From the NCBI RefSeq assembly GCF_900659865.1, contig NZ_LR213771.1, positions 1-64,000 on the forward strand: a DNA stretch of 64,000 nt, given 5' to 3'. The notes below the pieces were generated by a model. It was not told where the DNA came from. It did no database searches and worked only from the letters and a program-made list of their open reading frames with translations. The stretch's first letter is position 1; every line of letters begins with the position of its first letter. This document shows, piece by piece, positions 1 to 64,000 of the stretch. Origin of the DNA: Hyella patelloides LEGE 07179. GTDB taxonomy: Bacteria; Cyanobacteriota; Cyanobacteriia; Cyanobacteriales; Xenococcaceae. Position numbers and translations under genes: made by a program.

Positions 1-188
1 TCGCTCTCTTCGATGGTAGGGTTTTCACCTACATCCAATGAACAGTTCCAGTTATACTTTATGTTCATAACTGGGGTGGCTCTACCTCTGTAGTCTCTAC
101 AGTCTCGCACCATCAACAAATCGCACTGTATTCTAGAATAAACATCTTGCGTAATCGACCTACTACGTAAACATTCTACGCGATCTTG
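1..188 (-). other. open frame running off the left edge, unidentified
   Basis: A reading frame without stops enters from base 188 and leaves the window at base 1. Its first ATG is at 113 and it reads MVRDCRDYRGRATPVMNIK and onward. I do not recognise the product. The DNA contains an 8-bp inverted repeat (CCAGTTAT at 48-55, ATAACTGG at 67-74), and the neighbouring stretch 190-240 carries the GC-rich string CCCTAAAGGAC, which recurs near 51133. It may be a repeat or mobile-element remnant and not a gene. The rest of 189-346 shows nothing recognisable. Confidence 0.15.
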
Positions 189-346
189 TCAATCACTGCG
201 CCCTAAAGGACGCTGCCCCTACATCCAACGCTTAAAAGACGTTGGCTTTGGCTTTAATTTCTGTAAGACTCTGACTAAAGGATCGATCTTACACAATAAT
301 TAAAATCAGCTATAGTTGCGTATGAATAGTGAATGAATAAATTTTG

Positions 347-1651
347 ATGTTTCCTACAATACGCTGTTATTTACTGTTATTGATTGGCTTTGTAATTGCT
401 GGGTTGCTAGGAGCTTTCGGAAATAACTCTCTGAGCATTTTGGTTACGTTAATCTACGACATTATTGTTATGACTTTAACTGTCTGGGATGGAATTAGAG
501 TTAATAACAATAAAGTTACAATTCAAAGACAGCCTTTAGCTAGACTGTCAGTAGGAAGAGATAACAGCGTTACTTTGGAAGTAAAATCTCAAAACTCAGC
601 AATTATCCAAGTTAAAGACGAATATCCACTTTTGTTTGATGTTTCCAGCGATCTTTTAGAAGCTGAAATCTCGGCAAATAGCAGCAGTGAATTAAGTTAT
701 ACTGTTCACCCCACAAGTCGTGGAGAATACCAATGGGGAAATATCGCAATTCGACAATTAGGAAACTGGGGTTTAGCTTGGCGCAGTTGGAAAGTAGAAG
801 CGAAACAAAAGGTATCGGTATATCCTGACTTGATTGGTTTAAGATCGCTTTCTATTCGTCTTACTTTAGGTAGTACTGGGGCGATGCGTCAAGCAAGGAA
901 ATTAGGTAATGGTACAGAATTTGCCGAATTAAAACAATACAGTCAAGGAGATGATGTTCGGCTAATTGATTGGAAAGCTACAGCCCGTCGTAATCGTCCT
1001 TTGCTGAGAGCTTTAGAACCAGAACAAGAACAGACTTTGTTTATTTTACTCGATCGCGGACGTTTAATGACAGCCCAGGTACAAGGGTTAAAAAGATTTG
1101 ATTGGGGATTGAATATTACTTTATCTTTAGCTTTAGCTGCTTTGAATCGAGGGGATAAAGTAGGTGTTGCAGTATTCGATCGCGATATTACCACCTGGAT
1201 ACCACCAGAGAGAGGACAATTTCATTTATCAAAGTTAATTGAGAATCTGACACCCATACAGCCTGTATTACTAGAATCGGATTATCTGGGTTCAATTACC
1301 AAGGTGATAACTCAGCAAACTCGTCGTGCTTTAGTGGTCGTGATTACTGACCTTATAGATATTACTGCATCTACAGAATTATTATCTGCAATGGCTAGAT
1401 TAACCCCCCGCTATCTTCCTTTTTGTGTCACTCTCCGCGATTCCTTAGTTGATACTATTGCCCATAATATGACTCATAATCTTCGGGATACTTATAAACG
1501 AGCAGTGGCGTTAGATTTATTGTCTCAAAGAGAAGTTGCTTTGCTCGGATTAAAACAAAAAGGAGTACTGGTTTTAGATGCACCCTGTAATCAAATTAGC
1601 GATCGCTTAATAGAACGTTATTTACAACTTAAAGCCAAAAACTTATTATAA
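347..1651 (+). CDS. DUF58 domain-containing membrane-anchored protein
   Basis: A DUF58 protein of 434 residues. Two hydrophobic helices lie near the N-terminus (about 4-22 and 26-47), followed by a beta-rich region. The family signature is at about 185-215: GNGTEFAELKQYSQGDDVR followed by IDWKATAR. A von Willebrand A-like fold follows, with LFILLDRGR. DUF58 proteins usually work beside MoxR-type AAA ATPases and transglutaminase-like proteins, but neither partner is in view. An upstream in-frame TTG at 344 is possible; I chose the ATG because it gives a normal membrane N-terminus. No clear Shine-Dalgarno sequence is present. The family assignment is firm, the cellular role unknown. Confidence 0.85.
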   Translation: MFPTIRCYLLLLIGFVIAGLLGAFGNNSLSILVTLIYDIIVMTLTVWDGIRVNNNKVTIQRQPLARLSVGRDNSVTLEVKSQNSAIIQVKDEYPLLFDVSSDLLEAEISANSSSELSYTVHPTSRGEYQWGNIAIRQLGNWGLAWRSWKVEAKQKVSVYPDLIGLRSLSIRLTLGSTGAMRQARKLGNGTEFAELKQYSQGDDVRLIDWKATARRNRPLLRALEPEQEQTLFILLDRGRLMTAQVQGLKRFDWGLNITLSLALAALNRGDKVGVAVFDRDITTWIPPERGQFHLSKLIENLTPIQPVLLESDYLGSITKVITQQTRRALVVVITDLIDITASTELLSAMARLTPRYLPFCVTLRDSLVDTIAHNMTHNLRDTYKRAVALDLLSQREVALLGLKQKGVLVLDAPCNQISDRLIERYLQLKAKNLL

Positions 1652-1850
1652 ACTCAAGTTATGCCAACTCACCCTACAAGCGATCGCTACTATACCGAAA
1701 ATTCTCTTACCTAACTAGCTAACAGCTTTAAGCTCTGAGCTTCTAATATAAGCTCCAGGTTCAACTCCTCCACCTCTTTAAGTGGAATAAGGGTACGCGT
1801 GCGTGCGATTCAAGCTTATAGCAAGAAAGCTAATGGCAAGCGAGCTAATT

Positions 1851-2984
1851 TTAACTATTGGCTTTTAGCATTTGCGAAGCTAACAGTCTATTTAACCAGC
1901 CTTTGAGATACTTGCGATTAGCTGCTTTTTCTTCAGGATTATTAGTATCTAAAGGATGAGGTGCTAAACCTTTGACTGCTGCGGTGGTAACGCAAAACAT
2001 CGATTTTTGAAAGCTTTGACAAATTTTAACTCGTAAATCGCCTTCTCCTCTAATACCTTGATGATAAATATCCATCAGATAATCAGGAATAAAATGTCTC
2101 ATATCCTGCATCAACAGAGTAGGAGGAATACCTGCACCACCTATGGGTAAAGGATCGGCGTACAATGCACCGTAGTTAAACATTCCCTGATCGTAAGGAA
2201 TTTGATATGCCTGAGCATTATAAGAAACCGTACCAGTAAAGGGAGTGCCTCTAAAGAAGATTGCTTCTATATAAGGTACACCAGTATCCATTAAGAAAGT
2301 AATACCTGCACTTTTAGGAATAATGTCATACTGTTTTTTGCCTACTGTTACAGTATAGGTAATAGGACGAGCAGCATCTTTTACTAAACCATCAAGGATA
2401 TGCTGTACCACATCAGGAATTGACTTAATTTTCCCTCGATCATAGAGATCGCTAAGTTCAATAAAAATATCACTCATCACGCGCCAAAACTGTCCTAAAC
2501 CGCTATAGTAAGACATTTGACGCATATGTTCTGGTAAGTAGCCTTTAAAAGCTTTGTGCAAACCCAGCATCAAAGGATTGTATTTAAATTTAGCTTGGAT
2601 AACTGATTCTGCTACAGCAGCAAATTCAGGAGAGTCTACATAAGCATCTAAACCGCCTCCTCCATGCCAAAACATCGATTTCATGCAATACTCGGCATAT
2701 TCATAATTAATGCGATCTTGCCAAAGATTTTGCCACAAGGTACGGGGATTGATTTCCCCATTGAAGTACTTAAAGAAGGGAAATAGCTTTAAAAACTGCG
2801 TATTGGCAATATAGCAAAGGTTGACAGAGTAAGCATCTAATACTACTCCATAACTTTTGAGAACTCCTACTACTTCAATCAGATTTTGCTCACTATCATT
2901 GAGTAAGGCTTGTCCTGTTTCCAGTTTGGTAATATATTCTTCTATTAATTGAGCTTTACTAGCTTTGGTTGTTGCAGTAACCAT
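1851..2984 (-). CDS. cupB: CO2 hydration protein CupB (ChpX) of NDH-1MS'
   Basis: Peripheral subunit of the constitutive CO2-uptake NDH-1 complex at the thylakoid membrane. It is thought to hydrate CO2 to bicarbonate, coupled to electron flow through NdhF4/NdhD4. The 377-residue length fits CupB (about 380) better than CupA (about 440). The conserved FWHGGGGLDAY segment near residue 105 carries a histidine of the kind proposed to bind zinc. It follows ndhF4 and ndhD4 on the same strand, the order known for this complex, but 473 bp of repeat-rich DNA separates it from ndhD4, so it may have its own promoter. The ATG at 2984 is the only plausible start. Confidence 0.92.
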   Translation of the reverse strand: MVTATTKASKAQLIEEYITKLETGQALLNDSEQNLIEVVGVLKSYGVVLDAYSVNLCYIANTQFLKLFPFFKYFNGEINPRTLWQNLWQDRINYEYAEYCMKSMFWHGGGGLDAYVDSPEFAAVAESVIQAKFKYNPLMLGLHKAFKGYLPEHMRQMSYYSGLGQFWRVMSDIFIELSDLYDRGKIKSIPDVVQHILDGLVKDAARPITYTVTVGKKQYDIIPKSAGITFLMDTGVPYIEAIFFRGTPFTGTVSYNAQAYQIPYDQGMFNYGALYADPLPIGGAGIPPTLLMQDMRHFIPDYLMDIYHQGIRGEGDLRVKICQSFQKSMFCVTTAAVKGLAPHPLDTNNPEEKAANRKYLKGWLNRLLASQMLKANS

Positions 2985-3457
2985 AATGGATGTTATTAGT
3001 TGGTTGTTCGTTGTTCGTTGTGGAACGCTTCCAGTTAATCGATATATGGAAGTAATCGATCGATCCGTTTGCTCGTTGCTCGTGGTTCGTTGTTTTTACT
3101 ACTTATTAGTTACCGAAAAAACTGATTACTTACTCATTTATTGCTTGAAAAAACGGCTTTTCAGTACTTTTTACGCCAAACTATCAATTTGAACTCAAAA
3201 AAATTTCTATATTTAAAAGGTTTTACAAACTAATAGAATTACTTAAGAATAAAAATAGCCTGAATCACTATCTGGCAAGCCTTTCAAGCAAAAATTAGTA
3301 TCCTAGGAACGGAAGAGCCGAAAAAACTTACTACTTAAAAAATTTCCTCATTCCTCATTCCTCATTCCTCACTCCTCACTCCTCATTCCTCATTCTTCAT
3401 TCCTCATTCCTCACTCCTTATTCCTCATTCCTCATTCCTCATTCCTCATTCCTTAAA
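2985..3457. repeat. repeat-rich gap with heptanucleotide tracts
   Basis: The gap between cupB and ndhD4 contains a degenerate TTGTTCG tract (about 3004-3095) and a long tract of TCATTCC units, about 15 copies with T/C changes (3345-3453), that ends just beyond the ndhD4 stop codon. Such short tandemly repeated repetitive (STRR) sequences of seven bases are known from cyanobacteria. I see no gene. The open frame that covers the first tract is low-complexity and repeat-derived. Confidence 0.85.
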
Positions 3458-4912
3458 TTACCCCCCTGTCAATAAAGCAGTTGCTTGTACTTCACTCCAC
3501 TGAATCACCCAAGCTGGTTGGATACCAAAGGTGATAATCAAAAACAGTAAGGCGAATGCGGGAGTGTGTTCGATCCATTTCACGGGAGGTAGGCTTGATA
3601 AACCATCAGTTAAGCGTCCAAAGAATACTTTATTAACTACTAATAAGAAATAAACCGCAGTCAAACCAGTTCCCACTAAGCATAAAAGAGTAGGTATGGG
3701 ATAAATCGGAAATGCACCTCTAAATATCAAAAATTCAGAGATAAAGCCCACCATTCCAGGTAAGCCAGAACTCGCCATAACTCCTAAAATCATTAATCCC
3801 CCAGTAACAGGTAAACCTTTTTCGGGATTGAGTAAACCTCTTAAAGAGTCCACATCCCTTGTACCAGTTTTCTTGTATACCACCCCGACTAGCAAGAAGA
3901 GTAGTGCCGAGATTAAACCGTGACTTACCATCTGGAATACGCAAGCAGTAACACTTAAGCGGGTTGTGGCTGATGCACCCAAAAGAATGTAAGCCATGTG
4001 TGCAATGGAAGAATAGGCTACCACCTTCTTCATATCCTTTTGAGCGATCGCACAAGAAGCTCCATATAAAGCACTAATTCCTGCTAAGAGTGCCATCCAA
4101 GGCGCAATTTCTACCCAAGCACGTAAATATAAGCCTAAACCAAAGCGTAATAAAGCATAAGTCCCTAACTTTAATAATACTCCTGCGAGCAAGACCGATA
4201 TAGGTGTGGAAGCTTCCACGTGAGCATCAGGAAGCCATGTATGGAAGGGAAAGATGGGGATTTTAATAAATACTCCCACTACCAAAGGAGCAAGTAATAA
4301 GAGTTGACTTCCAATGGGTAAAGTTTGCGATCGCAGTGCTTCATAGGCGAAACTATCCGCTCCTGTTAACCACACTAAACCGAGGAAAGATGCTAAAACC
4401 AAAATTCCCGATACTGCGGTATAAAGCAGGAATTTCATGGCAGCATAACCTCTTCTTTCACCTCCCCAAATAGCAATTAAGAAATAAAGAGGTACAATTT
4501 CCAGTTCATAAAAAAGAAAGAATAATAATAAATCTTTGGCTAAAAATGCTCCTGCTGCTCCTGAACTTAATAACAGCAACATTGCATAATAAAACCGAGG
4601 TCTAGAAATAGATCTATCCGTAATAATAATGGCAATTAAAGTTAATAGACTATTGAGACAAACCAAAGGAAAAGATAAGCCATCTATACCTATGCTGTAG
4701 TCTAAACCCAGCCATTCGATCCAAGGGAGATATTCGGAAAACTGAAACCCACTAATTTCAGTATTAAAATGCAATCCGAGATAGCAGTTAATTACTAAAG
4801 TAGCGATCGCTGAAAAAAGAGCTATGATACGACTCGATTTACCTTCTTTGTCAGGTAAAAACCCCACTAAAGCTGAGCCAATTAAGGGAATTAAAATTAA
4901 TGCACTGAGCAT
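3458..4912 (-). CDS. ndhD4: NADH dehydrogenase-like subunit NdhD4
   Basis: Proton-pumping antiporter-like membrane subunit of NDH-1MS', the low-affinity constitutive CO2-uptake complex. The 484 residues form about 14 transmembrane helices. The motif LFFLFYELEIVPLYF carries the glutamate conserved in NdhD/NuoM, and WLPDAHVEASTPISVLL is the helix 7 signature. I call it D4, not D3, because it lies between ndhF4 and the cupB-length gene and next to the carboxysome operon, as in other beta-cyanobacteria. The start is ATG. The stop codon abuts the heptanucleotide tract. Confidence 0.9.
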   Translation of the reverse strand: MLSALILIPLIGSALVGFLPDKEGKSSRIIALFSAIATLVINCYLGLHFNTEISGFQFSEYLPWIEWLGLDYSIGIDGLSFPLVCLNSLLTLIAIIITDRSISRPRFYYAMLLLLSSGAAGAFLAKDLLLFFLFYELEIVPLYFLIAIWGGERRGYAAMKFLLYTAVSGILVLASFLGLVWLTGADSFAYEALRSQTLPIGSQLLLLAPLVVGVFIKIPIFPFHTWLPDAHVEASTPISVLLAGVLLKLGTYALLRFGLGLYLRAWVEIAPWMALLAGISALYGASCAIAQKDMKKVVAYSSIAHMAYILLGASATTRLSVTACVFQMVSHGLISALLFLLVGVVYKKTGTRDVDSLRGLLNPEKGLPVTGGLMILGVMASSGLPGMVGFISEFLIFRGAFPIYPIPTLLCLVGTGLTAVYFLLVVNKVFFGRLTDGLSSLPPVKWIEHTPAFALLFLIITFGIQPAWVIQWSEVQATALLTGG

Positions 4913-5305
4913 AGATAGTTAGTTGTTAGTTGTTAGTTGTTGATGGTTAATTATTGATGATTAGTGGTTAATTGTTAATTATTGATTGCTTGTTGTTGCC
5001 TACTTCTTCTTTGTCTCATCCACACTTTCTTGACTCAACTAGATAGTAGTTTTTGGTGTTAATAAATCAGGGTATGATTCTGATTTTTTCAGTTTTTCTA
5101 TAAATAAAAAAACAATTAGCCATTAGCGATTAACAAAGAACCGTACTAAGTATTTGGGCATAATTATTTACACACTCAGAATTCTCTCTTGCCTGTTGCC
5201 TGTTGCCTGTTGCCTGTTGCCTGTTGCCTATCTCCAGTGTGTAATCTATTTTGCACGAGTACTTATTATTTATTTCATACCTGTGTTTCATCAACGCCCA
5301 GTTTA
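4913..5305. repeat. repeat-rich gap between ndhF4 and ndhD4
   Basis: Two heptanucleotide tracts fill much of this gap. A degenerate TTAGTTG series lies at about 4914-4985, and six near-perfect copies of TTGCCTG lie at 5189-5230. I see no gene. The small open frame spanning the second tract simply translates the repeats. The gap separates two genes that must work in one complex, so ndhD4 may depend on a local promoter. Confidence 0.85.
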
Positions 5306-7198
5306 CTAACTTATCAAAGATGACCAATAGTTAGTAACGATAGACCATTGACCGTTAAGTGCAGACCACAGTAAGAAACTGACTCCCAATAAAATTGTCA
5401 AAATATAAAACTGGGATTGTCCCGATACATTATATTTGAGGGCATTACCACTAAATAAAGTCGCCAAACTAACTAGATTAACTGCACCATCAACTATGTA
5501 GCGGTCGATCCAAGAAGTGATCTTCGAGAGGGATGATACCGCAGCTACTATGGTTACTTCGTACAGGCGATCGATATAGAAATCGTAAGCAAATAAATCT
5601 TGGAAAAATCTGACAGTTACTTTACGCGATCTTGCCCAAGCCTGTCTGACTTTGATTGCTGAACCAATAATACAGCCTAATACTCCTGAAGCTATTAACA
5701 ATGGTGTTGCTAACTGAATCACATTATCTTCTAAAGCTAACGGCGTATTGGGACTGAGCCATAAAGACCATTGCAAAGGTGCTAAAGGCGCAAGTAAAGT
5801 TACTACGGCTAAAGATATCATCGGCACTGCCATTTGCCAGGGTACTTCTGGCGCACGACGGGTTTTTGCTTGAGGTTCACCTAAGAAGATAATTCTAAAT
5901 AAACGAGTTAAGTTAATTGCCGATAACACATTAGCAAACATCACAATTGCTAACAACCACCAATCAACATCCCAAGAGCCACTAAACCAACGCTTGAAAG
6001 TCCAAAACATTCCTAAAGGAGTGATGCATAATAAGCCAGCACTTCCGACTACAAAAGAAATCGCTGTAGCAGGCATTCTCGACCATAAACCACCCATTTC
6101 AGTTACGTTTTGGTTACTGGTAGTGAGAATTACCGATCCTGCACTCATAAACAACAGAGCTTTAGCGATCGCATGAGTAAATAATAGTAAAAAAGCAATA
6201 TCTACCTGTCCCAAACCCACTGCAATAAATACCAGCCCCAAATAAGCACTCGTCGAATGGGATAAAGCCCGTTTGATATCAATCTGTGCGATCGCCATCA
6301 AGGAAGTACCAATAACTGTTACCGTCCCTAGAATAATTAAGGCATCAGAGGATACGGGAGAAAGAGTAAACACTGGTTGCAACTTAATCAACACATAAGC
6401 ACCAGCAGAAACTACAATCGAATTTCTTAAAATCCCCGCGGGGTTAGGGCCTTCCATTGCTTCATCGAGCCACAAATTAAGGGGAAACTGAGCGCATTTC
6501 CCTGTAGGCCCTGCAATTAATGATAAACCCACTAAAGCTGCCCCTAAAGAGTCCAAAGGATGACTGTTTGACCATGTTGTGAGATCGGAAAAATCCAAAT
6601 CTGCACCATAAGCAGACATGGTGACTATTCCCATTAAAAGTAAGATATCTCCTACCCTTTTCGTCAGAAAAGCATCTCTAGCTGCTGTAACTACCAGGGG
6701 TTGAGCATACCAAAAGCCCACCAGCAGATAGGTAGATAAAGTTAGTAACTCCAGCAAGCCATAAGAAAGCAATAAAGAATCACTTAAAGCAATTCCCCCT
6801 AAAGCAGCTTCAAAAAAGCCCATCAGACCAAAGAAGCGAGCTACAGACCAATCTTTTTCCATATAGCCTAAAGCATAAAGCTGTGTCAGTAAACTGATAC
6901 CAGTTACTAACTCTAAAGCTCCCAAGCTAACAGGAGACAATTCTATCGCTAAGGTCAATTTTAAATCTGCCACTTGCAACCAGTCAAACACCAGTTTTTG
7001 AGTTTGTTGTGTCCAAATGGAATTAAAGACAATCGATCCATGAACAAAAGCAACCAGGGTCATCAAAATATTGATATATGCTGCTGGCTTAGGTCCAGTG
7101 CGACGTATTAATCCCAAAGACCAAGGCAAGGTTAATATTGCCCCTAAAAATCCATAAACAGGTATAAGCCATACAGTATTAAGCAGGAACTCAGCCAT
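5306..7198 (-). CDS. ndhF4: NADH dehydrogenase-like subunit NdhF4
   Basis: The distal antiporter-like subunit of the NDH-1MS' CO2-uptake complex, 630 residues with about 16 membrane helices. GPTGKCAQFPLNLWLDEAM followed by EGPNPAGILRNS is the conserved proton-channel segment of NdhF/NuoL proteins, with lysine and acidic residues in place. A TTG six bases upstream is in frame; I chose the ATG (MAEFLLNTVW), which matches family N-termini. It heads the minus-strand series ndhF4, ndhD4, cupB and is divergent from ccmK2 across a 726-bp regulatory gap. Confidence 0.9.
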   Translation of the reverse strand: MAEFLLNTVWLIPVYGFLGAILTLPWSLGLIRRTGPKPAAYINILMTLVAFVHGSIVFNSIWTQQTQKLVFDWLQVADLKLTLAIELSPVSLGALELVTGISLLTQLYALGYMEKDWSVARFFGLMGFFEAALGGIALSDSLLLSYGLLELLTLSTYLLVGFWYAQPLVVTAARDAFLTKRVGDILLLMGIVTMSAYGADLDFSDLTTWSNSHPLDSLGAALVGLSLIAGPTGKCAQFPLNLWLDEAMEGPNPAGILRNSIVVSAGAYVLIKLQPVFTLSPVSSDALIILGTVTVIGTSLMAIAQIDIKRALSHSTSAYLGLVFIAVGLGQVDIAFLLLFTHAIAKALLFMSAGSVILTTSNQNVTEMGGLWSRMPATAISFVVGSAGLLCITPLGMFWTFKRWFSGSWDVDWWLLAIVMFANVLSAINLTRLFRIIFLGEPQAKTRRAPEVPWQMAVPMISLAVVTLLAPLAPLQWSLWLSPNTPLALEDNVIQLATPLLIASGVLGCIIGSAIKVRQAWARSRKVTVRFFQDLFAYDFYIDRLYEVTIVAAVSSLSKITSWIDRYIVDGAVNLVSLATLFSGNALKYNVSGQSQFYILTILLGVSFLLWSALNGQWSIVTNYWSSLIS

Positions 7199-7924
7199 TA
7201 ACAAGCCCTATAAATTTACAACATTAAAATTGATGCTTGTAGTGAGCTTTCAGTTGATTGAAAAAACACTACCTAAAGTTTATTTATATTTTCTTAAATC
7301 TTAATCATACCAGGTATTAAGAATCCTAATTATTTCATCCACATCAAAAAAAAATTATCTTAGATTAGTCAGAAACTATTAATCACTGGTAAATATTCAA
7401 CAATGAGGATAGCTCAAACTAAGCATCATAATTTACGATGACTAACACATCACTTTGATTGATAATTATTCTCACAGTCCAATACATTAAGTTATTGTTA
7501 TTTTATGTTTTGATGCTCTGACTCAATTTAAATTGAGATTAAAGTATTTAAGATCACTAACATCGGCTGTCAAAAGAATTTACTGTAAACATTTGTGATG
7601 ATTTGTAAGTTACCTATCCCTGATTAAGACTTAGTATTAAAAAACTATAAAAAATAGCCAAAACCATGCAATCTTGGCGTTCTAGAACTTTTTTAATCTT
7701 GCCCAATCACTAAGTATTAATTCTCATTAACTATCAAATAAAAAAATATAATCAGAATTTATATTGTCAAAGGGTACAAGGTTATCTATCCTTAATTATG
7801 GGAAGGTAATGTAGCCACTCCCGTGAGTTGTCAACCTAACTTCTAGATTTGACAGCTTATTGTCATTAGACAAAATTATTGATTGTGGCTTGAACAAAAA
7901 GGAATAAAAAAGGAATAGAAAGTT
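7199..7924. promoter_or_regulatory. divergent regulatory region between ndhF4 and ccmK2
   Basis: An AT-rich gap holding the promoters of two divergent CO2-concentrating operons. A TTGACA at 7849-7854 forms an inverted repeat with TGTCAA at 7829-7834 and could be a -35 element or operator. I could not assign a convincing -10. Just before ccmK2 there is a purine-rich AAAAAAGGAATAGAAAG leader. No genes or RNA genes are visible. Control by a LysR-type regulator (CmpR/NdhR) is plausible from known biology, but I cannot point to a site. Confidence 0.45.
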
Positions 7925-8236
7925 ATGTCTATTGCAGTAGGAATGGTAGAAACCCTAGGATTTCCCGCAGTGGTAGAAGCTGCTGATGCGATGGTTAAAG
8001 CAGCCAGGGTAACCCTAGTGGGCTATGAAAAAATCGGTACAGGTCGCGTAACAGTAATCGTTCGTGGTGACGTATCTGAGGTACAAGCTTCTGTCTCTGC
8101 TGGTGTAGAAGCTGCTAACAGAGTAAATGGTGGTGAAGTTCTTTCGACTCACATTATTGCTCGTCCCCATGAAAACCTGGAATATGTTTTGCCCATCCGC
8201 TACACCGAAGAAGTAGAACAATTCCGAACGTATTAA
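7925..8236 (+). CDS. ccmK2: carboxysome shell hexamer protein CcmK2
   Basis: A major beta-carboxysome shell protein (single BMC domain, 103 residues) that forms flat hexamers with a charged central pore for bicarbonate and RuBP. The start [20 protein letters not shown], the [16 protein letters not shown] segment and the end [11 protein letters not shown] match CcmK2, which ends at this point, whereas CcmK1 is longer. First gene of the ccmK2-ccmK1-ccmL-ccmM-ccmN cluster. The next gene is 61 bp downstream. Confidence 0.96.
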
Positions 8237-8297
8237 CGTCTCTTAAAAAAAAACTCAGCAAAACAATAACGTAATATTTCAAGAAGGAGTAGAATTT

Positions 8298-8636
8298 ATG
8301 TCGATCGCAGTAGGAATGTTAGAAACATTAGGTTTTCCCGCAGTTGTAGAAGCTGCTGATGCTATGGTTAAAGCAGCCAGAGTAACCTTAGTGGGTTACG
8401 AAAAAATTGGCACAGGTCGCGTGACGGTAATTGTTCGTGGTGATGTCTCAGAAGTACAGGCTTCTGTTTCTGCTGGAATTGATAACGTAGGTCGTGTCAA
8501 TGGTGGTCGAGTACTTTCTCATCACATTATTGCTCGTCCCCACGAAAACCTCGAATATGTTCTTCCAATCCGTTACACCGAAGCAGTAGAACAGTTTCGT
8601 GAAAGCATTAATCCTCAACCTCTAAGAAGACCGTAG
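8298..8636 (+). CDS. ccmK1: carboxysome shell hexamer protein CcmK1
   Basis: The second BMC-domain shell hexamer protein, 112 residues. It is nearly identical to CcmK2 over the first 95 residues but has a C-terminal extension ([11 protein letters not shown]) typical of CcmK1. A good Shine-Dalgarno AAGGAG lies 11 bases upstream of the ATG. The tandem pair probably arose by gene duplication, and CcmK1/CcmK2 can form mixed shell facets. Confidence 0.95.
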
Positions 8637-8651
8637 TTGTCAAAGTATTAG

Positions 8652-8960
8652 ATGCAAATTGCCAAAGTTCGTGGCACAGTGGTTAGTACCCACAAAACTC
8701 CCAGCATGACAGGAGTAAAACTGTTATTGGTTCAATTTATTGATGAAGAAGGACAGTTATTACCCAACTACGAAGTTGCAGCAGACATCGTAGGTTCGGG
8801 TGTTGGTGAGTGGGTGCTAGTAAGCAGGGGAAGTGCTGCTCGTATCGAAACTCGGTATGAAGATCGACCCTTAGATGCCACTATTGTCGGAATTATTGAT
8901 ACGGTTTCCGTGGATAACCGTTCTCTTTATAGTAAGAGGGAAACGGAACGTTTTACATAA
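8652..8960 (+). CDS. ccmL: carboxysome vertex pentamer protein CcmL
   Basis: A bacterial microcompartment vertex protein (EutN/CcmL family) whose pentamers close the twelve corners of the icosahedral shell. The 102 residues include the family start MQIAKVRGTVVSTHKTPSMT and the ADIVGSGVGEWVLVSRGSAA loop. It lies 15 bp downstream of ccmK1 and is probably co-translated. Confidence 0.96.
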   Translation: MQIAKVRGTVVSTHKTPSMTGVKLLLVQFIDEEGQLLPNYEVAADIVGSGVGEWVLVSRGSAARIETRYEDRPLDATIVGIIDTVSVDNRSLYSKRETERFT

Positions 8961-9054
8961 ACTATACAGTAAGACTAAGGCTTGATAACGGCAAAACAGC
9001 GAACTCGTTTTGAGTAGCTGAAACCCTTAGTTAATTTTAGGAGAGATTGAAATC

Positions 9055-11112
9055 ATGCCAGTCCGCACTAACGCGGCTCCCCCTACTCCTTGGTCTAGAG
9101 ATTTCGCAGAACCTCAAGTGGATAGTAGTGCCTATGTTCATTCGTTTTCCAGACTTATTGGAGATGTTCGTGTAGGCTCTCATGTGTTTGTTGCTCCTGG
9201 TAGCTCCATCAGAGCAGATGAGGGAACACCATTCTACATAGGGGACAGTACCAATATCCAAGACGGTGTAGTAATTCATGGCTTGGAAAAGGGGAGAGTA
9301 AAAGGAGAAGACGGTAAAGACTATTCGGTTTGGATCGGCAAAAATACTTGTATTACCCACATGGCACTGATTCATGGTCCTGCTTATGTGGGTGATGAAT
9401 GTTTTATTGGTTTTCGTTCTACGGTATTTAATGCCAAAGTGGGCGATGGCTGTATTGTCATGATGCACGCTTTGATTCAGGATGTAGAAATTCCACCAGG
9501 TAAGTACATACCTTCAGGAGCAGTGATTACCAATCAGCAACAAGCAGATCGTTTACCAGATGTTCAAGAAAGCGATCGATCTTTTGCCCATCACGTAGTA
9601 GAGGTGAACGAAGCCCTGTTAGCTGGATATCAGTGTGCGGAAGACTCAGCTTGTATTAGTCCCATCCTAAATGGTGTTAATCATTCTCCGTCAAATTCTT
9701 TAGAGACAACTACAGATAATAACTATATAAATTCAGTAGGAAACATGAGTACAAGTAACGATATTAGAGGGCAGTTACGCTCTTTATTGGCACAAGGATG
9801 CACTCTCACAATTGAACACGCTAACAAGCGTCGTTTCAAAACTAAATCTTGGCAAACTGGTGGTACGATTACTGGTCGTCGCGAAGATCAAGTAATAGCT
9901 CAGTTAGATAGTGTTCTTCAACAACACGCAGGAGAATATGTCAAACTTGTAGGAGTTGACCCCCAAGCAAAACGCCGTTTAGCAGAAGTTATTGTCCAAC
10001 GCCCAGGGGATGATGCTCCTAACTTACGGATGAGCAACCACAGTAGCAACGGCAACGGTAATGGTAATGGTAATGGTTTCTCCAGTAATGGCAACAGTAC
10101 AAGTAAGCTTAGTGGTGATATATCCGCGCAAATTAGCTCTTTAGTTAATCAAGGTTGTCGCATAGGTATCGAAAGAGCCAGTAAACGCCGTTTTAAAACC
10201 AAATCTTGGTTAACAGAGGGACAAGTTGATGGCAGTGTTCAGCAGGTAATGAGCAAAGTGCAGTCTGTGGCATCTCAGTATCCTCAAGACTATATTCAAC
10301 TCATTGGTGTTGACCCCAACGTCAAAAGAAGAATAGCCGAAATCATCGTACAAAGACCAGGAGAAGGATTAGCAGCTAGCTCCAGCAGTAGTTCTGGTTA
10401 TAGTAATAGTGGTAGCTATAGCAGCAGCAATAGTCACAGTGGGAGCAGTAGCTTAAGCCCAGAAGCAATACAGCAAGTATCTTCTTTACTATCTGCTGGC
10501 TATAAAATCGGTACAGAACACGCCAACAAACGCCGTTTCAAAACTAAATCTTGGCAAACTTGTTCCCCTATTGAAAGCACCCGCCAATCTGATGTCATTG
10601 CATCATTAGAAGCTTGCTTACAAGAACACTCAGGGGAATATGTCCGCATGATTGGAATTGACTCTGCTGCGAAACGTCGAGTTTCCGAAACTATTATTCA
10701 ACGTCCTGGTAATGGCAATAGTGCAGTAGCTACAACTACTACCAAAACTACTAGCTACAGCAATGGTAATAGTAATGGTAATGGTGGCAGCTACAGTAAT
10801 GGGAATGGTAATGGTCGCACTCACGGCTATAGCAACGAATTTAGCAATAAACATCTGACTGATGAAGCAATGCAAGAAGTTCGTTCTTTATTATCTGCTG
10901 GCTATAAAATCGGTACAGAACACGCCAACAAACGCCGTTTTAAAACCAAATCTTGGCAGAGTTGTTCTCCCATTGAAAGTCGCCATGAACTAGATGTAGT
11001 TGCAGCCCTAGAAGCTTGCTTGGTAGAACACGCAGGAGAATATGTCAGATTAATCGGAATCGATCCTGGTGCAAAACGCCGAGTTTCCGAAACTATTATT
11101 CAACGTCCATAA
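9055..11112 (+). CDS. ccmM: carboxysome scaffold CcmM: gamma-CA domain plus four Rubisco SSU-like repeats
   Basis: Core scaffold that nucleates beta-carboxysomes. Residues 1-210 are a left-handed beta-helix gamma-carbonic anhydrase domain with the presumed zinc ligands His75, His102 and His107 in VVIHG and THMALIHG. Cys194 and Cys200 (QCAEDSAC) are positioned as in the redox-controlled active enzyme of Thermosynechococcus. Four Rubisco small-subunit-like (SSUL) domains follow, each with KRRFKTKSW near residues 256, 376, 491 and 626, joined by Ser/Gly/Asn-rich linkers. These domains condense Rubisco. An internal start at codon 231 should give the short form. The 685-residue length fits a four-repeat CcmM. 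Confidence 0.95.
9737..9747 (+). promoter_or_regulatory. internal ribosome binding site and start for short CcmM
   Basis: The string TAGGAAAC directly precedes an in-frame ATG (9745-9747, Met231 of CcmM), exactly at the junction between the gamma-CA domain and the first SSUL repeat. Short CcmM (M35-type, repeats only) is known to arise from an internal start. Here it would be 455 residues. The spacing from AGG to ATG is a little short. Confidence 0.65.
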
Positions 11113-11325
11113 CAGCAATCTAAAACAGTAATTAGTAGTAATCAGTTTTAAGACTGCTGACCACTAATTACTGAATTAATTTCTAAATGTGCTTTTCTGA
11201 ACCAAGAAAATCTCTGGTTGCAGTCACATTACTGGTTACTTAATAATGCACGCCCTTAAATGAATCAAGCTTTTACAAGGTTGCACTGCTGATTACTGAA
11301 TTACTAATTACTGATTACTCTCTAA

Positions 11326-12129
11326 ATGTATTTACCCCCTCTGCAACCTGTAGCTAATTCAGATATTCGTATTTGTGGTGATGTTGAAATCCATCCTACT
11401 GCATCAATCGCTCCAGGGGTAATTTTACAAGCTGCGCCTGACAGTCGAATTATTATTGATGTTGATGCTTGTATTGGGATGGGAGTTATTATCAGTGCTT
11501 ATGGTGGCGTAGTCACAATTGCCAGTGGTGCTACTTTAGGTTCTGGAGTATTAATAGTTGGTAATAGCCAAGTAGGAAATAATGCTTGTGTGGGAACAGC
11601 CTCCACAATTTTTAATGCTTCTGTGGACTCAATGGCGGTAATTAGTCCAGGTTCAATCATCGGTGATATTTCTCGTCAAACGACTACTAACCAATTTTCC
11701 CCTCAGACTGAAAATAAGACCGCAGCCTCCAATGGTGCAAAGGCAAACACTTCAAGCTCCCATCAGACAGAAGAGATAGCCGAAAAATTCATAGCATCTG
11801 AAAAAATACCAGAAACCACAACCAATAACCATAATAGTCAGGGAAAAATATTAGAAAAAGAGCGAATCAGTTCCACAGATACGAATTCAAAAGCTAAAAA
11901 ACAAGTATTAGATAACGAGCAAGTTGTTGAAGACCCTAGCGATCCTTGGTCAGAAAAAAATTTACAAGCTACTGATGTAAAAGAGTTAGTAGATTTAGCA
12001 GTTGAAGAAATCGAAAAAAGTGACAAAGTTGATGAAATCAAGGCAATTGGTAAAGTGTATATCAATGAGCTATTAGTAACCTTATTTCCCCATAAAAAAC
12101 ATTTTAATAATAATTCTACTTCTCAGTAG
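11326..12129 (+). CDS. ccmN: carboxysome assembly adaptor CcmN
   Basis: Links the CcmM/Rubisco core to the shell. The N-terminal half (about 1-125) is built of hexapeptide repeats of the left-handed beta-helix type and binds CcmM. A long Ser/Thr/Asn/Lys-rich linker follows. The C-terminus holds an amphipathic encapsulation peptide, GKVYINELLVTLFPHKK, that binds CcmK. The 267 residues are longer than the common 160 because of the linker. The gap from ccmM is 213 bp, so an additional promoter is possible. Last of the ccm series. Confidence 0.93.
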   Translation: MYLPPLQPVANSDIRICGDVEIHPTASIAPGVILQAAPDSRIIIDVDACIGMGVIISAYGGVVTIASGATLGSGVLIVGNSQVGNNACVGTASTIFNASVDSMAVISPGSIIGDISRQTTTNQFSPQTENKTAASNGAKANTSSSHQTEEIAEKFIASEKIPETTTNNHNSQGKILEKERISSTDTNSKAKKQVLDNEQVVEDPSDPWSEKNLQATDVKELVDLAVEEIEKSDKVDEIKAIGKVYINELLVTLFPHKKHFNNNSTSQ

Positions 12130-12711
12130 CCTTAATAAGTTTCTTATCATTTCTTAATAAAATAAATCAAGTCTAATTTTTGAGACTAAACAAACTCTAC
12201 ATAAACCAAATAAGCATTAAAATCTGAATTGCAAGCTATTTATTGTCAAAAATCAGCTTGTAATACCATTATGCAAGCTCTGAGCTTAATTACTTGCCGA
12301 ATATTTTTACGAGCAAATATTTATCGAGTTCAGCCTTTTTGCAATTTGTATCTAGGTATATATTCCTGGTTAGCTAAAGATAATTTACAGGAACAAAAAA
12401 TTATGAATGAAATATGTTTCCAAGACTACCATAATAAGTCAAAGCTTAAATATTAGTTTCCCTAATACCTAAGTCTAATAATTCCAATTTAATTTCCCTA
12501 GAAATATTGACAAAAGTTAATTTAAACCATAAATATTATGTTAAGATTAGAACTTGAAAAAGAATTAGTCATACTAAAGATTAGCGACCTACGTTTTTCG
12601 CTAGGTAAATTAATCTATAAAAGATTTTTCTTCCCAGTAGAACAGAGTCGTGACTATATTTAGACTCTAAAAAAAAACTAAACATTTTGTTTATGGAGGA
12701 ATTGAGCTAAC
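12130..12711. promoter_or_regulatory. rbcL promoter: rbcL promoter and long 5' leader region
   Basis: A 582-bp gap upstream of rbcL. A TTGACA (12507-12512) followed after 17-21 bases by TAAATATTAT is a plausible sigma-70 promoter, giving a leader of about 160 bases. A strong Shine-Dalgarno GGAGG (12696-12700) precedes the rbcL ATG. I see no convincing gene; a small AT-rich open frame at about 12262-12456 lacks support. Confidence 0.55.
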
Positions 12712-14130
12712 ATGGCACAAACCAAATCATCCGCAGGGTTTGACGCAGGTGTAAAGGACTATCGTCTTACCTATTACACTCCTGACTACACTCCCAAAGA
12801 TACCGACTTACTAGCTTGTTTTCGTATGACTCCTCAACCTGGAGTCCCCGCAGAAGAAGCTGGTGCTGCGGTTGCAGCCGAATCATCTACTGGTACTTGG
12901 ACTACAGTATGGACTGACAACCTCACCGACTTAGATCGCTATAAAGGTCGTTGCTATGAAGTAGAGCCTGTACCTGGTGAAGACAATCAGTATTTCTGTT
13001 TTGTAGCTTATCCTTTAGACCTGTTTGAAGAAGGTTCTGTAACTAACGTTTTAACTTCTTTAGTTGGTAACGTATTTGGATTCAAAGCTTTACGTGCCTT
13101 ACGTTTAGAAGATATTCGTTTCCCCGTTGCTTTAATTAAAACTTTCCCTGGACCTCCCCACGGTATCACTGTAGAGCGTGACAAGCTTAACAAATATGGT
13201 CGTCCTTTACTAGGTTGTACCATTAAGCCTAAGCTAGGTTTATCTGCGAAAAATTACGGTCGTGCAGTATACGAATGTCTTCGCGGTGGTCTAGACTTCA
13301 CTAAAGACGACGAAAACATCAACTCTCAGCCCTTCATGCGCTGGCGCGATCGCTTCTTATTTGTACAGGAAGCTATTGAAAAATCCCAAGCAGAAACCAA
13401 CGAAGTTAAAGGTCACTACCTCAACGTTACTGCTGGTACTTGTGAAGAAATGCTCAAGCGTGCTGAATTCGCTAAAGAGATTGGTACTCCCATCATCATG
13501 CACGACTTCTTAACTGGTGGTTTCACTGCTAACACCACTTTATCTAAGTACTGTCGTGATAATGGTTTATTACTTCACATTCACCGTGCAATGCACGCGG
13601 TAATCGACCGTCAAAGAAATCACGGTATTCACTTCCGCGTCTTGGCTAAGTGTTTACGTCTTTCTGGTGGTGACCACTTACACTCTGGTACTGTTGTTGG
13701 TAAATTAGAGGGTGAGCGTGGAATCACTATGGGCTTTGTTGACTTAATGCGCGAAGACTATGTAGAGGAAGATCGTTCTCGCGGTATTTTCTTCACTCAA
13801 GACTACGCTTCTATGGGTGGAGTATTCCCTGTTGCTTCTGGTGGTATCCACGTATGGCATATGCCCGCACTGGTTGAAATCTTTGGTGACGACTCTTGCT
13901 TACAATTTGGTGGTGGTACTCTCGGACACCCTTGGGGTAACGCTCCTGGTGCGACAGCTAACCGCGTTGCTCTTGAAGCTTGTGTTCAAGCTCGTAACGA
14001 AGGTCGCAATTTGGCTCGTGAAGGTAACGATGTTATCCGTGAAGCTTGCCGTTGGTCTCCTGAATTGGCTGCTGCTTGTGAACTCTGGAAAGAAATCACC
14101 TTCGAGTTTGAAGCAATGGACACTCTCTAA
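12712..14130 (+). CDS. rbcL: Rubisco large subunit, form IB
   Basis: Ribulose-1,5-bisphosphate carboxylase/oxygenase large subunit, the CO2-fixing enzyme packed in the carboxysome. The 472 residues have the full active site: Lys172 in IKPKLG (spinach Lys175), the carbamylated Lys198 in [10 protein letters not shown] (spinach Lys201), HIHRAMHAV, and loop 6 GKLEGER. Sequence and synteny with rbcX and rbcS place it in cyanobacterial form IB. A GGAGG ribosome site lies 11 bases upstream. First gene of rbcL-rbcX-rbcS. Confidence 0.98.
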
Positions 14131-14134
14131 ATAT

Positions 14135-14166
14135 AGTGAACAGTTATCAGTGAACAGTGAACAGTA
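14135..14166 (+). repeat. heptanucleotide tract between rbcL and rbcX
   Basis: Copies of AGTGAAC with a diverged unit (AGTTATC) lie immediately after the rbcL stop. It is one of several seven-base tandem tracts in the window, here inside an operon and between co-translated genes. Confidence 0.7.
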
Positions 14167-14278
14167 CGATCGAACAGCAAGAATTGAAAAAGAAAAGAAC
14201 TTTTGTTTTTAATTAATTCAGCAGCTAGATATCTGAACAACAAAGCCACTGATAACTGGTAACTAATAACTAAATAAG

Positions 14279-14686
14279 ATGCAGCCAAAAGACATTGCGA
14301 AAAATACAGCTAAGGTCGTACAAGACTATTTAACTTATCAAGCGGTAAAGCTCATTATCGATCAACTGACAGAAACCAATCCAGCAGAAGCTATCTGGCT
14401 CAGACAGTATTCATCTGGAGGAAAACTTCAGAATGGTGAAAACTATATCGACGAGCTAATGTCCGAACTTCGAGGGAAACAATTAGTCATGCGAATTTTA
14501 GCCGTTCGCGACGATCTGGCAAAGCAAGTTTTAGAGTACTTACCAGAGATGGTTGGTACTTCAATCAAGCAAGCTAACTTAGAACATCGTCGTCGTCTTT
14601 TGGAGCGTCTTACTCAATCTTCTTCTGAAGCAAATAACCTCGATACAGAGTTAGATGCTAATGAACCTTCTGACGAAAACAAGTAA
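14279..14686 (+). CDS. rbcX: Rubisco assembly chaperone RbcX
   Basis: A dimeric all-helical chaperone that clamps the C-terminal tail of RbcL during assembly of the L8 core. It has 135 residues: family start [20 protein letters not shown], the groove segment [20 protein letters not shown] and a variable acidic tail. It sits between rbcL and rbcS, the classic location, 148 bp after rbcL and 11 bp before rbcS. Confidence 0.95.
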
Positions 14687-14697
14687 AGGATAAACCC

Positions 14698-15033
14698 ATG
14701 AAAACATTACCTAAAGAGCGTCGTTACGAAACCCTTTCTTATTTACCCCCTTTAACTGACCAACAAATCATCAAACAAATCGAATATATGTTGGATCAAG
14801 GTTTCATTCCTGGCATAGAGTTTGAAAAAGACCCTACTCCTGAATTGCACCACTGGACTTTGTGGAAGCTTCCTTTATTCAGTTGTCGCTCTGCTCAAGA
14901 AGTATTGGCAGAAGTTCGCGAATGTCGTTCTGAATATTCTGATTCTTACATTCGTGTAGTTGGTTTCGATAACATCAGACAATGCCAAACTGTTAGCTTT
15001 ATCGTTTACAAGCCTGGTTCTAACCGTTACTAA
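14698..15033 (+). CDS. rbcS: Rubisco small subunit
   Basis: Caps the RbcL octamer to give L8S8 Rubisco. The 111-residue length is normal for cyanobacteria. Hallmarks are the start [19 protein letters not shown], the segment [11 protein letters not shown] and the end [19 protein letters not shown]. Shine-Dalgarno AAAGGA lies 8 bases upstream. Followed by a strong terminator. Confidence 0.97.
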
Positions 15034-15077
15034 GGTTTAGTTAAAGCTAATTACTGGGGTTTTATGCCCTTTTTTAG

Positions 15078-15110
15078 TCCCCCTTTTAAAAAATTGAAAG
15101 GGGGATTTTT
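15078..15110 (+). terminator. rho-independent terminator of rbcLXS
   Basis: A perfect 9-bp stem, TCCCCCTTT (15078-15086) with AAAGGGGGA (15097-15105), and a 10-base loop, followed by TTTTT. It lies 45 bases after the rbcS stop. The rest of the gap to 15315 shows nothing recognisable. Confidence 0.92.
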
Positions 15111-15315
15111 GGTTGTAAAACTTTTTAGCTATTAGGACAAAACAAGAAATATCAATACTTGAACTATTAATTTGGATTATTTGAGAAAATTCTTATTTTC
15201 TCGTTAGTATTCAAAGCTATCTCAATACGTTTTATTCCCTAATTATCGTAAAGCCAGGAAAATGTATTATGGTTAATGATTTTGTGTATGTACAATTTTG
15301 AATTTGACGACAATA

Positions 15316-15798
15316 ATGAGTAATCAAATACAAGGAAGAATGCTAATTTCCCACAACTTTAATTTATCTGAAGGTGAACTTCCCCTATTGAATCGGGATG
15401 AATTTGCTCAAATTTTCATTAATGGTTTGCAAGCTAAAGATCATATTCGCTGCAATATGATTGAAAATGCTCATTGGATAGTAGAGATTATCTTTTCTAT
15501 TGCTGATTTTTCTGCCGAAGAGATTGGTAAAATTTGCGATCAAATCTTATTAGATAAAAGACAGGCACAAAAACCTGATAATCAGATAATGCCTGACATT
15601 TTATTTCTTGGGGGTAAAAAGATAACTCCTGCCATAAGTGCTTCAGCAAATTCTCTACAACCTGGAGAATGGGGCGTTGATGTAGTTGAAACTCGATCTG
15701 CATCAATTTTTATCTCTGGTTTACGATGGGAGGAAATGATTGCTCAAAAACCAGCAGATAGCATTTTTAAAATTGAATATTTAGGCGATAAAAATTAA
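15316..15798 (+). CDS. conserved cyanobacterial protein of unknown function
   Basis: A soluble 160-residue protein that I cannot assign to a named family. It has an alpha/beta pattern, no membrane segments, and the segments LNRDEFAQIFINGLQAKDHI and FSAEEIGKICDQILLDKR. An in-frame TTG at 15298 would add six residues; I prefer the ATG, but neither start has a clear ribosome site. It lies alone downstream of the rbc terminator, convergent with the next gene. Confidence 0.6.
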   Translation: MSNQIQGRMLISHNFNLSEGELPLLNRDEFAQIFINGLQAKDHIRCNMIENAHWIVEIIFSIADFSAEEIGKICDQILLDKRQAQKPDNQIMPDILFLGGKKITPAISASANSLQPGEWGVDVVETRSASIFISGLRWEEMIAQKPADSIFKIEYLGDKN

Positions 15799-15932
15799 AT
15801 TTATATTTATTCCAAGGCAATTATCAATTAATTAACAACCAGCAACCAACCATATTATCCCGCTCGATATTATCCCCATTCGAGGACAAGTCCCACGAAG
15901 ATGGGACGGGACTAGCAACTAACTATTAACTA

Positions 15933-16322
15933 TCAGTTACTAAATTTTTCCTGATTATTTTGCCACACTTGTCTGACAAAGCTATTCAAAGAAAAAGACA
16001 TTTGTTGCTTATCAAAAGATACTTCTCTTGAAGCTAATTCCGTTAATAAAACAATTGCTTCTGTATCGTAACTAGCTCGGAAAAGAGTTAAAGGTAATAA
16101 TAAATCAGAAGCAGAGCGTAAATCAATAATTTCTTGGTCTGCATTAATATCAAAATCAGAACTATTTTCCTCTAAAGTAATAGCAATAGTTAGCGGTCTT
16201 ACCCAACATAGCTGACGTTTAACTATTACTTGAATTACTTCTCCGTAAAGAGTTTTTGCGCCAGACTCTAAACAAACAATTTGACCAGACTTAAATATGT
16301 CTTCTAGGGAGTTATTTTGCAC
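15933..16322 (-). CDS. small conserved protein of unknown function
   Basis: A 129-residue soluble protein starting with GTG (the first codon on this strand is GTG, not ATG). The first half looks beta-rich (GQIVCLESGAKTLYGEVIQV), the second helical. It contains no motif that I recognise. It is 90 bp downstream of cysC on the same strand and could be co-transcribed. The gap beyond its stop holds a dispersed repeat (AACCATATTATCCCGCT, 15848-15864). Confidence 0.6.
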   Translation of the reverse strand: MQNNSLEDIFKSGQIVCLESGAKTLYGEVIQVIVKRQLCWVRPLTIAITLEENSSDFDINADQEIIDLRSASDLLLPLTLFRASYDTEAIVLLTELASREVSFDKQQMSFSLNSFVRQVWQNNQEKFSN

Positions 16323-16412
16323 TCTTATCTTCTTTTAATAATAGGTAAAGTAGAGCGAGCATTACTCACCCTACCTAAATTAAATTATCAGAAATTATCC
16401 AATTAAATAAAA

Positions 16413-16943
16413 CTAAGAAATATAGTCAAGCTCTTTTAATTTATTGATTATTTTAGCAACACTTTCATCTAATTCTTCAAGATCGGTGCGACATTCTACT
16501 TCAGGGTTTAAAGGAGGTTCATAAGGATCACTGATACCTGTAAACTGTTTAATTTCTCCTGCTCTAACCTTCTTATATAAACCTTTGACATCTCTTCTTT
16601 CACACTCTTCGATAGGTGCATTAGCAAAGACTTCAATAAAATTATCGATTTTTGTTCTCATCTCATCTCTAATCTCGCGATAAGGAGAAATAACAGGTAC
16701 TAAAACAATAACCCCATTGCGGGCTAATAGTTTAGCTACAAATCCAATACGACGAATATTAGTATCACGATCTTCTTTGGAAAAACCTAATCCTTTGGTC
16801 AGATTTTCTCTGATTTCGTCACCGTCTAAAATTTCATAAGTGTAACCTTGGGAGGTTAATTCTTTTGCTAAGGCGTTGGCAATAGTTGACTTACCTGCGC
16901 CACTAAATCCTGTAAACCAAACTGCTACTCCGCGTTGTCCCAT
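16413..16943 (-). CDS. cysC: adenylylsulfate kinase
   Basis: Phosphorylates adenosine 5'-phosphosulfate to PAPS in sulfate activation. The 176 residues begin with the Walker A loop GFSGAGKST (12-20). DGDEIRENL and the APS-binding segments RDTNIRRIGFVAKLLARNG and FTGISDPYEPPLNPEV are present. Length and motifs are those of a stand-alone CysC, with no fused sulfurylase domain. Confidence 0.95.
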   Translation of the reverse strand: MGQRGVAVWFTGFSGAGKSTIANALAKELTSQGYTYEILDGDEIRENLTKGLGFSKEDRDTNIRRIGFVAKLLARNGVIVLVPVISPYREIRDEMRTKIDNFIEVFANAPIEECERRDVKGLYKKVRAGEIKQFTGISDPYEPPLNPEVECRTDLEELDESVAKIINKLKELDYIS

Positions 16944-17156
16944 ACTTTTTTACTTAATTAGCTTTATTTTATACAGTTCTGCATTCTAGTTGCCTTAATA
17001 CTTAACTAAATTAAGTTAAAGATTAAAACTTTATCAATTAGACTATACATTGTTTTGAACTAGATTTTAAAAAGTTTGTTTAAAGATAAAATGTAGTTAA
17101 TCCTCAGAACCATAAAATTTTAGAAAAATTGTATATTTACTTGCTTGCTGATACTT

Positions 17157-17588
17157 ATGAATATTCCCATAATTTTTCATCTGACAATTCCCATTAACAA
17201 TCTTACTTTAGCTAAAGAGTTTTATGGTGATGGTTTAGGTTGTCAAGTTGGTCGCGAAAATCGTCATGCGATTATTTTTAACTTTTATGGTCATCAAGTA
17301 GTTGCACACATGACTAAAGAAGAGTTACAACCCCAAAAAGGAGTTTATCCCAGACATTTTGGCTTAGTGTTTCCTGATAAAATTGCTTGGGATGCTATAG
17401 TTTTTCAGGCAGAAAAACAAAAATTAAAATTTTATCAACAACCTAAATTACGTTTTGCCAATCAAATAATAGAGCATTGGACATTTTTTTTGGAAGATCC
17501 TTTTTATAACTTGTTAGAGTTTAAATACTATGCTCATTCAGTAGCTATTTTTGATAAAATTGAGGTTAATACTATTGGCGATCGCTAA
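17157..17588 (+). CDS. VOC (glyoxalase/bleomycin resistance) family protein
   Basis: A single vicinal-oxygen-chelate fold unit pair of 143 residues: FHLTIPINNLTLAKEFYGDG at the start, and HWTFFLEDPFYNLLEFKYY at the end with the metal-binding glutamate in LEFK. A histidine early in the fold (FHLTIP) is the usual first ligand. The substrate is unknown. An in-frame TTG 12 bases upstream was rejected in favour of ATG. Confidence 0.85.
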   Translation: MNIPIIFHLTIPINNLTLAKEFYGDGLGCQVGRENRHAIIFNFYGHQVVAHMTKEELQPQKGVYPRHFGLVFPDKIAWDAIVFQAEKQKLKFYQQPKLRFANQIIEHWTFFLEDPFYNLLEFKYYAHSVAIFDKIEVNTIGDR

Positions 17589-17862
17589 TATTGAAGCTAC
17601 AATCAGTAGAGTCATATAATTGAATGTAAATATTGTAAATATGTAAAAGAATGTTAAAATTTTTAACTATTCTGATTTCTGTACAGACGTAATTTTTAAT
17701 CGCCCCAAAGAAGTGTACCAAAACAGATCTCTGCTAACTCGGTGACTCGGCGAGCTTAAGAGTAAACTTTAATTAGCTCTACATACTTAGTGACTTTGAA
17801 CCTACTATCAACAATAGAATCTATAATCATAGATATTCTTTCTGAATTCTGATAAAAAAAGC

Positions 17863-18507
17863 ATGACCCAAACTATTACTGCACAAGATGTTTTTCGCTC
17901 AGCATACGAAAATCGTTACACTTGGGACAAAAACTTCCCTGGTTACAAAGCTACCGTAACAATGAAAAGTGGCGATGAACAACACACTGCTCAAGTAACT
18001 GTTAAATCCGATCTATCCTTTGAAGTATCAGATATTGAAGATAAAGAAGCCAAAAAATCTATTCAGGGACAACTCTGGGAAATGACTATCCACAGAGTAA
18101 AACATAGTTTTGAAGAAACTCACGGTAAAAATACTTTTTCTTTTGGCGACAAAGACGAAACAGGCGCAGTAGAAATTTTAGTGGGAGGAGCTTCTGCGGG
18201 TAACAGCTACAAAGTCAAAGATGACACAGTATCTTTTGTAAATCGTCGCATTAGAGACAAAGTAGTTAACATCAATACCCTAAAAACTTTAATGACTGAA
18301 AGTGGTTATTTATCAGAGAAGTACGAATCTTTTTACCTCAATCCTGAAACAAAAGAGCGAGCAACGGGTGTTACCACCTTTGAAGATAAGTTTGAAAAAA
18401 TTGGGAATTATTATCTGTTAGTTAACCGTGAGATCCAAACTACGGATAATGATGGACAACCACAAACTATTGAATTTAATTTCTCCGATCTTCAATTATT
18501 TGAATAG
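17863..18507 (+). CDS. DUF3386 family protein
   Basis: A 214-residue soluble protein of a family found mainly in cyanobacteria and plastid lineages. The start TITAQDVFRSAYENRYTWD, the central WEMTIHRVKHSFEETHGK and the end IEFNFSDLQLFE fit DUF3386. The function is unknown. It is a single-gene unit: a 274-bp gap with no visible gene precedes it and a strong terminator follows. Confidence 0.8.
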   Translation: MTQTITAQDVFRSAYENRYTWDKNFPGYKATVTMKSGDEQHTAQVTVKSDLSFEVSDIEDKEAKKSIQGQLWEMTIHRVKHSFEETHGKNTFSFGDKDETGAVEILVGGASAGNSYKVKDDTVSFVNRRIRDKVVNINTLKTLMTESGYLSEKYESFYLNPETKERATGVTTFEDKFEKIGNYYLLVNREIQTTDNDGQPQTIEFNFSDLQLFE

Positions 18508-18542
18508 ATACTATTAGTTAAATTTAAGCTTTGAATGTAAAG

Positions 18543-18575
18543 GGGAATTAGAACAAATTCTAATTCCCTTTTTTT
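18543..18575 (+). terminator. rho-independent terminator
   Basis: An 11-bp perfect stem, GGGAATTAGAA (18543-18553) with TTCTAATTCCC (18558-18568), a CAAA loop and a following run of seven T. Ends the DUF3386 transcript. The remainder of the gap to 18958 is AT-rich and shows nothing recognisable. Confidence 0.92.
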
Positions 18576-18958
18576 GTATCATTAATTTTAGTCTGGAGAA
18601 ACACATACCAAATCGCTTTATTTGGTTGCTTGCTGAAAACATTACTCTATAGAAAAGGTGTGTCATAAGAAAAGGGACGATTACTAAAGTAGTGAATCAA
18701 TAATCTACTTTTTAACTTAAGTTTGAGAAGATGCTAAATATTAGAGAATGTCTTCAAAGTAAAAAGTTTCTGTTTATTTCAAAAAATAACCACTATGTTA
18801 ACTAATTTTTATGGAGTAATTCCAATTCTAATAGTAACTAAAATTATTTTTTAGATAATCTCTTAAATGCAAATTTTGATTATATATATAGTTGTAGGTA
18901 GTTTAATATATCTACAAATTTTATTGATACTTTACTCATAGTTTCAGGCTAACTTATC

Positions 18959-19528
18959 ATGACATACAATAGCCTATTCGGTTTTTTGGCTTTAATTACG
19001 TATATTACTACCTTAATTCCTTCCAATTTAGTTAAGGTTTTTCCAGATACAAAAAAATGGCAAATAAATAGATTTCTTTTGAAGTACAGGCGTTTTTTAG
19101 GATTAACAGCCTTTTCTTTATCAACTAATCATGCGTTAATTTCTATTGCAAAATATAATATTAATCCATTAAGTTTAGAAACATATAGAAATTACTATAC
19201 TGGTACTTTAGCTTTTATTATTTTTTCTATCTTAGCGTTTACTTCTAATAATTGGAGTATTCGGAAACTAAAAAGAAAATGGAAAGTATTACATCGATTT
19301 ACTTATGTAGCTATGTTTTTACTGTTCTGGCATATTTTAACTTTAATGGAATATAGCTGGACTTTTTTGACTCCCATCGCACTATATTTAATGAATATAA
19401 TTTCATTCATCTTTTTGATTCGCGTAGTTATTGAAAGCGTAGAACTAAGAGCCAAAAAGAGAAATATTGAAGATAAAAAGCCTAAAATATTAGCAGAAAA
19501 ATCAAATCAAGCAAAATATGACTTGTGA
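18959..19528 (+). CDS. ferric reductase-like transmembrane protein
   Basis: A haem b-binding membrane domain of the ferric reductase/MsrQ superfamily. The 189 residues have about five or six membrane helices. Candidate haem ligands are His58 (STNHAL), His112 (VLHRFTY) and His125 (FWHIL). There is no FAD/NAD-binding domain, so it needs a redox partner. MsrQ, which supports periplasmic methionine sulfoxide reductase MsrP, has this form, but no msrP is near. The C-terminal tail is highly charged. Confidence 0.75.
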   Translation: MTYNSLFGFLALITYITTLIPSNLVKVFPDTKKWQINRFLLKYRRFLGLTAFSLSTNHALISIAKYNINPLSLETYRNYYTGTLAFIIFSILAFTSNNWSIRKLKRKWKVLHRFTYVAMFLLFWHILTLMEYSWTFLTPIALYLMNIISFIFLIRVVIESVELRAKKRNIEDKKPKILAEKSNQAKYDL

Positions 19529-19671
19529 ATAAATTTAAGTATTAGACCCTTGTAAAAATCAATAAAAAAATCAGTAACTCACCACTAGCTAATTGAACCA
19601 ACCAGAGTTTATTGGACTTACCAAAGGAGTCCATTATAAATACCTATCTTCATATAAAGCCAATAACTTTG

Positions 19672-20583
19672 TTAGTGTCGAGAATAAATTTTTTGCGACC
19701 ATGTTTGAACAGGTTCAGAAAATAAAGCATGATAACTTTGCAATTCTCGATCTGTCATTCCTTCTTGCTTTGCTTCTTTAAAAAGTGTTAAAAGTGACTT
19801 TACTGCTCCTTTTGCTTCTCTAGAAGATTGAGGATTTTTAGCGAGTAATGACTCTAATTGAGTTCGTAGATTTGCTATAGATTTTGATGTTACTGCGGGT
19901 GTTTGATTGGCTACGGAAGGAGCTAGGGAATATATATCATCAGAAGAGTTATCAATAGGAAGTTGGCTTTGAGGAGCAACGTAGGTATGAGTCTTGGCAT
20001 CGTAGGCTAAAACTTCTCCCGTTTCTATTTTATAGATCCAAGCATAAATTTTGAGTTTGCCTTGATGCAACTTGGCTTTAACGACGGGATATGTTTTCAG
20101 ATTATCTATTTGAATTAGAACATTTTCTGCTACTAAAGTTTCAATAAATTCTTCATCTGTTAAGTCTGGATAGTTTTCTTGAACTAAGCGTCGAGTAGCC
20201 TCTGCGTGCTTTAGCCAGTCATAAACTAAAGGCATATCTTTTTGTAGTTTATTGAGTTTTAGCAACCCTTTCATTGCACCACAGTGGGAATGTCCGCATA
20301 CAATTACTTGTTCAATACCCAGAGCATCAATAGCATATTCGAGCGTGCCACCTTCTCCTCCATTAGCTGCACCGTAAGGAGGAATAATATTCCCTGCATT
20401 GCGAATTATAAATAACTCCCCGATATCAGTATTAGTGATTAAATTAGGGGCTACTCTAGAATCGGAACAGGCGATAAAAAGAACTCTTGGTTTTTGTCCA
20501 TGAGACAGTTGTTCTAGTAACTCTTGATGACCACGAACATAGTTCTGACGAAACTCATTTAAACCGCGAATTAACTTTTTCAC
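19672..20583 (-). CDS. ccaA: carboxysomal beta-carbonic anhydrase CcaA
   Basis: Converts bicarbonate to CO2 for Rubisco inside the carboxysome. Zinc ligands Cys39, His98 and Cys101 lie in ACSDSR and CGHSHCG, and the Asp41/Arg43 dyad is present. The 303 residues exceed the 220 of a plain beta-CA. The C-terminal extension of about 80 residues is the feature that targets CcaA to CcmM and the carboxysome. It follows hemL on the same strand but behind a terminator, so it should have its own promoter at about 20584-20670. It sits 4.6 kb from rbcS, close to the ccm locus, which is not always so. Confidence 0.93.
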   Translation of the reverse strand: MKKLIRGLNEFRQNYVRGHQELLEQLSHGQKPRVLFIACSDSRVAPNLITNTDIGELFIIRNAGNIIPPYGAANGGEGGTLEYAIDALGIEQVIVCGHSHCGAMKGLLKLNKLQKDMPLVYDWLKHAEATRRLVQENYPDLTDEEFIETLVAENVLIQIDNLKTYPVVKAKLHQGKLKIYAWIYKIETGEVLAYDAKTHTYVAPQSQLPIDNSSDDIYSLAPSVANQTPAVTSKSIANLRTQLESLLAKNPQSSREAKGAVKSLLTLFKEAKQEGMTDRELQSYHALFSEPVQTWSQKIYSRH

Positions 20584-20670
20584 TTTAATTCTCCCAATTC
20601 CACAATATGTTCCTTATTATCTAAGATTGGGCATTAGTTTTGCAACTTAAAAAAACTCCTGATGTGAAAT

Positions 20671-20694
20671 AAAAAAGGTAGGTCGCAGCCTACC
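20671..20694 (-). terminator. rho-independent terminator of hemL
   Basis: Read on the minus strand: GGTAGG stem, six-base loop, CCTACC and then six T. Stem halves are 20677-20682 and 20689-20694. It lies 34 bases after the hemL stop and separates hemL from ccaA. Confidence 0.88.
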
Positions 20695-20727
20695 ATAATG
20701 TCATTTAATTTCCCGAACAATCAGTAG

Positions 20728-22029
20728 TTAGATTTCTGCTAAAACTTCTTGCGCTGCTGCTAAGGTAGCGTCAATATCTTCATCGGTATGAGCCAGAGAA
20801 GTAAAACCAGCTTCAAATTGAGAAGGTGCAAGATAAATACCTCTTTCTAACATTCCACGATGGAAACGACCGAATTTTTTGAGGTCAGAAGTTTTGGCAT
20901 CATCATAGTTATGAACAGAAGTGTTGGTAAAGAACATTCCGAACATGGCACTAAGTTGACCACCTACTACATCATGTCCTGCATCTTTTGCTACTTGGAG
21001 CATCCCTGTTGCTAATTTTTTAGTAATACGATCTAATTGTTCGTAAGTACCAGGTTTGTTGAGTAGTTCAAGGGTTTTAATTCCTGCGGTCATCGCCAAA
21101 GGGTTACCAGAAAGAGTTCCTGCTTGATACATAGCTCCTGCTGGTGCAACCATAGACATGATATCGGCTCTTCCGCCATAAGCCCCCACAGGTAAGCCGC
21201 CACCGATAACTTTACCTAAAGTGGTTAGGTCAGGAGTAACGCCAAATTTGGCTTGTGCGCCACCGTACGAGATACGGAAACCAGTCATTACTTCATCAAA
21301 TACGAGTAATGCACCATATTGTTTAGTTATTTCGCGTAAACCTTCTAAAAAACCAGCATCAGGAGTTATAAATCCAGAATTGCCGACTACAGGCTCTAAA
21401 ATAACCCCTGCAATAGAATCGGGATTGTTAGCAAAGAGAGTTTTAACTGCTTCTAAGTCGTTGTAGGGTGCAGTAAGAGTACTGTTAGTAGTGGACTTGG
21501 GTACACCAGGAGAGTCAGGTAAGCCAAGAGTTGCTACTCCTGAGCCAGCTTTAACCAAGAACATATCTGCGTGTCCGTGGTAACAGCCTTCAAATTTAAC
21601 AATTTTCTCTCTATCAGTAAATGCCCGCATTAAGCGCAATACAGACATACAGGCTTCCGTACCAGAGTTGACAAAGCGTACCATTTCTACACTGGGTACA
21701 GCTTCGATTACCATTTCTGCAAGGATATTTTCTAGCAAGCAGGGCGCACCAAAGCTAGTGCCTTTTTGTAATGCTTGTTGTAAAGCAGCCAGTACTTCAG
21801 GATGGGCGTGTCCACAAATTGCTGGACCCCAAGTACCAATGTAGTCAATATACTTATTACCATCCACATCCCAAGCGTAAGCACCTTGAACGCGGTCAAA
21901 TACTATGGGCTGTCCACCAACAGATTTGAAGGCACGAACAGGAGAGCTTACTCCCCCTGGCATTAGCTTTTGGGCTGCGGAAAAAATTTCTTCAGATTTA
22001 GCCGTGTTAAAGGATGTTGTAGTAACCAA
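20728..22029 (-). CDS. hemL: glutamate-1-semialdehyde 2,1-aminomutase
   Basis: A PLP enzyme making 5-aminolevulinate from glutamate-1-semialdehyde, the C5 route to haem, chlorophyll and bilins. It has 433 residues: fold-type I start [17 protein letters not shown], the PLP-binding FDEVMTGFR, and the lysine that forms the Schiff base in [18 protein letters not shown]. Full length, with no anomalies. Confidence 0.97.
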
Positions 22030-22417
22030 TACTTGCTCCTTAAATATATAAATATATGGTGTCTCTATCTTTTGACGGGAGGAAATGAGGGAATGCTTCC
22101 CGATACGTGACTGTCAAGAAGCAGTCTTACAACAGTCCTCTGCGTAGGGAAACCCTCTTGCAAGGCTGTTGCGCTATTCCATTTATCCTCAGCCTCACGG
22201 GGACTCCCGTGCTGACCAAAATAGGAAATTTATCCTTTGATAAATTTATTAGTTCAGAGAGACTTCGCCTCAAACAGACAAAACTTTTTCTGACTTCGTG
22301 AGTATTTATTATCCTATGTCTAGTTGGTTTTAGGGTACTTATATATGAAGAATCCTGAATTGTTGTAACTTAGAACATAACCTTGGCACTCATCCGACAA
22401 TTAATCTAAAATTCCAG
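22030..22417. other. intergenic region with GC-rich hairpin
   Basis: The gap upstream of hemL and downstream of the ResB-like gene. It contains a GC-rich stretch (about 22119-22215) unlike its surroundings. A hairpin, CACGGG (22196-22201) with CCCGTG (22206-22211), is extended by TCAG/CTGA. This looks like a dispersed cyanobacterial repeat. The open frame at 22107-22301 reads through this repeat and is not supported. Confidence 0.5.
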
Positions 22418-24187
22418 TTAAGTTGCAGCTAATTCTTTATTTTCAGGATCTTCAGTAGCCGTATCTGGCTGATTTTTTTGCCACTTACGCCACTTTTTAG
22501 TTAATGCAGGAGCATAAAAGATAACTGCAATGCCCATGACGACTAAGATTGAGCCTAACCAAGTAGTTGCTGTTACCCAAGCAGGTTCGCGTTTTACTTG
22601 GAGAGTAGACTGTTTTAAATCCCCAGGATTCCAAGAAGCTTGAGCAATTTTCCAGCCTTTATACCAAGTAGGATGATTCATCCAGACTTTACGCTGTTGG
22701 CTTTGATTAGTAATGGCATCATCAATGCGAATTTTACTTGTCCACATTGCCACAGATTCCGAACCTTCATTGCGATCTACAATAAAGTCTTCTAGTTTGA
22801 CACCAAAGGGGATTTCTAGCAGCTTTGGACTAAATGCAGCATAAATTTCACGATCGCCATCTTCAATTGCTGTGGGTTCAGCCCAAGGTATCCAGGTTTC
22901 TTTTCCTGTTTTGGTTTTAACCAGTAGTGCGGGCGCACTTTCTAAACCAGGTTCGTTACTGATAACAATGTTGCGTTTTAATTGAGCATTGGGGATGTAT
23001 TCTTGGAGAGTAATCTGAAAATCTGCCCAACCAGGGGTTACAGCTTCACCTATTGTGTATGTACCAGATTTAAAGCCTTGAGAAGATTTTGCAGCGTAAT
23101 AAAGCTGGTTATCTTCAGCAACGATGACTTTAAAGAAATCAGTTACTTGGGGTGGTTGTATTTGATAAGCAACTTGTAAATTATCAATTGTTGTTCCTGA
23201 TATTGTTGCATGAATGGGAGCGATCGCAGTATTGCCAAAGACAAACCATCTTTCTACAGTTTCATCATTAGCTAACTCCAATAGTACCCCAGGATTATTT
23301 AATCGATCTGATGCACTAATGGGGCGATTGTTTTCATCGAGACGGAAATCGGGGAAAAATTTGATGATTTTGACTTGTAAGTCTTTGATTTTAATGACTT
23401 TATCTAATTGTTGTTGAACATCAATTAATTCATCGCGATCGCCATAATTAACGGTTATTTCTCCCCATAAGGGTTGTTTGGCTTCGGTAGGAGAATTTAA
23501 AAGCTGTTTTAATTCGCGATCGCTGTTAACTTTGATAATGTCTAATTCCGCAGGACCGATCGCTAAAGTATCATATCCTTTGGGAGCAACTGCTAAGGAA
23601 CGTTCTACAGCTTGTCCCATGCGATCGCTATATAAGCTTAAAGTAACCGCAGGATTAGCAATTTTACCTCCTTCCACAAAATTAACTGTTCTCACAGTAT
23701 CTTCGCTATAGGCTTTTAATTCCAATCCACCCACATATTGGGGATTAATCGTACCATCATCTTTAATAAAGATATTAGCTTGCTCGATATTGCCGTCAGG
23801 GGTCATTACCTCTAAGGTATCTCCCTCAATGCGAACCTGATTATTAGCATCGCTATCAGTCCTCACGAGTAGCATTCCCTCTACCCCTAAATGAATTACC
23901 GCAGCCGAACCTGCAATAATCACAACTAAACCGATATGAGTAATAGCAAAGCCAATTTTTCGCGCACCTCGCCAAGGATAGCGAGATAATGCAGACATTC
24001 CCAAGTTAAGAGCCAACAAGAACATTAATGCTCCAAACCAAGGACTTTTATAAATTTCTTGCTGTACTGTGGTTGTACCTACTTCTGATTCATAAAACGT
24101 AGCCCAAATCAAAACACCAATGATGGCACTAAGCAGAGGTATGGCTAATTTGATTGAGCTTAAAAAGCGAATAATACGGTCAAACAT
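22418..24187 (-). CDS. ResB-like (cytochrome c biogenesis Ccs1-type) membrane protein
   Basis: A ResB-domain protein of 589 residues. Three N-terminal membrane helices (about 13-31, 50-66, 81-103) are followed by a large soluble, presumably lumenal or periplasmic domain, a final helix (about 545-565) and a charged tail. This is the layout of Ccs1/ResB in system II cytochrome c maturation, where it delivers haem with CcsA. It is longer than the usual cyanobacterial Ccs1 (about 450) and may be a paralog; ccsA is not in the window. Divergent from the next gene. Confidence 0.75.
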   Translation of the reverse strand: MFDRIIRFLSSIKLAIPLLSAIIGVLIWATFYESEVGTTTVQQEIYKSPWFGALMFLLALNLGMSALSRYPWRGARKIGFAITHIGLVVIIAGSAAVIHLGVEGMLLVRTDSDANNQVRIEGDTLEVMTPDGNIEQANIFIKDDGTINPQYVGGLELKAYSEDTVRTVNFVEGGKIANPAVTLSLYSDRMGQAVERSLAVAPKGYDTLAIGPAELDIIKVNSDRELKQLLNSPTEAKQPLWGEITVNYGDRDELIDVQQQLDKVIKIKDLQVKIIKFFPDFRLDENNRPISASDRLNNPGVLLELANDETVERWFVFGNTAIAPIHATISGTTIDNLQVAYQIQPPQVTDFFKVIVAEDNQLYYAAKSSQGFKSGTYTIGEAVTPGWADFQITLQEYIPNAQLKRNIVISNEPGLESAPALLVKTKTGKETWIPWAEPTAIEDGDREIYAAFSPKLLEIPFGVKLEDFIVDRNEGSESVAMWTSKIRIDDAITNQSQQRKVWMNHPTWYKGWKIAQASWNPGDLKQSTLQVKREPAWVTATTWLGSILVVMGIAVIFYAPALTKKWRKWQKNQPDTATEDPENKELAAT

Positions 24188-24330
24188 GAAATTTTCTTGT
24201 TTGTGAAAAGATGACTAAAAGTGTTTGGTATAGCTGAGTTATAAAACATTTTAGTATTAAATGTAACAAAGCTTTGGTGTCCGATCCAGAATAGGACAGT
24301 GATAATTTAAAATGAAACAATTAATTAATA

Positions 24331-25530
24331 ATGAAAGTAGGAATCGTCAGAGAAGGCAAAATCAAGAGTGATACTAGAGTGCCGTTAACACCGAAGCAAT
24401 GCCGATATTTGCTAGATCGAGATCGAGATTTACAAATATTTGTCCAGCCTAGTCAAGAGAGATGCTTTAACGATTCCGAATATCAAAATCAAGGTATCCC
24501 ATTAACAGAAAATCTTGCCAAATGCGATCTGTTGTTAGGAGTTAAAGAAGTTCCCATTTCCCTGCTGCTGCCGAATAAAACCTACCTCTTTTTCTCTCAT
24601 ACGATTAAAAAACAACCCTATAATCGCGAACTCTTGCGTTCGATCCTGCAACAAAAAATTCGCTTAATCGATTATGAATGCTTGCGTGACTCTTCTGGTC
24701 AACGAATAATTGCTTTTGGACGCTGGGCGGGAATTGTGGGAGGTCATAATGCCATTCTCACTTGGGGACGACGTGAGGGAGAATTTTTACTCAAACCCAT
24801 GCATGAATGTCATGACTGGGCAGAAGCTCAAACTTATTATCAAAATTTACCTCTTTCCCATATCAAGCTGGTAGTCACTGGAGAAGGTCGAGTTGCTAAG
24901 GGGGCTACTGAAGTGTTGGACTTGATGAAAATAAAGCGGGTTTTACCTCAAGCATTTTTGGAGAAAAACTTTAACGAACCTGTCTATACACAACTGGCGG
25001 TCAAGGATATGTATCGCAAACGGGGAGAAATTTCTTTTGATGAAACTCACTATTATCAACATCCCTCACAGTACGAGTCGATTTTTGAACCCTACACCCA
25101 TACTGCGAATATTATGCTCAATGGTATCTATTGGGATAGCCGTATTCCAGTCTTCTTTACATCTGAGGACATGAAGCGCAAGGATTTTACGATTCGGGTC
25201 ATTGCCGATGTTACCTGCGATATTGCCCCAGATTCTTCTATTCCTTCGACAATCAGAGCCTCTTCGATTGCCGAGCCGATTTATGGTTATGACCCTGTGT
25301 CAGAAAAAGAAACTCAGCCATTTCAAAGTCACTGCATTGATGTCATGGCAGTAGATAACCTTCCCAATGAACTACCGAGAGATGCTTCAGAAGATTTTGG
25401 CAATCAATTAATCTCAAAAGTATGGTCAGAGTTAAATCAAGCCGATAGTCGAATGATCTATGAAGCGACGATCGCCCTTGATGGTGACTTGAACAAACCT
25501 TATGAATATTTGAGAGATTATGTAAGCTGA
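24331..25530 (+). CDS. saccharopine/alanine dehydrogenase-like NAD-dependent oxidoreductase
   Basis: A 399-residue AlaDH/PNT-type protein most like lysine-forming saccharopine dehydrogenase. The start MKVGIVREGKIKSDTRVPLT, the catalytic-type lysine in GVKEVP and histidine in FFSHTIKKQ match that family. TGEGRVAKGATEVL is the nucleotide-binding loop, and ADVTCDIAPDSSIPSTIRAS is the C-terminal family segment. Cyanobacteria make lysine by the DAP route, so the substrate is uncertain. The gene stands alone and may have been acquired from another phylum. Full length. Confidence 0.65.
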   Translation: MKVGIVREGKIKSDTRVPLTPKQCRYLLDRDRDLQIFVQPSQERCFNDSEYQNQGIPLTENLAKCDLLLGVKEVPISLLLPNKTYLFFSHTIKKQPYNRELLRSILQQKIRLIDYECLRDSSGQRIIAFGRWAGIVGGHNAILTWGRREGEFLLKPMHECHDWAEAQTYYQNLPLSHIKLVVTGEGRVAKGATEVLDLMKIKRVLPQAFLEKNFNEPVYTQLAVKDMYRKRGEISFDETHYYQHPSQYESIFEPYTHTANIMLNGIYWDSRIPVFFTSEDMKRKDFTIRVIADVTCDIAPDSSIPSTIRASSIAEPIYGYDPVSEKETQPFQSHCIDVMAVDNLPNELPRDASEDFGNQLISKVWSELNQADSRMIYEATIALDGDLNKPYEYLRDYVS

Positions 25531-25749
25531 ACAATTTTAACTCGGCGATAGGAACTGGGAATAAAGGGTTGTATCTAACTGGGGATGTTTGCCTGGTTAC
25601 AGATATGGCACTTAAACAACGCGAGTTCATTACGTGGAGCTAGAAAGAGGTTAAGATAATCGGCGATCGCGATCGCTTTCTCGGCAGTGATAAAATATAA
25701 TTATTGAAGTTATAAAAGAGCTATCTTGTAATGTCTTAAAAGTAATTCG

Positions 25750-26331
25750 ATGAAACTATTATTATCTCCTCAGACTATTATTTTAGGTTTTCTGGGTACT
25801 GCTATGGCAACTGGGTTGTTTTCTGCAAAAACAGTTAACGCTCAAGCGAAATTATCTTCAGTGCCAGAAATTGGCTGGAGTACCCGCTTAAGTAGTTTTG
25901 AACTAAACAATCAAGGTGAAGCTCAGGTATTTACTTTTAGCTGTCCTACTGCACCTTCTACTCAAGTTTATGCTCCTGTATGGGGAACTGATACATATAC
26001 GATGAATTCTGGACTTTGTAAAGCTGCGGTTCATGCAGGTATGATTACAAAAGATGGTGGCTTGATTAATGTTGAACTGACTGCGGTCGAATCTGCTTAT
26101 CAAGGTAGCGATCGCTTTGGGGTGTCCAGTAGAAGCCATGAGGGAAAAATTGACAGTATTAAATTTCTTGGTAATCCCGTCGCGCTCGATTTTAGGGAAG
26201 AGTCTAATAATGAAGATGCACAAACCAAACCCCACCGTCGTCCTTCTGCCATTGAAAGAACAGTGGGAAATGGGGTGAGAAGAGGTATTGAAAGAACTAT
26301 TTCCGATTCGATTAGAGATATTTTTCGCTAA
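25750..26331 (+). CDS. secreted LCCL-domain protein
   Basis: 193 residues with a signal peptide (hydrophobic about 8-24, cleavage likely after VNAQA) and an LCCL domain at about 55-135, whose core is CPTAPSTQVYAPVWGTDTY followed by CKAAVHAGMITKDGG. The two cysteines of the family fold are present. The C-terminal tail (160-193) is basic and amphipathic. LCCL domains bind ligands or lipids extracellularly; the role here is unknown. Confidence 0.8.
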   Translation: MKLLLSPQTIILGFLGTAMATGLFSAKTVNAQAKLSSVPEIGWSTRLSSFELNNQGEAQVFTFSCPTAPSTQVYAPVWGTDTYTMNSGLCKAAVHAGMITKDGGLINVELTAVESAYQGSDRFGVSSRSHEGKIDSIKFLGNPVALDFREESNNEDAQTKPHRRPSAIERTVGNGVRRGIERTISDSIRDIFR

Positions 26332-26787
26332 ATTGTAGATTCTCTAATGTTAGTAAGGTTAAGTTTAGTTATTGTGGGTTAGAACTCATCGTTCGCATAT
26401 CTTAAGGATCGATGGGACTTTTTCCCACTCGCTCAGGAATCTGACTTTCTGAGAAGGTGTGATAATTCAGAAAAAATCTTAGAAGGTCAAGATAATCAGA
26501 ACCCAATTGTTTCCTCAAGAAAAAATAATTCCTGAGACAAGAATTATTGATAGTTTCTTGTCCCATTTATATCTGCGTTAAATTTTTTGCTAATTCTTAA
26601 CAAATTATAATGTAAGTACTTATACTTATGTTATGACAATTTTAAAAGCGTCAGTTTATATTTTCCAAACATATTTTTATTTTTTATAATTTGAATTGTC
26701 AATCACTCAGGTCTTTCGGTTAAATTGTTTATCTAAAAATTAACAATTTAATTTCTAAAATTAAGTGGAAAAGGAGAATTAGTTCAA
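26332..26787. other. intergenic region, nothing recognised
   Basis: An AT-rich gap of 456 bp. A purine-rich leader AAAAGGAG (26769-26776) serves the small gene that follows. I see no other gene, RNA or strong hairpin. Confidence 0.5.
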
Positions 26788-26955
26788 ATGACACTCAAAA
26801 TAATCTTTCAAAACGCCCAAAAAACTGGTCATCTAACCAATAACATGAAAACGGCAATTGAGAATCTTTGCGCTCCTGAGACACAGCTATCATGTGAAGA
26901 ATATGTATACCTGGATTTGCTTATGGGTGCAATTTTTGCTGGAGAAATACACTAA
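26788..26955 (+). CDS. small conserved-type cyanobacterial protein, 55 residues
   Basis: A short open frame, MTLKIIFQNAQKTGHLTNNM and onward to FAGEIH, with a strong Shine-Dalgarno AAGGAG 11 bases upstream of its ATG. The pattern of an N-terminal helix, a basic turn GHLTNNMKTAIENL, then EEYVYLDLLMGAI resembles a widespread family of 50-70-residue cyanobacterial proteins of unknown function. No membrane segment. It is close to the CRISPR island, but the link is unproven. Confidence 0.6.
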   Translation: MTLKIIFQNAQKTGHLTNNMKTAIENLCAPETQLSCEEYVYLDLLMGAIFAGEIH

Positions 26956-27498
26956 TATCTAGCATTACGTTGATAGGTAAGACATTAATCTCTTAAAAGA
27001 GCAAGTGTAAACTCATAATTCGCTCCAACAATTTTGGCTATTTAAAGATTCTCAACTCATCAGATAAATAATAATACGGTTAAACAATTTGCCACTATGC
27101 GATCGCCTTAAATTGAAATACACTTTAAAAATGCAATAATTCGCTCCAACAATTTTTGTAAGCCTTGATACGCAAGTTTTATGAGTATCAACTAAAGATT
27201 TGTTTTCTATTTATTAAGTATTTTTTCTATCTCGGCTGCGACTCTTTTCCTTGCTGCGATCGTCTGAATCGAACTATAGCCTGGTGCAGCACTACCATTT
27301 GAAAAGTTGTAATTTTATGGTCAACAGGGTTGGTTTATAATTCAATAAAGTAGGAAAATGCGATCGCGAAATATAGTTATGGCGATCGCTATATCAGCAG
27401 CTCGAACATTTGAATAATTATTGAAAGATTACCAAAGAAATCGTGACTTGATGTTACCGATAAAATAAGACAGTTGAGAGTCAACATTTTTGCGATTA
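26956..27498. repeat. gap upstream of cas6 with a 21-bp direct repeat
   Basis: Two identical copies of ATAATTCGCTCCAACAATTTT lie at 27015-27035 and 27136-27156, 121 bp apart. Several HIP1 or half-HIP1 sites lie nearby (for example 27361-27388). A small hairpin, GTTGA-GAG-TCAAC, precedes the cas6 start. I see no gene. Confidence 0.7.
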
Positions 27499-28614
27499 AT
27501 GGTTAAGGCTTCCTTAGATTGGTCAGATGATACTGAGTTGGTGAGTTTGATTTTTACAGTTTCTCCGAAAAAAGATGTAGCATTACCAACTAACTATGCC
27601 AAAGGTTTGCACGCTTGGTTTTTAAGCCAAGTTCTAAAAAAAGACCCCCAACTTTCTCAATATCTTCATGATGGACAATCGGAAAAACCATTTACCATGT
27701 CCCGTCTTTTTGGCGAGATGACAGAAAATGAAGATCGACTAATTTTATTTGAAGGAAAAACCTATCATTGGTATCTGTCGGCATTGTCTCAACGGGTGGT
27801 GCGCTGGTTTCGACATTGGCTACATAATATGCCGAGATACATTATTTTGAATTTCAAGCAACCACCTGAAAGTACTTTCCCCGACAAGATTTATCTCTCA
27901 ATACAATCGGTAGACATTGCTTTACCTGCCACTACTTATAGCAATCTATTGCAAACTATCTCTAGAAAAAAATTTGCTCTTAGTTTTTTGAGTGCGACTA
28001 GCTTTCGCAGCAAAGGCAATCACTATCCTTTGCCCGCCCCCGATAAGTTGTTTCACAGCTATCTCCGCCGTTGGAATCATTTTGCACCCCATAAATTCGA
28101 CCGAGATTTATTTTTGCTTTGGATTGAAGAAAATGTCATTATTACCCGACATCAATTAGATTCTCTTAGAGTTCCAGGAGGAAAACGTGGTTTGGTAACG
28201 GGTTTTGTAGGTTCGGTAGAATTGGATTTAGCAAAATCTACCAGCGATAATCCTGAGTTTATCAAGCTTTACAAGGCATTGGGACAACTCGCCCCCTATA
28301 GTGGTACGGGTCATAAAACTACTTTTGGTTTGGGTCAAACGCGGTTGGGCTGGCAAGATCGGCAACCAGATATCTTATCTATGTCTGTGGAAACTTTTAT
28401 TGTTCAACGACAAAGAGAAATTTTTGAAGCATTAATGGCAACTCAAAAGCGTACTGGTGGCGATCGCGCTAAGAAGATTTGTCAGACGCGATCGCTTATT
28501 TTGGCTCGTCGTGAGTTTGGGGAATCTTTGGTTTCTATTGCGGAAGATTTAAAAATGCCCTATGACACGGTTAAGACTTATGCTAAGTTAGCCCGTCGTG
28601 CTTTGAGGGGTTGA
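27499..28614 (+). CDS. cas6: Cas6 CRISPR endoribonuclease with C-terminal helix-turn-helix extension
   Basis: Cleaves CRISPR repeat RNA. Residues 1-296 form a RAMP-fold Cas6: FALSFLSATSFRSKGNHYPL, LRRWNHFAPHKF, RGLVTGFVGSVEL and the glycine-rich loop GTGHKTTFGLGQTRLG. Residues 297-371 are an added domain with RTGGDRAKKIC and a probable helix-turn-helix, LVSIAEDLKMPYDTVKTY. The same domain ends the two proteins encoded between the nearby arrays, with about half of 67 positions identical by eye. The second Cas6 in the window (44.2 kb) lacks it. I used the ATG, not the TTG nine bases upstream. It sits 371 bp before array 1. Confidence 0.88.
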   Translation: MVKASLDWSDDTELVSLIFTVSPKKDVALPTNYAKGLHAWFLSQVLKKDPQLSQYLHDGQSEKPFTMSRLFGEMTENEDRLILFEGKTYHWYLSALSQRVVRWFRHWLHNMPRYIILNFKQPPESTFPDKIYLSIQSVDIALPATTYSNLLQTISRKKFALSFLSATSFRSKGNHYPLPAPDKLFHSYLRRWNHFAPHKFDRDLFLLWIEENVIITRHQLDSLRVPGGKRGLVTGFVGSVELDLAKSTSDNPEFIKLYKALGQLAPYSGTGHKTTFGLGQTRLGWQDRQPDILSMSVETFIVQRQREIFEALMATQKRTGGDRAKKICQTRSLILARREFGESLVSIAEDLKMPYDTVKTYAKLARRALRG

Positions 28615-28817
28615 TTTCCATAGTTGCAAGAGCTTTCTTTGGGATCTGTTTCTGTCGAACCCAAGTGTGGAAATTACCATCAGCAAAAAAAATGGCTGAA
28701 ACCAAGATAATATATTGATTTGATTGAAGGTTTGTCGATTAAAAACACCTTGACGATCTATATCTAGTAAGGATTTAATATCAAATACTTAAATGTTTGC
28801 TACAAATAATTTTACCT

Positions 28818-28847
28818 TGTAGTGATAATTCATGAATTATCACTACA
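28818..28847. repeat. perfect 30-bp palindrome in the array 1 leader region
   Basis: TGTAGTGATAATTCA followed directly by its exact reverse complement, with no spacer. The near edge lies 138 bp before the first repeat of array 1. It could be a DNA operator, a cruciform/hairpin, or a copy of a dispersed cyanobacterial palindrome family. The rest of the gap 28615-28985 is AT-rich and includes the array leader. Confidence 0.85.
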
Positions 28848-28985
28848 GATTATATGTTGCATTCTTTTTTGTATTTCATATAAGCTTTTTTTCTCTTTGT
28901 TTGCAGATTGCTTGTGCTAGCATTTATAGGACTTCGATAAAATGCACCTGGAAAACTAAATACTGTCTGGTTTCTAAGGTACAGA

Positions 28986-29694
28986 CTTGAAATGACCGAA
29001 AATCCTCTCTGGGGATGGAAACTATTACGCAAAACTCCATCATGGACAAAAATTATAGCTTGAAATGAGCTAAAATCCCCTCTGGGGATGGAAACTGACC
29101 GTTATTGACCTCAATCCCTGTAGGTCTGTTATCTTGAAATGAGCTAAAATCCCCTCTGGGGATGGAAACCTCTAGTATTGCGATCGCGCCAACTTAACAG
29201 CTTCGACTATTTCTTGAAATGAGCTAAAATCCCCTCTGGGGATGGAAACTTCGATTTAACAAGGGCAAAAGCAATTCATATTCTTCTTGAAACAACCGAA
29301 AATCCCCTCTGGGGATGGAAACTTGTAATCGATATTTTTTCTAGCTTCGCGAATCGCTGTTCTTGAAATGAGCTAAAATCCCCTTTGGGGATGGAAACCC
29401 TAGCATATTTTGTTTTCCTGGGATCATAGAAAAAGCTATCTTGAAATGAGCTAAAATCCCCTCTGGGGATGGAAACAAGTAACCTCCCGTTAGAAAGCGC
29501 AGACACTGTATCCTTGAAATGACCGAAAATCCCCTCTGGGGATGGAAAAACTAAATCTTTTGCCAATTCATATTGCAATTTATTTTTGAAATGAGCTAAA
29601 ATCCCCTTTGGGTATGCAAACAAATAATGAGATGTTCCACCACCAATAATAATTTCTGTTTCAATAACTCATAACCCCGCGAGGGGATGGAAAC
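28986..29694 (+). CRISPR. CRISPR array 1: nine type A repeats plus one type B repeat
   Basis: Nine 37-nt type A repeats start at 28986, 29059, 29133, 29213, 29286, 29362, 29440, 29513 and 29585. They begin CTTGAAATGA and end TCTGGGGATGGAAAC. Spacers are 35-43 bases. The last two repeats are degenerate (final C lost; CTT changed and the stem mutated), so the leader is on the left and transcription is to the right. Some units read ACCGAAAAT in place of AGCTAAAAT. A tenth repeat at 29658-29694 is type B, like array 2. The tag expected on crRNA 5' ends is ATGGAAAC. Repeat-proximal leader GGTTTCTAAGG matches the other arrays. Confidence 0.96.
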
Positions 29695-29921
29695 AATTGC
29701 TTAATGCATTGTATAGACGATCGCATTTTTCAAACCAAGCATCCCAGTGTTCAAACATTCACTGTTATATAGCGCGATCGCATAATAGAAAATCTTAGGA
29801 GAATGGCGATCGCAATAAAGCCTGAAATATAGTATAATACTCTCAAACAAAATCCCAGTCGCGAGCATGGTGCGACAACACCAATAAACTCCACTGGGAG
29901 TAACCTACAGGAGAGGTCACA
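29695..29921 (+). promoter_or_regulatory. promoter and structured 5' leader of the first inter-array gene
   Basis: A -10 element TATAAT is at 29833-29838. Transcripts would start just before a hairpin whose closing stem is CCCAGT (29854-29859) with ACTGGG (29893-29898). Inside it GTCGC pairs with GCGAC. A six-codon open frame (MVRQHQ) lies in the loop. The ribosome site AGGAGAGG precedes the ATG. The whole region is homologous to 31875-32099. Confidence 0.7.
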
Positions 29922-31001
29922 ATGAGTATTTTACGTTGCGAAACAAACGGTATTGAATTTTTCACAGTCCAAGCTACAGGCGAATCAGGGATTAGTCATC
30001 GCGGATTAGCAATTTTATGTGGTGTAACTCACTGGACTATAAATGAATTAGTAAAAAACCTGGAAGCCAAACAAGCAGCAAAACGCCTAAAAGCTTTTAT
30101 TGGTAAGGATTTGCACCTGGAAGGGGTTTATAAGAAAAAAGGTGGTGTGGTCAAAATTTTAAGGGCTGACTTTTGTGCTGCAACTGTCAAACACTACGCC
30201 CTCGAAGGTAGAGAAATCGCCGAACAAAGCATGGATAAATTCATGACTTTAGGGATTAACACCTGGATTCAATCCATTACAGGCTGGCAAACTCAAGAAA
30301 CTCCGCCAATCACTACAGAAGAGTTTAACCCCGATACTATTCAGCTTCAGTCCGATATTGATAGCGAATATTTACTCCAACAAATCGAATTACTGCAACA
30401 CGATCTCATGGTGGCACTCAAACACCGCCATGCAATTCACAATATCGTCGAAAAACCTACCGTTGTCGATTTATCTCTCAATCAGATTGTACATACTGCG
30501 GTTCACGTTCAAGCACAAAAACTCAATCAAGCCTTAGCCACTTTACAATCTATTCAAGATAAAATCGAAGTCTTAACAACTATAAGACAGCAGATAGACA
30601 AATATAACAACTTATGGCAATCTTTTGCTCGAATTACTCACTTAGTTGCCGAATTACGCCAAGAAAACACCAACTTAAAACAAGTCATTGAACAACAAAA
30701 AATCTTATTTGCTCCCCGCAGAAAAGCTCAAGCTCAATTACTTACAAATAAAAATCTAGAAACAGTCTTAGAACCCAGAATTAAAGAAATTATCGCTATT
30801 TTAATGAAATCTCAAATCAGAACGGGAGGTCATAGAGCGATCGCAATTTGCACCAGAAAAGCTACAATCTATGCCATGTATGAAATCGGTCAAAGCCTCA
30901 ATGAGATTGCCATATCCCTACAAATGCCTTACGAAACAGTCAAAACTTATGTCAAGTTAACGAGAGCAGATATTAGAAACTACTATTCGGCTCAAAACTA
31001 A
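29922..31001 (+). CDS. antirepressor-like protein with Cas6-type C-terminal HTH, copy 1
   Basis: 359 residues. The N-terminal part (1-45) reads GIEFFTVQATGESGIS with a probable helix-turn-helix, GLAILCGVTHWTINELV. Residues 80-125 resemble phage/plasmid antirepressors (ATVKHYALEGREIAEQ, then FMTLGINTWIQSITGW). A central helical, probably coiled-coil part includes KHRHAIHNIVEKP. The C-terminal 70 residues carry RTGGHRAIAIC and MPYETVKTYVKLTR, homologous to the tail of the Cas6 at 27.5 kb. It lies between arrays 1 and 2. Most likely a DNA- or RNA-binding regulator; the function is inferred from domains only. Confidence 0.75.
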   Translation: MSILRCETNGIEFFTVQATGESGISHRGLAILCGVTHWTINELVKNLEAKQAAKRLKAFIGKDLHLEGVYKKKGGVVKILRADFCAATVKHYALEGREIAEQSMDKFMTLGINTWIQSITGWQTQETPPITTEEFNPDTIQLQSDIDSEYLLQQIELLQHDLMVALKHRHAIHNIVEKPTVVDLSLNQIVHTAVHVQAQKLNQALATLQSIQDKIEVLTTIRQQIDKYNNLWQSFARITHLVAELRQENTNLKQVIEQQKILFAPRRKAQAQLLTNKNLETVLEPRIKEIIAILMKSQIRTGGHRAIAICTRKATIYAMYEIGQSLNEIAISLQMPYETVKTYVKLTRADIRNYYSAQN

Positions 31002-31473
31002 AGATATCCTTGGGAACAATCAATAATTGCTTAAGGCGATGGATAATAGTAACCAAGTACTTTGAAAACTAAATATTTCTTAGGGTCACACCGCTTTTTT
31101 TACAATCGCGATCGACACAATAACTTCAAACGCTGAAATGTACTTTTTTCATTGAGATGCGTCGATGCCCAATACTGTTCGGTTAGTCGCTCAAGTTATT
31201 TTGTCCGCCCCCTAAATCCCCCAATCCTGGGGAACTTTTACAAATCTGGCTCCCCACTCGCGCATTCCTTAGCTGCTTACAAATCTGGCTCCCCCAAAGT
31301 TGGGGGCTGGGGGGCTTAACCGAACGGTATTGCGTCGATGCCAGTCTGATCCAGGCTTTGAGAAGATAGATCGTTCCATGTTTTCTCAATAGGAGTCAAA
31401 TATTGACCAGTACATAGTTATTGTGTCGATTTGTCCTCTGAAACCCTTGCTCTATAAGCTCTCTACAGCGAAG
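31002..31473. other. leader region of array 2 with an inserted MITE-like element
   Basis: The gap between the first inter-array gene and array 2. It holds the MITE-like element listed separately and the array leader. The repeat-proximal part (CCTTGCTCTATAAGCTC) resembles that of array 3 (CATTGCCCCATAAGGGTTC), and CGTCGATGCC (31333-31342) lies 131 bases before the first repeat, as in array 3. No gene. Confidence 0.6.
31170..31332. mobile_element. MITE-like element with terminal inverted repeats
   Basis: 16-base ends CAATACTGTTCGGTTA (31170-31185) and TAACCGAACGGTATTG (31317-31332) are inverted repeats with one mismatch. They are flanked by the direct repeat GCGTCGATGCC (31159-31169 and 31332-31342), which looks like a target-site duplication sharing one base with the right end. 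The inside is GC-rich with two copies of ACAAATCTGGCTCCCC and no coding capacity. It has split the leader of array 2. Confidence 0.7.
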
Positions 31474-31874
31474 TCTTTCGATCTACTTAACCCCGTAAGG
31501 GGATGGAAACAGGTGATTTCCCCAGAACCCCTCAAAAAAGAGATCGCAGTTTCAATAACTCATAACCCCGCAAGGGGATGGAAACAAGAAACAGATTCGC
31601 TAGTTTGTCTGAAGATTTTACCGTTTCAATAACTCAGAACCCCGCAAGGGGATGGAAACCTAGATTCGATACTACATCCAAGATATCGCTTCTGTTTCAA
31701 TAACTCAGAACCCCGCAAGGGGATGGAAATTTGCGATCGCTCCCCATGGTGAAACCAATAACGTAGTTTCAATAACCCATAACCCCGCAAGGGGATGAAA
31801 ACATATTGAGAATTTTTTGGAGTTCGGAATCACTAAAGTTTCAATAACTCAGAACCCCGCAAGGGGATGGAAAC
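31474..31874 (+). CRISPR. CRISPR array 2: six repeats, type B
   Basis: 37-nt repeats start at 31474, 31549, 31623, 31694, 31766 and 31838. Five start GTTTCAATAACTCA with small changes and end CGCAAGGGGATGGAAAC. The first (31474) has a different 5' half (TCTTTCGATCTACTT) closer to the array 3 type but the same stem and tag. Spacers are 34-38 bases. Repeat 4 ends GGAAAT and repeat 5 reads GATGAAAAC. The leader is on the left. Sequence beyond the last repeat is homologous to the sequence beyond the type B repeat that ends array 1. Confidence 0.95.
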
Positions 31875-32099
31875 AATTGCTTGATGCACTAACAGACGAT
31901 CGCATTTTTAAAACCAAGCATCCAAATGTCCAAACATCCGCTGTTATATAGCGCGATCGCATAATTAGAAATCTTAGGAAAATGACGATCGCCAAAGTAA
32001 CCAAAATGTAGTATAATACCTCTAAGACAAAACTCAGTCGCGAGCATGGTGCTGACACACCAATAACTCCACTGAGAGTAACCTAATATAGAGGTCACA
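31875..32099 (+). promoter_or_regulatory. promoter and structured 5' leader of the second inter-array gene
   Basis: Homologous to 29695-29921. The -10 TATAAT is at 32012-32017. The hairpin closing stem is CTCAGT (32033-32038) with ACTGAG (32071-32076), a compensatory change relative to CCCAGT/ACTGGG in the other copy. The six-codon frame in the loop reads MVLTHQ. Ribosome site GAGG precedes TCACAATG. Confidence 0.7.
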
Positions 32100-33203
32100 A
32101 TGAGTATTTTACGTCGCGAATCAGAAGGTATTGAGTTTTTCACTGTTCGAGCAACAGGCAAATCTGGGATGAGTCAATCTGGTTTGGCTCGGATGTGTGG
32201 AGTTAAACCTCATGCAGTCAATCAACTATTAAAATCAGTTATCACGAGTTCTTGCCCAGATTTTCTGAAACCTTTGCAGAATAAAGAATTGACACTTGGT
32301 ACGAGTTATCATGAGTTTAAAAATATCACTATTATCAAAGACTCAGTTTGCGCGGTCATTTTGGAATGGTATGCTTTTGAATCTCAACGTCCAACAGAAA
32401 AAGCTCGTCAAGCATTCAGACAATTTGCAGCAGTAGGAATTAGGACTTGGATACAGTCTTTAACTGGTTGGCAAAATTCTGTTACTTCTCCTATGTCTCC
32501 ACCAACAAAACAATCTGTAACAGAGAAAAAACTATCTAAAACTTTGGAAGATTCAGAATTATCTCCCTTCATCCAAGAGATTAATGCCTTACAAACTCAA
32601 TTAAAAATCGCCTTGAAGCATCGCCACGCTATCCATAATCTTGTAGAAAAACCCGTTGCAGTAGATTTATCTTTAAATCGCATTATCCATACAGCAGTAC
32701 ACGAACAATCAATAAAACTCAATCAAGCTTTGACCTCTCTGGAAACTATCAAACAAAAAGCGATCGCCTTAGAGCTTCTAACTTTACAAATCCCTGAATC
32801 TCAGAACATTGCCTTAACCCTAAACCAATTAACCAACACCATCGAACAGATGCGCCAAGAAAATAATCAACTAAGACAAGTGATTCAACAACAACAAGTT
32901 CTTTTTACTCCTCGCAGAAAAACTCTATCTCAACTAAAATCTTCAGACAGTGCAGATTTGAATGCTTTGCTTCAACCTAGAATTCAAGAAATTACTGAGA
33001 TTCTAATGCGATCGCAAATCAGAAAGGGAGGCAATCGGGCGATCGCAACTTGTACCAGAAAAGCTACAATCTATGCCATGTATGAAATCGGTCAAAGCTT
33101 AAATGAAATTGCCAAATCTCTGCAAATACCTTACGAAACGGTGAAAACCTACGTTAAGTTAACTAGGGCAGATATGAGAGACTATTATTCTGAGCAAAAC
33201 TAA
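32100..33203 (+). CDS. antirepressor-like protein with Cas6-type C-terminal HTH, copy 2
   Basis: 367 residues, a paralog of the gene at 29.9 kb. The C-terminal 67 residues differ from that copy at about nine positions, whereas the N-terminal half is much more diverged. Domains: GIEFFTVRATGKSGMSQSGL with helix-turn-helix LARMCGVKPHAVNQLL, antirepressor-like FAAVGIRTWIQSLTGW, conserved KHRHAIHNLVEKP, a coiled coil, and RKGGNRAIATC plus IPYETVKTYVKLTR. It lies between arrays 2 and 3. Purifying conservation of the C-terminus suggests that it is the functional core. Confidence 0.75.
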   Translation: MSILRRESEGIEFFTVRATGKSGMSQSGLARMCGVKPHAVNQLLKSVITSSCPDFLKPLQNKELTLGTSYHEFKNITIIKDSVCAVILEWYAFESQRPTEKARQAFRQFAAVGIRTWIQSLTGWQNSVTSPMSPPTKQSVTEKKLSKTLEDSELSPFIQEINALQTQLKIALKHRHAIHNLVEKPVAVDLSLNRIIHTAVHEQSIKLNQALTSLETIKQKAIALELLTLQIPESQNIALTLNQLTNTIEQMRQENNQLRQVIQQQQVLFTPRRKTLSQLKSSDSADLNALLQPRIQEITEILMRSQIRKGGNRAIATCTRKATIYAMYEIGQSLNEIAKSLQIPYETVKTYVKLTRADMRDYYSEQN

Positions 33204-33606
33204 TTGGTTTTTTTCTTAATAACGGCGATCGCGCCATAAAACCAATTCATTGCCAGTTCTGAACTATTGTTTTGATATAACCAAAAATATCCAAAATCTT
33301 AGGAAATAATAAATAGTTTCAGGATTACTTATAAATATTGATATAGTTTTGATACTAAAGAACCTTGACAATTTAATAAATTTCTCTAGTAAGTTTCCCA
33401 ATATTTTCTATCAGTATTCGGGGGGTAAGCCCAACCTCTGAATACCCTATAATTTGGTTGACCTCCGTCGATGCCTCTCACTGTATGGATTCTAAGCCGA
33501 TAGCACTTGGGCTTATTGCAACTAATTTCTATTAATTTGCTGTTTTAAATTAGCCCGCGAAAAACTGCATTTGAGGCATTGCCCCATAAGGGTTCTAAAG
33601 GCTAGT
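33204..33606. promoter_or_regulatory. leader region of CRISPR array 3
   Basis: An AT-rich gap with CGTCGATGCC at 33466-33475, 131 bases before the first repeat, and a repeat-proximal block CATTGCCCCATAAGGGTTC. Both features recur in the leader of array 2. No gene is visible. Confidence 0.55.
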
Positions 33607-33867
33607 CTTTGAAAACACGTACCCCGTCAGGGGATGGAAACCTTATATGAACATTAAAGCATTAGTCTAATGCTAACCTTTGAAAACACGTACCCCGTCA
33701 GGGGATGGAAACGATATTATTAAGCATAATATCTTTAACAACACTATCAAAAACTTTGAAAACACGTACCCCGTCAGGGGATGGAAACCATATGACAACC
33801 TTGTCCTGAGATGGAATTTTACTTACAACCACCTTTGAAAACACGTACCCCGTCAGGGGATGGAAAC
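33607..33867 (+). CRISPR. CRISPR array 3: four repeats, type C
   Basis: Four identical 35-nt repeats at 33607, 33678, 33754 and 33833, beginning CTTTGAAAACACGTACC and ending GTCAGGGGATGGAAAC. Spacers are 36, 41 and 44 bases. The CCCC/GGGG stem and the ATGGAAAC tag are shared with arrays 1 and 2. The leader is on the left. Perfect repeat identity suggests a young or actively homogenised array. Confidence 0.96.
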
Positions 33868-34031
33868 ACAAAAAAATACGATCGCCAGTCTTAAATACAA
33901 CCTGCGATCGCCAAATCTCAAACTCAATTAGCCTCAAGCACCTAAATATTATATTTCTCCCACAAAATACTAGCGATCGCTTTGAAATGACTATAATTTA
34001 GCTATATATTGAATTTATTCATAGCTATCTC

Positions 34032-34736
34032 ATGTCAAATTTAATTAATGCGATCGCCCATAGCAACTTCCTTGCATCAATAACTTCTGAGTTAGTCAAA
34101 GATGAATTTGATTTGCTTAAATCAAACATTTCCTATTCATATAGGATTATTAATTTTGCCTTTATTTCGGTTACTGCGATCGCGGGATTTGTTGGTTTAA
34201 CTAAAATTCTCAGTTTCAAAGAATTAAAAAGAGATGTAAACGATCTAATTGAAAGAACTGTTACTAAAGAAATTGCAGAAAAAGTTAATCAAAGAATTGA
34301 AGATGTAGAAAGAATAGTCAAACAAGAGGCGATAGTGAGTAGCACTAACGTTAAATATTGCTTGCCAATGTTAAATCCCGACATTAGATCGCTTCAAGAA
34401 TACAAACTATTAGATAATCGAGGATTTAATATTTCACCAGTAGAAAACCACGAGCGAAAATCATCATTTTCTAATTGTGATGTGGTAGTTATGGACTTTG
34501 TAAATGGTCAATTTTCTGATGACGAAGAAGTAATTAGCATACTCAAAAAAATAGTTGCAATAATTCCAGAGCGATTGACAATAGTTATCTACATAAAACG
34601 TAGAGTGAATGAGCTAGACAACATATTTAACAACCAAGATGTTTACTATACTCCCGCAAATAACGTTCTAACCTTAATGGGAAGAGCGATCGATGCAGCC
34701 CAAATCAATAAAGCATTTGCAGGATTGAAGAAATAA
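34032..34736 (+). CDS. membrane-anchored protein with C-terminal Rossmann-like domain
   Basis: 234 residues. One membrane helix is at about 38-57 (INFAFISVTAIAGFVGLTKI), followed by a charged helical stalk (60-100) and an alpha/beta domain (105-234) with a strand pattern in CDVVVMDFVNG and ERLTIVIYIKR. I do not recognise a named family. One membrane segment plus a Rossmann-like sensor, close to a type III CRISPR locus, is the form of some cyclic-oligoadenylate-gated membrane effectors (Cam1, Csx23). That role is a hypothesis here. It lies 165 bp after array 3. Confidence 0.6.
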   Translation: MSNLINAIAHSNFLASITSELVKDEFDLLKSNISYSYRIINFAFISVTAIAGFVGLTKILSFKELKRDVNDLIERTVTKEIAEKVNQRIEDVERIVKQEAIVSSTNVKYCLPMLNPDIRSLQEYKLLDNRGFNISPVENHERKSSFSNCDVVVMDFVNGQFSDDEEVISILKKIVAIIPERLTIVIYIKRRVNELDNIFNNQDVYYTPANNVLTLMGRAIDAAQINKAFAGLKK

Positions 34737-34813
34737 AAGAAGTGCGATCGCACAGGGCAGCCAAAATTTACCCATGTTAAAATAACCCAAGCACTTAGAA
34801 TAAATATCAATAG

Positions 34814-35059
34814 ATACCCACCATACTTAGTGTAGAGGGATATTTTGTCAGAATATATCTTAACGACCATTTACCAAGTCACGTACACGTTATCAAAGAT
34901 GATGGCGAATGCATAATTAATCTAGTGGGCAAAAATGGTAATCCCGAACTGCGAGAATTTTATAATTTGAAAGCAAAAGAGGTGGCAAAAGCGATCGCAA
35001 TAGTTCAAGAGAATCAACAAGAACTAATTAATAAGTGGAAAACCATTCATAGTGGGTAA
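34814..35059 (+). pseudogene. DUF4160 protein with ATA where the start codon is expected
   Basis: An open frame reading (ATA)-PTILSVEGYFVRIYLNDH, then LPSHVHVIKDDGECIINL. This is a full-length DUF4160 protein, whose family members usually begin M-P-T-I. Here the methionine position is ATA and an in-frame TAG precedes it directly, so no canonical start exists upstream. Either ATA is used (rare), translation starts at a later codon, or the gene is silenced. It is 3 bp upstream of a DUF2442 gene, its usual partner; the pair is thought to be toxin-antitoxin-like. Confidence 0.7.
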
Positions 35060-35062
35060 AAA

Positions 35063-35500
35063 ATGGCAGAACTGACGCAACAGCAGATCGAACAGCAGAT
35101 TAATACTGCAATAAAAAATCAAGAGCAAATAAATAAAACCGAACCACGGGCGGAAAAAGTTTTATTCGATCGTGATACCAAAACATTAGCTATTTACTTT
35201 ATTAATGGTTCTATATTTTCCTGCCCAATCGATCTAATAGAAGGAGTTAGCGAACTAGAAAACGAAATTATTGCGGAAGTAAAGCTAACGCCCAATCAAA
35301 AAGGATTGAGATGGGAAACAGCAGATATCGATCTCAGTATTCAAGGCTTACTACTGGGTATATTCGGCACTAAATCTTGGATGAAAGAAATAGCATCCAA
35401 AGGTGGTAAGTCAAAATCAGAACGCAAACAAACAGCATCTAGAGAAAACGGGAAAAAAGGTGGTCGTCCGCGAAAAAATATGGTCAAACAGATCGGTTAA
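35063..35500 (+). CDS. DUF2442 domain protein with basic C-terminal tail
   Basis: 145 residues. Residues 45-115 match DUF2442 (VLFDRDTKTLAIYFINGSIF, then LLGIFGTKSWM). The C-terminal 30 residues are rich in Lys, Arg and Gly (GGKSKSERK, GKKGGRPRK) and probably bind DNA. DUF2442 commonly follows DUF4160, as here, and may act as the regulator or antitoxin of the pair. Confidence 0.75.
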   Translation: MAELTQQQIEQQINTAIKNQEQINKTEPRAEKVLFDRDTKTLAIYFINGSIFSCPIDLIEGVSELENEIIAEVKLTPNQKGLRWETADIDLSIQGLLLGIFGTKSWMKEIASKGGKSKSERKQTASRENGKKGGRPRKNMVKQIG

Positions 35501-35603
35501 TAAGAGTTAGATTTGCGATCGCACCAAAAACATAAAAGAACGACAATTTCACAATCCTTTAATGGGTATAATCTTAAGATAAAACAACTATCAAAACCAA
35601 TAA

Positions 35604-35894
35604 ATGGTAACTACTATTGATATTGGAACATTAATTGTTTCAACACCAGATGTCTGTTTTAATCGTCCAAGAATTGCAGGCAAAAGGTTTTCTGTCGAGC
35701 AAATAGCAAGTCTGAATAGAGAAGGATTGAGTCCTAAGCAAATAAAGGATGAGTACGATTTTTTATCCTTGGCAGAGATTTATGCAGCATTGGCTTACTA
35801 TTACGCTAATCAAGAACAAATAGAACAATATCTAGCTGAAGATAAGGCGGAATATCAAAAATTATCAGTACAATCCAAAACTAATCAAAAATAG
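35604..35894 (+). CDS. DUF433 antitoxin-like protein
   Basis: A 96-residue DUF433 protein with a helix-turn-helix fold: CFNRPRIAGKRFSVEQIASL, then EGLSPKQIKDEYDFLSLAEIYAALAYY. DUF433 proteins are typical antitoxins of PIN-like DUF5615 toxins. The stop codon overlaps the start of the next gene by one base, so the two are translationally coupled. Confidence 0.85.
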   Translation: MVTTIDIGTLIVSTPDVCFNRPRIAGKRFSVEQIASLNREGLSPKQIKDEYDFLSLAEIYAALAYYYANQEQIEQYLAEDKAEYQKLSVQSKTNQK

Positions 35895-36256
35895 TGAATC
35901 AGATTCGTTTGTATATTGATGAGGATGCTAGTAGAAAATCTTTTGTAGAAGCTTTGAGAAAGTTAAACATTGACGTTATATCAACTCCAGAGGCTAACAA
36001 TCGTGGCATAGCTGACACCGAACAGTTGATTTGGGCAAGAAAAAACAATCGTATAATATACACGTTTAATGTTGGAGACTTCTGCCGATTGCATACAATA
36101 TACATGACCGAGAGAAAAAAGCATTCTGGCATTATTGTTGTACCGAGACAAAGATATTCTGTTGGTGAGCAGTTAAAAGGATTACAGAATCTGATTGAAT
36201 CTATTTCATCTGAAGAAATAAAAAGCCAATTAATATTTTTAGGAACATATATCTAG
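35894..36256 (+). CDS. DUF5615 PIN-like toxin
   Basis: A 120-residue Mut7-C/PIN-like protein starting with GTG. IRLYIDEDASRKSFVEALRK carries the first acidic residues, DTEQLIWARKNNRIIYTFNV followed by GDF the second set. These are the expected metal-binding positions of the RNase fold. Pairs with the DUF433 gene directly upstream as a predicted VapBC-like toxin-antitoxin module. Confidence 0.82.
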   Translation: MNQIRLYIDEDASRKSFVEALRKLNIDVISTPEANNRGIADTEQLIWARKNNRIIYTFNVGDFCRLHTIYMTERKKHSGIIVVPRQRYSVGEQLKGLQNLIESISSEEIKSQLIFLGTYI

Positions 36257-36323
36257 TTTTTCAAAATCGCGTTGTTACAGTAGTAATTTTGGACAGACTA
36301 ATTTTGTAGCTCAAATCAAAATA

Positions 36324-37076
36324 ATGACAAATAAAGCAAAGATAGATTCAGAAGAAAAGGGACAAGAATTTTTACAAGAAATTTTTTCTGATGTCCAAGA
36401 ATACCTTAACGGTAAATTCAAAAGAAACAAAAAATCTACTCATAATGGCAAGCAAGGAGAAGCAACCGAGCAAGCTTTTATTAAATTATTAAGGGAGTAT
36501 TTACCCAAACGCTACGCAATTGAAAGTGGAATAATAATTGATAGTCTTGGAAAGACTAGCGATCAAATTGATATTGTAATTTTCGATCCTCAGTATACTC
36601 CCAAATTATTTATTGAGGATGAGATGAGATTTATTCTCGCTGAATCTGTATATGCAGTTTTTGAAGTCAAGCCCAAAATTAGCAGTAATTTAAAATATGC
36701 AGGAGACAAAGCTGCATCAGTAAGAAAACTACATCGAACTTCTGTTCCAATTCCTCATGCTGGTGGAACTTATCCAGCAAAACCTTTATTTAAGATAGTT
36801 TGTGGAATTTTGGCTATTAATAATGGCTATTCTGGTGGTTTTAAAGGTACTTTTCTTGAAAATCATTATAAATTAAATGATGAGCAAAAATTAGATTGTG
36901 GCTTGGCTGTTTCAGGCGATCATTTCGATTTCTTTGACTCTTATCCAAAAATAATCAACGAACAAAGTGAAAAAGCTGTTATGTATTTTATTTTTAGGCT
37001 GCTTGGCAAACTTCAATCATTAGGGACAGTACCAGCTATAGATTGGAATGCTTACGCACAGCATTTGTCTAGTTAA
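36324..37076 (+). CDS. DUF6602 family nuclease-like protein
   Basis: 250 residues. GKQGEATEQAFIKLLREYLP, then SDQIDIVIFD and YAVFEVKPKI, give the E...D...ExK pattern of a PD-(D/E)XK nuclease fold, as in DUF6602. The target is unknown. It stands between the toxin-antitoxin pair and the type III-A operon, which suggests a defence role by location. The 269-bp gap after it shows no gene. Confidence 0.7.
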   Translation: MTNKAKIDSEEKGQEFLQEIFSDVQEYLNGKFKRNKKSTHNGKQGEATEQAFIKLLREYLPKRYAIESGIIIDSLGKTSDQIDIVIFDPQYTPKLFIEDEMRFILAESVYAVFEVKPKISSNLKYAGDKAASVRKLHRTSVPIPHAGGTYPAKPLFKIVCGILAINNGYSGGFKGTFLENHYKLNDEQKLDCGLAVSGDHFDFFDSYPKIINEQSEKAVMYFIFRLLGKLQSLGTVPAIDWNAYAQHLSS

Positions 37077-37345
37077 AAAAATATAATTTATATCTCTTAG
37101 ATACATATTAGAATCTGGGAGATACGAAGTTTTATTAAACATTGCTCGATTCTGCATAAAATTGCATCGTTTTCTTCGAGTTATATACAGAGCCTAAATA
37201 TGCACAATTTTAATAATAGGCTTAAATCGAACGAAATATAAATAAAAAAGATATTTTTAAATTATAAATATGAAATACGGTTACTTTTGATAGATAGAAA
37301 TCAAACTTTCTCAATTCTCCCAAAATACAAGCAGCCTTAAATTCA

Positions 37346-39646
37346 ATGTCTGATTCTTTGGTTATTCCCTCTGCATTAAAAATTCTTCAGCACGCTGTTA
37401 AGCTTTTGTTTACTAATGCTGGTATGAGCATACCTGAGAATTGTTCTGTAGAAGATGATTTCACCGATATAATAAGTTTGTCAGATAATTCCGAAATTAA
37501 AGCTTTGCGAGTACTTTTTGATCGCATCAAGCTAGATCGAGGGCAGAGTGAAAATCATTATTGGATACCAAGAGAAATCGACAACGAAAAACCCAATATT
37601 CCTTATCCTCAAAATATACAACCGACATCAGAAGATATCAGAAAATATCTAGAAACATCATGCCAAGAAATAAGAACCCTTCTCGAGCGAGATGAAAATT
37701 GGCAAAATGAATCCCTACTGGCTTTAATTATCGAAAAATACGGCTCATTTATCGCTTTAGATGATGAAGATGTAGCATTTGTCGATTTAATACGATCTAC
37801 TGCTGCTGTATCTACTGCATTAACCAAAAATCCCGATGCCAAAAAATTAAGTCTGATTGTGGGAGATTTATCTGGAGTGCAGAAATTCATCTATACCATT
37901 TCTAGTGCTGGTGCGCTCAAGTCTCTGCGTGCGCGTAGTTTCTATTTGGAATTGGTAACAGAAGAAATAGTACAACAACTATTAGAAGAATTAAAATTAC
38001 CTCGTACCAACATTATTTTTGCTGGTGCAAGTAAGCTTTATATCTTGGCAACAGATTCAGATAAAACCAAACAAGCTGTCGAAGAAATAGGTAACAAGTT
38101 TAATCAATGGTTGAAGGATGAGTTTCAGGGTAAGGTATTCCTGGCTTTAGATAGCTATGAATTTGAAGTAGCAAAAGTATCAAACAACGAATTTGCTGAA
38201 GTTTGGTCAAAAGCTAATAAGAATTTAGATGGATTGCGATCGCAAAAATTCAGACAAGAACTATCAGATTTACTTACCCCACAACCTGCCTACGAACCCT
38301 GTAAAGTATGTCATCGAGATGATGTAGAAAATCTAAAACCATTAGGTGATGATAGTGATGTTGAAGCCTGTGGTATTTGTCGCCGATTATATCGTTTGGG
38401 CGGACAATTAAGAGATGTTAAAGCGATAGTGCGATCGCAAGATAGAACTCTTTCTTCTAAAAAGTATCTTCAGTTTAAATTGAGCAAAACAGAAATTCAT
38501 TACTACCATCTCTTTGATGATATTAGCGAAGCCAAGAAAAAAGCCGAGCGAGGCAAATTATTCTTAATTAATAACTGGAATATTAATGATTATGTTGGTT
38601 TAGATGCCACACCTCTTTTCCTTGGTAATTACTCCCAAAAAAGTAAAGACGATCCCAAAGCATTTGCAACAGCCGAAGAATTAGCCAAAGCATCTCAAGG
38701 AATTGAGCGAGTTGCTTCTCTGAGAATGGATGTAGATAATTTAGGCAAAATTTTTGCAACAGGATTAGGAGAAAAACAAACTTTACCTCAGATAGCGGGT
38801 TTATCTCGGCAGATGACTTACTTTTTTAAAGTATATCTAAACAGTTTGGCAGAAGATCGAGACAATAATCTTCCCCAAAATGAAAATTACACAAAAATAG
38901 ATTTACCGAAAAAAGGCGAAAAGCGCGACAATCTCTTATTTATATATGCAGGTGGTGACGACTTATTTATCAGTGGTGCGTGGAATGAAGTAGTAGAATT
39001 TAGCTTTGATGTCGATCAATCTTTTCGGGCATATACTGGCTACAACCCAGATATTACTATCTCCGCAGGGATTAGTCTTGCTGTACCTAAATATCCCCTC
39101 TACCAAGCAGCAGAAGATTCAGGGGATGCAGAAGAAGCAGCCAAAGGAAATGGGCGTGATAGCTTGACGTTATTTGGTGAAACTTTTAAATGGGATGAAT
39201 GGTTAGGAAATAAAGAGAATATTCGGGTTTCCATTGAGCAAAAAACTCAAATGGAAAATTTATCTGAAAAGGAAAAAGAAATCATAGATTATTTAAAAGC
39301 AGAAGATTATCCCGATTTATGGGGAGTTTTTTCGTTCGTAAAACAATTAGAATACCAAAAAATAGGAACAGATTATACACGAAACTTTGTCCGTAATCTA
39401 CTGAATACTGCTCAATTACAGGAACAAAAACTTGAAGAAATTGAACAAAAAAGAAGAGATAAATTGTATCCCTTTGAAGATAAAGACCTTAAATATTACT
39501 TGCATTTACCCCAGATTGCTTATACGTTAGCAAGATTAGAAAAAAATGTCAAAATCAAAGATGATTTTAGGAAGTCCTTGAAAAATCCACGCAATGCGCC
39601 TTATTATAGGGCGATCGCAACTTGGATAGAATTATTAAACCGTTAG
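37346..39646 (+). CDS. cas10: type III-A CRISPR effector large subunit Cas10/Csm1
   Basis: 766 residues. The palm polymerase/cyclase motif YAGGDDLF (Gly536-Asp539) should make cyclic oligoadenylates on target RNA binding. A zinc-binding region with C319xxC322 and a later CxxC (about 345-348) and the signature GDLSGVQKFIYTISSAGALK followed by SLRARSFYLEL are typical of Csm1. I find no HD motif in the first 160 residues, so the single-strand DNase activity of classic Csm1 is probably absent. First cas gene of the operon; the start ATG has no strong ribosome site. Confidence 0.93.
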   Translation: MSDSLVIPSALKILQHAVKLLFTNAGMSIPENCSVEDDFTDIISLSDNSEIKALRVLFDRIKLDRGQSENHYWIPREIDNEKPNIPYPQNIQPTSEDIRKYLETSCQEIRTLLERDENWQNESLLALIIEKYGSFIALDDEDVAFVDLIRSTAAVSTALTKNPDAKKLSLIVGDLSGVQKFIYTISSAGALKSLRARSFYLELVTEEIVQQLLEELKLPRTNIIFAGASKLYILATDSDKTKQAVEEIGNKFNQWLKDEFQGKVFLALDSYEFEVAKVSNNEFAEVWSKANKNLDGLRSQKFRQELSDLLTPQPAYEPCKVCHRDDVENLKPLGDDSDVEACGICRRLYRLGGQLRDVKAIVRSQDRTLSSKKYLQFKLSKTEIHYYHLFDDISEAKKKAERGKLFLINNWNINDYVGLDATPLFLGNYSQKSKDDPKAFATAEELAKASQGIERVASLRMDVDNLGKIFATGLGEKQTLPQIAGLSRQMTYFFKVYLNSLAEDRDNNLPQNENYTKIDLPKKGEKRDNLLFIYAGGDDLFISGAWNEVVEFSFDVDQSFRAYTGYNPDITISAGISLAVPKYPLYQAAEDSGDAEEAAKGNGRDSLTLFGETFKWDEWLGNKENIRVSIEQKTQMENLSEKEKEIIDYLKAEDYPDLWGVFSFVKQLEYQKIGTDYTRNFVRNLLNTAQLQEQKLEEIEQKRRDKLYPFEDKDLKYYLHLPQIAYTLARLEKNVKIKDDFRKSLKNPRNAPYYRAIATWIELLNR

Positions 39647-39661
39647 TCTAAATACAACATC

Positions 39662-40225
39662 ATGACTGCAACCAATGTTAAGCAAAAGCTAACTTTTGAA
39701 GAATACTTAAATTATGACGATGGAACTGATAATCGTTATGAATTTGTAGATGGAGAATTGCTTTTAATGAATCCGCCGATGGGTCGTCATGCTCTAATTA
39801 TTAGACTAATTAGTAAGGTTTTTGAGGCAGAGATTGAGCGATTGACTTTAAATTGGCTTGCTCTAAGTGACATTGGTGTTCGTACTACTTTTAATCGTTC
39901 TAGAATTCCTGATTTAAGTGTTGTAACGCGAGAACAAATTGAACCATATATTGATGTTTCGGCAGTATTAGAAACTCCTCCTGTTTTAGTTGTGGAGGTT
40001 GTTAGCCCAGAGTCAGTTAATCGAGATTATCGTTATAAGCGATCTGAATATGCAGCAGCAGAAATTCCTGAATATTGGATTATCGATCCTGAAGAGAAAA
40101 AGGTAACTGTATTAGAGTTAGTCGAGGGTTTTTATGAGGAACAAGTTTATAACAATAATGAGCAAATTGTATCGCCTACTTTTCCAGAGTTGGCTTTAAC
40201 TGTCGAGCAATTATGGAATGCTTGA
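39662..40225 (+). CDS. Uma2 family (DUF820) putative nuclease inside the csm operon
   Basis: A 187-residue PD-(D/E)XK-like Uma2 protein: LTFEEYLNYDDGTDNRYEFV at the start, RIPDLSVV and VLVVEVVSPES at the active site region, and YAAAEIPEYWIIDPEEKKVT. It starts 15 bp after csm1 and lies 85 bp before csm2, splitting the effector operon. Uma2 genes are multicopy and mobile-like in cyanobacteria. A functional link to CRISPR is uncertain. Confidence 0.88.
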   Translation: MTATNVKQKLTFEEYLNYDDGTDNRYEFVDGELLLMNPPMGRHALIIRLISKVFEAEIERLTLNWLALSDIGVRTTFNRSRIPDLSVVTREQIEPYIDVSAVLETPPVLVVEVVSPESVNRDYRYKRSEYAAAEIPEYWIIDPEEKKVTVLELVEGFYEEQVYNNNEQIVSPTFPELALTVEQLWNA

Positions 40226-40310
40226 TTTTTAGAAAATTTGCTAAAAGAATTGCGATCGCGCATTTTTACTTTTTGAACAAAAATATTAACTTTTTGAATA
40301 AAACGAAAGT

Positions 40311-40853
40311 ATGAATCAATCTTTAAATAAACCTTATAAAAAATCGATAAATACAAATAGAAATCAAATTAAAGAGAAAAAGAAAAAAATTGAATATTCA
40401 AGCAAAAAAGAAAATGATAACGAGCGCGAAATGATTACTAAAGAAATTATTAAAACAATTGAAAAATCTAAAAATGGTTTGCATGAATATAAAGTTCGTC
40501 CCCTTGTTGAAGATACAGAAAAATTTAGCGACCACCTCAAAAAATACGGATTAAAAACTAATCATTTGCGTCGATTTTTGGATTCACTAAAACAACTAAA
40601 GGCTCGTTTAGCAAAAACAGGAAAAATTGAAGATATTCAAGACGATCTTTATTTTTTACAACCTCAACTTGCTTTTGCTGCTGCTCGAAAAAAACAAGAA
40701 ATGAGGAAAGGGGACTCATTAAATCCCGCTCAAGATTTTTGTAATGTCGTCACAGCAGGAATCAAAAAAGTACATTCTGAAAAAGATTTTTATCGTTTGG
40801 TACAGCTTGTAGAAGCAATAATTGCCTATCACAAAGCAGCAGGTGGAGACTAA
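40311..40853 (+). CDS. csm2: type III-A effector small subunit Csm2
   Basis: Small helical backbone subunit of the Csm complex. The 180 residues comprise a Lys/Asn-rich N-terminal extension of about 45, then the Csm2 domain (TNHLRRFLDSLKQLKARLAK, FLQPQLAFAAARK, LVQLVEAIIAYHKAAGG). The conserved FL.PQLAYAAAR-type signature supports the call. A start at the internal ATG 40431 (MITKEIIKT) is possible and would remove the low-complexity leader. It ends 4 bp before csm3. Confidence 0.88.
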   Translation: MNQSLNKPYKKSINTNRNQIKEKKKKIEYSSKKENDNEREMITKEIIKTIEKSKNGLHEYKVRPLVEDTEKFSDHLKKYGLKTNHLRRFLDSLKQLKARLAKTGKIEDIQDDLYFLQPQLAFAAARKKQEMRKGDSLNPAQDFCNVVTAGIKKVHSEKDFYRLVQLVEAIIAYHKAAGGD

Positions 40854-40857
40854 AATA

Positions 40858-41919
40858 ATGCCTAGATTAATTAAACCCAAAAAACTATTTGGTAAGTTTT
40901 TTATTACTGTAGATATTGTTATTGAAACAGGTTTACACATAGGAGGAGGAGGAGAAACATTAGATATTGGAGGATTAGATCATTCTGTAATCCGCGATCC
41001 TATTTCTCGTCATCCCTACATTCCAGGCTCATCTTTAAAAGGTAAACTTAGGTCTATTTTAGAACGCTTAGAAAATAAACCAGTCAATCGTCCTGGTGGA
41101 AGTGGTACTTATCGTTATGAAAGTGACGATCTCGAAGAAGGTTATTCGGAAATTGGCGAACAATCGAATAAACAAACAATAAAATTTAAAGGTGCAAAAA
41201 ATTGCCCTGTCAGTAGAATTTTTGGTTCTACAGGAGTTTCTTGTTGGGTGAAAAAATCTATCTGTGAAGAGCAAGATTTAGAACTTGTTAAATCTGAAGA
41301 GCGGAATGATTTAGGTAATAATGAAAAATATGTTTTTGTTAAAGGACGTAGCTCTACTGCACGTTTAATAGTTAGAGATGCTTATTTAACTGATAACTCT
41401 GCAAAATTGCTCGAAAAAATTGATACTGGTTTATACATGACCGAGTGGAAGTTTGAAAATGGGATAGATCGTATTACTGCTGCTGCTAATCCTAGACAGG
41501 TAGAAAGAGTTCCTAAAGATTCGGAGTTTGAAGTAGAGCTAGTTTATACGGTAGAAGATTTTACTGATGAAGAACAAAATTCAGGACAGCTTATAAATAG
41601 AGCAGAAATTTTTACGGAAGCACATAGAGATATTAAAAATATTCTTCGAGCCATGATGGTATTAGAAGATGATGGATTGGGTGGAAATATTTCTCGTGGT
41701 TACGGCAAAATCAGTTTTAAAAATTGGAAATTTCAATACAAAAACTATCAAGACTTTAATAACGATCCTTTACAGCCATTGTCATCAAAAGAATTAAGCG
41801 CATCTATAGAAGCTAAAGTTACTAACCAATTGCCAGCTAAATTTCCTGAGATTCAAGCACTATTACCAACAATTGAACAATCAAAGTTAGATAGTGAAGA
41901 AAATGAAGATAGCGTATGA
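40858..41919 (+). CDS. csm3: type III-A backbone RNase Csm3
   Basis: RAMP backbone subunit that cuts target RNA every six bases. 353 residues. The catalytic aspartate equivalent to Asp33 of streptococcal Csm3 is Asp41 in IGGLDHSVIRD. HPYIPGSSLKGKLRS is the RAMP signature, and GLGGNISRGYGKI the glycine-rich loop. I start at the ATG following AGGTGGAG, not at an upstream TTG that would overlap csm2. The C-terminal 30 residues are variable. Overlaps csm4 by ATGA. Confidence 0.93.
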   Translation: MPRLIKPKKLFGKFFITVDIVIETGLHIGGGGETLDIGGLDHSVIRDPISRHPYIPGSSLKGKLRSILERLENKPVNRPGGSGTYRYESDDLEEGYSEIGEQSNKQTIKFKGAKNCPVSRIFGSTGVSCWVKKSICEEQDLELVKSEERNDLGNNEKYVFVKGRSSTARLIVRDAYLTDNSAKLLEKIDTGLYMTEWKFENGIDRITAAANPRQVERVPKDSEFEVELVYTVEDFTDEEQNSGQLINRAEIFTEAHRDIKNILRAMMVLEDDGLGGNISRGYGKISFKNWKFQYKNYQDFNNDPLQPLSSKELSASIEAKVTNQLPAKFPEIQALLPTIEQSKLDSEENEDSV

Positions 41920-43016
41920 ATAATTGGAGGTTAGTTAAACTTAATTTTGGCAAAAATGTAGCTCATTTTGGTGAGTTAGGAATTGGTATTGAAGAAACAA
42001 GCGAGCGAGTTTATTCTGACACCTTATTTAGTGCTTGGATTAACGCTTATGCAAAGTTAAGAGGTAAAGAATCTGTATCTGAAATATTGGAGCAATTTCT
42101 AGATATAGATAATATTCCCTTTAGTTTAAGTTCTACTTTCATTTATCAACAACCTCAAAAAGAAACAAAAACAATTTATTACTTACCTCGTCCTCTATGT
42201 TTGCCATCAGGATATCCTACAGAAGAAGAGGGAGGCGATCTTGCTTTTTTCAAAACTTTTAAAAAGCTAAAATATTTACCAATAGATATTTGGCAACGTT
42301 GGTATCAAGGGAATGGCTTTTCCGAAAACGACCGTAATGAATTGATTGTTAAAACTATTAAAAGTGCAAATACTTCTCAGGTATTAACAAAAGCTGGAAC
42401 TTTCCAATACAAAGATAATTATAAATTCAGTAAATTACCTAAAGTTAGTATTGACCGCGTAACTCATGCAAGCAATTTCTATCATACGGGATTCGTGCAG
42501 TATAGATGGGAAGAAAATTATAGTTCTGGTCTTTACTTTTTAGTAAACTTTCTTGATTCAGAATGGGAAAATACTTTTTTTGAAGTTTTGGAATTTTTAG
42601 GCGATGAAGGTCTTGGCGGAGAACGTTCTAGTGGTGCTGGGAGATTCCAATACACTAGAAAGAAAACTCTGTCGAAACAATGGAATAAAGTGCTTAAATT
42701 TAATCAGTCCAGTTATCACAGTCTTCTTAGTCTATTTTGGACAGATGATTCTTTTCATCTACAACAGCTACTTGGAGAAGAAGATAAACCTATTGCTAGT
42801 TATGAACTAAAAGAACGAGGTGGTTGGATTGGTTCTTATTCTTCAGATGGTCGTCAATTAAGAAGAAAAAAAGTTCATATGTTTGCAGAGGGTTCTGTAT
42901 TTTCTAAAATTCCCCGAGGTAAATTAGCTAATGTAAAGCCTCAAGGTTTTAACGATCATAATGTTTATCGTAGTGGTATTAGCCTCAGTCTTCCTATAAA
43001 AATCTTGATTAAGTAA
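41916..43016 (+). CDS. csm4: type III-A effector subunit Csm4
   Basis: Cas5-group RAMP that holds the crRNA 5' tag next to Cas10. It has 366 residues: RLVKLNFGKNVAHFGELGIG at the start, YSDTLFSAWINAY, SIDRVTHASNFYHTGFVQY and the glycine-rich GDEGLGGERSSGAGRFQY. Start overlaps the csm3 stop by four bases; csm5 begins 2 bp after its stop. Intact. Confidence 0.92.
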   Translation: MNNWRLVKLNFGKNVAHFGELGIGIEETSERVYSDTLFSAWINAYAKLRGKESVSEILEQFLDIDNIPFSLSSTFIYQQPQKETKTIYYLPRPLCLPSGYPTEEEGGDLAFFKTFKKLKYLPIDIWQRWYQGNGFSENDRNELIVKTIKSANTSQVLTKAGTFQYKDNYKFSKLPKVSIDRVTHASNFYHTGFVQYRWEENYSSGLYFLVNFLDSEWENTFFEVLEFLGDEGLGGERSSGAGRFQYTRKKTLSKQWNKVLKFNQSSYHSLLSLFWTDDSFHLQQLLGEEDKPIASYELKERGGWIGSYSSDGRQLRRKKVHMFAEGSVFSKIPRGKLANVKPQGFNDHNVYRSGISLSLPIKILIK

Positions 43017-43018
43017 AT

Positions 43019-44198
43019 ATGCTAACTTCTAATATTGTTCTAGAAAAAGACAAGGCTTTTGAAATCAAAGTAATTGAACTCACTTGTCCTAATTCACTAA
43101 TTCATATTGGCTCGGAAGTATCAAAACTCAATCCTTTTGAATATGTTAAAGATAACGATCGTGTTTACTATCCAAATCAGTCAGCCTTAATTAAATCTTT
43201 GCATCAAAGAGGTCGCTTAAAAGATTACATTCATAAAATAGAAACTGGAGAAGAAATCGCATTACTATTACAAGACACTTTTGGAGATTGGAAAAATCTA
43301 AGATCTGTTGATAATGAACTTATTTTTCCCCGCAATAAAAGAATTAAGAGATGGACAAATAAGGAAATTAAAGACATACGTCCGATGATTCGTAACGGCA
43401 GAGGAGAATTATATATTCCAGGTTCTTCAATTAAAGGTGCAATCAGAACCGCGATCGCTTATCATATAATCAATCATGAAGATACATATCAAGTTCTTGA
43501 AACTAAAAGAATTAGCGCGATAGAAAAAACATTACGAGAAAAGTTAAACACAGAAGAAAATAAATTAAAATTCAAAAAGAAACAAAAATTTGCTGACGAT
43601 AAATTATTTATGGAAAGCATATTTTCTGATTTCCAGCTTATTTATAAAGGTCATACAGCATTTGGAAAAACTGATATATCAAATACAGATTTTATGCGTG
43701 CTATTCAAATAACTGACACTAAATCTATTATTAAACAAAAAAACCATAATTTATCTGTTGTCCCAGAAGTAATTATCTGTAGTCACGATCGAGATAATAG
43801 AGCAAAATAATGTAACTCAAAATATTATTGATATTTGCCGAGATTTTGCTCAAGCACAATGGAATTATGAGCGTCATTACTGGTTACATAATAATTGGAA
43901 AAATAATCTAAATGCTAAAGATACAAATGGAGAAAAAATTGATTTATATTTAGATGATATACGAAAATTTTATCACCAAGAAAAATGTCCTTACAATCTT
44001 CGTCTTGGTTGGGGAGGTGGTTTGTCTGGAACTACTATTAGCTCTTTACTACAAAAAGATATTGTAGAAAGTATTAGGGATACTTGCGGAAAAGAAGCAC
44101 CAGGTTTTGAAGCACCAAAATCTAGAAGAGTTATTGCCGATCGAGATCGAGAAATTCGCTATGTCCCTGGTTGGGTTAAATTAACTGAAAAATCATAA
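43019..44198 (+). pseudogene. csm5: type III-A effector subunit Csm5, split by a frameshift
   Basis: The crRNA 3'-end RAMP of the Csm complex, read in two frames. The first 263 residues (VIELTCPNSLIHIGSEVSKL, then GRGELYIPGSSIKGAIRTAI) end at TAA 43808-43810. The remainder, NNVTQNIIDICRDFAQAQWN to RYVPGWVKLTEKS, continues in the +1 frame, with the glycine-rich LRLGWGGGLSGTTISS, to TAA at 44196-44198. Together they give about 390 residues, normal for Csm5. Removing one A from the run at 43804-43807 restores the frame. The change lies between 43768 and 43810. It may be a real mutation, recoding or a base error. The TAATG junction with cas6 is retained. Confidence 0.85.
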
Positions 44199-44965
44199 TG
44201 CTCATCCGCTCCACTTGGACATTAACTACTAAAGAAACTGCTGTAATTCCCCGTTCCTATTGCCTCGAACTAGTCAAACAGCTACATCAGCAAATGGGCT
44301 TGGAAATCGGGACAGAACAAATTCCCAGTACAACTTTTTCGGGATTATTAGGTTATTACACTAGTTCCCAAGATTTTTATAGTTTTCTCCCCAATGAAAC
44401 CTATCAACTATCTCTTTCAGGATTAACCGAAAATAGTAGTAAGGCGATCGCAAATTTAGACTTATCCAATTCTCTAGAATTTCTCGGTGCAAAATTCATA
44501 GTAAGCGATCGCCAAAAGGAAATTACTAGCTACGATCGCTTATACACAGAATTAGTCGCCGAAGAACCAGAACCCATTAGATACTTTAGTTTGAAATTTC
44601 TTTCACCTACCAGTTTTTCGTCCCAAGGAAGCTATTTACCTTTACCAGTTCCCAGCTTAATGCTACGTAGTTGGTTAGAAAAATGGAATCATTTTGCCCC
44701 AATCTATTTAGGTGGAGACGAGTTAGTCAGCTATCTCAGTCAAGCTATAAGAATTAAACGCCATCGGCTACAAACTCGCAATTTTCAGATTCATCGTGGC
44801 TATGTTACTGGATTTACAGGCAGTATAGACTTACAACTACCTTATAAGGTCGAACCATTAATTGCCAATGTCGCCCATCTCCTAATTCAATATGCAGCCT
44901 TTTCGGGTACGGGTATGAAAACTCGTTTGGGTATGGGTCAAACTATTACTTGTTCTGATAAATAA
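44198..44965 (+). CDS. cas6: Cas6 CRISPR endoribonuclease, short form
   Basis: A second Cas6, 255 residues, without the helix-turn-helix tail of the Cas6 at 27.5 kb. Shared landmarks are FLSPTSFSSQGSYLPLPVPS, LEKWNHFAP, GYVTGFTGSIDLQL and the glycine-rich FSGTGMKTRLGMGQT. The start overlaps the csm5 stop (TAATG). End of the csm operon; no cas1 or cas2 follows. Confidence 0.93.
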   Translation: MLIRSTWTLTTKETAVIPRSYCLELVKQLHQQMGLEIGTEQIPSTTFSGLLGYYTSSQDFYSFLPNETYQLSLSGLTENSSKAIANLDLSNSLEFLGAKFIVSDRQKEITSYDRLYTELVAEEPEPIRYFSLKFLSPTSFSSQGSYLPLPVPSLMLRSWLEKWNHFAPIYLGGDELVSYLSQAIRIKRHRLQTRNFQIHRGYVTGFTGSIDLQLPYKVEPLIANVAHLLIQYAAFSGTGMKTRLGMGQTITCSDK

Positions 44966-44999
44966 TTTTTGTAGAGATTCAATCTAGTATTTATTGGCG

Positions 45000-45202
45000 A
45001 TCGCCTAAAATAGCATCGGGAATATGATGCGCTAGCCATTCCTCTTCTGTAATCTCAATTCCATACTCAGCACAAAACTTGACTTTATCGGTAGCTACAT
45101 TAGTATTACTTCTATCAATAGTACGACAAAAGTTACTAACTTTATTGTTATTTATACTAAAATTACCAAGTTTATTGCTAAGTTACTAACTTTATTGTTA
45201 TT
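45000..45202 (-). pseudogene. remnant of a small gene with a 50-bp direct duplication
   Basis: On the minus strand a frame reads FCRTIDRSNTNVATDKVKFC, then AEYGIEITEEEWLAHHIPDA, and stops near 45000, but it has no start codon. AGTTACTAACTTTATTGTTATT occurs at 45131-45152 and again at 45181-45202, so the 5' end has probably been scrambled by duplication. The family is not recognised. Confidence 0.4.
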
Positions 45203-45231
45203 CTACAATTTATTTCTAAGTTCCTTTGTAC

Positions 45232-47124
45232 TTACTCAACAGTGACACTTTTGGCTAAATTCCTAGGCTGATCGACATCTAACCCCTTAATCGCAGCGAT
45301 ATGATAAGACAATAGTTGCAAAGGAATCACCGCTAAAATCGGCGATAATAACTCTTCTACTTCTGGTACAGTTAACAAATCATTAAAAGTATGTGCTGCT
45401 TCTTGAGAATTCATAGCAGATGTTACCCCGATTAAACGTGCATCTCTGGCTTTGGCTTCTTGGGCGTTGGATATCACTTTTTCGTAAACACTTCCAGGCA
45501 TTGCAACAGCTACTACTGGTACTTTATGATCTAACAGAGCAATAGGACCATGTTTCATTTCTCCTGCGGGATAGGCTTCTGCATGAATGTAAGAGATTTC
45601 TTTGAGTTTTAGCGCACCTTCTAAAGCGATGGGGAAGTTGATACCACGCCCAATAAAGATAAAATCTTCGGTTTCCTGGGTAAAGTTATGTGCTAATTCT
45701 TCGATCGCTTTATCTTGAGTTTCGAGAGTTTTTTCGATACTATCGGGTATGTGGTGCAATCCTTCAATAATTTCGCTAATACGTTCATTTGATAAAGTTT
45801 TACGATGATAAGCAAGGTCTAGAGCGAGATAGTAAAAGCCTAGTACTTGGGCGATAAAAGTTTTGGTTGCTGCAACACCAATTTCGATACCTGCTTGGGT
45901 GTTAATGATATGGTTACATATTTGTCCTATAGTACTTTCAGGACGGTTAGTAATTGCTAGTAGTTGTGCTTGGAATTTGCTATCTAGTTTACTGCGTCTG
46001 GCTCTTTCCATTTCCAAAGCAGCAATGGTATCGGCGGTTTCCCCTGATTGGGTAACACCAATAGTTAGGGTTTTGGGAATTACTGGTTTAGGAGAGTAAC
46101 GATACTCAGAAGCATAATCTACTGTAGTAGGAATACCTGCAAGTTGTTCTAAAAGATATTTTCCAATCAAACTAGCGTGCCAACTCGTACCGCAAGCTAC
46201 TATTTGAATATAATCAGTGTTTTCGTATAGTTGCGATGATAAACCTAAGTTGATGGGACTAAAATCGGGATTTTCCGAAACGTGCCAATTAGGATTAAGA
46301 TAGGTTTCTAAACTGCTACGTACGACTCCTGGTTGTTCGTGGATTTCCTTGAGCATATAGTGACGGAAACCCTGTTTTTCTACTTGTCCAGGATTCCAAT
46401 CGAGAGTACGGGGGAATTTATTGACTCTTTTTCCTGCAAAAGTATATATTTCTACTCCTAAAGGAGTAAGACGGGCTATTTCACCATTTTCTAGCGTTAA
46501 AACAGCACGAGTATAGGGTAATAGGGCAGTGACATCAGAAGCACAGAAAAATTCACCCTGTCCAAAACCGAGGGTAATAGGTGCTTGTTGACGAGCTACA
46601 ATAAGTTCATAAGGATTATTTGCATCAATAATCGCGATCGCAAATCCCCCTTCCAAGCGAGCAATAGTTTTTTGTACTGCGTCTAATAAAGATAAGTTAG
46701 AATCGTTTAAATATTGAGATATTAAGTTAGGGACGACTTCTGTATCGGTTTCGGAACTAAATTCTACCCCTTTACTTTTTAATTCTTCTCTTAGCTCTCG
46801 ATAGTTTTCAATAATGCCATTCTGCACCACGGCTACGTTCAGGTTACTATCTAGATGAGGATGGGCATTGTGTTCTTCTGGTTTACCATGAGTCGCCCAG
46901 CGAGTATGTCCGATACCGATTTGAGCATCATTAATGCTAATGCTATGTTCTAGCTTTTCTCGTAGATTATAGAGTTTTCCCTTGGCTTTGACGCATTCTA
47001 GCTTCCCTTCGGAAATAGTAGCTACTCCTGCTGAGTCATAACCCCGATATTCTAGTCTTTCTAAGCCAGAGACTAAAATTTCTTTTGCTGTTTGTGTCCC
47101 AATATACCCAACTATCCCACACAT
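45232..47124 (-). CDS. glmS: glutamine-fructose-6-phosphate aminotransferase (isomerizing)
   Basis: Makes glucosamine-6-phosphate, first step to UDP-GlcNAc for peptidoglycan and LPS. It has 630 residues: an N-terminal Ntn glutaminase with the nucleophile Cys2 in MCGIVGYIG and HTRWATHG, then two SIS sugar-isomerase domains (ACGTSWHASLIGKYLLEQ, GRGINFPIALEGALKLKEIS, AYPAGEMKHGPIALLD) and the end DVDQPRNLAKSVTVE. Intact. The 254-bp upstream gap shows no glmS ribozyme signature that I can see. Confidence 0.97.
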   Translation of the reverse strand: MCGIVGYIGTQTAKEILVSGLERLEYRGYDSAGVATISEGKLECVKAKGKLYNLREKLEHSISINDAQIGIGHTRWATHGKPEEHNAHPHLDSNLNVAVVQNGIIENYRELREELKSKGVEFSSETDTEVVPNLISQYLNDSNLSLLDAVQKTIARLEGGFAIAIIDANNPYELIVARQQAPITLGFGQGEFFCASDVTALLPYTRAVLTLENGEIARLTPLGVEIYTFAGKRVNKFPRTLDWNPGQVEKQGFRHYMLKEIHEQPGVVRSSLETYLNPNWHVSENPDFSPINLGLSSQLYENTDYIQIVACGTSWHASLIGKYLLEQLAGIPTTVDYASEYRYSPKPVIPKTLTIGVTQSGETADTIAALEMERARRSKLDSKFQAQLLAITNRPESTIGQICNHIINTQAGIEIGVAATKTFIAQVLGFYYLALDLAYHRKTLSNERISEIIEGLHHIPDSIEKTLETQDKAIEELAHNFTQETEDFIFIGRGINFPIALEGALKLKEISYIHAEAYPAGEMKHGPIALLDHKVPVVAVAMPGSVYEKVISNAQEAKARDARLIGVTSAMNSQEAAHTFNDLLTVPEVEELLSPILAVIPLQLLSYHIAAIKGLDVDQPRNLAKSVTVE

Positions 47125-47378
47125 AAATTAAGTACCATGACAATCATTAGTTATCAGTTGTAGCGTAATTTCACAGATTCGGCGACTTTGTATAGATTTG
47201 TTTCTGATCTTTTGCTGTGGAATGGTAATTATAGAGAGATTTTCTTAGACATTTGAATGTAATAGTTGATGAAAAGAGTTTCATTTGAAGTAACCATGAG
47301 AACTTGATAGGGTTTATCGAATTTAATTTAATATTCAAGCTTAAAATTAATAATAGTCCTTTTATAACTTAGTTAATC

Positions 47379-47960
47379 ATGAATACTTATACTTTCAATT
47401 TAAAACTTTCAACAGAGCCAATTACTGATGAACATTTCCAGCAATTATGCGCTCTTAATCCTGAGTTAAAACTAGAAACTAATAGTCAAGGGGAGTTAAT
47501 TATTATGTCACCAACAGGGAGTAATACAGGTAGACGAAATTCAGATTTAGTAGGACAATTCTGGTATTGGAATAAGCAATCTAAATCAGGAGTAGTGTTT
47601 GATTCTTCTACTGGTTTTACTTTACCAAATAGTGCTAAACGTTCTCCTGATGTCAGTTGGATTACTATTGATAGATGGCATAGTCTTACCAAAGAAGAAC
47701 AAGAAGGTTTTGCTCCCATCGCTCCCGATTTTGTTTTAGAGTTAAAGTCTCCTACTGACAGTTTGGTTACTTTACAAAAAAAGATGGAAGGATATATTAA
47801 TAATGGAGTACGTTTGGGTTGGTTAATTAATCCTCAAAGTAAGCAAGTAGAGATTTATCAGCCAGGAAAAGCGAAAGAACTTTTAGAACATCCCAATACT
47901 ATTGCTAATAATGATATTTTACCTGGATTAGTTGTTGAGTTAGATGCTATTTGGGAATGA
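47379..47960 (+). CDS. Uma2 family (DUF820) putative nuclease
   Basis: 193 residues: FQQLCALNPELKLETNSQGE, RSPDVSWI and PDFVLELKSPTDSL give the Uma2 active-site pattern (D...ELK). GVRLGWLINPQSKQVEIYQP completes the family fold. A different subgroup from the copy inside the csm operon. Function unproven. Confidence 0.88.
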   Translation: MNTYTFNLKLSTEPITDEHFQQLCALNPELKLETNSQGELIIMSPTGSNTGRRNSDLVGQFWYWNKQSKSGVVFDSSTGFTLPNSAKRSPDVSWITIDRWHSLTKEEQEGFAPIAPDFVLELKSPTDSLVTLQKKMEGYINNGVRLGWLINPQSKQVEIYQPGKAKELLEHPNTIANNDILPGLVVELDAIWE

Positions 47961-48123
47961 GCCTAACTATCTTGAGCAACTATGGTGATTAAGATCACTT
48001 TCAATTATTTTTTTAGAAGATAAATTCAACTTTAATAGTCAAAATTAAATTAGCAATAATATGGCGACAATATATTGGATTAATTTTGTAGTTAATATTT
48101 AGTTGTTATCAGAAAAATTTATT

Positions 48124-48466
48124 ATGTTTGATTTAGGATTTATTTTCGGTGCGGGGGATTTAGTCTCGGATGTCGCGGGATTAAAACAGCGTAAAGCCAG
48201 ACAAATTAAGTTTTTTCGTTACAAAAAAGGTAAATTATGGTATTGCTTTTTATGATAATAAAACAATTCATGGAGAGTATTGGCTTGAAAATATACCAGT
48301 TCCCAAAGAATATGAAAATAGTTTAAAAGCTAGTGGTTTTAAAATTGGTAAAAAATACGATATTCAGCTTTTGGGTATCCCAGCTTTTGAAGCAGATAAA
48401 GAAGTTTTAAAAACGCTAGCAATTCAAAAACGTCTTTTGAAAACTATCTTTGATAATTTTAATTAG
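48124..48466 (+). pseudogene. small hypothetical gene with a frameshift in an A run
   Basis: It starts MFDLGFIFGAGDLVSDVAGL and runs to QIKFFRYKKG, where the frame is lost. The coding pattern continues in the +1 frame as NYGIAFYDNKTIHGEYWLEN and further to TIFDNFN. Removing one A from the six-A run at 48223-48228 joins them into a protein of about 113 residues. The family is not recognised. A true decay or a homopolymer base error are both possible; csm5 shows the same type of change. Confidence 0.65.
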
Positions 48467-48509
48467 TTTTACTCAAAATTAATAGTTCTAAAAAGCTCAG
48501 CTTGAAAAA

Positions 48510-49064
48510 TCATCTTGTTGAGTTTTTTGTTTTTTTCACTTTAGGCTTGGGTTTTTGTGCTTTTTGTTTCTTTTTATTAGCTGAACCAAGCCAATCACTA
48601 AAATAATGACTCATTGAACCTAATTCTAATCCAGTAAAAATGGCGATCGCTTCTTGCCGATATTCTGTAATAATTAAATTAAAATGCTTAACAATAAAAG
48701 TGTGCCAATTCCAATTAAAACCTATAATTAATTGCGCTATAGCCACGAAAAAAGACCCCAAAATAAACAACCACAATAGTAAATAAATAATTCTAATTAC
48801 TGTACCTAAGATAAAACCATGAGATAAAAAAGAACGGTGATGGAGTAATTTTTGATAGGGAAGCCACAACCAACGCAATATTCCCCAACGTTTGAACTGT
48901 ACGGAATAAATATCTAAATCTGGGCCAAACATTAAACCACTGAACAAAAAGCCTCCTGAAAACAACAGGGTTAATTCTCCATTGCGGGTTAAGATGTAAC
49001 TACCGCAGACTGTCCAAGGTAATATCCAAAGAGTAATGCGATCGTGAGTTTTTCCTGAAGGCAT
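48510..49064 (-). CDS. DUF2227 putative metal-binding membrane protein
   Basis: 184 residues. The start MPSGKTHDRITLWILP, FGPDLDIYS, LPYQKLLHHRSFLSHG and GSMSHYFSDWLGS give the histidine/aspartate pattern of DUF2227 (YfhO/YdjM-like hydrolase fold). Three or four hydrophobic segments lie between, and the tail is very basic (KKKQKAQKPKPKVKK). Function unknown. Confidence 0.85.
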   Translation of the reverse strand: MPSGKTHDRITLWILPWTVCGSYILTRNGELTLLFSGGFLFSGLMFGPDLDIYSVQFKRWGILRWLWLPYQKLLHHRSFLSHGFILGTVIRIIYLLLWLFILGSFFVAIAQLIIGFNWNWHTFIVKHFNLIITEYRQEAIAIFTGLELGSMSHYFSDWLGSANKKKQKAQKPKPKVKKTKNSTR

Positions 49065-49262
49065 TGGTAATTGCTGGCGATCAATCGAGTTTTGCTACAA
49101 GATACAACAATAACTCTTAAGTAAGAAAGATTATTTTAAAGTATTGCCAGAAATAAATATTTTAATAATTTATTACGATCGCGATCGCTACTATTATAAA
49201 ATCATGGTGTTATTAGTGATGCTGGCTCTGCTGGTTGTTATATAATTGCTTCAGATTATCTT

Positions 49263-49460
49263 GTGATTAAACAACAAATTAATTATCCAGTAACCATAGG
49301 AGATACCTTTACCGATATTACAGAATTAGACGAAAAAATTGATAAGGCGATCGCTTTTCTGAAGAAACATGGTCAAGATAATCACTGGTTGTGGCGAGAA
49401 AAACGCACTGAAAAATCGATAGCTAGCATTCTTTTTGCCGATCGAGAATCATCAAATTAA
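49263..49460 (+). CDS. possible small protein, 65 residues, GTG start
   Basis: Reads [20 protein letters not shown], then [19 protein letters not shown]. The frame is open for another 20 codons upstream without an ATG, so the true start is unclear and the gene may be 5' truncated. It overlaps the end of miaB by 4 bp in convergent orientation. Not recognised. Confidence 0.35.
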
Positions 49461-50797
49461 ACAATTTCCCCAGTTAAGCTAAAGGGTCGAGTTTCCGTGA
49501 TTTTGACTTTAACAATTTTACCTTTCAACTCTTCAATATTTCCAGGGAAGAAAGTTAAACGATTACCCCTGGTTCTACCCATTACTTGAGTAGTATCTTT
49601 TTGGTTAATATCTTCTACCAAAACTGATTCAATTCTACCAAGATAGCGTCGGGAACGTTCTTCTGCTTTAATACCTACTAAGTGATTTATTCTTTGTAAG
49701 CGATCGCTTTTAACTTCCTCACTCAACTGATTATCCCATAGCGCAGCAGGGGTTCCAGGACGAGGAGAATAAGCAGCCGTGTTTAACATATCAAAGCTGA
49801 TATCCTCAGTTAGTTTGAGGGTATTTTGAAATTGTGATTCAGTTTCTCCAGGGAAGCCTACTATAGCATCAGCACTAATGGCAGCATCGGGCATATACTG
49901 ACGAATGGTATCTATAATACGACGATATTTTTCGTGGGTATAACCCCGCTTCATAGCTTTTAAGATATCGTTGTCTCCAGACTGAAAAGGAATATGAAAG
50001 TGTTCGCACACCTTGGGCAATTCTTGACAAGCTTTAATTAGTCTTTCAGTAAAATAACGGGGATGACTGGTAGCAAACCTAATGCGTTCTACCCCAGGCA
50101 CATCATGAACGTAGTAAAGTAAATCTGTTAGGGTGTGTTTGTGTCTACCTTCGGGGGTGCTTCCTGGTAAGTCTCTACCGTAAGCATCAATGTTCTGACC
50201 TAGTAGGGTAATCTCTTTATAGCCTTGCTTTCCAAGCTCCCTCATCTCGGCTAAAATTGCTTCAGGAGTACGAGATTGTTCTGTACCTCTGACATTGGGA
50301 ACAACGCAATAGCTACAGCGTTCATTACAACCATAAATAATATTTACCCATGCCGTCACTTTACTATCACGACGAGGTTTAGTTATATCCTCCATGATAT
50401 GAATGGGTTCAGTAGCAACCACTTGATTGCCATCAAATACTTGTTGCAGTAAATCCTCCAGACGATTAGCGTGTTGAGGACCCATTACCAAGTCTAATTC
50501 GGGTACGCGACGTAAGAGCTTTTCTCCTTCTTGTTGCGCTACACAACCAGCGACTACCAAAGTTAAGTTAGGGTCTTTTTGCTTCCGCTTTGCCTGTCTA
50601 CCTAAATAAGAATAAACCTTTTGCTCTGCATTATCGCGAATAGTGCAGGTATTATAGAGAACTAGATCGGCACTTTCTGGCTCTGCTGTCCATTGGAAAT
50701 CCATTTCTTCAAGGATACCAGCCATACGTTCCGAGTCGGCTTTGTTCATCTGACAGCCGAAAGTTACTATATTATATTTTTTGCTGGTTTTATCCAT
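49457..50797 (-). CDS. miaB: tRNA-2-methylthio-N6-dimethylallyladenosine synthase
   Basis: A radical SAM methylthiotransferase that modifies A37 of tRNAs. It has 446 residues: N-terminal UPF0004 domain ([15 protein letters not shown]), the radical SAM cluster motif CNERCSYC near residue 160, and a C-terminal TRAM domain ([20 protein letters not shown]). The three cysteines of the auxiliary cluster ([21 protein letters not shown]) are present. Intact. Confidence 0.95.
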
Positions 50798-50984
50798 AGT
50801 ATAAGCGATCGCATTCCCGAAAAAAACTGTCTTTAGTCACATTCTTGCGACTTGTAAGTATAACATAATCGACCAATTCATTGATTTTCTGATTTCTCCA
50901 AGGCGCAGGTTTCTTTGCACAGGGACTTCTGACACCACGACTCTTTATTCAATATTGAAATTAAGCTAAGTTTTTGAATTAGGC

Positions 50985-51215
50985 ATACGTGATTGGGGTT
51001 ATGATAAAGCCCTGGTTGTCTAGTTATCGGTTCTAATGGAGAACAGCCGTTAGAAGTAATGGGGAAAGTATGGTGTAAATCCAACGCTGTCCCGCAACTG
51101 TGATGAGGCGAGCGACCCCGCGTCGGCGTAAGACCCTAAAGGACTTCCTTCGGTCGCGCAAGGGAACGCGCGAGATATCTCTAAAGCCTCTTAGTCAGAA
51201 TACCCGCCGATGAAC
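50985..51215 (+). ncRNA. cobalamin riboswitch
   Basis: The conserved core GGGAAAGTATGGTGTAAATC followed by CAACGCTGTCCCGCAACTGTGA is present, and the B12 box AGTCAGAATACCCGCC lies near the 3' end. The variable arm between them contains a GC-rich insertion (GGTCGCGC..GCGCGA hairpin). The aptamer ends about 35 bases before the chelatase ATG, so control is probably at translation initiation or an overlapping terminator. Exact 5' boundary uncertain. Confidence 0.92.
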
Positions 51216-51250
51216 AAAATCAAATTAACTAATATATCTGCGAGGTACAG

Positions 51251-52270
51251 ATGGTTATTACGAATTCCTTTCCTAAATCAATCGTTAATTCACTCCAGTT
51301 ATCCACCTTACCCTATCAAAGACCATTGCTAGCGATTGGTCATGGTACAAGAAACGAAAAAGGCAGACAAACTTTCCTGGATTTTGTCGAAATATATCAA
51401 CAATTAGATACTTCTCGTCCCGTTATTCCTTGTTTTTTAGAACTAACCAAACCCACAATTCAACAGGGAGTAGAAGCCTGTGTTAAACAAGGCTATACAG
51501 ACATTACCGCTTTACCAATTCTGTTATTTGCAGCCAGACACAATAAATTTGATGTCACTAACGAATTAGATCGATCGCGTCAGCCTTATCCCCAATTAAG
51601 CTTTAATTATGGTCGCCACTTTGGTATTACTCCCAAAATTATTGAACTATGGCGCGATCGCCTGATAAAATTAGATCTACCAGAATCTAATCCCCATAAT
51701 ATTGCCCGTGAGGATACTGTACTGCTATTTGTCGGTCGTGGTTCGAGCGATCCTGATGCTAATGGTGATGTTTATAAACTAGCTCGTATTATTTGGGAGG
51801 GTAGTGGCTACAAAACAGTAGAAACTTGCTTTATTGGGATTACTCATCCTCGTCTAGAAGAGGGTTTTCGTCGTGCTTATCTCCATCAACCAAAAAGGAT
51901 TATTGTGTTGCCCTACTTCCTGTTTACGGGTACTTTAATGGAAAAAATCTTTGATATTACTGCCCAACAAGAATCACAAAACCCCAATATAGACTTTGCT
52001 TGTTTACCTGAAATGGGTATTGCACCCCAACTTTTGCAAGTCTTCAGAGAACGAGAAATCGAGGCACAGTTAGGACAAGTGGCAATGAACTGCGAAATGT
52101 GCAAATTCCGCCTTGCAGCAGCAGATGGACAAGCTGAACATGGACACGGACATGGACACGGACACGGACACGGACACGGACACGGACACGATCCCCACCA
52201 TCATCACGCTAATAGCGATCCTTATGCCAAGTTAGAAGACTATCATCAACGTATTTGGAATGCGCCCTAA
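51251..52270 (+). CDS. cbiX: sirohydrochlorin chelatase CbiX with His-rich tail
   Basis: A class II chelatase that inserts cobalt (or another divalent metal) into sirohydrochlorin for vitamin B12. 339 residues made of two tandem chelatase domains. The first has the active-site histidine in [13 protein letters not shown]; in the second the matching position reads [11 protein letters not shown], so only one half looks catalytic. Residues about 296-322 form a (His-Gly)n run and HHHH, probably a metal store. Encoded by a GGACAC hexanucleotide repeat. Preceded by a cobalamin riboswitch, which supports the B12 role. Confidence 0.92.
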
Positions 52271-52658
52271 TGTTTGTTCGGTTTTGTGAGTCTCTTTATT
52301 TTGGCTCACAAAATTAATCAATTAAATTATGGTAAACGCAGGTCACCGTTATAGGCATCAAAAATAGCTGGATAGATGAATAAATAAATTGTAGTAGCGC
52401 ATTCAGTTTAATTTGTTGGGTAATGGTAATTAATTTAAGCCCCCTAATCACCAAACTTCGGGGAAAACAATTTTTCACTTAAGGGATTAACCCAGCATTT
52501 TAGTCTAAACGCGCTACTACCAAGTCTTCAATCACTTTTGAGAATTAGTATTATCAAGCAAAAAATAATGGAAGATGACCTCTTCATGAAAAAAGTTAAG
52601 TCATATCCCAATAAATCAAGATAACAAATTAAAATTTAAGTTAAATACTTTTGAAAAG
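52271..52658. other. intergenic region with a hairpin after cbiX
   Basis: TTTTGTGAG (52282-52290) pairs perfectly with CTCACAAAA (52305-52313) 12 bases after the cbiX stop. There is no T run after it, so termination would be weak or bidirectional. The remainder, about 340 bp, shows nothing recognisable. Confidence 0.5.
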
Positions 52659-53012
52659 CTAATTTACAGCCAAAGGAAGTATTTTGTAGATTAAAGAATT
52701 AATTACACCCAAAGCAAAAGAGCCAATTAAAGCACTCCAGAAACCCCAGCGTAGTCTAAAACCAGTAACTAAGAAAGCAGCTAAACCAAAAATAACTGCA
52801 TTAATAATCAATGCAAACAAACCAAAGGTAATGAGGGTAATAGGGAATGCAATAATACTAAGAATGGGACGTAATAAGGCATTAAGAACACCAAATACGA
52901 CAGCAGAGACGAACGCCTTACCAAAGCTATCAATTTCTACCCCAGTGGGTAACTTAGAAATTATCAACAAACTAATAGCAGTTACTAATAAAGTGATTAG
53001 AAGAGGAATCAT
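52659..53012 (-). CDS. phage holin family (YvlD-like) small membrane protein
   Basis: 117 residues, almost all in four membrane helices. FGVLNALLRPILSIIAFPIT followed by LITFGLFALIINAVIFGLAA is the signature of the holin 4 superfamily (PF04020). In bacteria these are membrane proteins of unknown role, not lysis holins. It is downstream of rplI on the same strand. Confidence 0.88.
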   Translation of the reverse strand: MIPLLITLLVTAISLLIISKLPTGVEIDSFGKAFVSAVVFGVLNALLRPILSIIAFPITLITFGLFALIINAVIFGLAAFLVTGFRLRWGFWSALIGSFALGVINSLIYKILPLAVN

Positions 53013-53109
53013 ATCCAGGAATTCTCCTAAATGATATTACTTAGCTACACTTTAGCGAATCAATTTCCTCTTCCTCTCAAATGTCAGATAATCTTTACTT
53101 TCAAGTGGT

Positions 53110-53568
53110 TTATAACGCTGCAACTTCAATATTGACGATAGCAGTAACTTCAGGGTGTAATTTAACTTCCACTGGGTATTCTCCAGTAGAGCTAATCTCA
53201 GGAACATCAATACCTTTTTTGTCTACTTCCAGCATGGCTTTTTCTTTAATGAGGTCAGCAACCTCTTGAGAAGTAACAGTACCAAAGATCGCATTACCTT
53301 CACCAACTTGTTTGCGAATTACTAAGCGACCAATAGTTTTGAGTGCAGTCTTTTTATCTTCTGCTTCCTGCTTAATAGCTAGCTTGCGTAGTCTTTCTTT
53401 TTCTTTTCTGGCTTCTACTTGTTTGATAATGCCACGGGTAGCAATTGTGGCTGCACCTTTGGGAATTAGATAGTTACGAGCGTAGCCTGGTGCTACTTCT
53501 ACTAAATCGCCATTTTTACCTAATTTGGATATGTCTTCATTCAAGACGATAGGTATACGTTTTGCCAT
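53110..53568 (-). CDS. rplI: 50S ribosomal protein L9
   Basis: 152 residues with the N-terminal domain LNEDISKLGKNGDLVEVAPG followed by YARNYLIPKGAA, the long connecting helix rich in Lys/Glu (about 45-75) and the C-terminal rRNA-binding domain ending EVTAIVNIEVAAL. Normal length. Confidence 0.97.
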   Translation of the reverse strand: MAKRIPIVLNEDISKLGKNGDLVEVAPGYARNYLIPKGAATIATRGIIKQVEARKEKERLRKLAIKQEAEDKKTALKTIGRLVIRKQVGEGNAIFGTVTSQEVADLIKEKAMLEVDKKGIDVPEISSTGEYPVEVKLHPEVTAIVNIEVAAL

Positions 53569-53782
53569 TATTTTCTCCTATAAAAATACTGTGAAACTAT
53601 AATTTTTAGGACTGAGAACTTCTTATTCTATCAGGAAAAGTTAAAGTCGTGCCAATCTGGTTAACTAGTCTTGCTACAAAAGAAAATTATTATTTTGGGT
53701 AATTATTCAGTTGCTAATTGACCTTGAATAATCGTAATTGGCGATCGCAACTTATGTCCAGCATCTTTGTAACAAAACTCTA

Positions 53783-54739
53783 TCAAGAAGAAGATGTGAG
53801 CCAGGATTGAACGAGCGCTTGGTTTTGTTCCATCCATCGAGTTGCAGCTTCGCGAGGAGACAAGCCCTCAACATTAGTCAGATAATCCATTTCGGTCACG
53901 GCTTCAACTCCCAAAGTGATACGGTTTAGGGTTTCTAAAGTATTACGGGGAAAGCGATCGCGGAAGTCTTGAGTAACTACTAACGAACAGCTATCTGGTT
54001 CGGGAAATACACCCAAGGGGTCATTTAAACGGCGAATCTCGTAAGCTTGGTTGAGATATTGCGGTTGCCATAAAGGAATAATAATCCCATTTTCTGCACT
54101 TACTCCTTGGTCAAACGCATCCACCCAGTCCTGTTCGGTGCCAGTGCGAAATTCATAACCAGCAGTTTCTAGATTGTAGCGAGACATAACTTCTTGTGAC
54201 AGACGAGTAATACCTGCTCCAGAGCCAATACCCTGAATGACTTGGTTCATTTGAGCAGCAACTTCAGGGCGAGCAAGATCGACAATAGATTTAATATTGT
54301 TGGGTAGATAGTCGGGGACACCCCAAAAGAAGCGAGCATCGTCATAGAGTAAACCTAGTTCAGTCGCCTGTATGTCATATTCTTCAAACAGGGGTCCATG
54401 TCCGTTGGGAAGCCAAACTGCTACCAACATATCTAAATCTTCTTGACCTAAGATGGGAAAAATCTCACTATGAGATCCTTCGGTTATTTCCACCTGATGT
54501 CCTAATGATTCCAAAACGTTCTGTACTACCCCACCGACAACTCGATAAAAAGACAACCCCACAACACCCATACGAATGGGGGAATTGTTTGAGGCAGTTT
54601 TTAAGGAATTAGCGATCGCATTTGGAGTGTTTCTTCCTTGTAAAGCAACGCTAAAAGCAGCCGAAGTACCTGCTATGGAAACAAATTTCAAAAACTGACG
54701 ACGACTGGATGAACTTGAAAAATTATTAAAGTCGTTCAT
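53783..54739 (-). CDS. orphan glycine betaine-type ABC substrate-binding protein, Tat-exported
   Basis: 318 residues. A twin-arginine signal (SSRRQFLKFVSIAGT) is followed by an OpuAC-type periplasmic-binding fold: GVVGLSFYRVVGGVVQNVLE, VWLPNGHGPLFEEYDIQ, IGSGAGITRLSQEVM and FPEPDSCSLVVTQDF. The ligand is probably a quaternary amine or similar. No permease or ATPase gene is adjacent, so it may serve a transporter elsewhere. Between it and rplI is a 214-bp gap. Confidence 0.88.
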   Translation of the reverse strand: MNDFNNFSSSSSRRQFLKFVSIAGTSAAFSVALQGRNTPNAIANSLKTASNNSPIRMGVVGLSFYRVVGGVVQNVLESLGHQVEITEGSHSEIFPILGQEDLDMLVAVWLPNGHGPLFEEYDIQATELGLLYDDARFFWGVPDYLPNNIKSIVDLARPEVAAQMNQVIQGIGSGAGITRLSQEVMSRYNLETAGYEFRTGTEQDWVDAFDQGVSAENGIIIPLWQPQYLNQAYEIRRLNDPLGVFPEPDSCSLVVTQDFRDRFPRNTLETLNRITLGVEAVTEMDYLTNVEGLSPREAATRWMEQNQALVQSWLTSSS

Positions 54740-54969
54740 TGGTAAACAAATAATTAAGTAGTAATTTTGAGAGCTTTTAGTTAAGGCGATCGCTAAATTG
54801 ACATTGAATCGAAATACGACAATGGTTTAGGTTTGTGAAACGAGTGAAGACTTGACTTGGAATGTGGAACAGATTGCTTAGCAATAAAATTTGAAAATCA
54901 TCTTCGGAACGCCACAATGTAGTAAGACTTTAACTGAAGCAAACAAAAAAGCACAATAAACGGAAAATG

Positions 54970-55374
54970 CTATTCCAGAACGGCTGTTGCCTCAATTTCT
55001 ATCAAGAAATCTTTGACAGCGAGTGTGGAAATGCCAATCCAAGTTGTTGTAGGCGGATGATCGCCAGGGAAAAACTCCTTCAGCACTTCTGTAATTGTAT
55101 TGCCTTCTGTATCGGGGTTGTAGTTAACTAGATAAATGCGTAGAGCTACAACATCTTTAAGTGAACCACCGACTGCTTCCAATGCTGTCTTCACATTTTT
55201 TAAGCACTGTTGCATTTGTTCTCTACGGTTAGTGCCTACAACTTTTTCTTCGGCATTAAACGGTGCCTGACCAGATAAGTATACTGTTCGACCACCTTGA
55301 GTAGTAACTATTTGAGAGAAACCAAATTTTATACTTGGAAACAAAGAGCTTGGATTGATATATTCTCTAGGCAT
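54970..55374 (-). CDS. RidA family (YjgF/UK114) protein
   Basis: 134 residues with the fold start FGFSQIVTTQGGRTVYLSGQ, the active-site region VALRIYLVNY with its conserved arginine, and HPPTTTWIGISTLAVKDFLI at the end. RidA proteins hydrolyse reactive enamine/imine intermediates; this belongs to a diverged subgroup, so its substrate is uncertain. Confidence 0.87.
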   Translation of the reverse strand: MPREYINPSSLFPSIKFGFSQIVTTQGGRTVYLSGQAPFNAEEKVVGTNRREQMQQCLKNVKTALEAVGGSLKDVVALRIYLVNYNPDTEGNTITEVLKEFFPGDHPPTTTWIGISTLAVKDFLIEIEATAVLE

Positions 55375-55527
55375 ATTTGTATCAAACTCAACTTTTATTA
55401 GTTTGTGAAAGTAAAAGTTACAATTATGTTATCTTAAAAGCGATAACTAGCAAGACTTAACAGCTAGATATGCCATACTTAATTTTGCACGTATCTTGAC
55501 TGTGCGCATCAATTGGAACGATCGGTA

Positions 55528-56097
55528 TCAGCTTGATTTAGTCCGCCGTTTTGTAATTCGTCGCCAAAACCCTTTAACTACTTTTCGTTGGTCAAGGGTG
55601 TGCAAAATAATAAAAGCTAAGAAAGTATAAGCCAACCAGAAATGAAGATTTCTACCCAGTTCAACCAAAGCACTATTTTGAGGAAATAGATCGGGCAAAA
55701 TTATACCCAAAAAGCGTACGTTGTTGCTTTGAAAAGAGTTAGAGAAAAAGAAACCACTGACAGGAACAGCCCACATAAATGTATAAAGAGAGGTGTGAAG
55801 AGCAAATTTTTGCATCCATTCAGGGCTATACTTAGGCAGACGTTTTGTGTACTTTTTCCACCATACCTGTAACAGGGTTAAAATTCGCCAGGTTAATAAC
55901 GCCATTGTCAGTACTCCCACAGTTTTATGAAAGTCATAGAGAGAGTTGCGTCCCCAAAAATCTCTGGGTAAACGTGCCATGGAAGCTCCGCCAAAAAAAA
56001 GAATGATGTAACAGTAAAACATCCACCAGTGAATAGACATCAGATTTTTGAAAGCAGAATTTTTTCTCGGTTTGGTAGTTCTGGAAGCTTGAGTCAT
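55528..56097 (-). CDS. cytochrome b561-like membrane protein
   Basis: 189 residues, four membrane helices with haem-ligand histidines in SIHWWMFY, LYDFHKTVG, NLHFWLAY and IILHTLDQ. This is the bacterial cytochrome b561/Ni-hydrogenase b-type fold. The start MTQASRTTKPRKNS is basic, so the N-terminus is cytoplasmic. The electron donor is unknown. Confidence 0.87.
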   Translation of the reverse strand: MTQASRTTKPRKNSAFKNLMSIHWWMFYCYIILFFGGASMARLPRDFWGRNSLYDFHKTVGVLTMALLTWRILTLLQVWWKKYTKRLPKYSPEWMQKFALHTSLYTFMWAVPVSGFFFSNSFQSNNVRFLGIILPDLFPQNSALVELGRNLHFWLAYTFLAFIILHTLDQRKVVKGFWRRITKRRTKSS

Positions 56098-57076
56098 TGT
56101 TGTTCTCTCCTCAAGTTATCTTAGATTGATGCAACTTAAGTCTCAACTGTATGATTAACTTAACAATAAAACTTTTATGAAAGCTTTTTTAGAATTGTCG
56201 AATAGAAATTTGTCTTCCTAGGGGAAAAATTTGGCTGTGGAATGCGGATTAAAACTCGATCTCAAAAAATGTTAAAGATGTCGGCTGTTCTGTATTCTAA
56301 TTATCTTAAGTGCCTTAAGAATTTTTTCCAGGGAAATTTAAGAAGTTAAGAAAGAAAATGTGCGAATCGTTGCCATATATTATTCTCGTTAATGTTTTTC
56401 AAATAAAAAACTTAAGAAGCAAATTAAGCAAAGTATTTTGGTTCTACAGAATCTGTGATGTAAAACCAATAAAAAATCTCAAGAAAAATTAAGTATTAAA
56501 TAAAGGTGTAAATCTTAAAGTCGAAGGATTATTCTCTCTGGGGGATTGGCTGAGAGAGGCAAAAGACTATTGTCCTCAAAGCTTTGGTACAACTAGAAGG
56601 TGGTTGGGAGAAATTGTTACTGCGCCCTTCGGGCTCTCTGTAATAAGTAATGAGTAATAAGTAATAAGTAAAGCCCGAAGTTTGGTTAAAAGCCGAGGGC
56701 GCGTCATTTGAATTTAGTTCAAATGCTTGAGTCGCCCGTTCCTGCATTTATGCGCGAAAAATAAAAATATAATTCAATTATTGAATCCTCGCTCCTTTGG
56801 GCTGAGGTATTACTCATTACTCTAAACTTCACTACTCATTACTCGTGAAGAACGCGCGATTGCCGAACTATTCAAAGTACAGTAGAAGGAATTAATAACA
56901 AAATTAAGTTGATTAAAAGACGAGGCTATGGCTTCATAAATTTTGATAACTTTAGTCTTAGATATTTTTTAAACTTGGCTTTTTCCAGTTAGTTTTACAT
57001 CATAATTTCGGTATAACCGAACTTTCTTTGATAAGGCTTACAGCTAAATATGGCACAATTTTTTACCTATTTATGC
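56098..57076. other. long gap with repeats and a transposase remnant
   Basis: No intact gene in 979 bp. Contents: an inverted repeat CTTCGGGCT (56627-56635) with AGCCCGAAG (56672-56680) whose loop is a GTAATAA heptanucleotide tract; an 8-bp hairpin CATTTGAA/TTCAAATG (56705-56725); a second TTACTCA-type tract (56810-56843); and the 3' end of a transposase (separate entry). Confidence 0.65.
56858..56992 (+). pseudogene. 3' fragment of an ISL3-type transposase
   Basis: The frame reads TVEGINNKIKLIKRRGYGFI, then NFDNFSLRYFLNLAFS and stop. VEGINNKIK.IKR.GYGF is the C-terminal signature of ISL3/IS1165-group DDE transposases. Only the last 40 or so codons remain and the 5' part is lost. No terminal repeats found. 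Confidence 0.75.
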
Positions 57077-58180
57077 TCAAAAATTACTTACTATCCACGA
57101 ATTACTCCAAGGTGAGCCACCTACTTCTAAACCACCAAGATTGCTATTAGCTTTAACAATAACCTCTGTGTGGGATTTTAATTCTAAAGATAATTTCCCC
57201 TTAGTAGTATCGCGACAATTGAAAATTAAACCTTTAGCTGTGGGAGTTCTCACATAAGTTCCTGGTAAATTAGTAAGACCTGTTAAAGTAACGGAATAAT
57301 TATCATTACAAGCTCGCATTTTCCATTCTCCCCAAGGTTTAATATCCCAATTAATTTGGGAATTCCAGGGAGCAAATTCATAAAACTTTCCTTGATAGTG
57401 GATGCCAATTAATCCTACTGCTTCTGACCACCATAATATTTGTCTAATTCCTCCCCCTGCGGTAATAGCTAAATCTGTTTGATTTTCAAAACTATTACAG
57501 TTGATCCAAAACCATTTTTTAGGAAAAGAAGTTCCCCAGTTTTTCTCACTATAAGCAGGGACATCTACGAATTGATATTTTTTATTTTCCCATTCTATCC
57601 AACCTGTAGCTAAACCATGAGCCATTGTAATTTGCCAACCAGGGTCATATATAGGTAAATAAGATAGCCATCCTGCGGTCGCTTGCTGTGTTGAACTGGC
57701 ATTTCCCCAACCAGATAAAGGCTTTATTTCGTATTGCCAACGACAATAGTTTTTATTTATAGGATTGTAAATACAACCTTGATTTGATGTAGCAGTTACT
57801 TGATAACCTTCTTTGATATTATTAATAAATTTTTGGGGTGATAAAAGCTGTGGTTTAGTTGCTAGGTTGTACTTACTCCAATGTCCAAAACTAAAATTGT
57901 CTTTGCTAGCCCAAAATTGATTTACATTAGGAATGGTACGACATATATATTGTTCATCAATACCTAAAATCTGTACTGCACCGCCACTATTATGTTTCCC
58001 TCCTAGAGGATTTTCTATAGAATACATAAAAGCAAATGTTTGCTCTATTTCTGGTAAGGTAAGCCTTAAATACCAACCTTCAAAATAGTTTTTAGCTATG
58101 CCATCCCAGTGATAACCATTATGAGGAGTTTGTCGTAGTAGGGTGGGCAATGCCCACCCTAAATTATTTGTATTACACAT
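57077..58180 (-). CDS. tocopherol cyclase
   Basis: Closes the chromanol ring in vitamin E synthesis (VTE1; slr1737-type). From the ATG chosen, 367 residues: PHNGYHWDGIAKNYFEGWYL followed by RLTLP, FAFMYSIENPLGGKHNSGGA, AEKNWGTSFPKKWFWINCN-like segment and LEVGGSPWSNSW. An upstream ATG at 58243 is in frame but would overlap the previous gene by 55 bp and adds a hydrophobic stretch absent from the Synechocystis protein, so I start at 58180. A palindrome, AGGGTGGGCA/TGCCCACCCT (58140-58160), lies within the first codons. Confidence 0.88.
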   Translation of the reverse strand: MCNTNNLGWALPTLLRQTPHNGYHWDGIAKNYFEGWYLRLTLPEIEQTFAFMYSIENPLGGKHNSGGAVQILGIDEQYICRTIPNVNQFWASKDNFSFGHWSKYNLATKPQLLSPQKFINNIKEGYQVTATSNQGCIYNPINKNYCRWQYEIKPLSGWGNASSTQQATAGWLSYLPIYDPGWQITMAHGLATGWIEWENKKYQFVDVPAYSEKNWGTSFPKKWFWINCNSFENQTDLAITAGGGIRQILWWSEAVGLIGIHYQGKFYEFAPWNSQINWDIKPWGEWKMRACNDNYSVTLTGLTNLPGTYVRTPTAKGLIFNCRDTTKGKLSLELKSHTEVIVKANSNLGGLEVGGSPWSNSWIVSNF

Positions 58181-58188
58181 TAAAAATA

Positions 58189-59124
58189 TCAAACAAAACA
58201 AGCTAAAGGAAACAATATATACTCTAGAAAAAAGAGTTTCCAAATAAACTGATAAAAACTGGCGATCGCGTTTTTCTCTTCTAGATTCACATCTTCACTA
58301 CGCCACAATAATAAACTTAAAAGAACCAGATGATAAATCACAAAAAAGCTTGAATTAATACCATCCAAACCGATAATTCCTGCTGCAATCATTCCTAAAT
58401 AGCAAATTGCAATTACTCCACAGGTAATTTGAAAAACCCTTGTTTTGCCTAAAATTAAACTAAAGGTAGCAATGTTATACTTTTTGTCTCCTTCAAGATC
58501 GGGAACATCTTTAAAAATGGCGATCGCAATGGTAAATAAGAGAATAAAAAGCGTTAACAGCCAAACATCGGCGTTAATAACTTCTTGTCCTTGGAATCTC
58601 TGGCTATAGTGCAAAAATAAACCCAAATTAACTACAATTCCTCGCACTGTCAGAATGCAAAAAGCAGCGAAAAAAGGAAACTGTTTTAAACGTATCGGTG
58701 GTAGAGAATAAGCCGTACCAATAATTAAGCTAACTGCTACGGTAGCCAGTAACCAAGTACCCGAAAAAGCCGAAATGGCGATCGCAATTAGGCCCATTAC
58801 AGCGACAATTCCCCATCCTTGCTTAATCGTAAATGCACCAGAAGCAACAGGTAAATGAGGTTTATTAATACGATCTATCTCAACATCAGTTAATTGATTT
58901 AACCCCACAATATAAATATTGCCACATAAACAAGCAATCCATACCGCTAGCATTTGCTTTATATTAGATGGGGATATTGGGATGTTTGTAGTACCCAAAG
59001 CAATAAAGTACAATGCCAAAACACTCAAGCTTGTACCAATAATCGTGTGAGGACGAGAAAATTTCCAGAGAGATTTGATGAAGGATGAAGGATGAAGGAT
59101 GAGGGATGAGGAAGAAAAAGACAT
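58189..59124 (-). CDS. homogentisate phytyltransferase
   Basis: A membrane prenyltransferase that joins homogentisate and phytyl diphosphate, the committed step of tocopherol synthesis (VTE2; slr1736-type). 311 residues and about eight membrane helices. The two aspartate motifs are NQLTDVEIDRINKP and KDVPDLEGDKKYNI. FSRPHTIIGTSLSVL is the family start. The first 17 residues (MSFSSSSLILHPSSFIK) are encoded by a GATGAAG heptanucleotide tract. Immediately followed by tocopherol cyclase. Confidence 0.92.
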   Translation of the reverse strand: MSFSSSSLILHPSSFIKSLWKFSRPHTIIGTSLSVLALYFIALGTTNIPISPSNIKQMLAVWIACLCGNIYIVGLNQLTDVEIDRINKPHLPVASGAFTIKQGWGIVAVMGLIAIAISAFSGTWLLATVAVSLIIGTAYSLPPIRLKQFPFFAAFCILTVRGIVVNLGLFLHYSQRFQGQEVINADVWLLTLFILLFTIAIAIFKDVPDLEGDKKYNIATFSLILGKTRVFQITCGVIAICYLGMIAAGIIGLDGINSSFFVIYHLVLLSLLLWRSEDVNLEEKNAIASFYQFIWKLFFLEYILFPLACFV

Positions 59125-59274
59125 AGGAGACTAGAAAATTGGTCTTTTTTCAAGGTAGAACATAATTCTCCTCGATTTCTAAAAATTGTTTATTTTCTTA
59201 AGAGATAGAGCTTGAGGAGATGAGGGATGGGGAATGAGGAGGAAGGAAGACAAATAAAAAAGGTCAAAATAAAT

Positions 59275-59302
59275 GAGCAACGAGCAACGAGCAACGAGCA
59301 AC
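59275..59302 (+). repeat. heptanucleotide tract GAGCAAC
   Basis: Four tandem copies of GAGCAAC before the dus gene, preceded by a degenerate GGAATGA-type tract (about 59218-59250). It lies between divergent genes. A 17-base string AACCATATTATCCCGCT follows at 59311-59327 and also occurs at 15848-15864. Confidence 0.75.
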
Positions 59303-59343
59303 TAACGACTAACCATATTATCCCGCTTGACGGGACTAACAAA

Positions 59344-60324
59344 ATGTCCAAATTCGCTACACCATTAAAAATCGGCTCGGTAACAGTAGCTAGTAGAGTA
59401 TTGCAGTCTCCCCTTTCAGGAGTGACAGATTTGGTATTTCGTCGGTTAGTCAGGAAGTATGCACCCAATTCTATGATGTATACCGAGATGGTAAGTGCTA
59501 AAGAAGTCCATCATCTAAGAGAGTTACCTCAAGTAATGGCGATCGCAAAAGACGAACAACCTATCAGTATTCAACTGTTTGATTGTCGTCCTGATTTTAT
59601 GGCGGAAGCAGCGATTAAAGCTGTCGCAGAAGGAGCAAAAACCATTGATATCAATATGGGTTGTCCTGTGAATAAGATTACTAAAAAAGGTGGTGGCTCA
59701 TCTTTATTGCGTCAACCAGAAGTAGCTGAAGCCATTGTCAAAACTGTAGTAGATGCGGTGGATGTCCCTGTAACTGTAAAAACTCGTCTTGGCTGGAACG
59801 ATCGGGAAATCAATATTATCGATTTCGCTACCAGAATGGAAAAGGCTGGCGCAGCTATGTTAACCCTTCACGGACGCACTCGCTCCCAAGGATATAATGG
59901 CATGGCAAACTGGGAATGGATTGCTAAAGTGAAACAAGTTTTGTCTATTCCGATAATAGCTAATGGGGATATTTTTTCAGTGGATGCAGCTATTAAGTGC
60001 TTAGAAATCACTGGTGCAGATGGGGTAATGTGTTCTCGCGGAACATTGGGTTATCCCTTTTTAGTGGGAGAAATCGATCGCTATTTGCAAACAGGAGAAA
60101 GGTTAGCACCCACCACCACTGTTGAAAGGTTGGAATGCGCTCAAGAACATCTGATCGGCTTATGGGAGTATAAAGGCGAAAAGGGCATTTTTCAAGCTCG
60201 CAAACACATGGCATGGTATTGCAAGGGTTTCCCTGGTGCAGCCGAATTAAGAGATCGGCTATCTCGTATTGAAAGTGTTGAACAGGGTTGGCAGTTACTC
60301 GATATGGCGATCGCTAAAAACTAG
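59344..60324 (+). CDS. dus: tRNA-dihydrouridine synthase (DusB/NifR3 group)
   Basis: An FMN enzyme reducing uridines in tRNA D-loops. 326 residues from the chosen ATG: LQSPLSGVTDLVFRRLVRKY, MYTEMVSAKEV, the catalytic cysteine in INMGCPVNKITKKGGGSSLL, and VKTRLGWNDREIN, ADGVMCSRGTLG. An earlier in-frame ATG (59227) would add 39 residues translated from repeat tracts and is unlikely. Confidence 0.92.
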   Translation: MSKFATPLKIGSVTVASRVLQSPLSGVTDLVFRRLVRKYAPNSMMYTEMVSAKEVHHLRELPQVMAIAKDEQPISIQLFDCRPDFMAEAAIKAVAEGAKTIDINMGCPVNKITKKGGGSSLLRQPEVAEAIVKTVVDAVDVPVTVKTRLGWNDREINIIDFATRMEKAGAAMLTLHGRTRSQGYNGMANWEWIAKVKQVLSIPIIANGDIFSVDAAIKCLEITGADGVMCSRGTLGYPFLVGEIDRYLQTGERLAPTTTVERLECAQEHLIGLWEYKGEKGIFQARKHMAWYCKGFPGAAELRDRLSRIESVEQGWQLLDMAIAKN

Positions 60325-60520
60325 AGCGAATCAACCCGCGTTTTTTGCTAAAGCTGACTGTGCAATTCTGCCATAACCTATCGATCCATTGGTCACTAAT
60401 TTATGGTAAAATGAAGGGGTAAAATACCATTATAAAGGCATTTTTCGGCTGACACAAGAGTATAGCCGTATTATTCCTAGATAATGGGTTTTTTTGCTTG
60501 TTTTTGGAGTTTTTTCCCTT

Positions 60521-63097
60521 ATGACATCTTCCCAGGAAAGGATCATTCCTACCGATCTGAGTAACGAAATGTCTCGCTCCTACCTCGAATATGCAATGAG
60601 CGTAATTGTAGGAAGAGCTTTACCAGATGCTAGGGATGGTCTTAAACCAGTCCATCGTCGTATTCTCTATGCTATGTATGAATTGGGGCTGACCCCAGAG
60701 CGTCCTTTTAGAAAATGCGCCCGTGTAGTTGGGGAGGTATTGGGTAAATATCATCCTCACGGCGATACGGCAGTTTACGATGCTTTGGTAAGGATGGCGC
60801 AAGATTTTTCGATGCGTAATCCTCTAATCAACGGACATGGTAATTTTGGCTCGATTGACAACGATCCACCCGCAGCAATGCGTTATACCGAGTGTCGTCT
60901 GCAAGCGTTAGCGACTAATGCCTTATTACGAGATATTGAAGCAGAAACCGTTGATTTTGCTGATAACTTTGATGGTTCGCAAGAAGAACCCATTGTTTTA
61001 CCTGCAAGAGTACCTCAGTTGTTGCTTAATGGCTCTTCTGGTATTGCGGTGGGAATGGCGACGAATATTCCACCTCACAACTTAGGAGAATTAATTGATG
61101 GAGCGATCGCTTTAATTGAGAATCCTGAAATTAGCGATCTCGAATTGATGAAGTATATTCCTGGTCCTGATTTTCCCACAGGAGGACAAATTTTAGGTCG
61201 TTCGGGAATTAGAGAAGCTTACACTACTGGGCGAGGTTCAATTACCATGCGGGGGGTAGCGGATATTGAAACGATCCGATTCAGAGGAAGACCAGAAAAA
61301 GAAGCAATCGTCGTAACTCAGCTTCCCTATCAAACGAATAAAGCTGCTCTGATTGAAAAAATAGCCGATCTGGTTAATGATAAGCGCATTGAAGGGATTT
61401 CTGATATTCGAGATGAAAGCGATCGCTCAGGAATGCGAATTGTCATCGAAATGAAGCGGGATGCTTATCCTAGAGTAGTACTCAATAATCTTTATAAGCA
61501 AACGCCCATTCAATCTAACTTTGGGGCGAATATGCTGGCATTAGTTGGCAAAGAACCCCAACTGTTAAATATCAAGCGATTTTTGCAAGTATTTCGTGAT
61601 TTTCGGATAGAAACTATCACCCGACGTACTCAATATCAGCTAAGAAAAGCCGAAGAAAAAGATCACTTATTGCAAGGTTTGTTGATTGCTTTAGGTAGAA
61701 TTGACGAAGTGATTAATTTAATTCGTCACGCAGCCGACACAGCCACAGCAAAAACTGAGTTAATGGAAAGCTTGGGATTATCCGCATTACAAGCGGATGC
61801 GATCTTGCAAATGCAGCTACGTCGTTTAACTGCTTTAGAAGCTGAGAAAATTGAAGCAGAACACCAAGACTTACAGCGACAAATTATTGATTTACGAGAT
61901 ATTTTGGCAAATAGAGAACGAATTAACGCCATTATTGTTGAAGAAATCACGGATATCAAAGAGCTTCACGCTACTCCTCGTCGTACAGAAATTATTCAAG
62001 GGGAAGGGGAATTACTTGATATAGATTTGATTGCTAACGAGCAAGTAGTAATCCTTTTAACAGAGCAAGGATACATCAAAAGAATGCCCGTAAGTACCTT
62101 TGAAGCTCAAAGCCGTGCTACTAGAGGGAAAGCAGCAGCCAAAATTAAAGAAGATGATGGTATCGAACACTTTATAACCTGTTGCGATCATGATACCGTA
62201 TTGTTCTTCAGCGATCGCGGTGTGGTTTATTCCATTCCTGCTTATCAATTACCAGCAGCATCTCGTACCGCTAGGGGAACGCCTTTATTACAGATGTTAC
62301 CCATCTCCCAAGAAGAAAAAATCACTTCTGTACTAGCGGTAGTGGAATTTACCGAAGATGATTACTTAATAATGCTGACTCAAAACGGTAATGTCAAAAA
62401 AACTGCCCTTTCAGCATTTAGTAACATTCGTTCTAATGGTTTGATTGCCATTTCTCTCGAAGAAGGCGATCAGCTACGATGGGTACGTTTAGCGAAAGTA
62501 GAGGATAGCATCTTAATTGGTTCTCGTAACGGGATGGCAATTCACTTTAAAGCCGATCATAAACAATTGCGTCCCCTAGGGCGATCGACCAAAGGAGTGA
62601 AATCGATGAAACTCAAAGGAGACGATGAGTTAATCAGTATGGATATCTTGCCCTCTCAGGTAGTAGCAATCATTGATTCTGTAACAGAAAACGATGAAGA
62701 TGATGAGAGTGAAGAAGTAATTACAGAAGAAGCTAATCTCACACCCTGGTTACTCACAATCACTAATAATGGTTATGGTAAAAGAGTTCCTGTAAGTAAG
62801 TTCCGCTTACAAAACCGTGCAGGGATGGGAGTTAGAGCCATCAAATTCAAATCTCAAGAAGATCGCCTAGCAGCTATTCATGTAGTCAATCCCGAAGAAG
62901 AATTAATGATTGTCACCAATCGAGGTATCATCATTCGCCAAGCGGTAGAGGCTATTTCCATGCAATCTCGCTCTGCTACAGGAGTCAGAGTACAAAAACT
63001 AGACAAAGAAGATGCGATTGCTGCTGTCGCTCTAGTACCTCTATCAGCCGAAGAAGAAGAAGTCGGCGATGAAGAAGGATGTAATGAAGAAGAATAA
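60521..63097 (+). CDS. gyrA: DNA gyrase subunit A
   Basis: Cleavage-religation subunit of gyrase. 858 residues from the chosen ATG. The catalytic tyrosine is Tyr122 in RYTECRL. The quinolone-resistance region [14 protein letters not shown] has Thr at position 83 (Ser in E. coli) and Asp87. The C-terminal beta-pinwheel has repeats such as [20 protein letters not shown]; its GyrA box is atypical (QSRATRG). Tail is acidic ([15 protein letters not shown]). An in-frame TTG 27 bases upstream was rejected. Confidence 0.95.
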
Positions 63098-63112
63098 ATT
63101 TTGAGGGATAAA

Positions 63113-63138
63113 TGATGAGGAATGAGGGATGAGGAATA
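63113..63138 (+). repeat. heptanucleotide tract after gyrA
   Basis: Units of the GGAATGA/GGGATGA type just after the gyrA stop; these are the reverse complement of the TCATTCC units at 3345-3453. Confidence 0.7.
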
Positions 63139-63173
63139 AACTTGTCACTCTTCCCTTTTTTTGTTTCTTGATT

Positions 63174-63359
63174 TAAGATTTTTGGTTCTGGAGAGATAAT
63201 AAAATAACTTTTTATCAGTTAGAAGATAAAGGTTATCAAGAAATTTCAGTTAGTTTTAATTTGTCTAATTTATCGTCTGAAATACTGGCAAAATTTACCA
63301 ATCGTAGCTTTAGTGAAAGTCCTTTGATTATTAAGCAAGATTTTATTAAACAGTTATGA
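63174..63359 (+). pseudogene. C-terminal remnant of a Uma2-like gene
   Basis: An open frame without a start codon reads DFWFWRDNKITFYQLEDKGY, then QEISVSFNLSNLSSEILAKF, and ends at TGA 63357-63359. It resembles the end of Uma2 (DUF820) proteins, which have similar W-x-W and tyrosine/glutamate segments. The N-terminal two thirds are missing. Its stop overlaps the next start (ATGA), so the two were once coupled. Confidence 0.5.
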
Positions 63360-63727
63360 AATACAGTGCTGACGACATTATTTTTCATAAAAATCCTGAA
63401 ATCAAAGAAATGCCAGATGGTAGCTGTCAAGAAATTTGGGATGTTATCTTTAAAAAATCCATTTCTGAAAATAGTGATTTACAAAGCATTGCCGAGTTAT
63501 CATCTCGCGAAGACTTTAAAATAAAAATTGAGCTAAAAGAAGGAAAATATCTTACTGTTACTACAAACTGGATTCGCAATCCTAATCCTTATTGTCATCA
63601 ATATAGCGCAATTTATACAGATAAAATGTTCGAGAATATTGAGAAAAAACTAAGTGCTATTGATACTATTCAAGGTCAAAAAATGGAAGATAGATTTACT
63701 CTGTATAAAAGAAATAAAAAATCTTAG
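63356..63727 (+). CDS. hypothetical protein, 123 residues
   Basis: Reads MKYSADDIIFHKNPEIKEMP, EIWDVIFKKSISENSDLQSI and ends DRFTLYKRNKKS. A soluble alpha/beta protein that I do not recognise. Start ATG overlaps the stop of the Uma2 remnant upstream, so its native translation may have depended on that gene. Confidence 0.55.
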   Translation: MKYSADDIIFHKNPEIKEMPDGSCQEIWDVIFKKSISENSDLQSIAELSSREDFKIKIELKEGKYLTVTTNWIRNPNPYCHQYSAIYTDKMFENIEKKLSAIDTIQGQKMEDRFTLYKRNKKS

Positions 63728-63806
63728 CTTTTTTAGCAGAATTATGTATTCTAACTATTGTAATACTTACTTTTTAAACAACCTCTAAAATAACTCAAAA
63801 TTTCTC

Positions 63807-63837
63807 TTGACTTTCCCCTTACGACAAACTGTTAACT
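63807..63837 (+). promoter_or_regulatory. MerR-type promoter with 19-base spacer
   Basis: TTGACT (63807-63812), a 19-base spacer and TTAACT (63832-63837) lie 30 bases upstream of the merR-like ATG. Overlong spacers are typical of MerR-controlled promoters, so the regulator may control itself. Confidence 0.4.
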
Positions 63838-63867
63838 AAAAGTGTTCCTACATTTTAGGAGTCACTA

Positions 63868-64000
63868 ATGCTAAGAATAGGTGACTTTGCTCAATTAACC
63901 CGTATTTCCACCAAGACATTGCGTCATTACGATCGCCTGGGGTTATTAAAACCAAACAAAGTAGATAACTTTACTGGTTATCGCTACTATTCTGCTACTC
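63868..64000 (+). CDS. MerR family transcriptional regulator, 3' end outside the window
   Basis: 44 codons visible: MLRIGDFAQLTRISTKTLRH, YDRLGLLKPN and FTGYRYYSAT. This is the winged helix-turn-helix of MerR regulators (RIGDFAQLT, TLRHYDRLGLL.P, GYRYYS). Ribosome site TAGGAG lies 7 bases before ATG. The effector domain is not visible, so the signal is unknown. Confidence 0.93.
   Translation, partial: MLRIGDFAQLTRISTKTLRHYDRLGLLKPNKVDNFTGYRYYSAT

What the first reader, a model, noticed from the sequence alone, without database searches (positions are those of the whole stretch)
27499..33203. Cas6 tail and two inter-array proteins share one helix-turn-helix domain
The Cas6 at 27.5 kb ends in a 75-residue domain (RTGG..A..IC, then LKMPYDTVKTYAKLARR) absent from the second Cas6. 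Two larger proteins, one between arrays 1 and 2 and one between arrays 2 and 3, end in the same domain (RTGG/RKGG, MPYETVKTYVKLTR); about half of 67 positions match the Cas6 tail by eye. Their N-terminal halves look like antirepressors. Seen: homology and alternation with arrays. Inferred: a system in which array-linked DNA- or RNA-binding proteins work with Cas6, perhaps regulating array transcription or guiding pre-crRNA to Cas6.
Basis: partly seen in the sequence, partly recalled or inferred. Interest (0 to 1): 0.85.

Follow-up and report, generated by a model that had tools for sequence, protein, structure and literature searches.

The report
Cas6 tail on phage-type regulator genes
Two proteins encoded between the CRISPR arrays of this cyanobacterium are hybrids: a front half and a gene-control RNA of the kind found in phage and plasmid regulator genes, joined to a DNA-binding tail otherwise found almost only on the CRISPR enzyme Cas6; the protein family is already listed in a defence database, but its job is unknown.

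Summary
The 75-residue C-terminal domain of Cas6 (27499-28614) recurs in the two inter-array proteins P1 (29922-31001) and P2 (32100-33203) at 50-53% identity, and nowhere else in the genome. It is a sigma-70-region-4-like helix-turn-helix. It is not peculiar to this locus: about 28% of 390 sampled cyanobacterial genomes carry it, and every essentially complete gene inspected that carries it is a Cas6, except P1/P2 and their two orthologues in Xenococcus PCC 7305, which have the same array-Cas6-P layout. PADLOC already lists the family (PDLC01151: two HTH domains, 'the C-terminal domain often fused to Cas6'), so the pairing itself is not new.

New here: (i) the N-halves are BstA/KilA-N-related; (ii) all four P genes carry a conserved, covarying 5' leader RNA that hides the Shine-Dalgarno, shared with phage and plasmid KilA-N, Ant and BstA genes and absent from Rfam; (iii) N-halves are orthologous between the two genera while tails are homogenised within each genome; (iv) every P gene starts 143-228 bp after a CRISPR repeat.

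Best reading: phage-type regulators that borrowed Cas6's docking domain to act at arrays. The docking and any effect on arrays are inferred, not shown.

The parts
27499..28614 (+). Cas6 endoribonuclease with C-terminal HTH tail (371 aa from ATG)
   Evidence: TIGR01877 5e-22; Pfam Cas6 4e-19; AF2 pLDDT 86.9, best PDB match TtCas6 4c9d E=4e-16; Y33, H38, H57, K63 invariant in 65 sequences
28387..28611 (+). Cas6 HTH tail, residues 297-371, sigma70-region-4-like, four helices
   Evidence: linker before it only 20% conserved
28986..29694 (+). CRISPR array 1 (10 repeats of about 37 nt); its last repeat (29658-29694) is of the array-2 type
29833..29838 (+). -10 box TATAAT of P1 (sequence reading)
   Evidence: alignment
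29852..29924 (+). structured 5' leader RNA of P1, ending at the start codon; last hairpin pairs the Shine-Dalgarno AGAGG
   Evidence: CM hit 98.4 bits; fold z=-4.1; covariation
29922..31001 (+). P1: BstA/KilA-N-related N-half + middle/coiled coil + Cas6-type HTH tail (359 aa)
   Evidence: PDLC01151 1.4e-135, BstA 1.5e-10
30774..30977 (+). HTH tail of P1
31160..31342 (+). two CGTCGATGCC motifs (31160-31169 and 31333-31342) in the leader region of array 2
   Evidence: 3 in window vs 0.03 expected
31474..31874 (+). CRISPR array 2 (6 repeats, the first one divergent)
31989..32017 (+). promoter-like TCGCCA-17-TATAAT of P2 (10 of 12)
   Evidence: such matches are not above chance overall, but this one sits just before the leader
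32031..32102 (+). structured 5' leader RNA of P2
   Evidence: CM hit 93.9 bits
32100..33203 (+). P2: paralogue of P1 with a different N-domain and the same tail (367 aa)
   Evidence: PDLC01151 4.2e-149, BstA 2.1e-15
32976..33179 (+). HTH tail of P2
   Evidence: Sigma70_r4_2 1e-4
33466..33475 (+). CGTCGATGCC motif in the leader of array 3; same motif before both Xenococcus arrays
33607..33867 (+). CRISPR array 3 (4 repeats)
44198..44965 (+). second Cas6, without tail, next to the type III-A csm operon

Best explanation
SHOWN: the tail is a sigma-70-region-4-like HTH that is a standard C-terminal domain of a large cyanobacterial Cas6 family. P1 and P2 are chimeras: their N-half and their 5' leader RNA (and, on weaker evidence, their middle) belong with phage/plasmid regulator genes (BstA, KilA-N, Ant), and their C-terminus is this Cas6 tail, probably taken once (P tails are monophyletic beside Cas6 tails). 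They sit just after the last repeat of an array, keep two old N-domain types, and have tails homogenised within each genome. INFERRED: the tail is a docking domain with one conserved ligand, most likely DNA or the transcribing polymerase at CRISPR arrays. It holds Cas6 where pre-crRNA is made, and lets P1/P2 bring phage-sensing N-domains to the same place to tune array or cas expression. Their own output is restrained by the leader hairpin that covers the ribosome-binding site.
For: Tail only in Cas6 and P genes. HTH confirmed by Sigma70_r4_2 in 10 of 10 tails and by AF2. Recognition helix 79% and HTH 68% identical among 65 Cas6-HTH, against 47% (N-half) and 61% (body). Same layout in Xenococcus. 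Quartet sites: codons 21-200 support between-genus orthology 81 to 9; codons 281-396 support within-genome pairing 52 to 5; tail dS 0.66-0.74 within a genome vs 1.95 or saturated between. P tails monophyletic (99) and grouped with a Cas6 tail at 100. Leader: 99.3% of cells paired, 23 double changes, 0 of 500 shuffles; shared with phage BstA-family (1e-32), Ant and KilA-N genes. Repeat core 143-228 bp before every P start. Weak Cbp1 similarity of the P2 HTH.
Against: No binding, expression or phenotype data. Many Cas6-HTH genes lie more than 5 kb from any array found (19 of 50 and 33 of 44), so the tail need not act on the adjacent array. Gene conversion between close tandem copies can homogenise tails without selection. 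P-type genes are known in two genomes only. The AF2 model of P2 is poor (pLDDT 63.6).
Confidence: 0.42

Rival explanations
1. P1/P2 are BstA-like defence (abortive infection) proteins that merely live in a defence island; the Cas6 tail serves as a generic nucleic-acid-binding domain and has no role at arrays.
For: N-domain matches BstA; the leader RNA also precedes a phage BstA-family gene (E=1e-32); BstA acts on replicating phage DNA and has a control element (aba) overlapping its gene start (PMC8585504).
Against: The C-terminal half of BstA is absent; tail found only with Cas6; each P gene is placed right behind a repeat in both genera.
Confidence: 0.25
2. The tail binds RNA or protein: it helps Cas6 dimerise, hold pre-crRNA or hand crRNA to an effector, and P1/P2 compete with or recruit Cas6 and so tune crRNA processing.
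For: Tail fused to an RNA endonuclease; strongly conserved recognition helix despite differing repeats fits a protein or general ligand; tails of P1/P2 homogenised as if sharing one partner per genome.
Against: The fold is a DNA-binding type (Foldseek sigma-E region 4 on -35 DNA, prob 0.98, though E above 0.1).
Confidence: 0.2
3. P1/P2 are selfish or anti-CRISPR genes: a phage/plasmid regulator took the Cas6 tail to block Cas6 or its docking site.
For: Phage/plasmid-type leader and N-half; a related plasmid-like KilA-N protein also ends in a domain shared with its ParA-adjacent neighbour protein, as if borrowing a neighbour's binding domain were a habit of the group.
Against: No P-type gene or tail found in IMG/VR contigs; purifying selection (dN about 0.16 vs dS above 1) and stable chromosomal place in two genera.
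Confidence: 0.08
4. The association is a by-product of recombination between repeats; the P genes have no function linked to CRISPR.
For: The last repeat of array 1 is of the array-2 type and lies in the duplicated block, so repeats may move P cassettes.
Against: Two intact copies kept in two genera with low dN/dS.
Confidence: 0.05

Closest known systems
PADLOC PDLC01151 'HTH' (two HTH domains, C-terminal one often fused to Cas6)
   Same: P1 and P2 match full length (E 1e-135, 4e-149) and the Cas6 tail matches its C-terminus (6e-23). Xenococcus PCC 7305 proteins match at 1e-171 or better.
   Different: Nothing structural; these are members. The database note, as far as shown, gives no function, no leader RNA, no BstA/KilA-N link and no evolutionary pattern.
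BstA (prophage abortive infection protein, PMC8585504)
   Same: Related N-terminal domain; a control element at the start of the gene; the same leader RNA precedes a phage BstA-family gene.
   Different: C-terminal half of BstA replaced by coiled coil and Cas6 tail; located at CRISPR arrays, not in a prophage. The aba element is reported to act as DNA, the leader here covaries as RNA.
Cbp1 of Sulfolobales (CRISPR repeat-binding protein, PMC10883916)
   Same: Small HTH protein linked to arrays; weak profile match of the P2 HTH (NF040595 E=1e-3, far below cut-off).
   Different: Cbp1 has three HTHs, binds repeats and is archaeal; no repeat binding tested here and the tail's recognition helix does not vary with repeats.
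Sigma-70 region 4 / LuxR-type HTH
   Same: Fold and TVK...R recognition helix.
   Different: No sigma regions 2-3; the domain is a tail of Cas6 or P.
Thermus Cas6 (4c9d, 4c8y)
   Same: Cas6 body fold.
   Different: Solved Cas6 chains of 230-280 aa have no such tail.

Membership tests
PADLOC PDLC01151 (CRISPR-linked double-HTH protein) | Full-length profile match | tested here: met
   P1 1.4e-135 over 1-352, P2 4.2e-149 over 1-360
PADLOC PDLC01151 (CRISPR-linked double-HTH protein) | C-terminal HTH shared with Cas6 | tested here: met
   Cas6 residues 300-370 match positions 259-329, 6.4e-23
PADLOC PDLC01151 (CRISPR-linked double-HTH protein) | Linkage to CRISPR loci | tested here: met
   Both known genomes: P genes between arrays and Cas6-HTH
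Cas6 endoribonuclease | RAMP fold, G-rich loop, catalytic His | tested here: met
   G-loop 91% identity; H57 and K63 invariant. The catalytic role is by analogy with Pyrococcus Cas6 (own knowledge).
Cas6 endoribonuclease | Cleaves the local CRISPR repeats | not testable with these tools
   needs an in vitro cleavage assay
[quoted passage not shown]
   PADLOC BstA 2.1e-15 for P2 residues 8-127, PHROG 6287 4e-7; weaker for the P1 type
BstA | C-terminal BstA domain | tested here: not met
   BstA profile does not extend past about residue 200 in P1 or 127 in P2
BstA | Abortive infection activity | not testable with these tools
   phage assay needed
Cbp1 | NF040595 equivalog cut-off (140 bits) | tested here: not met
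   19.1 bits for P2, 14.1 for P1
Cbp1 | Binds CRISPR repeat DNA | not testable with these tools
   EMSA needed
Rfam RNA families (leader) | Match to any described RNA family | tested here: not met
   Only weak CRISPR repeat matches in 26-46 kb, none at the leaders

The most novel reading that the evidence does not exclude
An innate phage-type (BstA/KilA-N) switch, with its own RNA-controlled leader, has been wired into CRISPR by taking Cas6's docking domain: two sensors of different specificity share one Cas6-type address tag, so that phage infection is sensed at, and acted on at, the arrays themselves.
Probability: 0.22. Interest if true: 0.85.

Novelty: new member of a known kind. Interest (0 to 1): 0.57.

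Why it matters
An extra DNA-binding tail on Cas6 in more than a quarter of sampled cyanobacterial genomes has, as far as could be found, no assigned role. P1/P2 give a natural experiment: the same tail moved to another protein, kept under selection and homogenised within each genome. If the tail docks at arrays, it would show how crRNA processing is coupled to array transcription and how an innate defence module was joined to an adaptive one. The leader RNA is a by-product of general use: an undescribed, covarying element that marks antirepressor-type genes of cyanobacterial phages and plasmids.

Tried and rejected
Rejected: the D4/D6 duplicated block before P1/P2 as CRISPR leader; it is the promoter and 5' leader RNA of the P genes, while the array leaders lie upstream of the arrays with CGTCGATGCC. 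Judged unlikely: a repeat-specific reader, because the recognition helix is strongly conserved while repeats differ (inference). Rejected: Cbp1 membership. Led nowhere: PDB sequence search with P2; Foldseek of the weak P2 model (no E below 0.001); first genome-contig scan with P1+P2; viral scans for P-type proteins and tails; a possible dispersed repeat inside the P2 N-domain. The paper behind PDLC01151 could not be found in the held library. Caution: the 75-of-81 count comes from a scan seeded on tail motifs, so conservation was measured on the other sample.
Full report
OBSERVATION. The window is a cyanobacterial chromosome segment (rbcL/carboxysome genes at 8-15 kb) with a type III-A csm operon (Cas10, Csm2-5), two cas6 genes and three CRISPR arrays. 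The first Cas6 (27499-28614) ends in a 75-residue domain that recurs at the C-terminus of the two proteins lying between the arrays, here called P1 (29922-31001) and P2 (32100-33203). Identities are 47% and 44% (BLASTP E=1e-17 and 7e-16), 50-53% over the 64-residue core. P1 and P2 are paralogues (51%). The whole genome holds exactly these three copies. The second Cas6 lacks the domain.

WHAT THE TAIL IS. Each of ten tails matches Sigma70_r4_2 in Pfam (best 1.6e-7). AlphaFold2 on 41 Cas6-HTH sequences gives a confident model (pLDDT 86.9) with a Cas6 body (Foldseek to Thermus Cas6 4c9d, E=4e-16) and a separate four-helix tail after a variable linker. In a sample of 390 genomes of the class, 108 carry the tail. 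In the loci inspected from that sample, every full-length tail ORF other than P1/P2 is a Cas6, at roughly 41-55% identity to the window Cas6 body. In a scan of 84,980 bacterial and archaeal genomes, the 79 best loci are all cyanobacterial and 75 of 81 tail ORFs are Cas6 fusions; the rest are two P-type genes and short broken or separated tails. So the tail is a regular part of a large cyanobacterial Cas6 family. Among loci with 5 kb of sequence on both sides, an array lies within 5 kb in 31 of 50 (first sample) and 11 of 44 (second), so the gene is often, not always, beside an array. Neighbours include Csm3/Cas7, Csx21 and Cas1.

PRIOR KNOWLEDGE. PADLOC family PDLC01151 is described as 'Two HTH domains ..., the C-terminal domain often fused to Cas6 (see WP_0065099...)'. 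It matches P1 at 1.4e-135, P2 at 4.2e-149 and the Cas6 tail at 6e-23. The fusion and the double-HTH protein were thus already noticed; from memory, not checked, they come from a CRISPR gene-neighbourhood survey. No function was found in the held literature.

A SECOND GENUS. Xenococcus sp. PCC 7305 (G429/L161/L178) has the same set: P gene, 16-repeat array, Cas6-HTH 28 bp after it, a two-repeat remnant, second P gene. No other P-type gene appeared among 391 genomes of the order or in IMG/VR. In all four cases the P gene starts 143-228 bp after a CRISPR repeat core, in array orientation.

CHIMERIC EVOLUTION. N-domains pair between genera (76-77% identity; paralogues 43-45%), whereas tails pair within a genome (84% and 90%; between genera 68-72%). 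Informative sites in the quartet switch sharply: codons 21-200, 81 for between-genus orthology against 9; codons 281-396, 5 against 52. Tail dS is 0.66-0.74 within a genome but 1.95 or saturated between; N-domain dN is 0.16 between orthologues and 0.53 between paralogues. Two old N-domain types have thus been kept while tails were homogenised, most simply by gene conversion. A tree of tails makes the P tails one clade (99) joined to a Cas6 tail of another family at 100, so the Cas6-to-P direction is the simplest (short alignment, midpoint root).

A LEADER RNA. The block duplicated before P1 and P2 is not a CRISPR leader. It holds a TATAAT box and a 73-nt 5' leader with one long and one short hairpin; the short one pairs ACCU with the AGAGG Shine-Dalgarno. 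A covariance model built from the four P leaders finds a third copy in the genome, before a KilA-N gene on a plasmid-like contig (ParA, RecD-like helicase), and copies before an Ant-like gene in a sister genus and before phage KilA-N/BstA and Ant genes in IMG/VR contigs. On eight distinct sequences 99.3% of cells pair, nine pairs show double changes (23 cells), and no shuffle of 500 reaches this (the alignment is fitted to the structure, but slid controls fall to 39-51%). A broader search finds it in 10 of 322 genomes; the downstream ORFs that were read include genes that look like Ant, Rha and DinD types by eye. It has no Rfam match. The middle of the plasmid KilA-N protein also matches PDLC01151 outside both ends (3e-5; weak hhalign support). 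P1/P2 therefore most likely descend, with their control RNA, from phage/plasmid-type regulator genes.

MECHANISM. Shown: domain identities, distribution, layout, leader structure, mosaic evolution. Inferred: the tail is a docking domain. Its recognition helix is among the most conserved parts of Cas6-HTH (79% against 47-61% for the two halves of the body; the Cas6 G-loop is higher at 91%), although repeats differ, so its ligand should be common to all: a shared DNA element, the polymerase, or a shared protein. Cas6 held near nascent pre-crRNA is the simplest use. P1/P2 would use the same address to bring a phage-sensing N-domain to arrays; the leader would keep their dose low. I give this 0.42. 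The main rival is a BstA-like defence protein unrelated to array control (0.25).

VERDICT. Real, well-bounded and CRISPR-linked; the family and the fusion are already listed, the function open. The phage-type leader, the BstA/KilA-N origin and the mosaic evolution are additions of this study.

Noticed in passing
window 29852-29924 and 32031-32102; L161 8052-8124 and 13488-13560; L260 8227-8297; L267 1501-1573; L269 3406-3476 and 11981-12050; L271 7302-7372: Undescribed 5' leader RNA with Shine-Dalgarno-covering hairpin, shared by P genes and by KilA-N, Ant and BstA-family genes of cyanobacterial phages and plasmids; 10 of 322 genomes of the order have it.
   Followed up: yes
L260 (G000:C168) 7030-8229 and 9248-9664: A plasmid-like KilA-N protein ends in two copies of a domain also found in the protein beside ParA (50% identity): another case of a KilA-N protein carrying the domain of a neighbouring gene.
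   Followed up: partly
window 29658-29694: The last repeat of array 1 is of the array-2 type and is 94% identical with the array-2 end over 51 nt; the duplicated P cassette starts inside an array.
   Followed up: partly
window 31474-31510: The first repeat of array 2 (CTTTCGATCTACTTAACCCCGTAAGGGGATGGAAAC) differs strongly from the others in its 5' half; perhaps a relic of another array type.
   Followed up: no
L128 (G123:C137) about 9876-10123: Short repeated stretches resembling codons 44-92 of P2 lie about 0.7 kb before a 93-repeat array; decayed P gene or a small dispersed repeat.
   Followed up: partly
G000:C210 11187-11531: A third Cas6 in the same genome; the tail search found no copy there.
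   Followed up: no
L069, L080, L084: Some Cas6-HTH genes are split by stops or frameshifts, and in L080 the tail is a separate 98-aa ORF just after the cas6 ORF.
   Followed up: no
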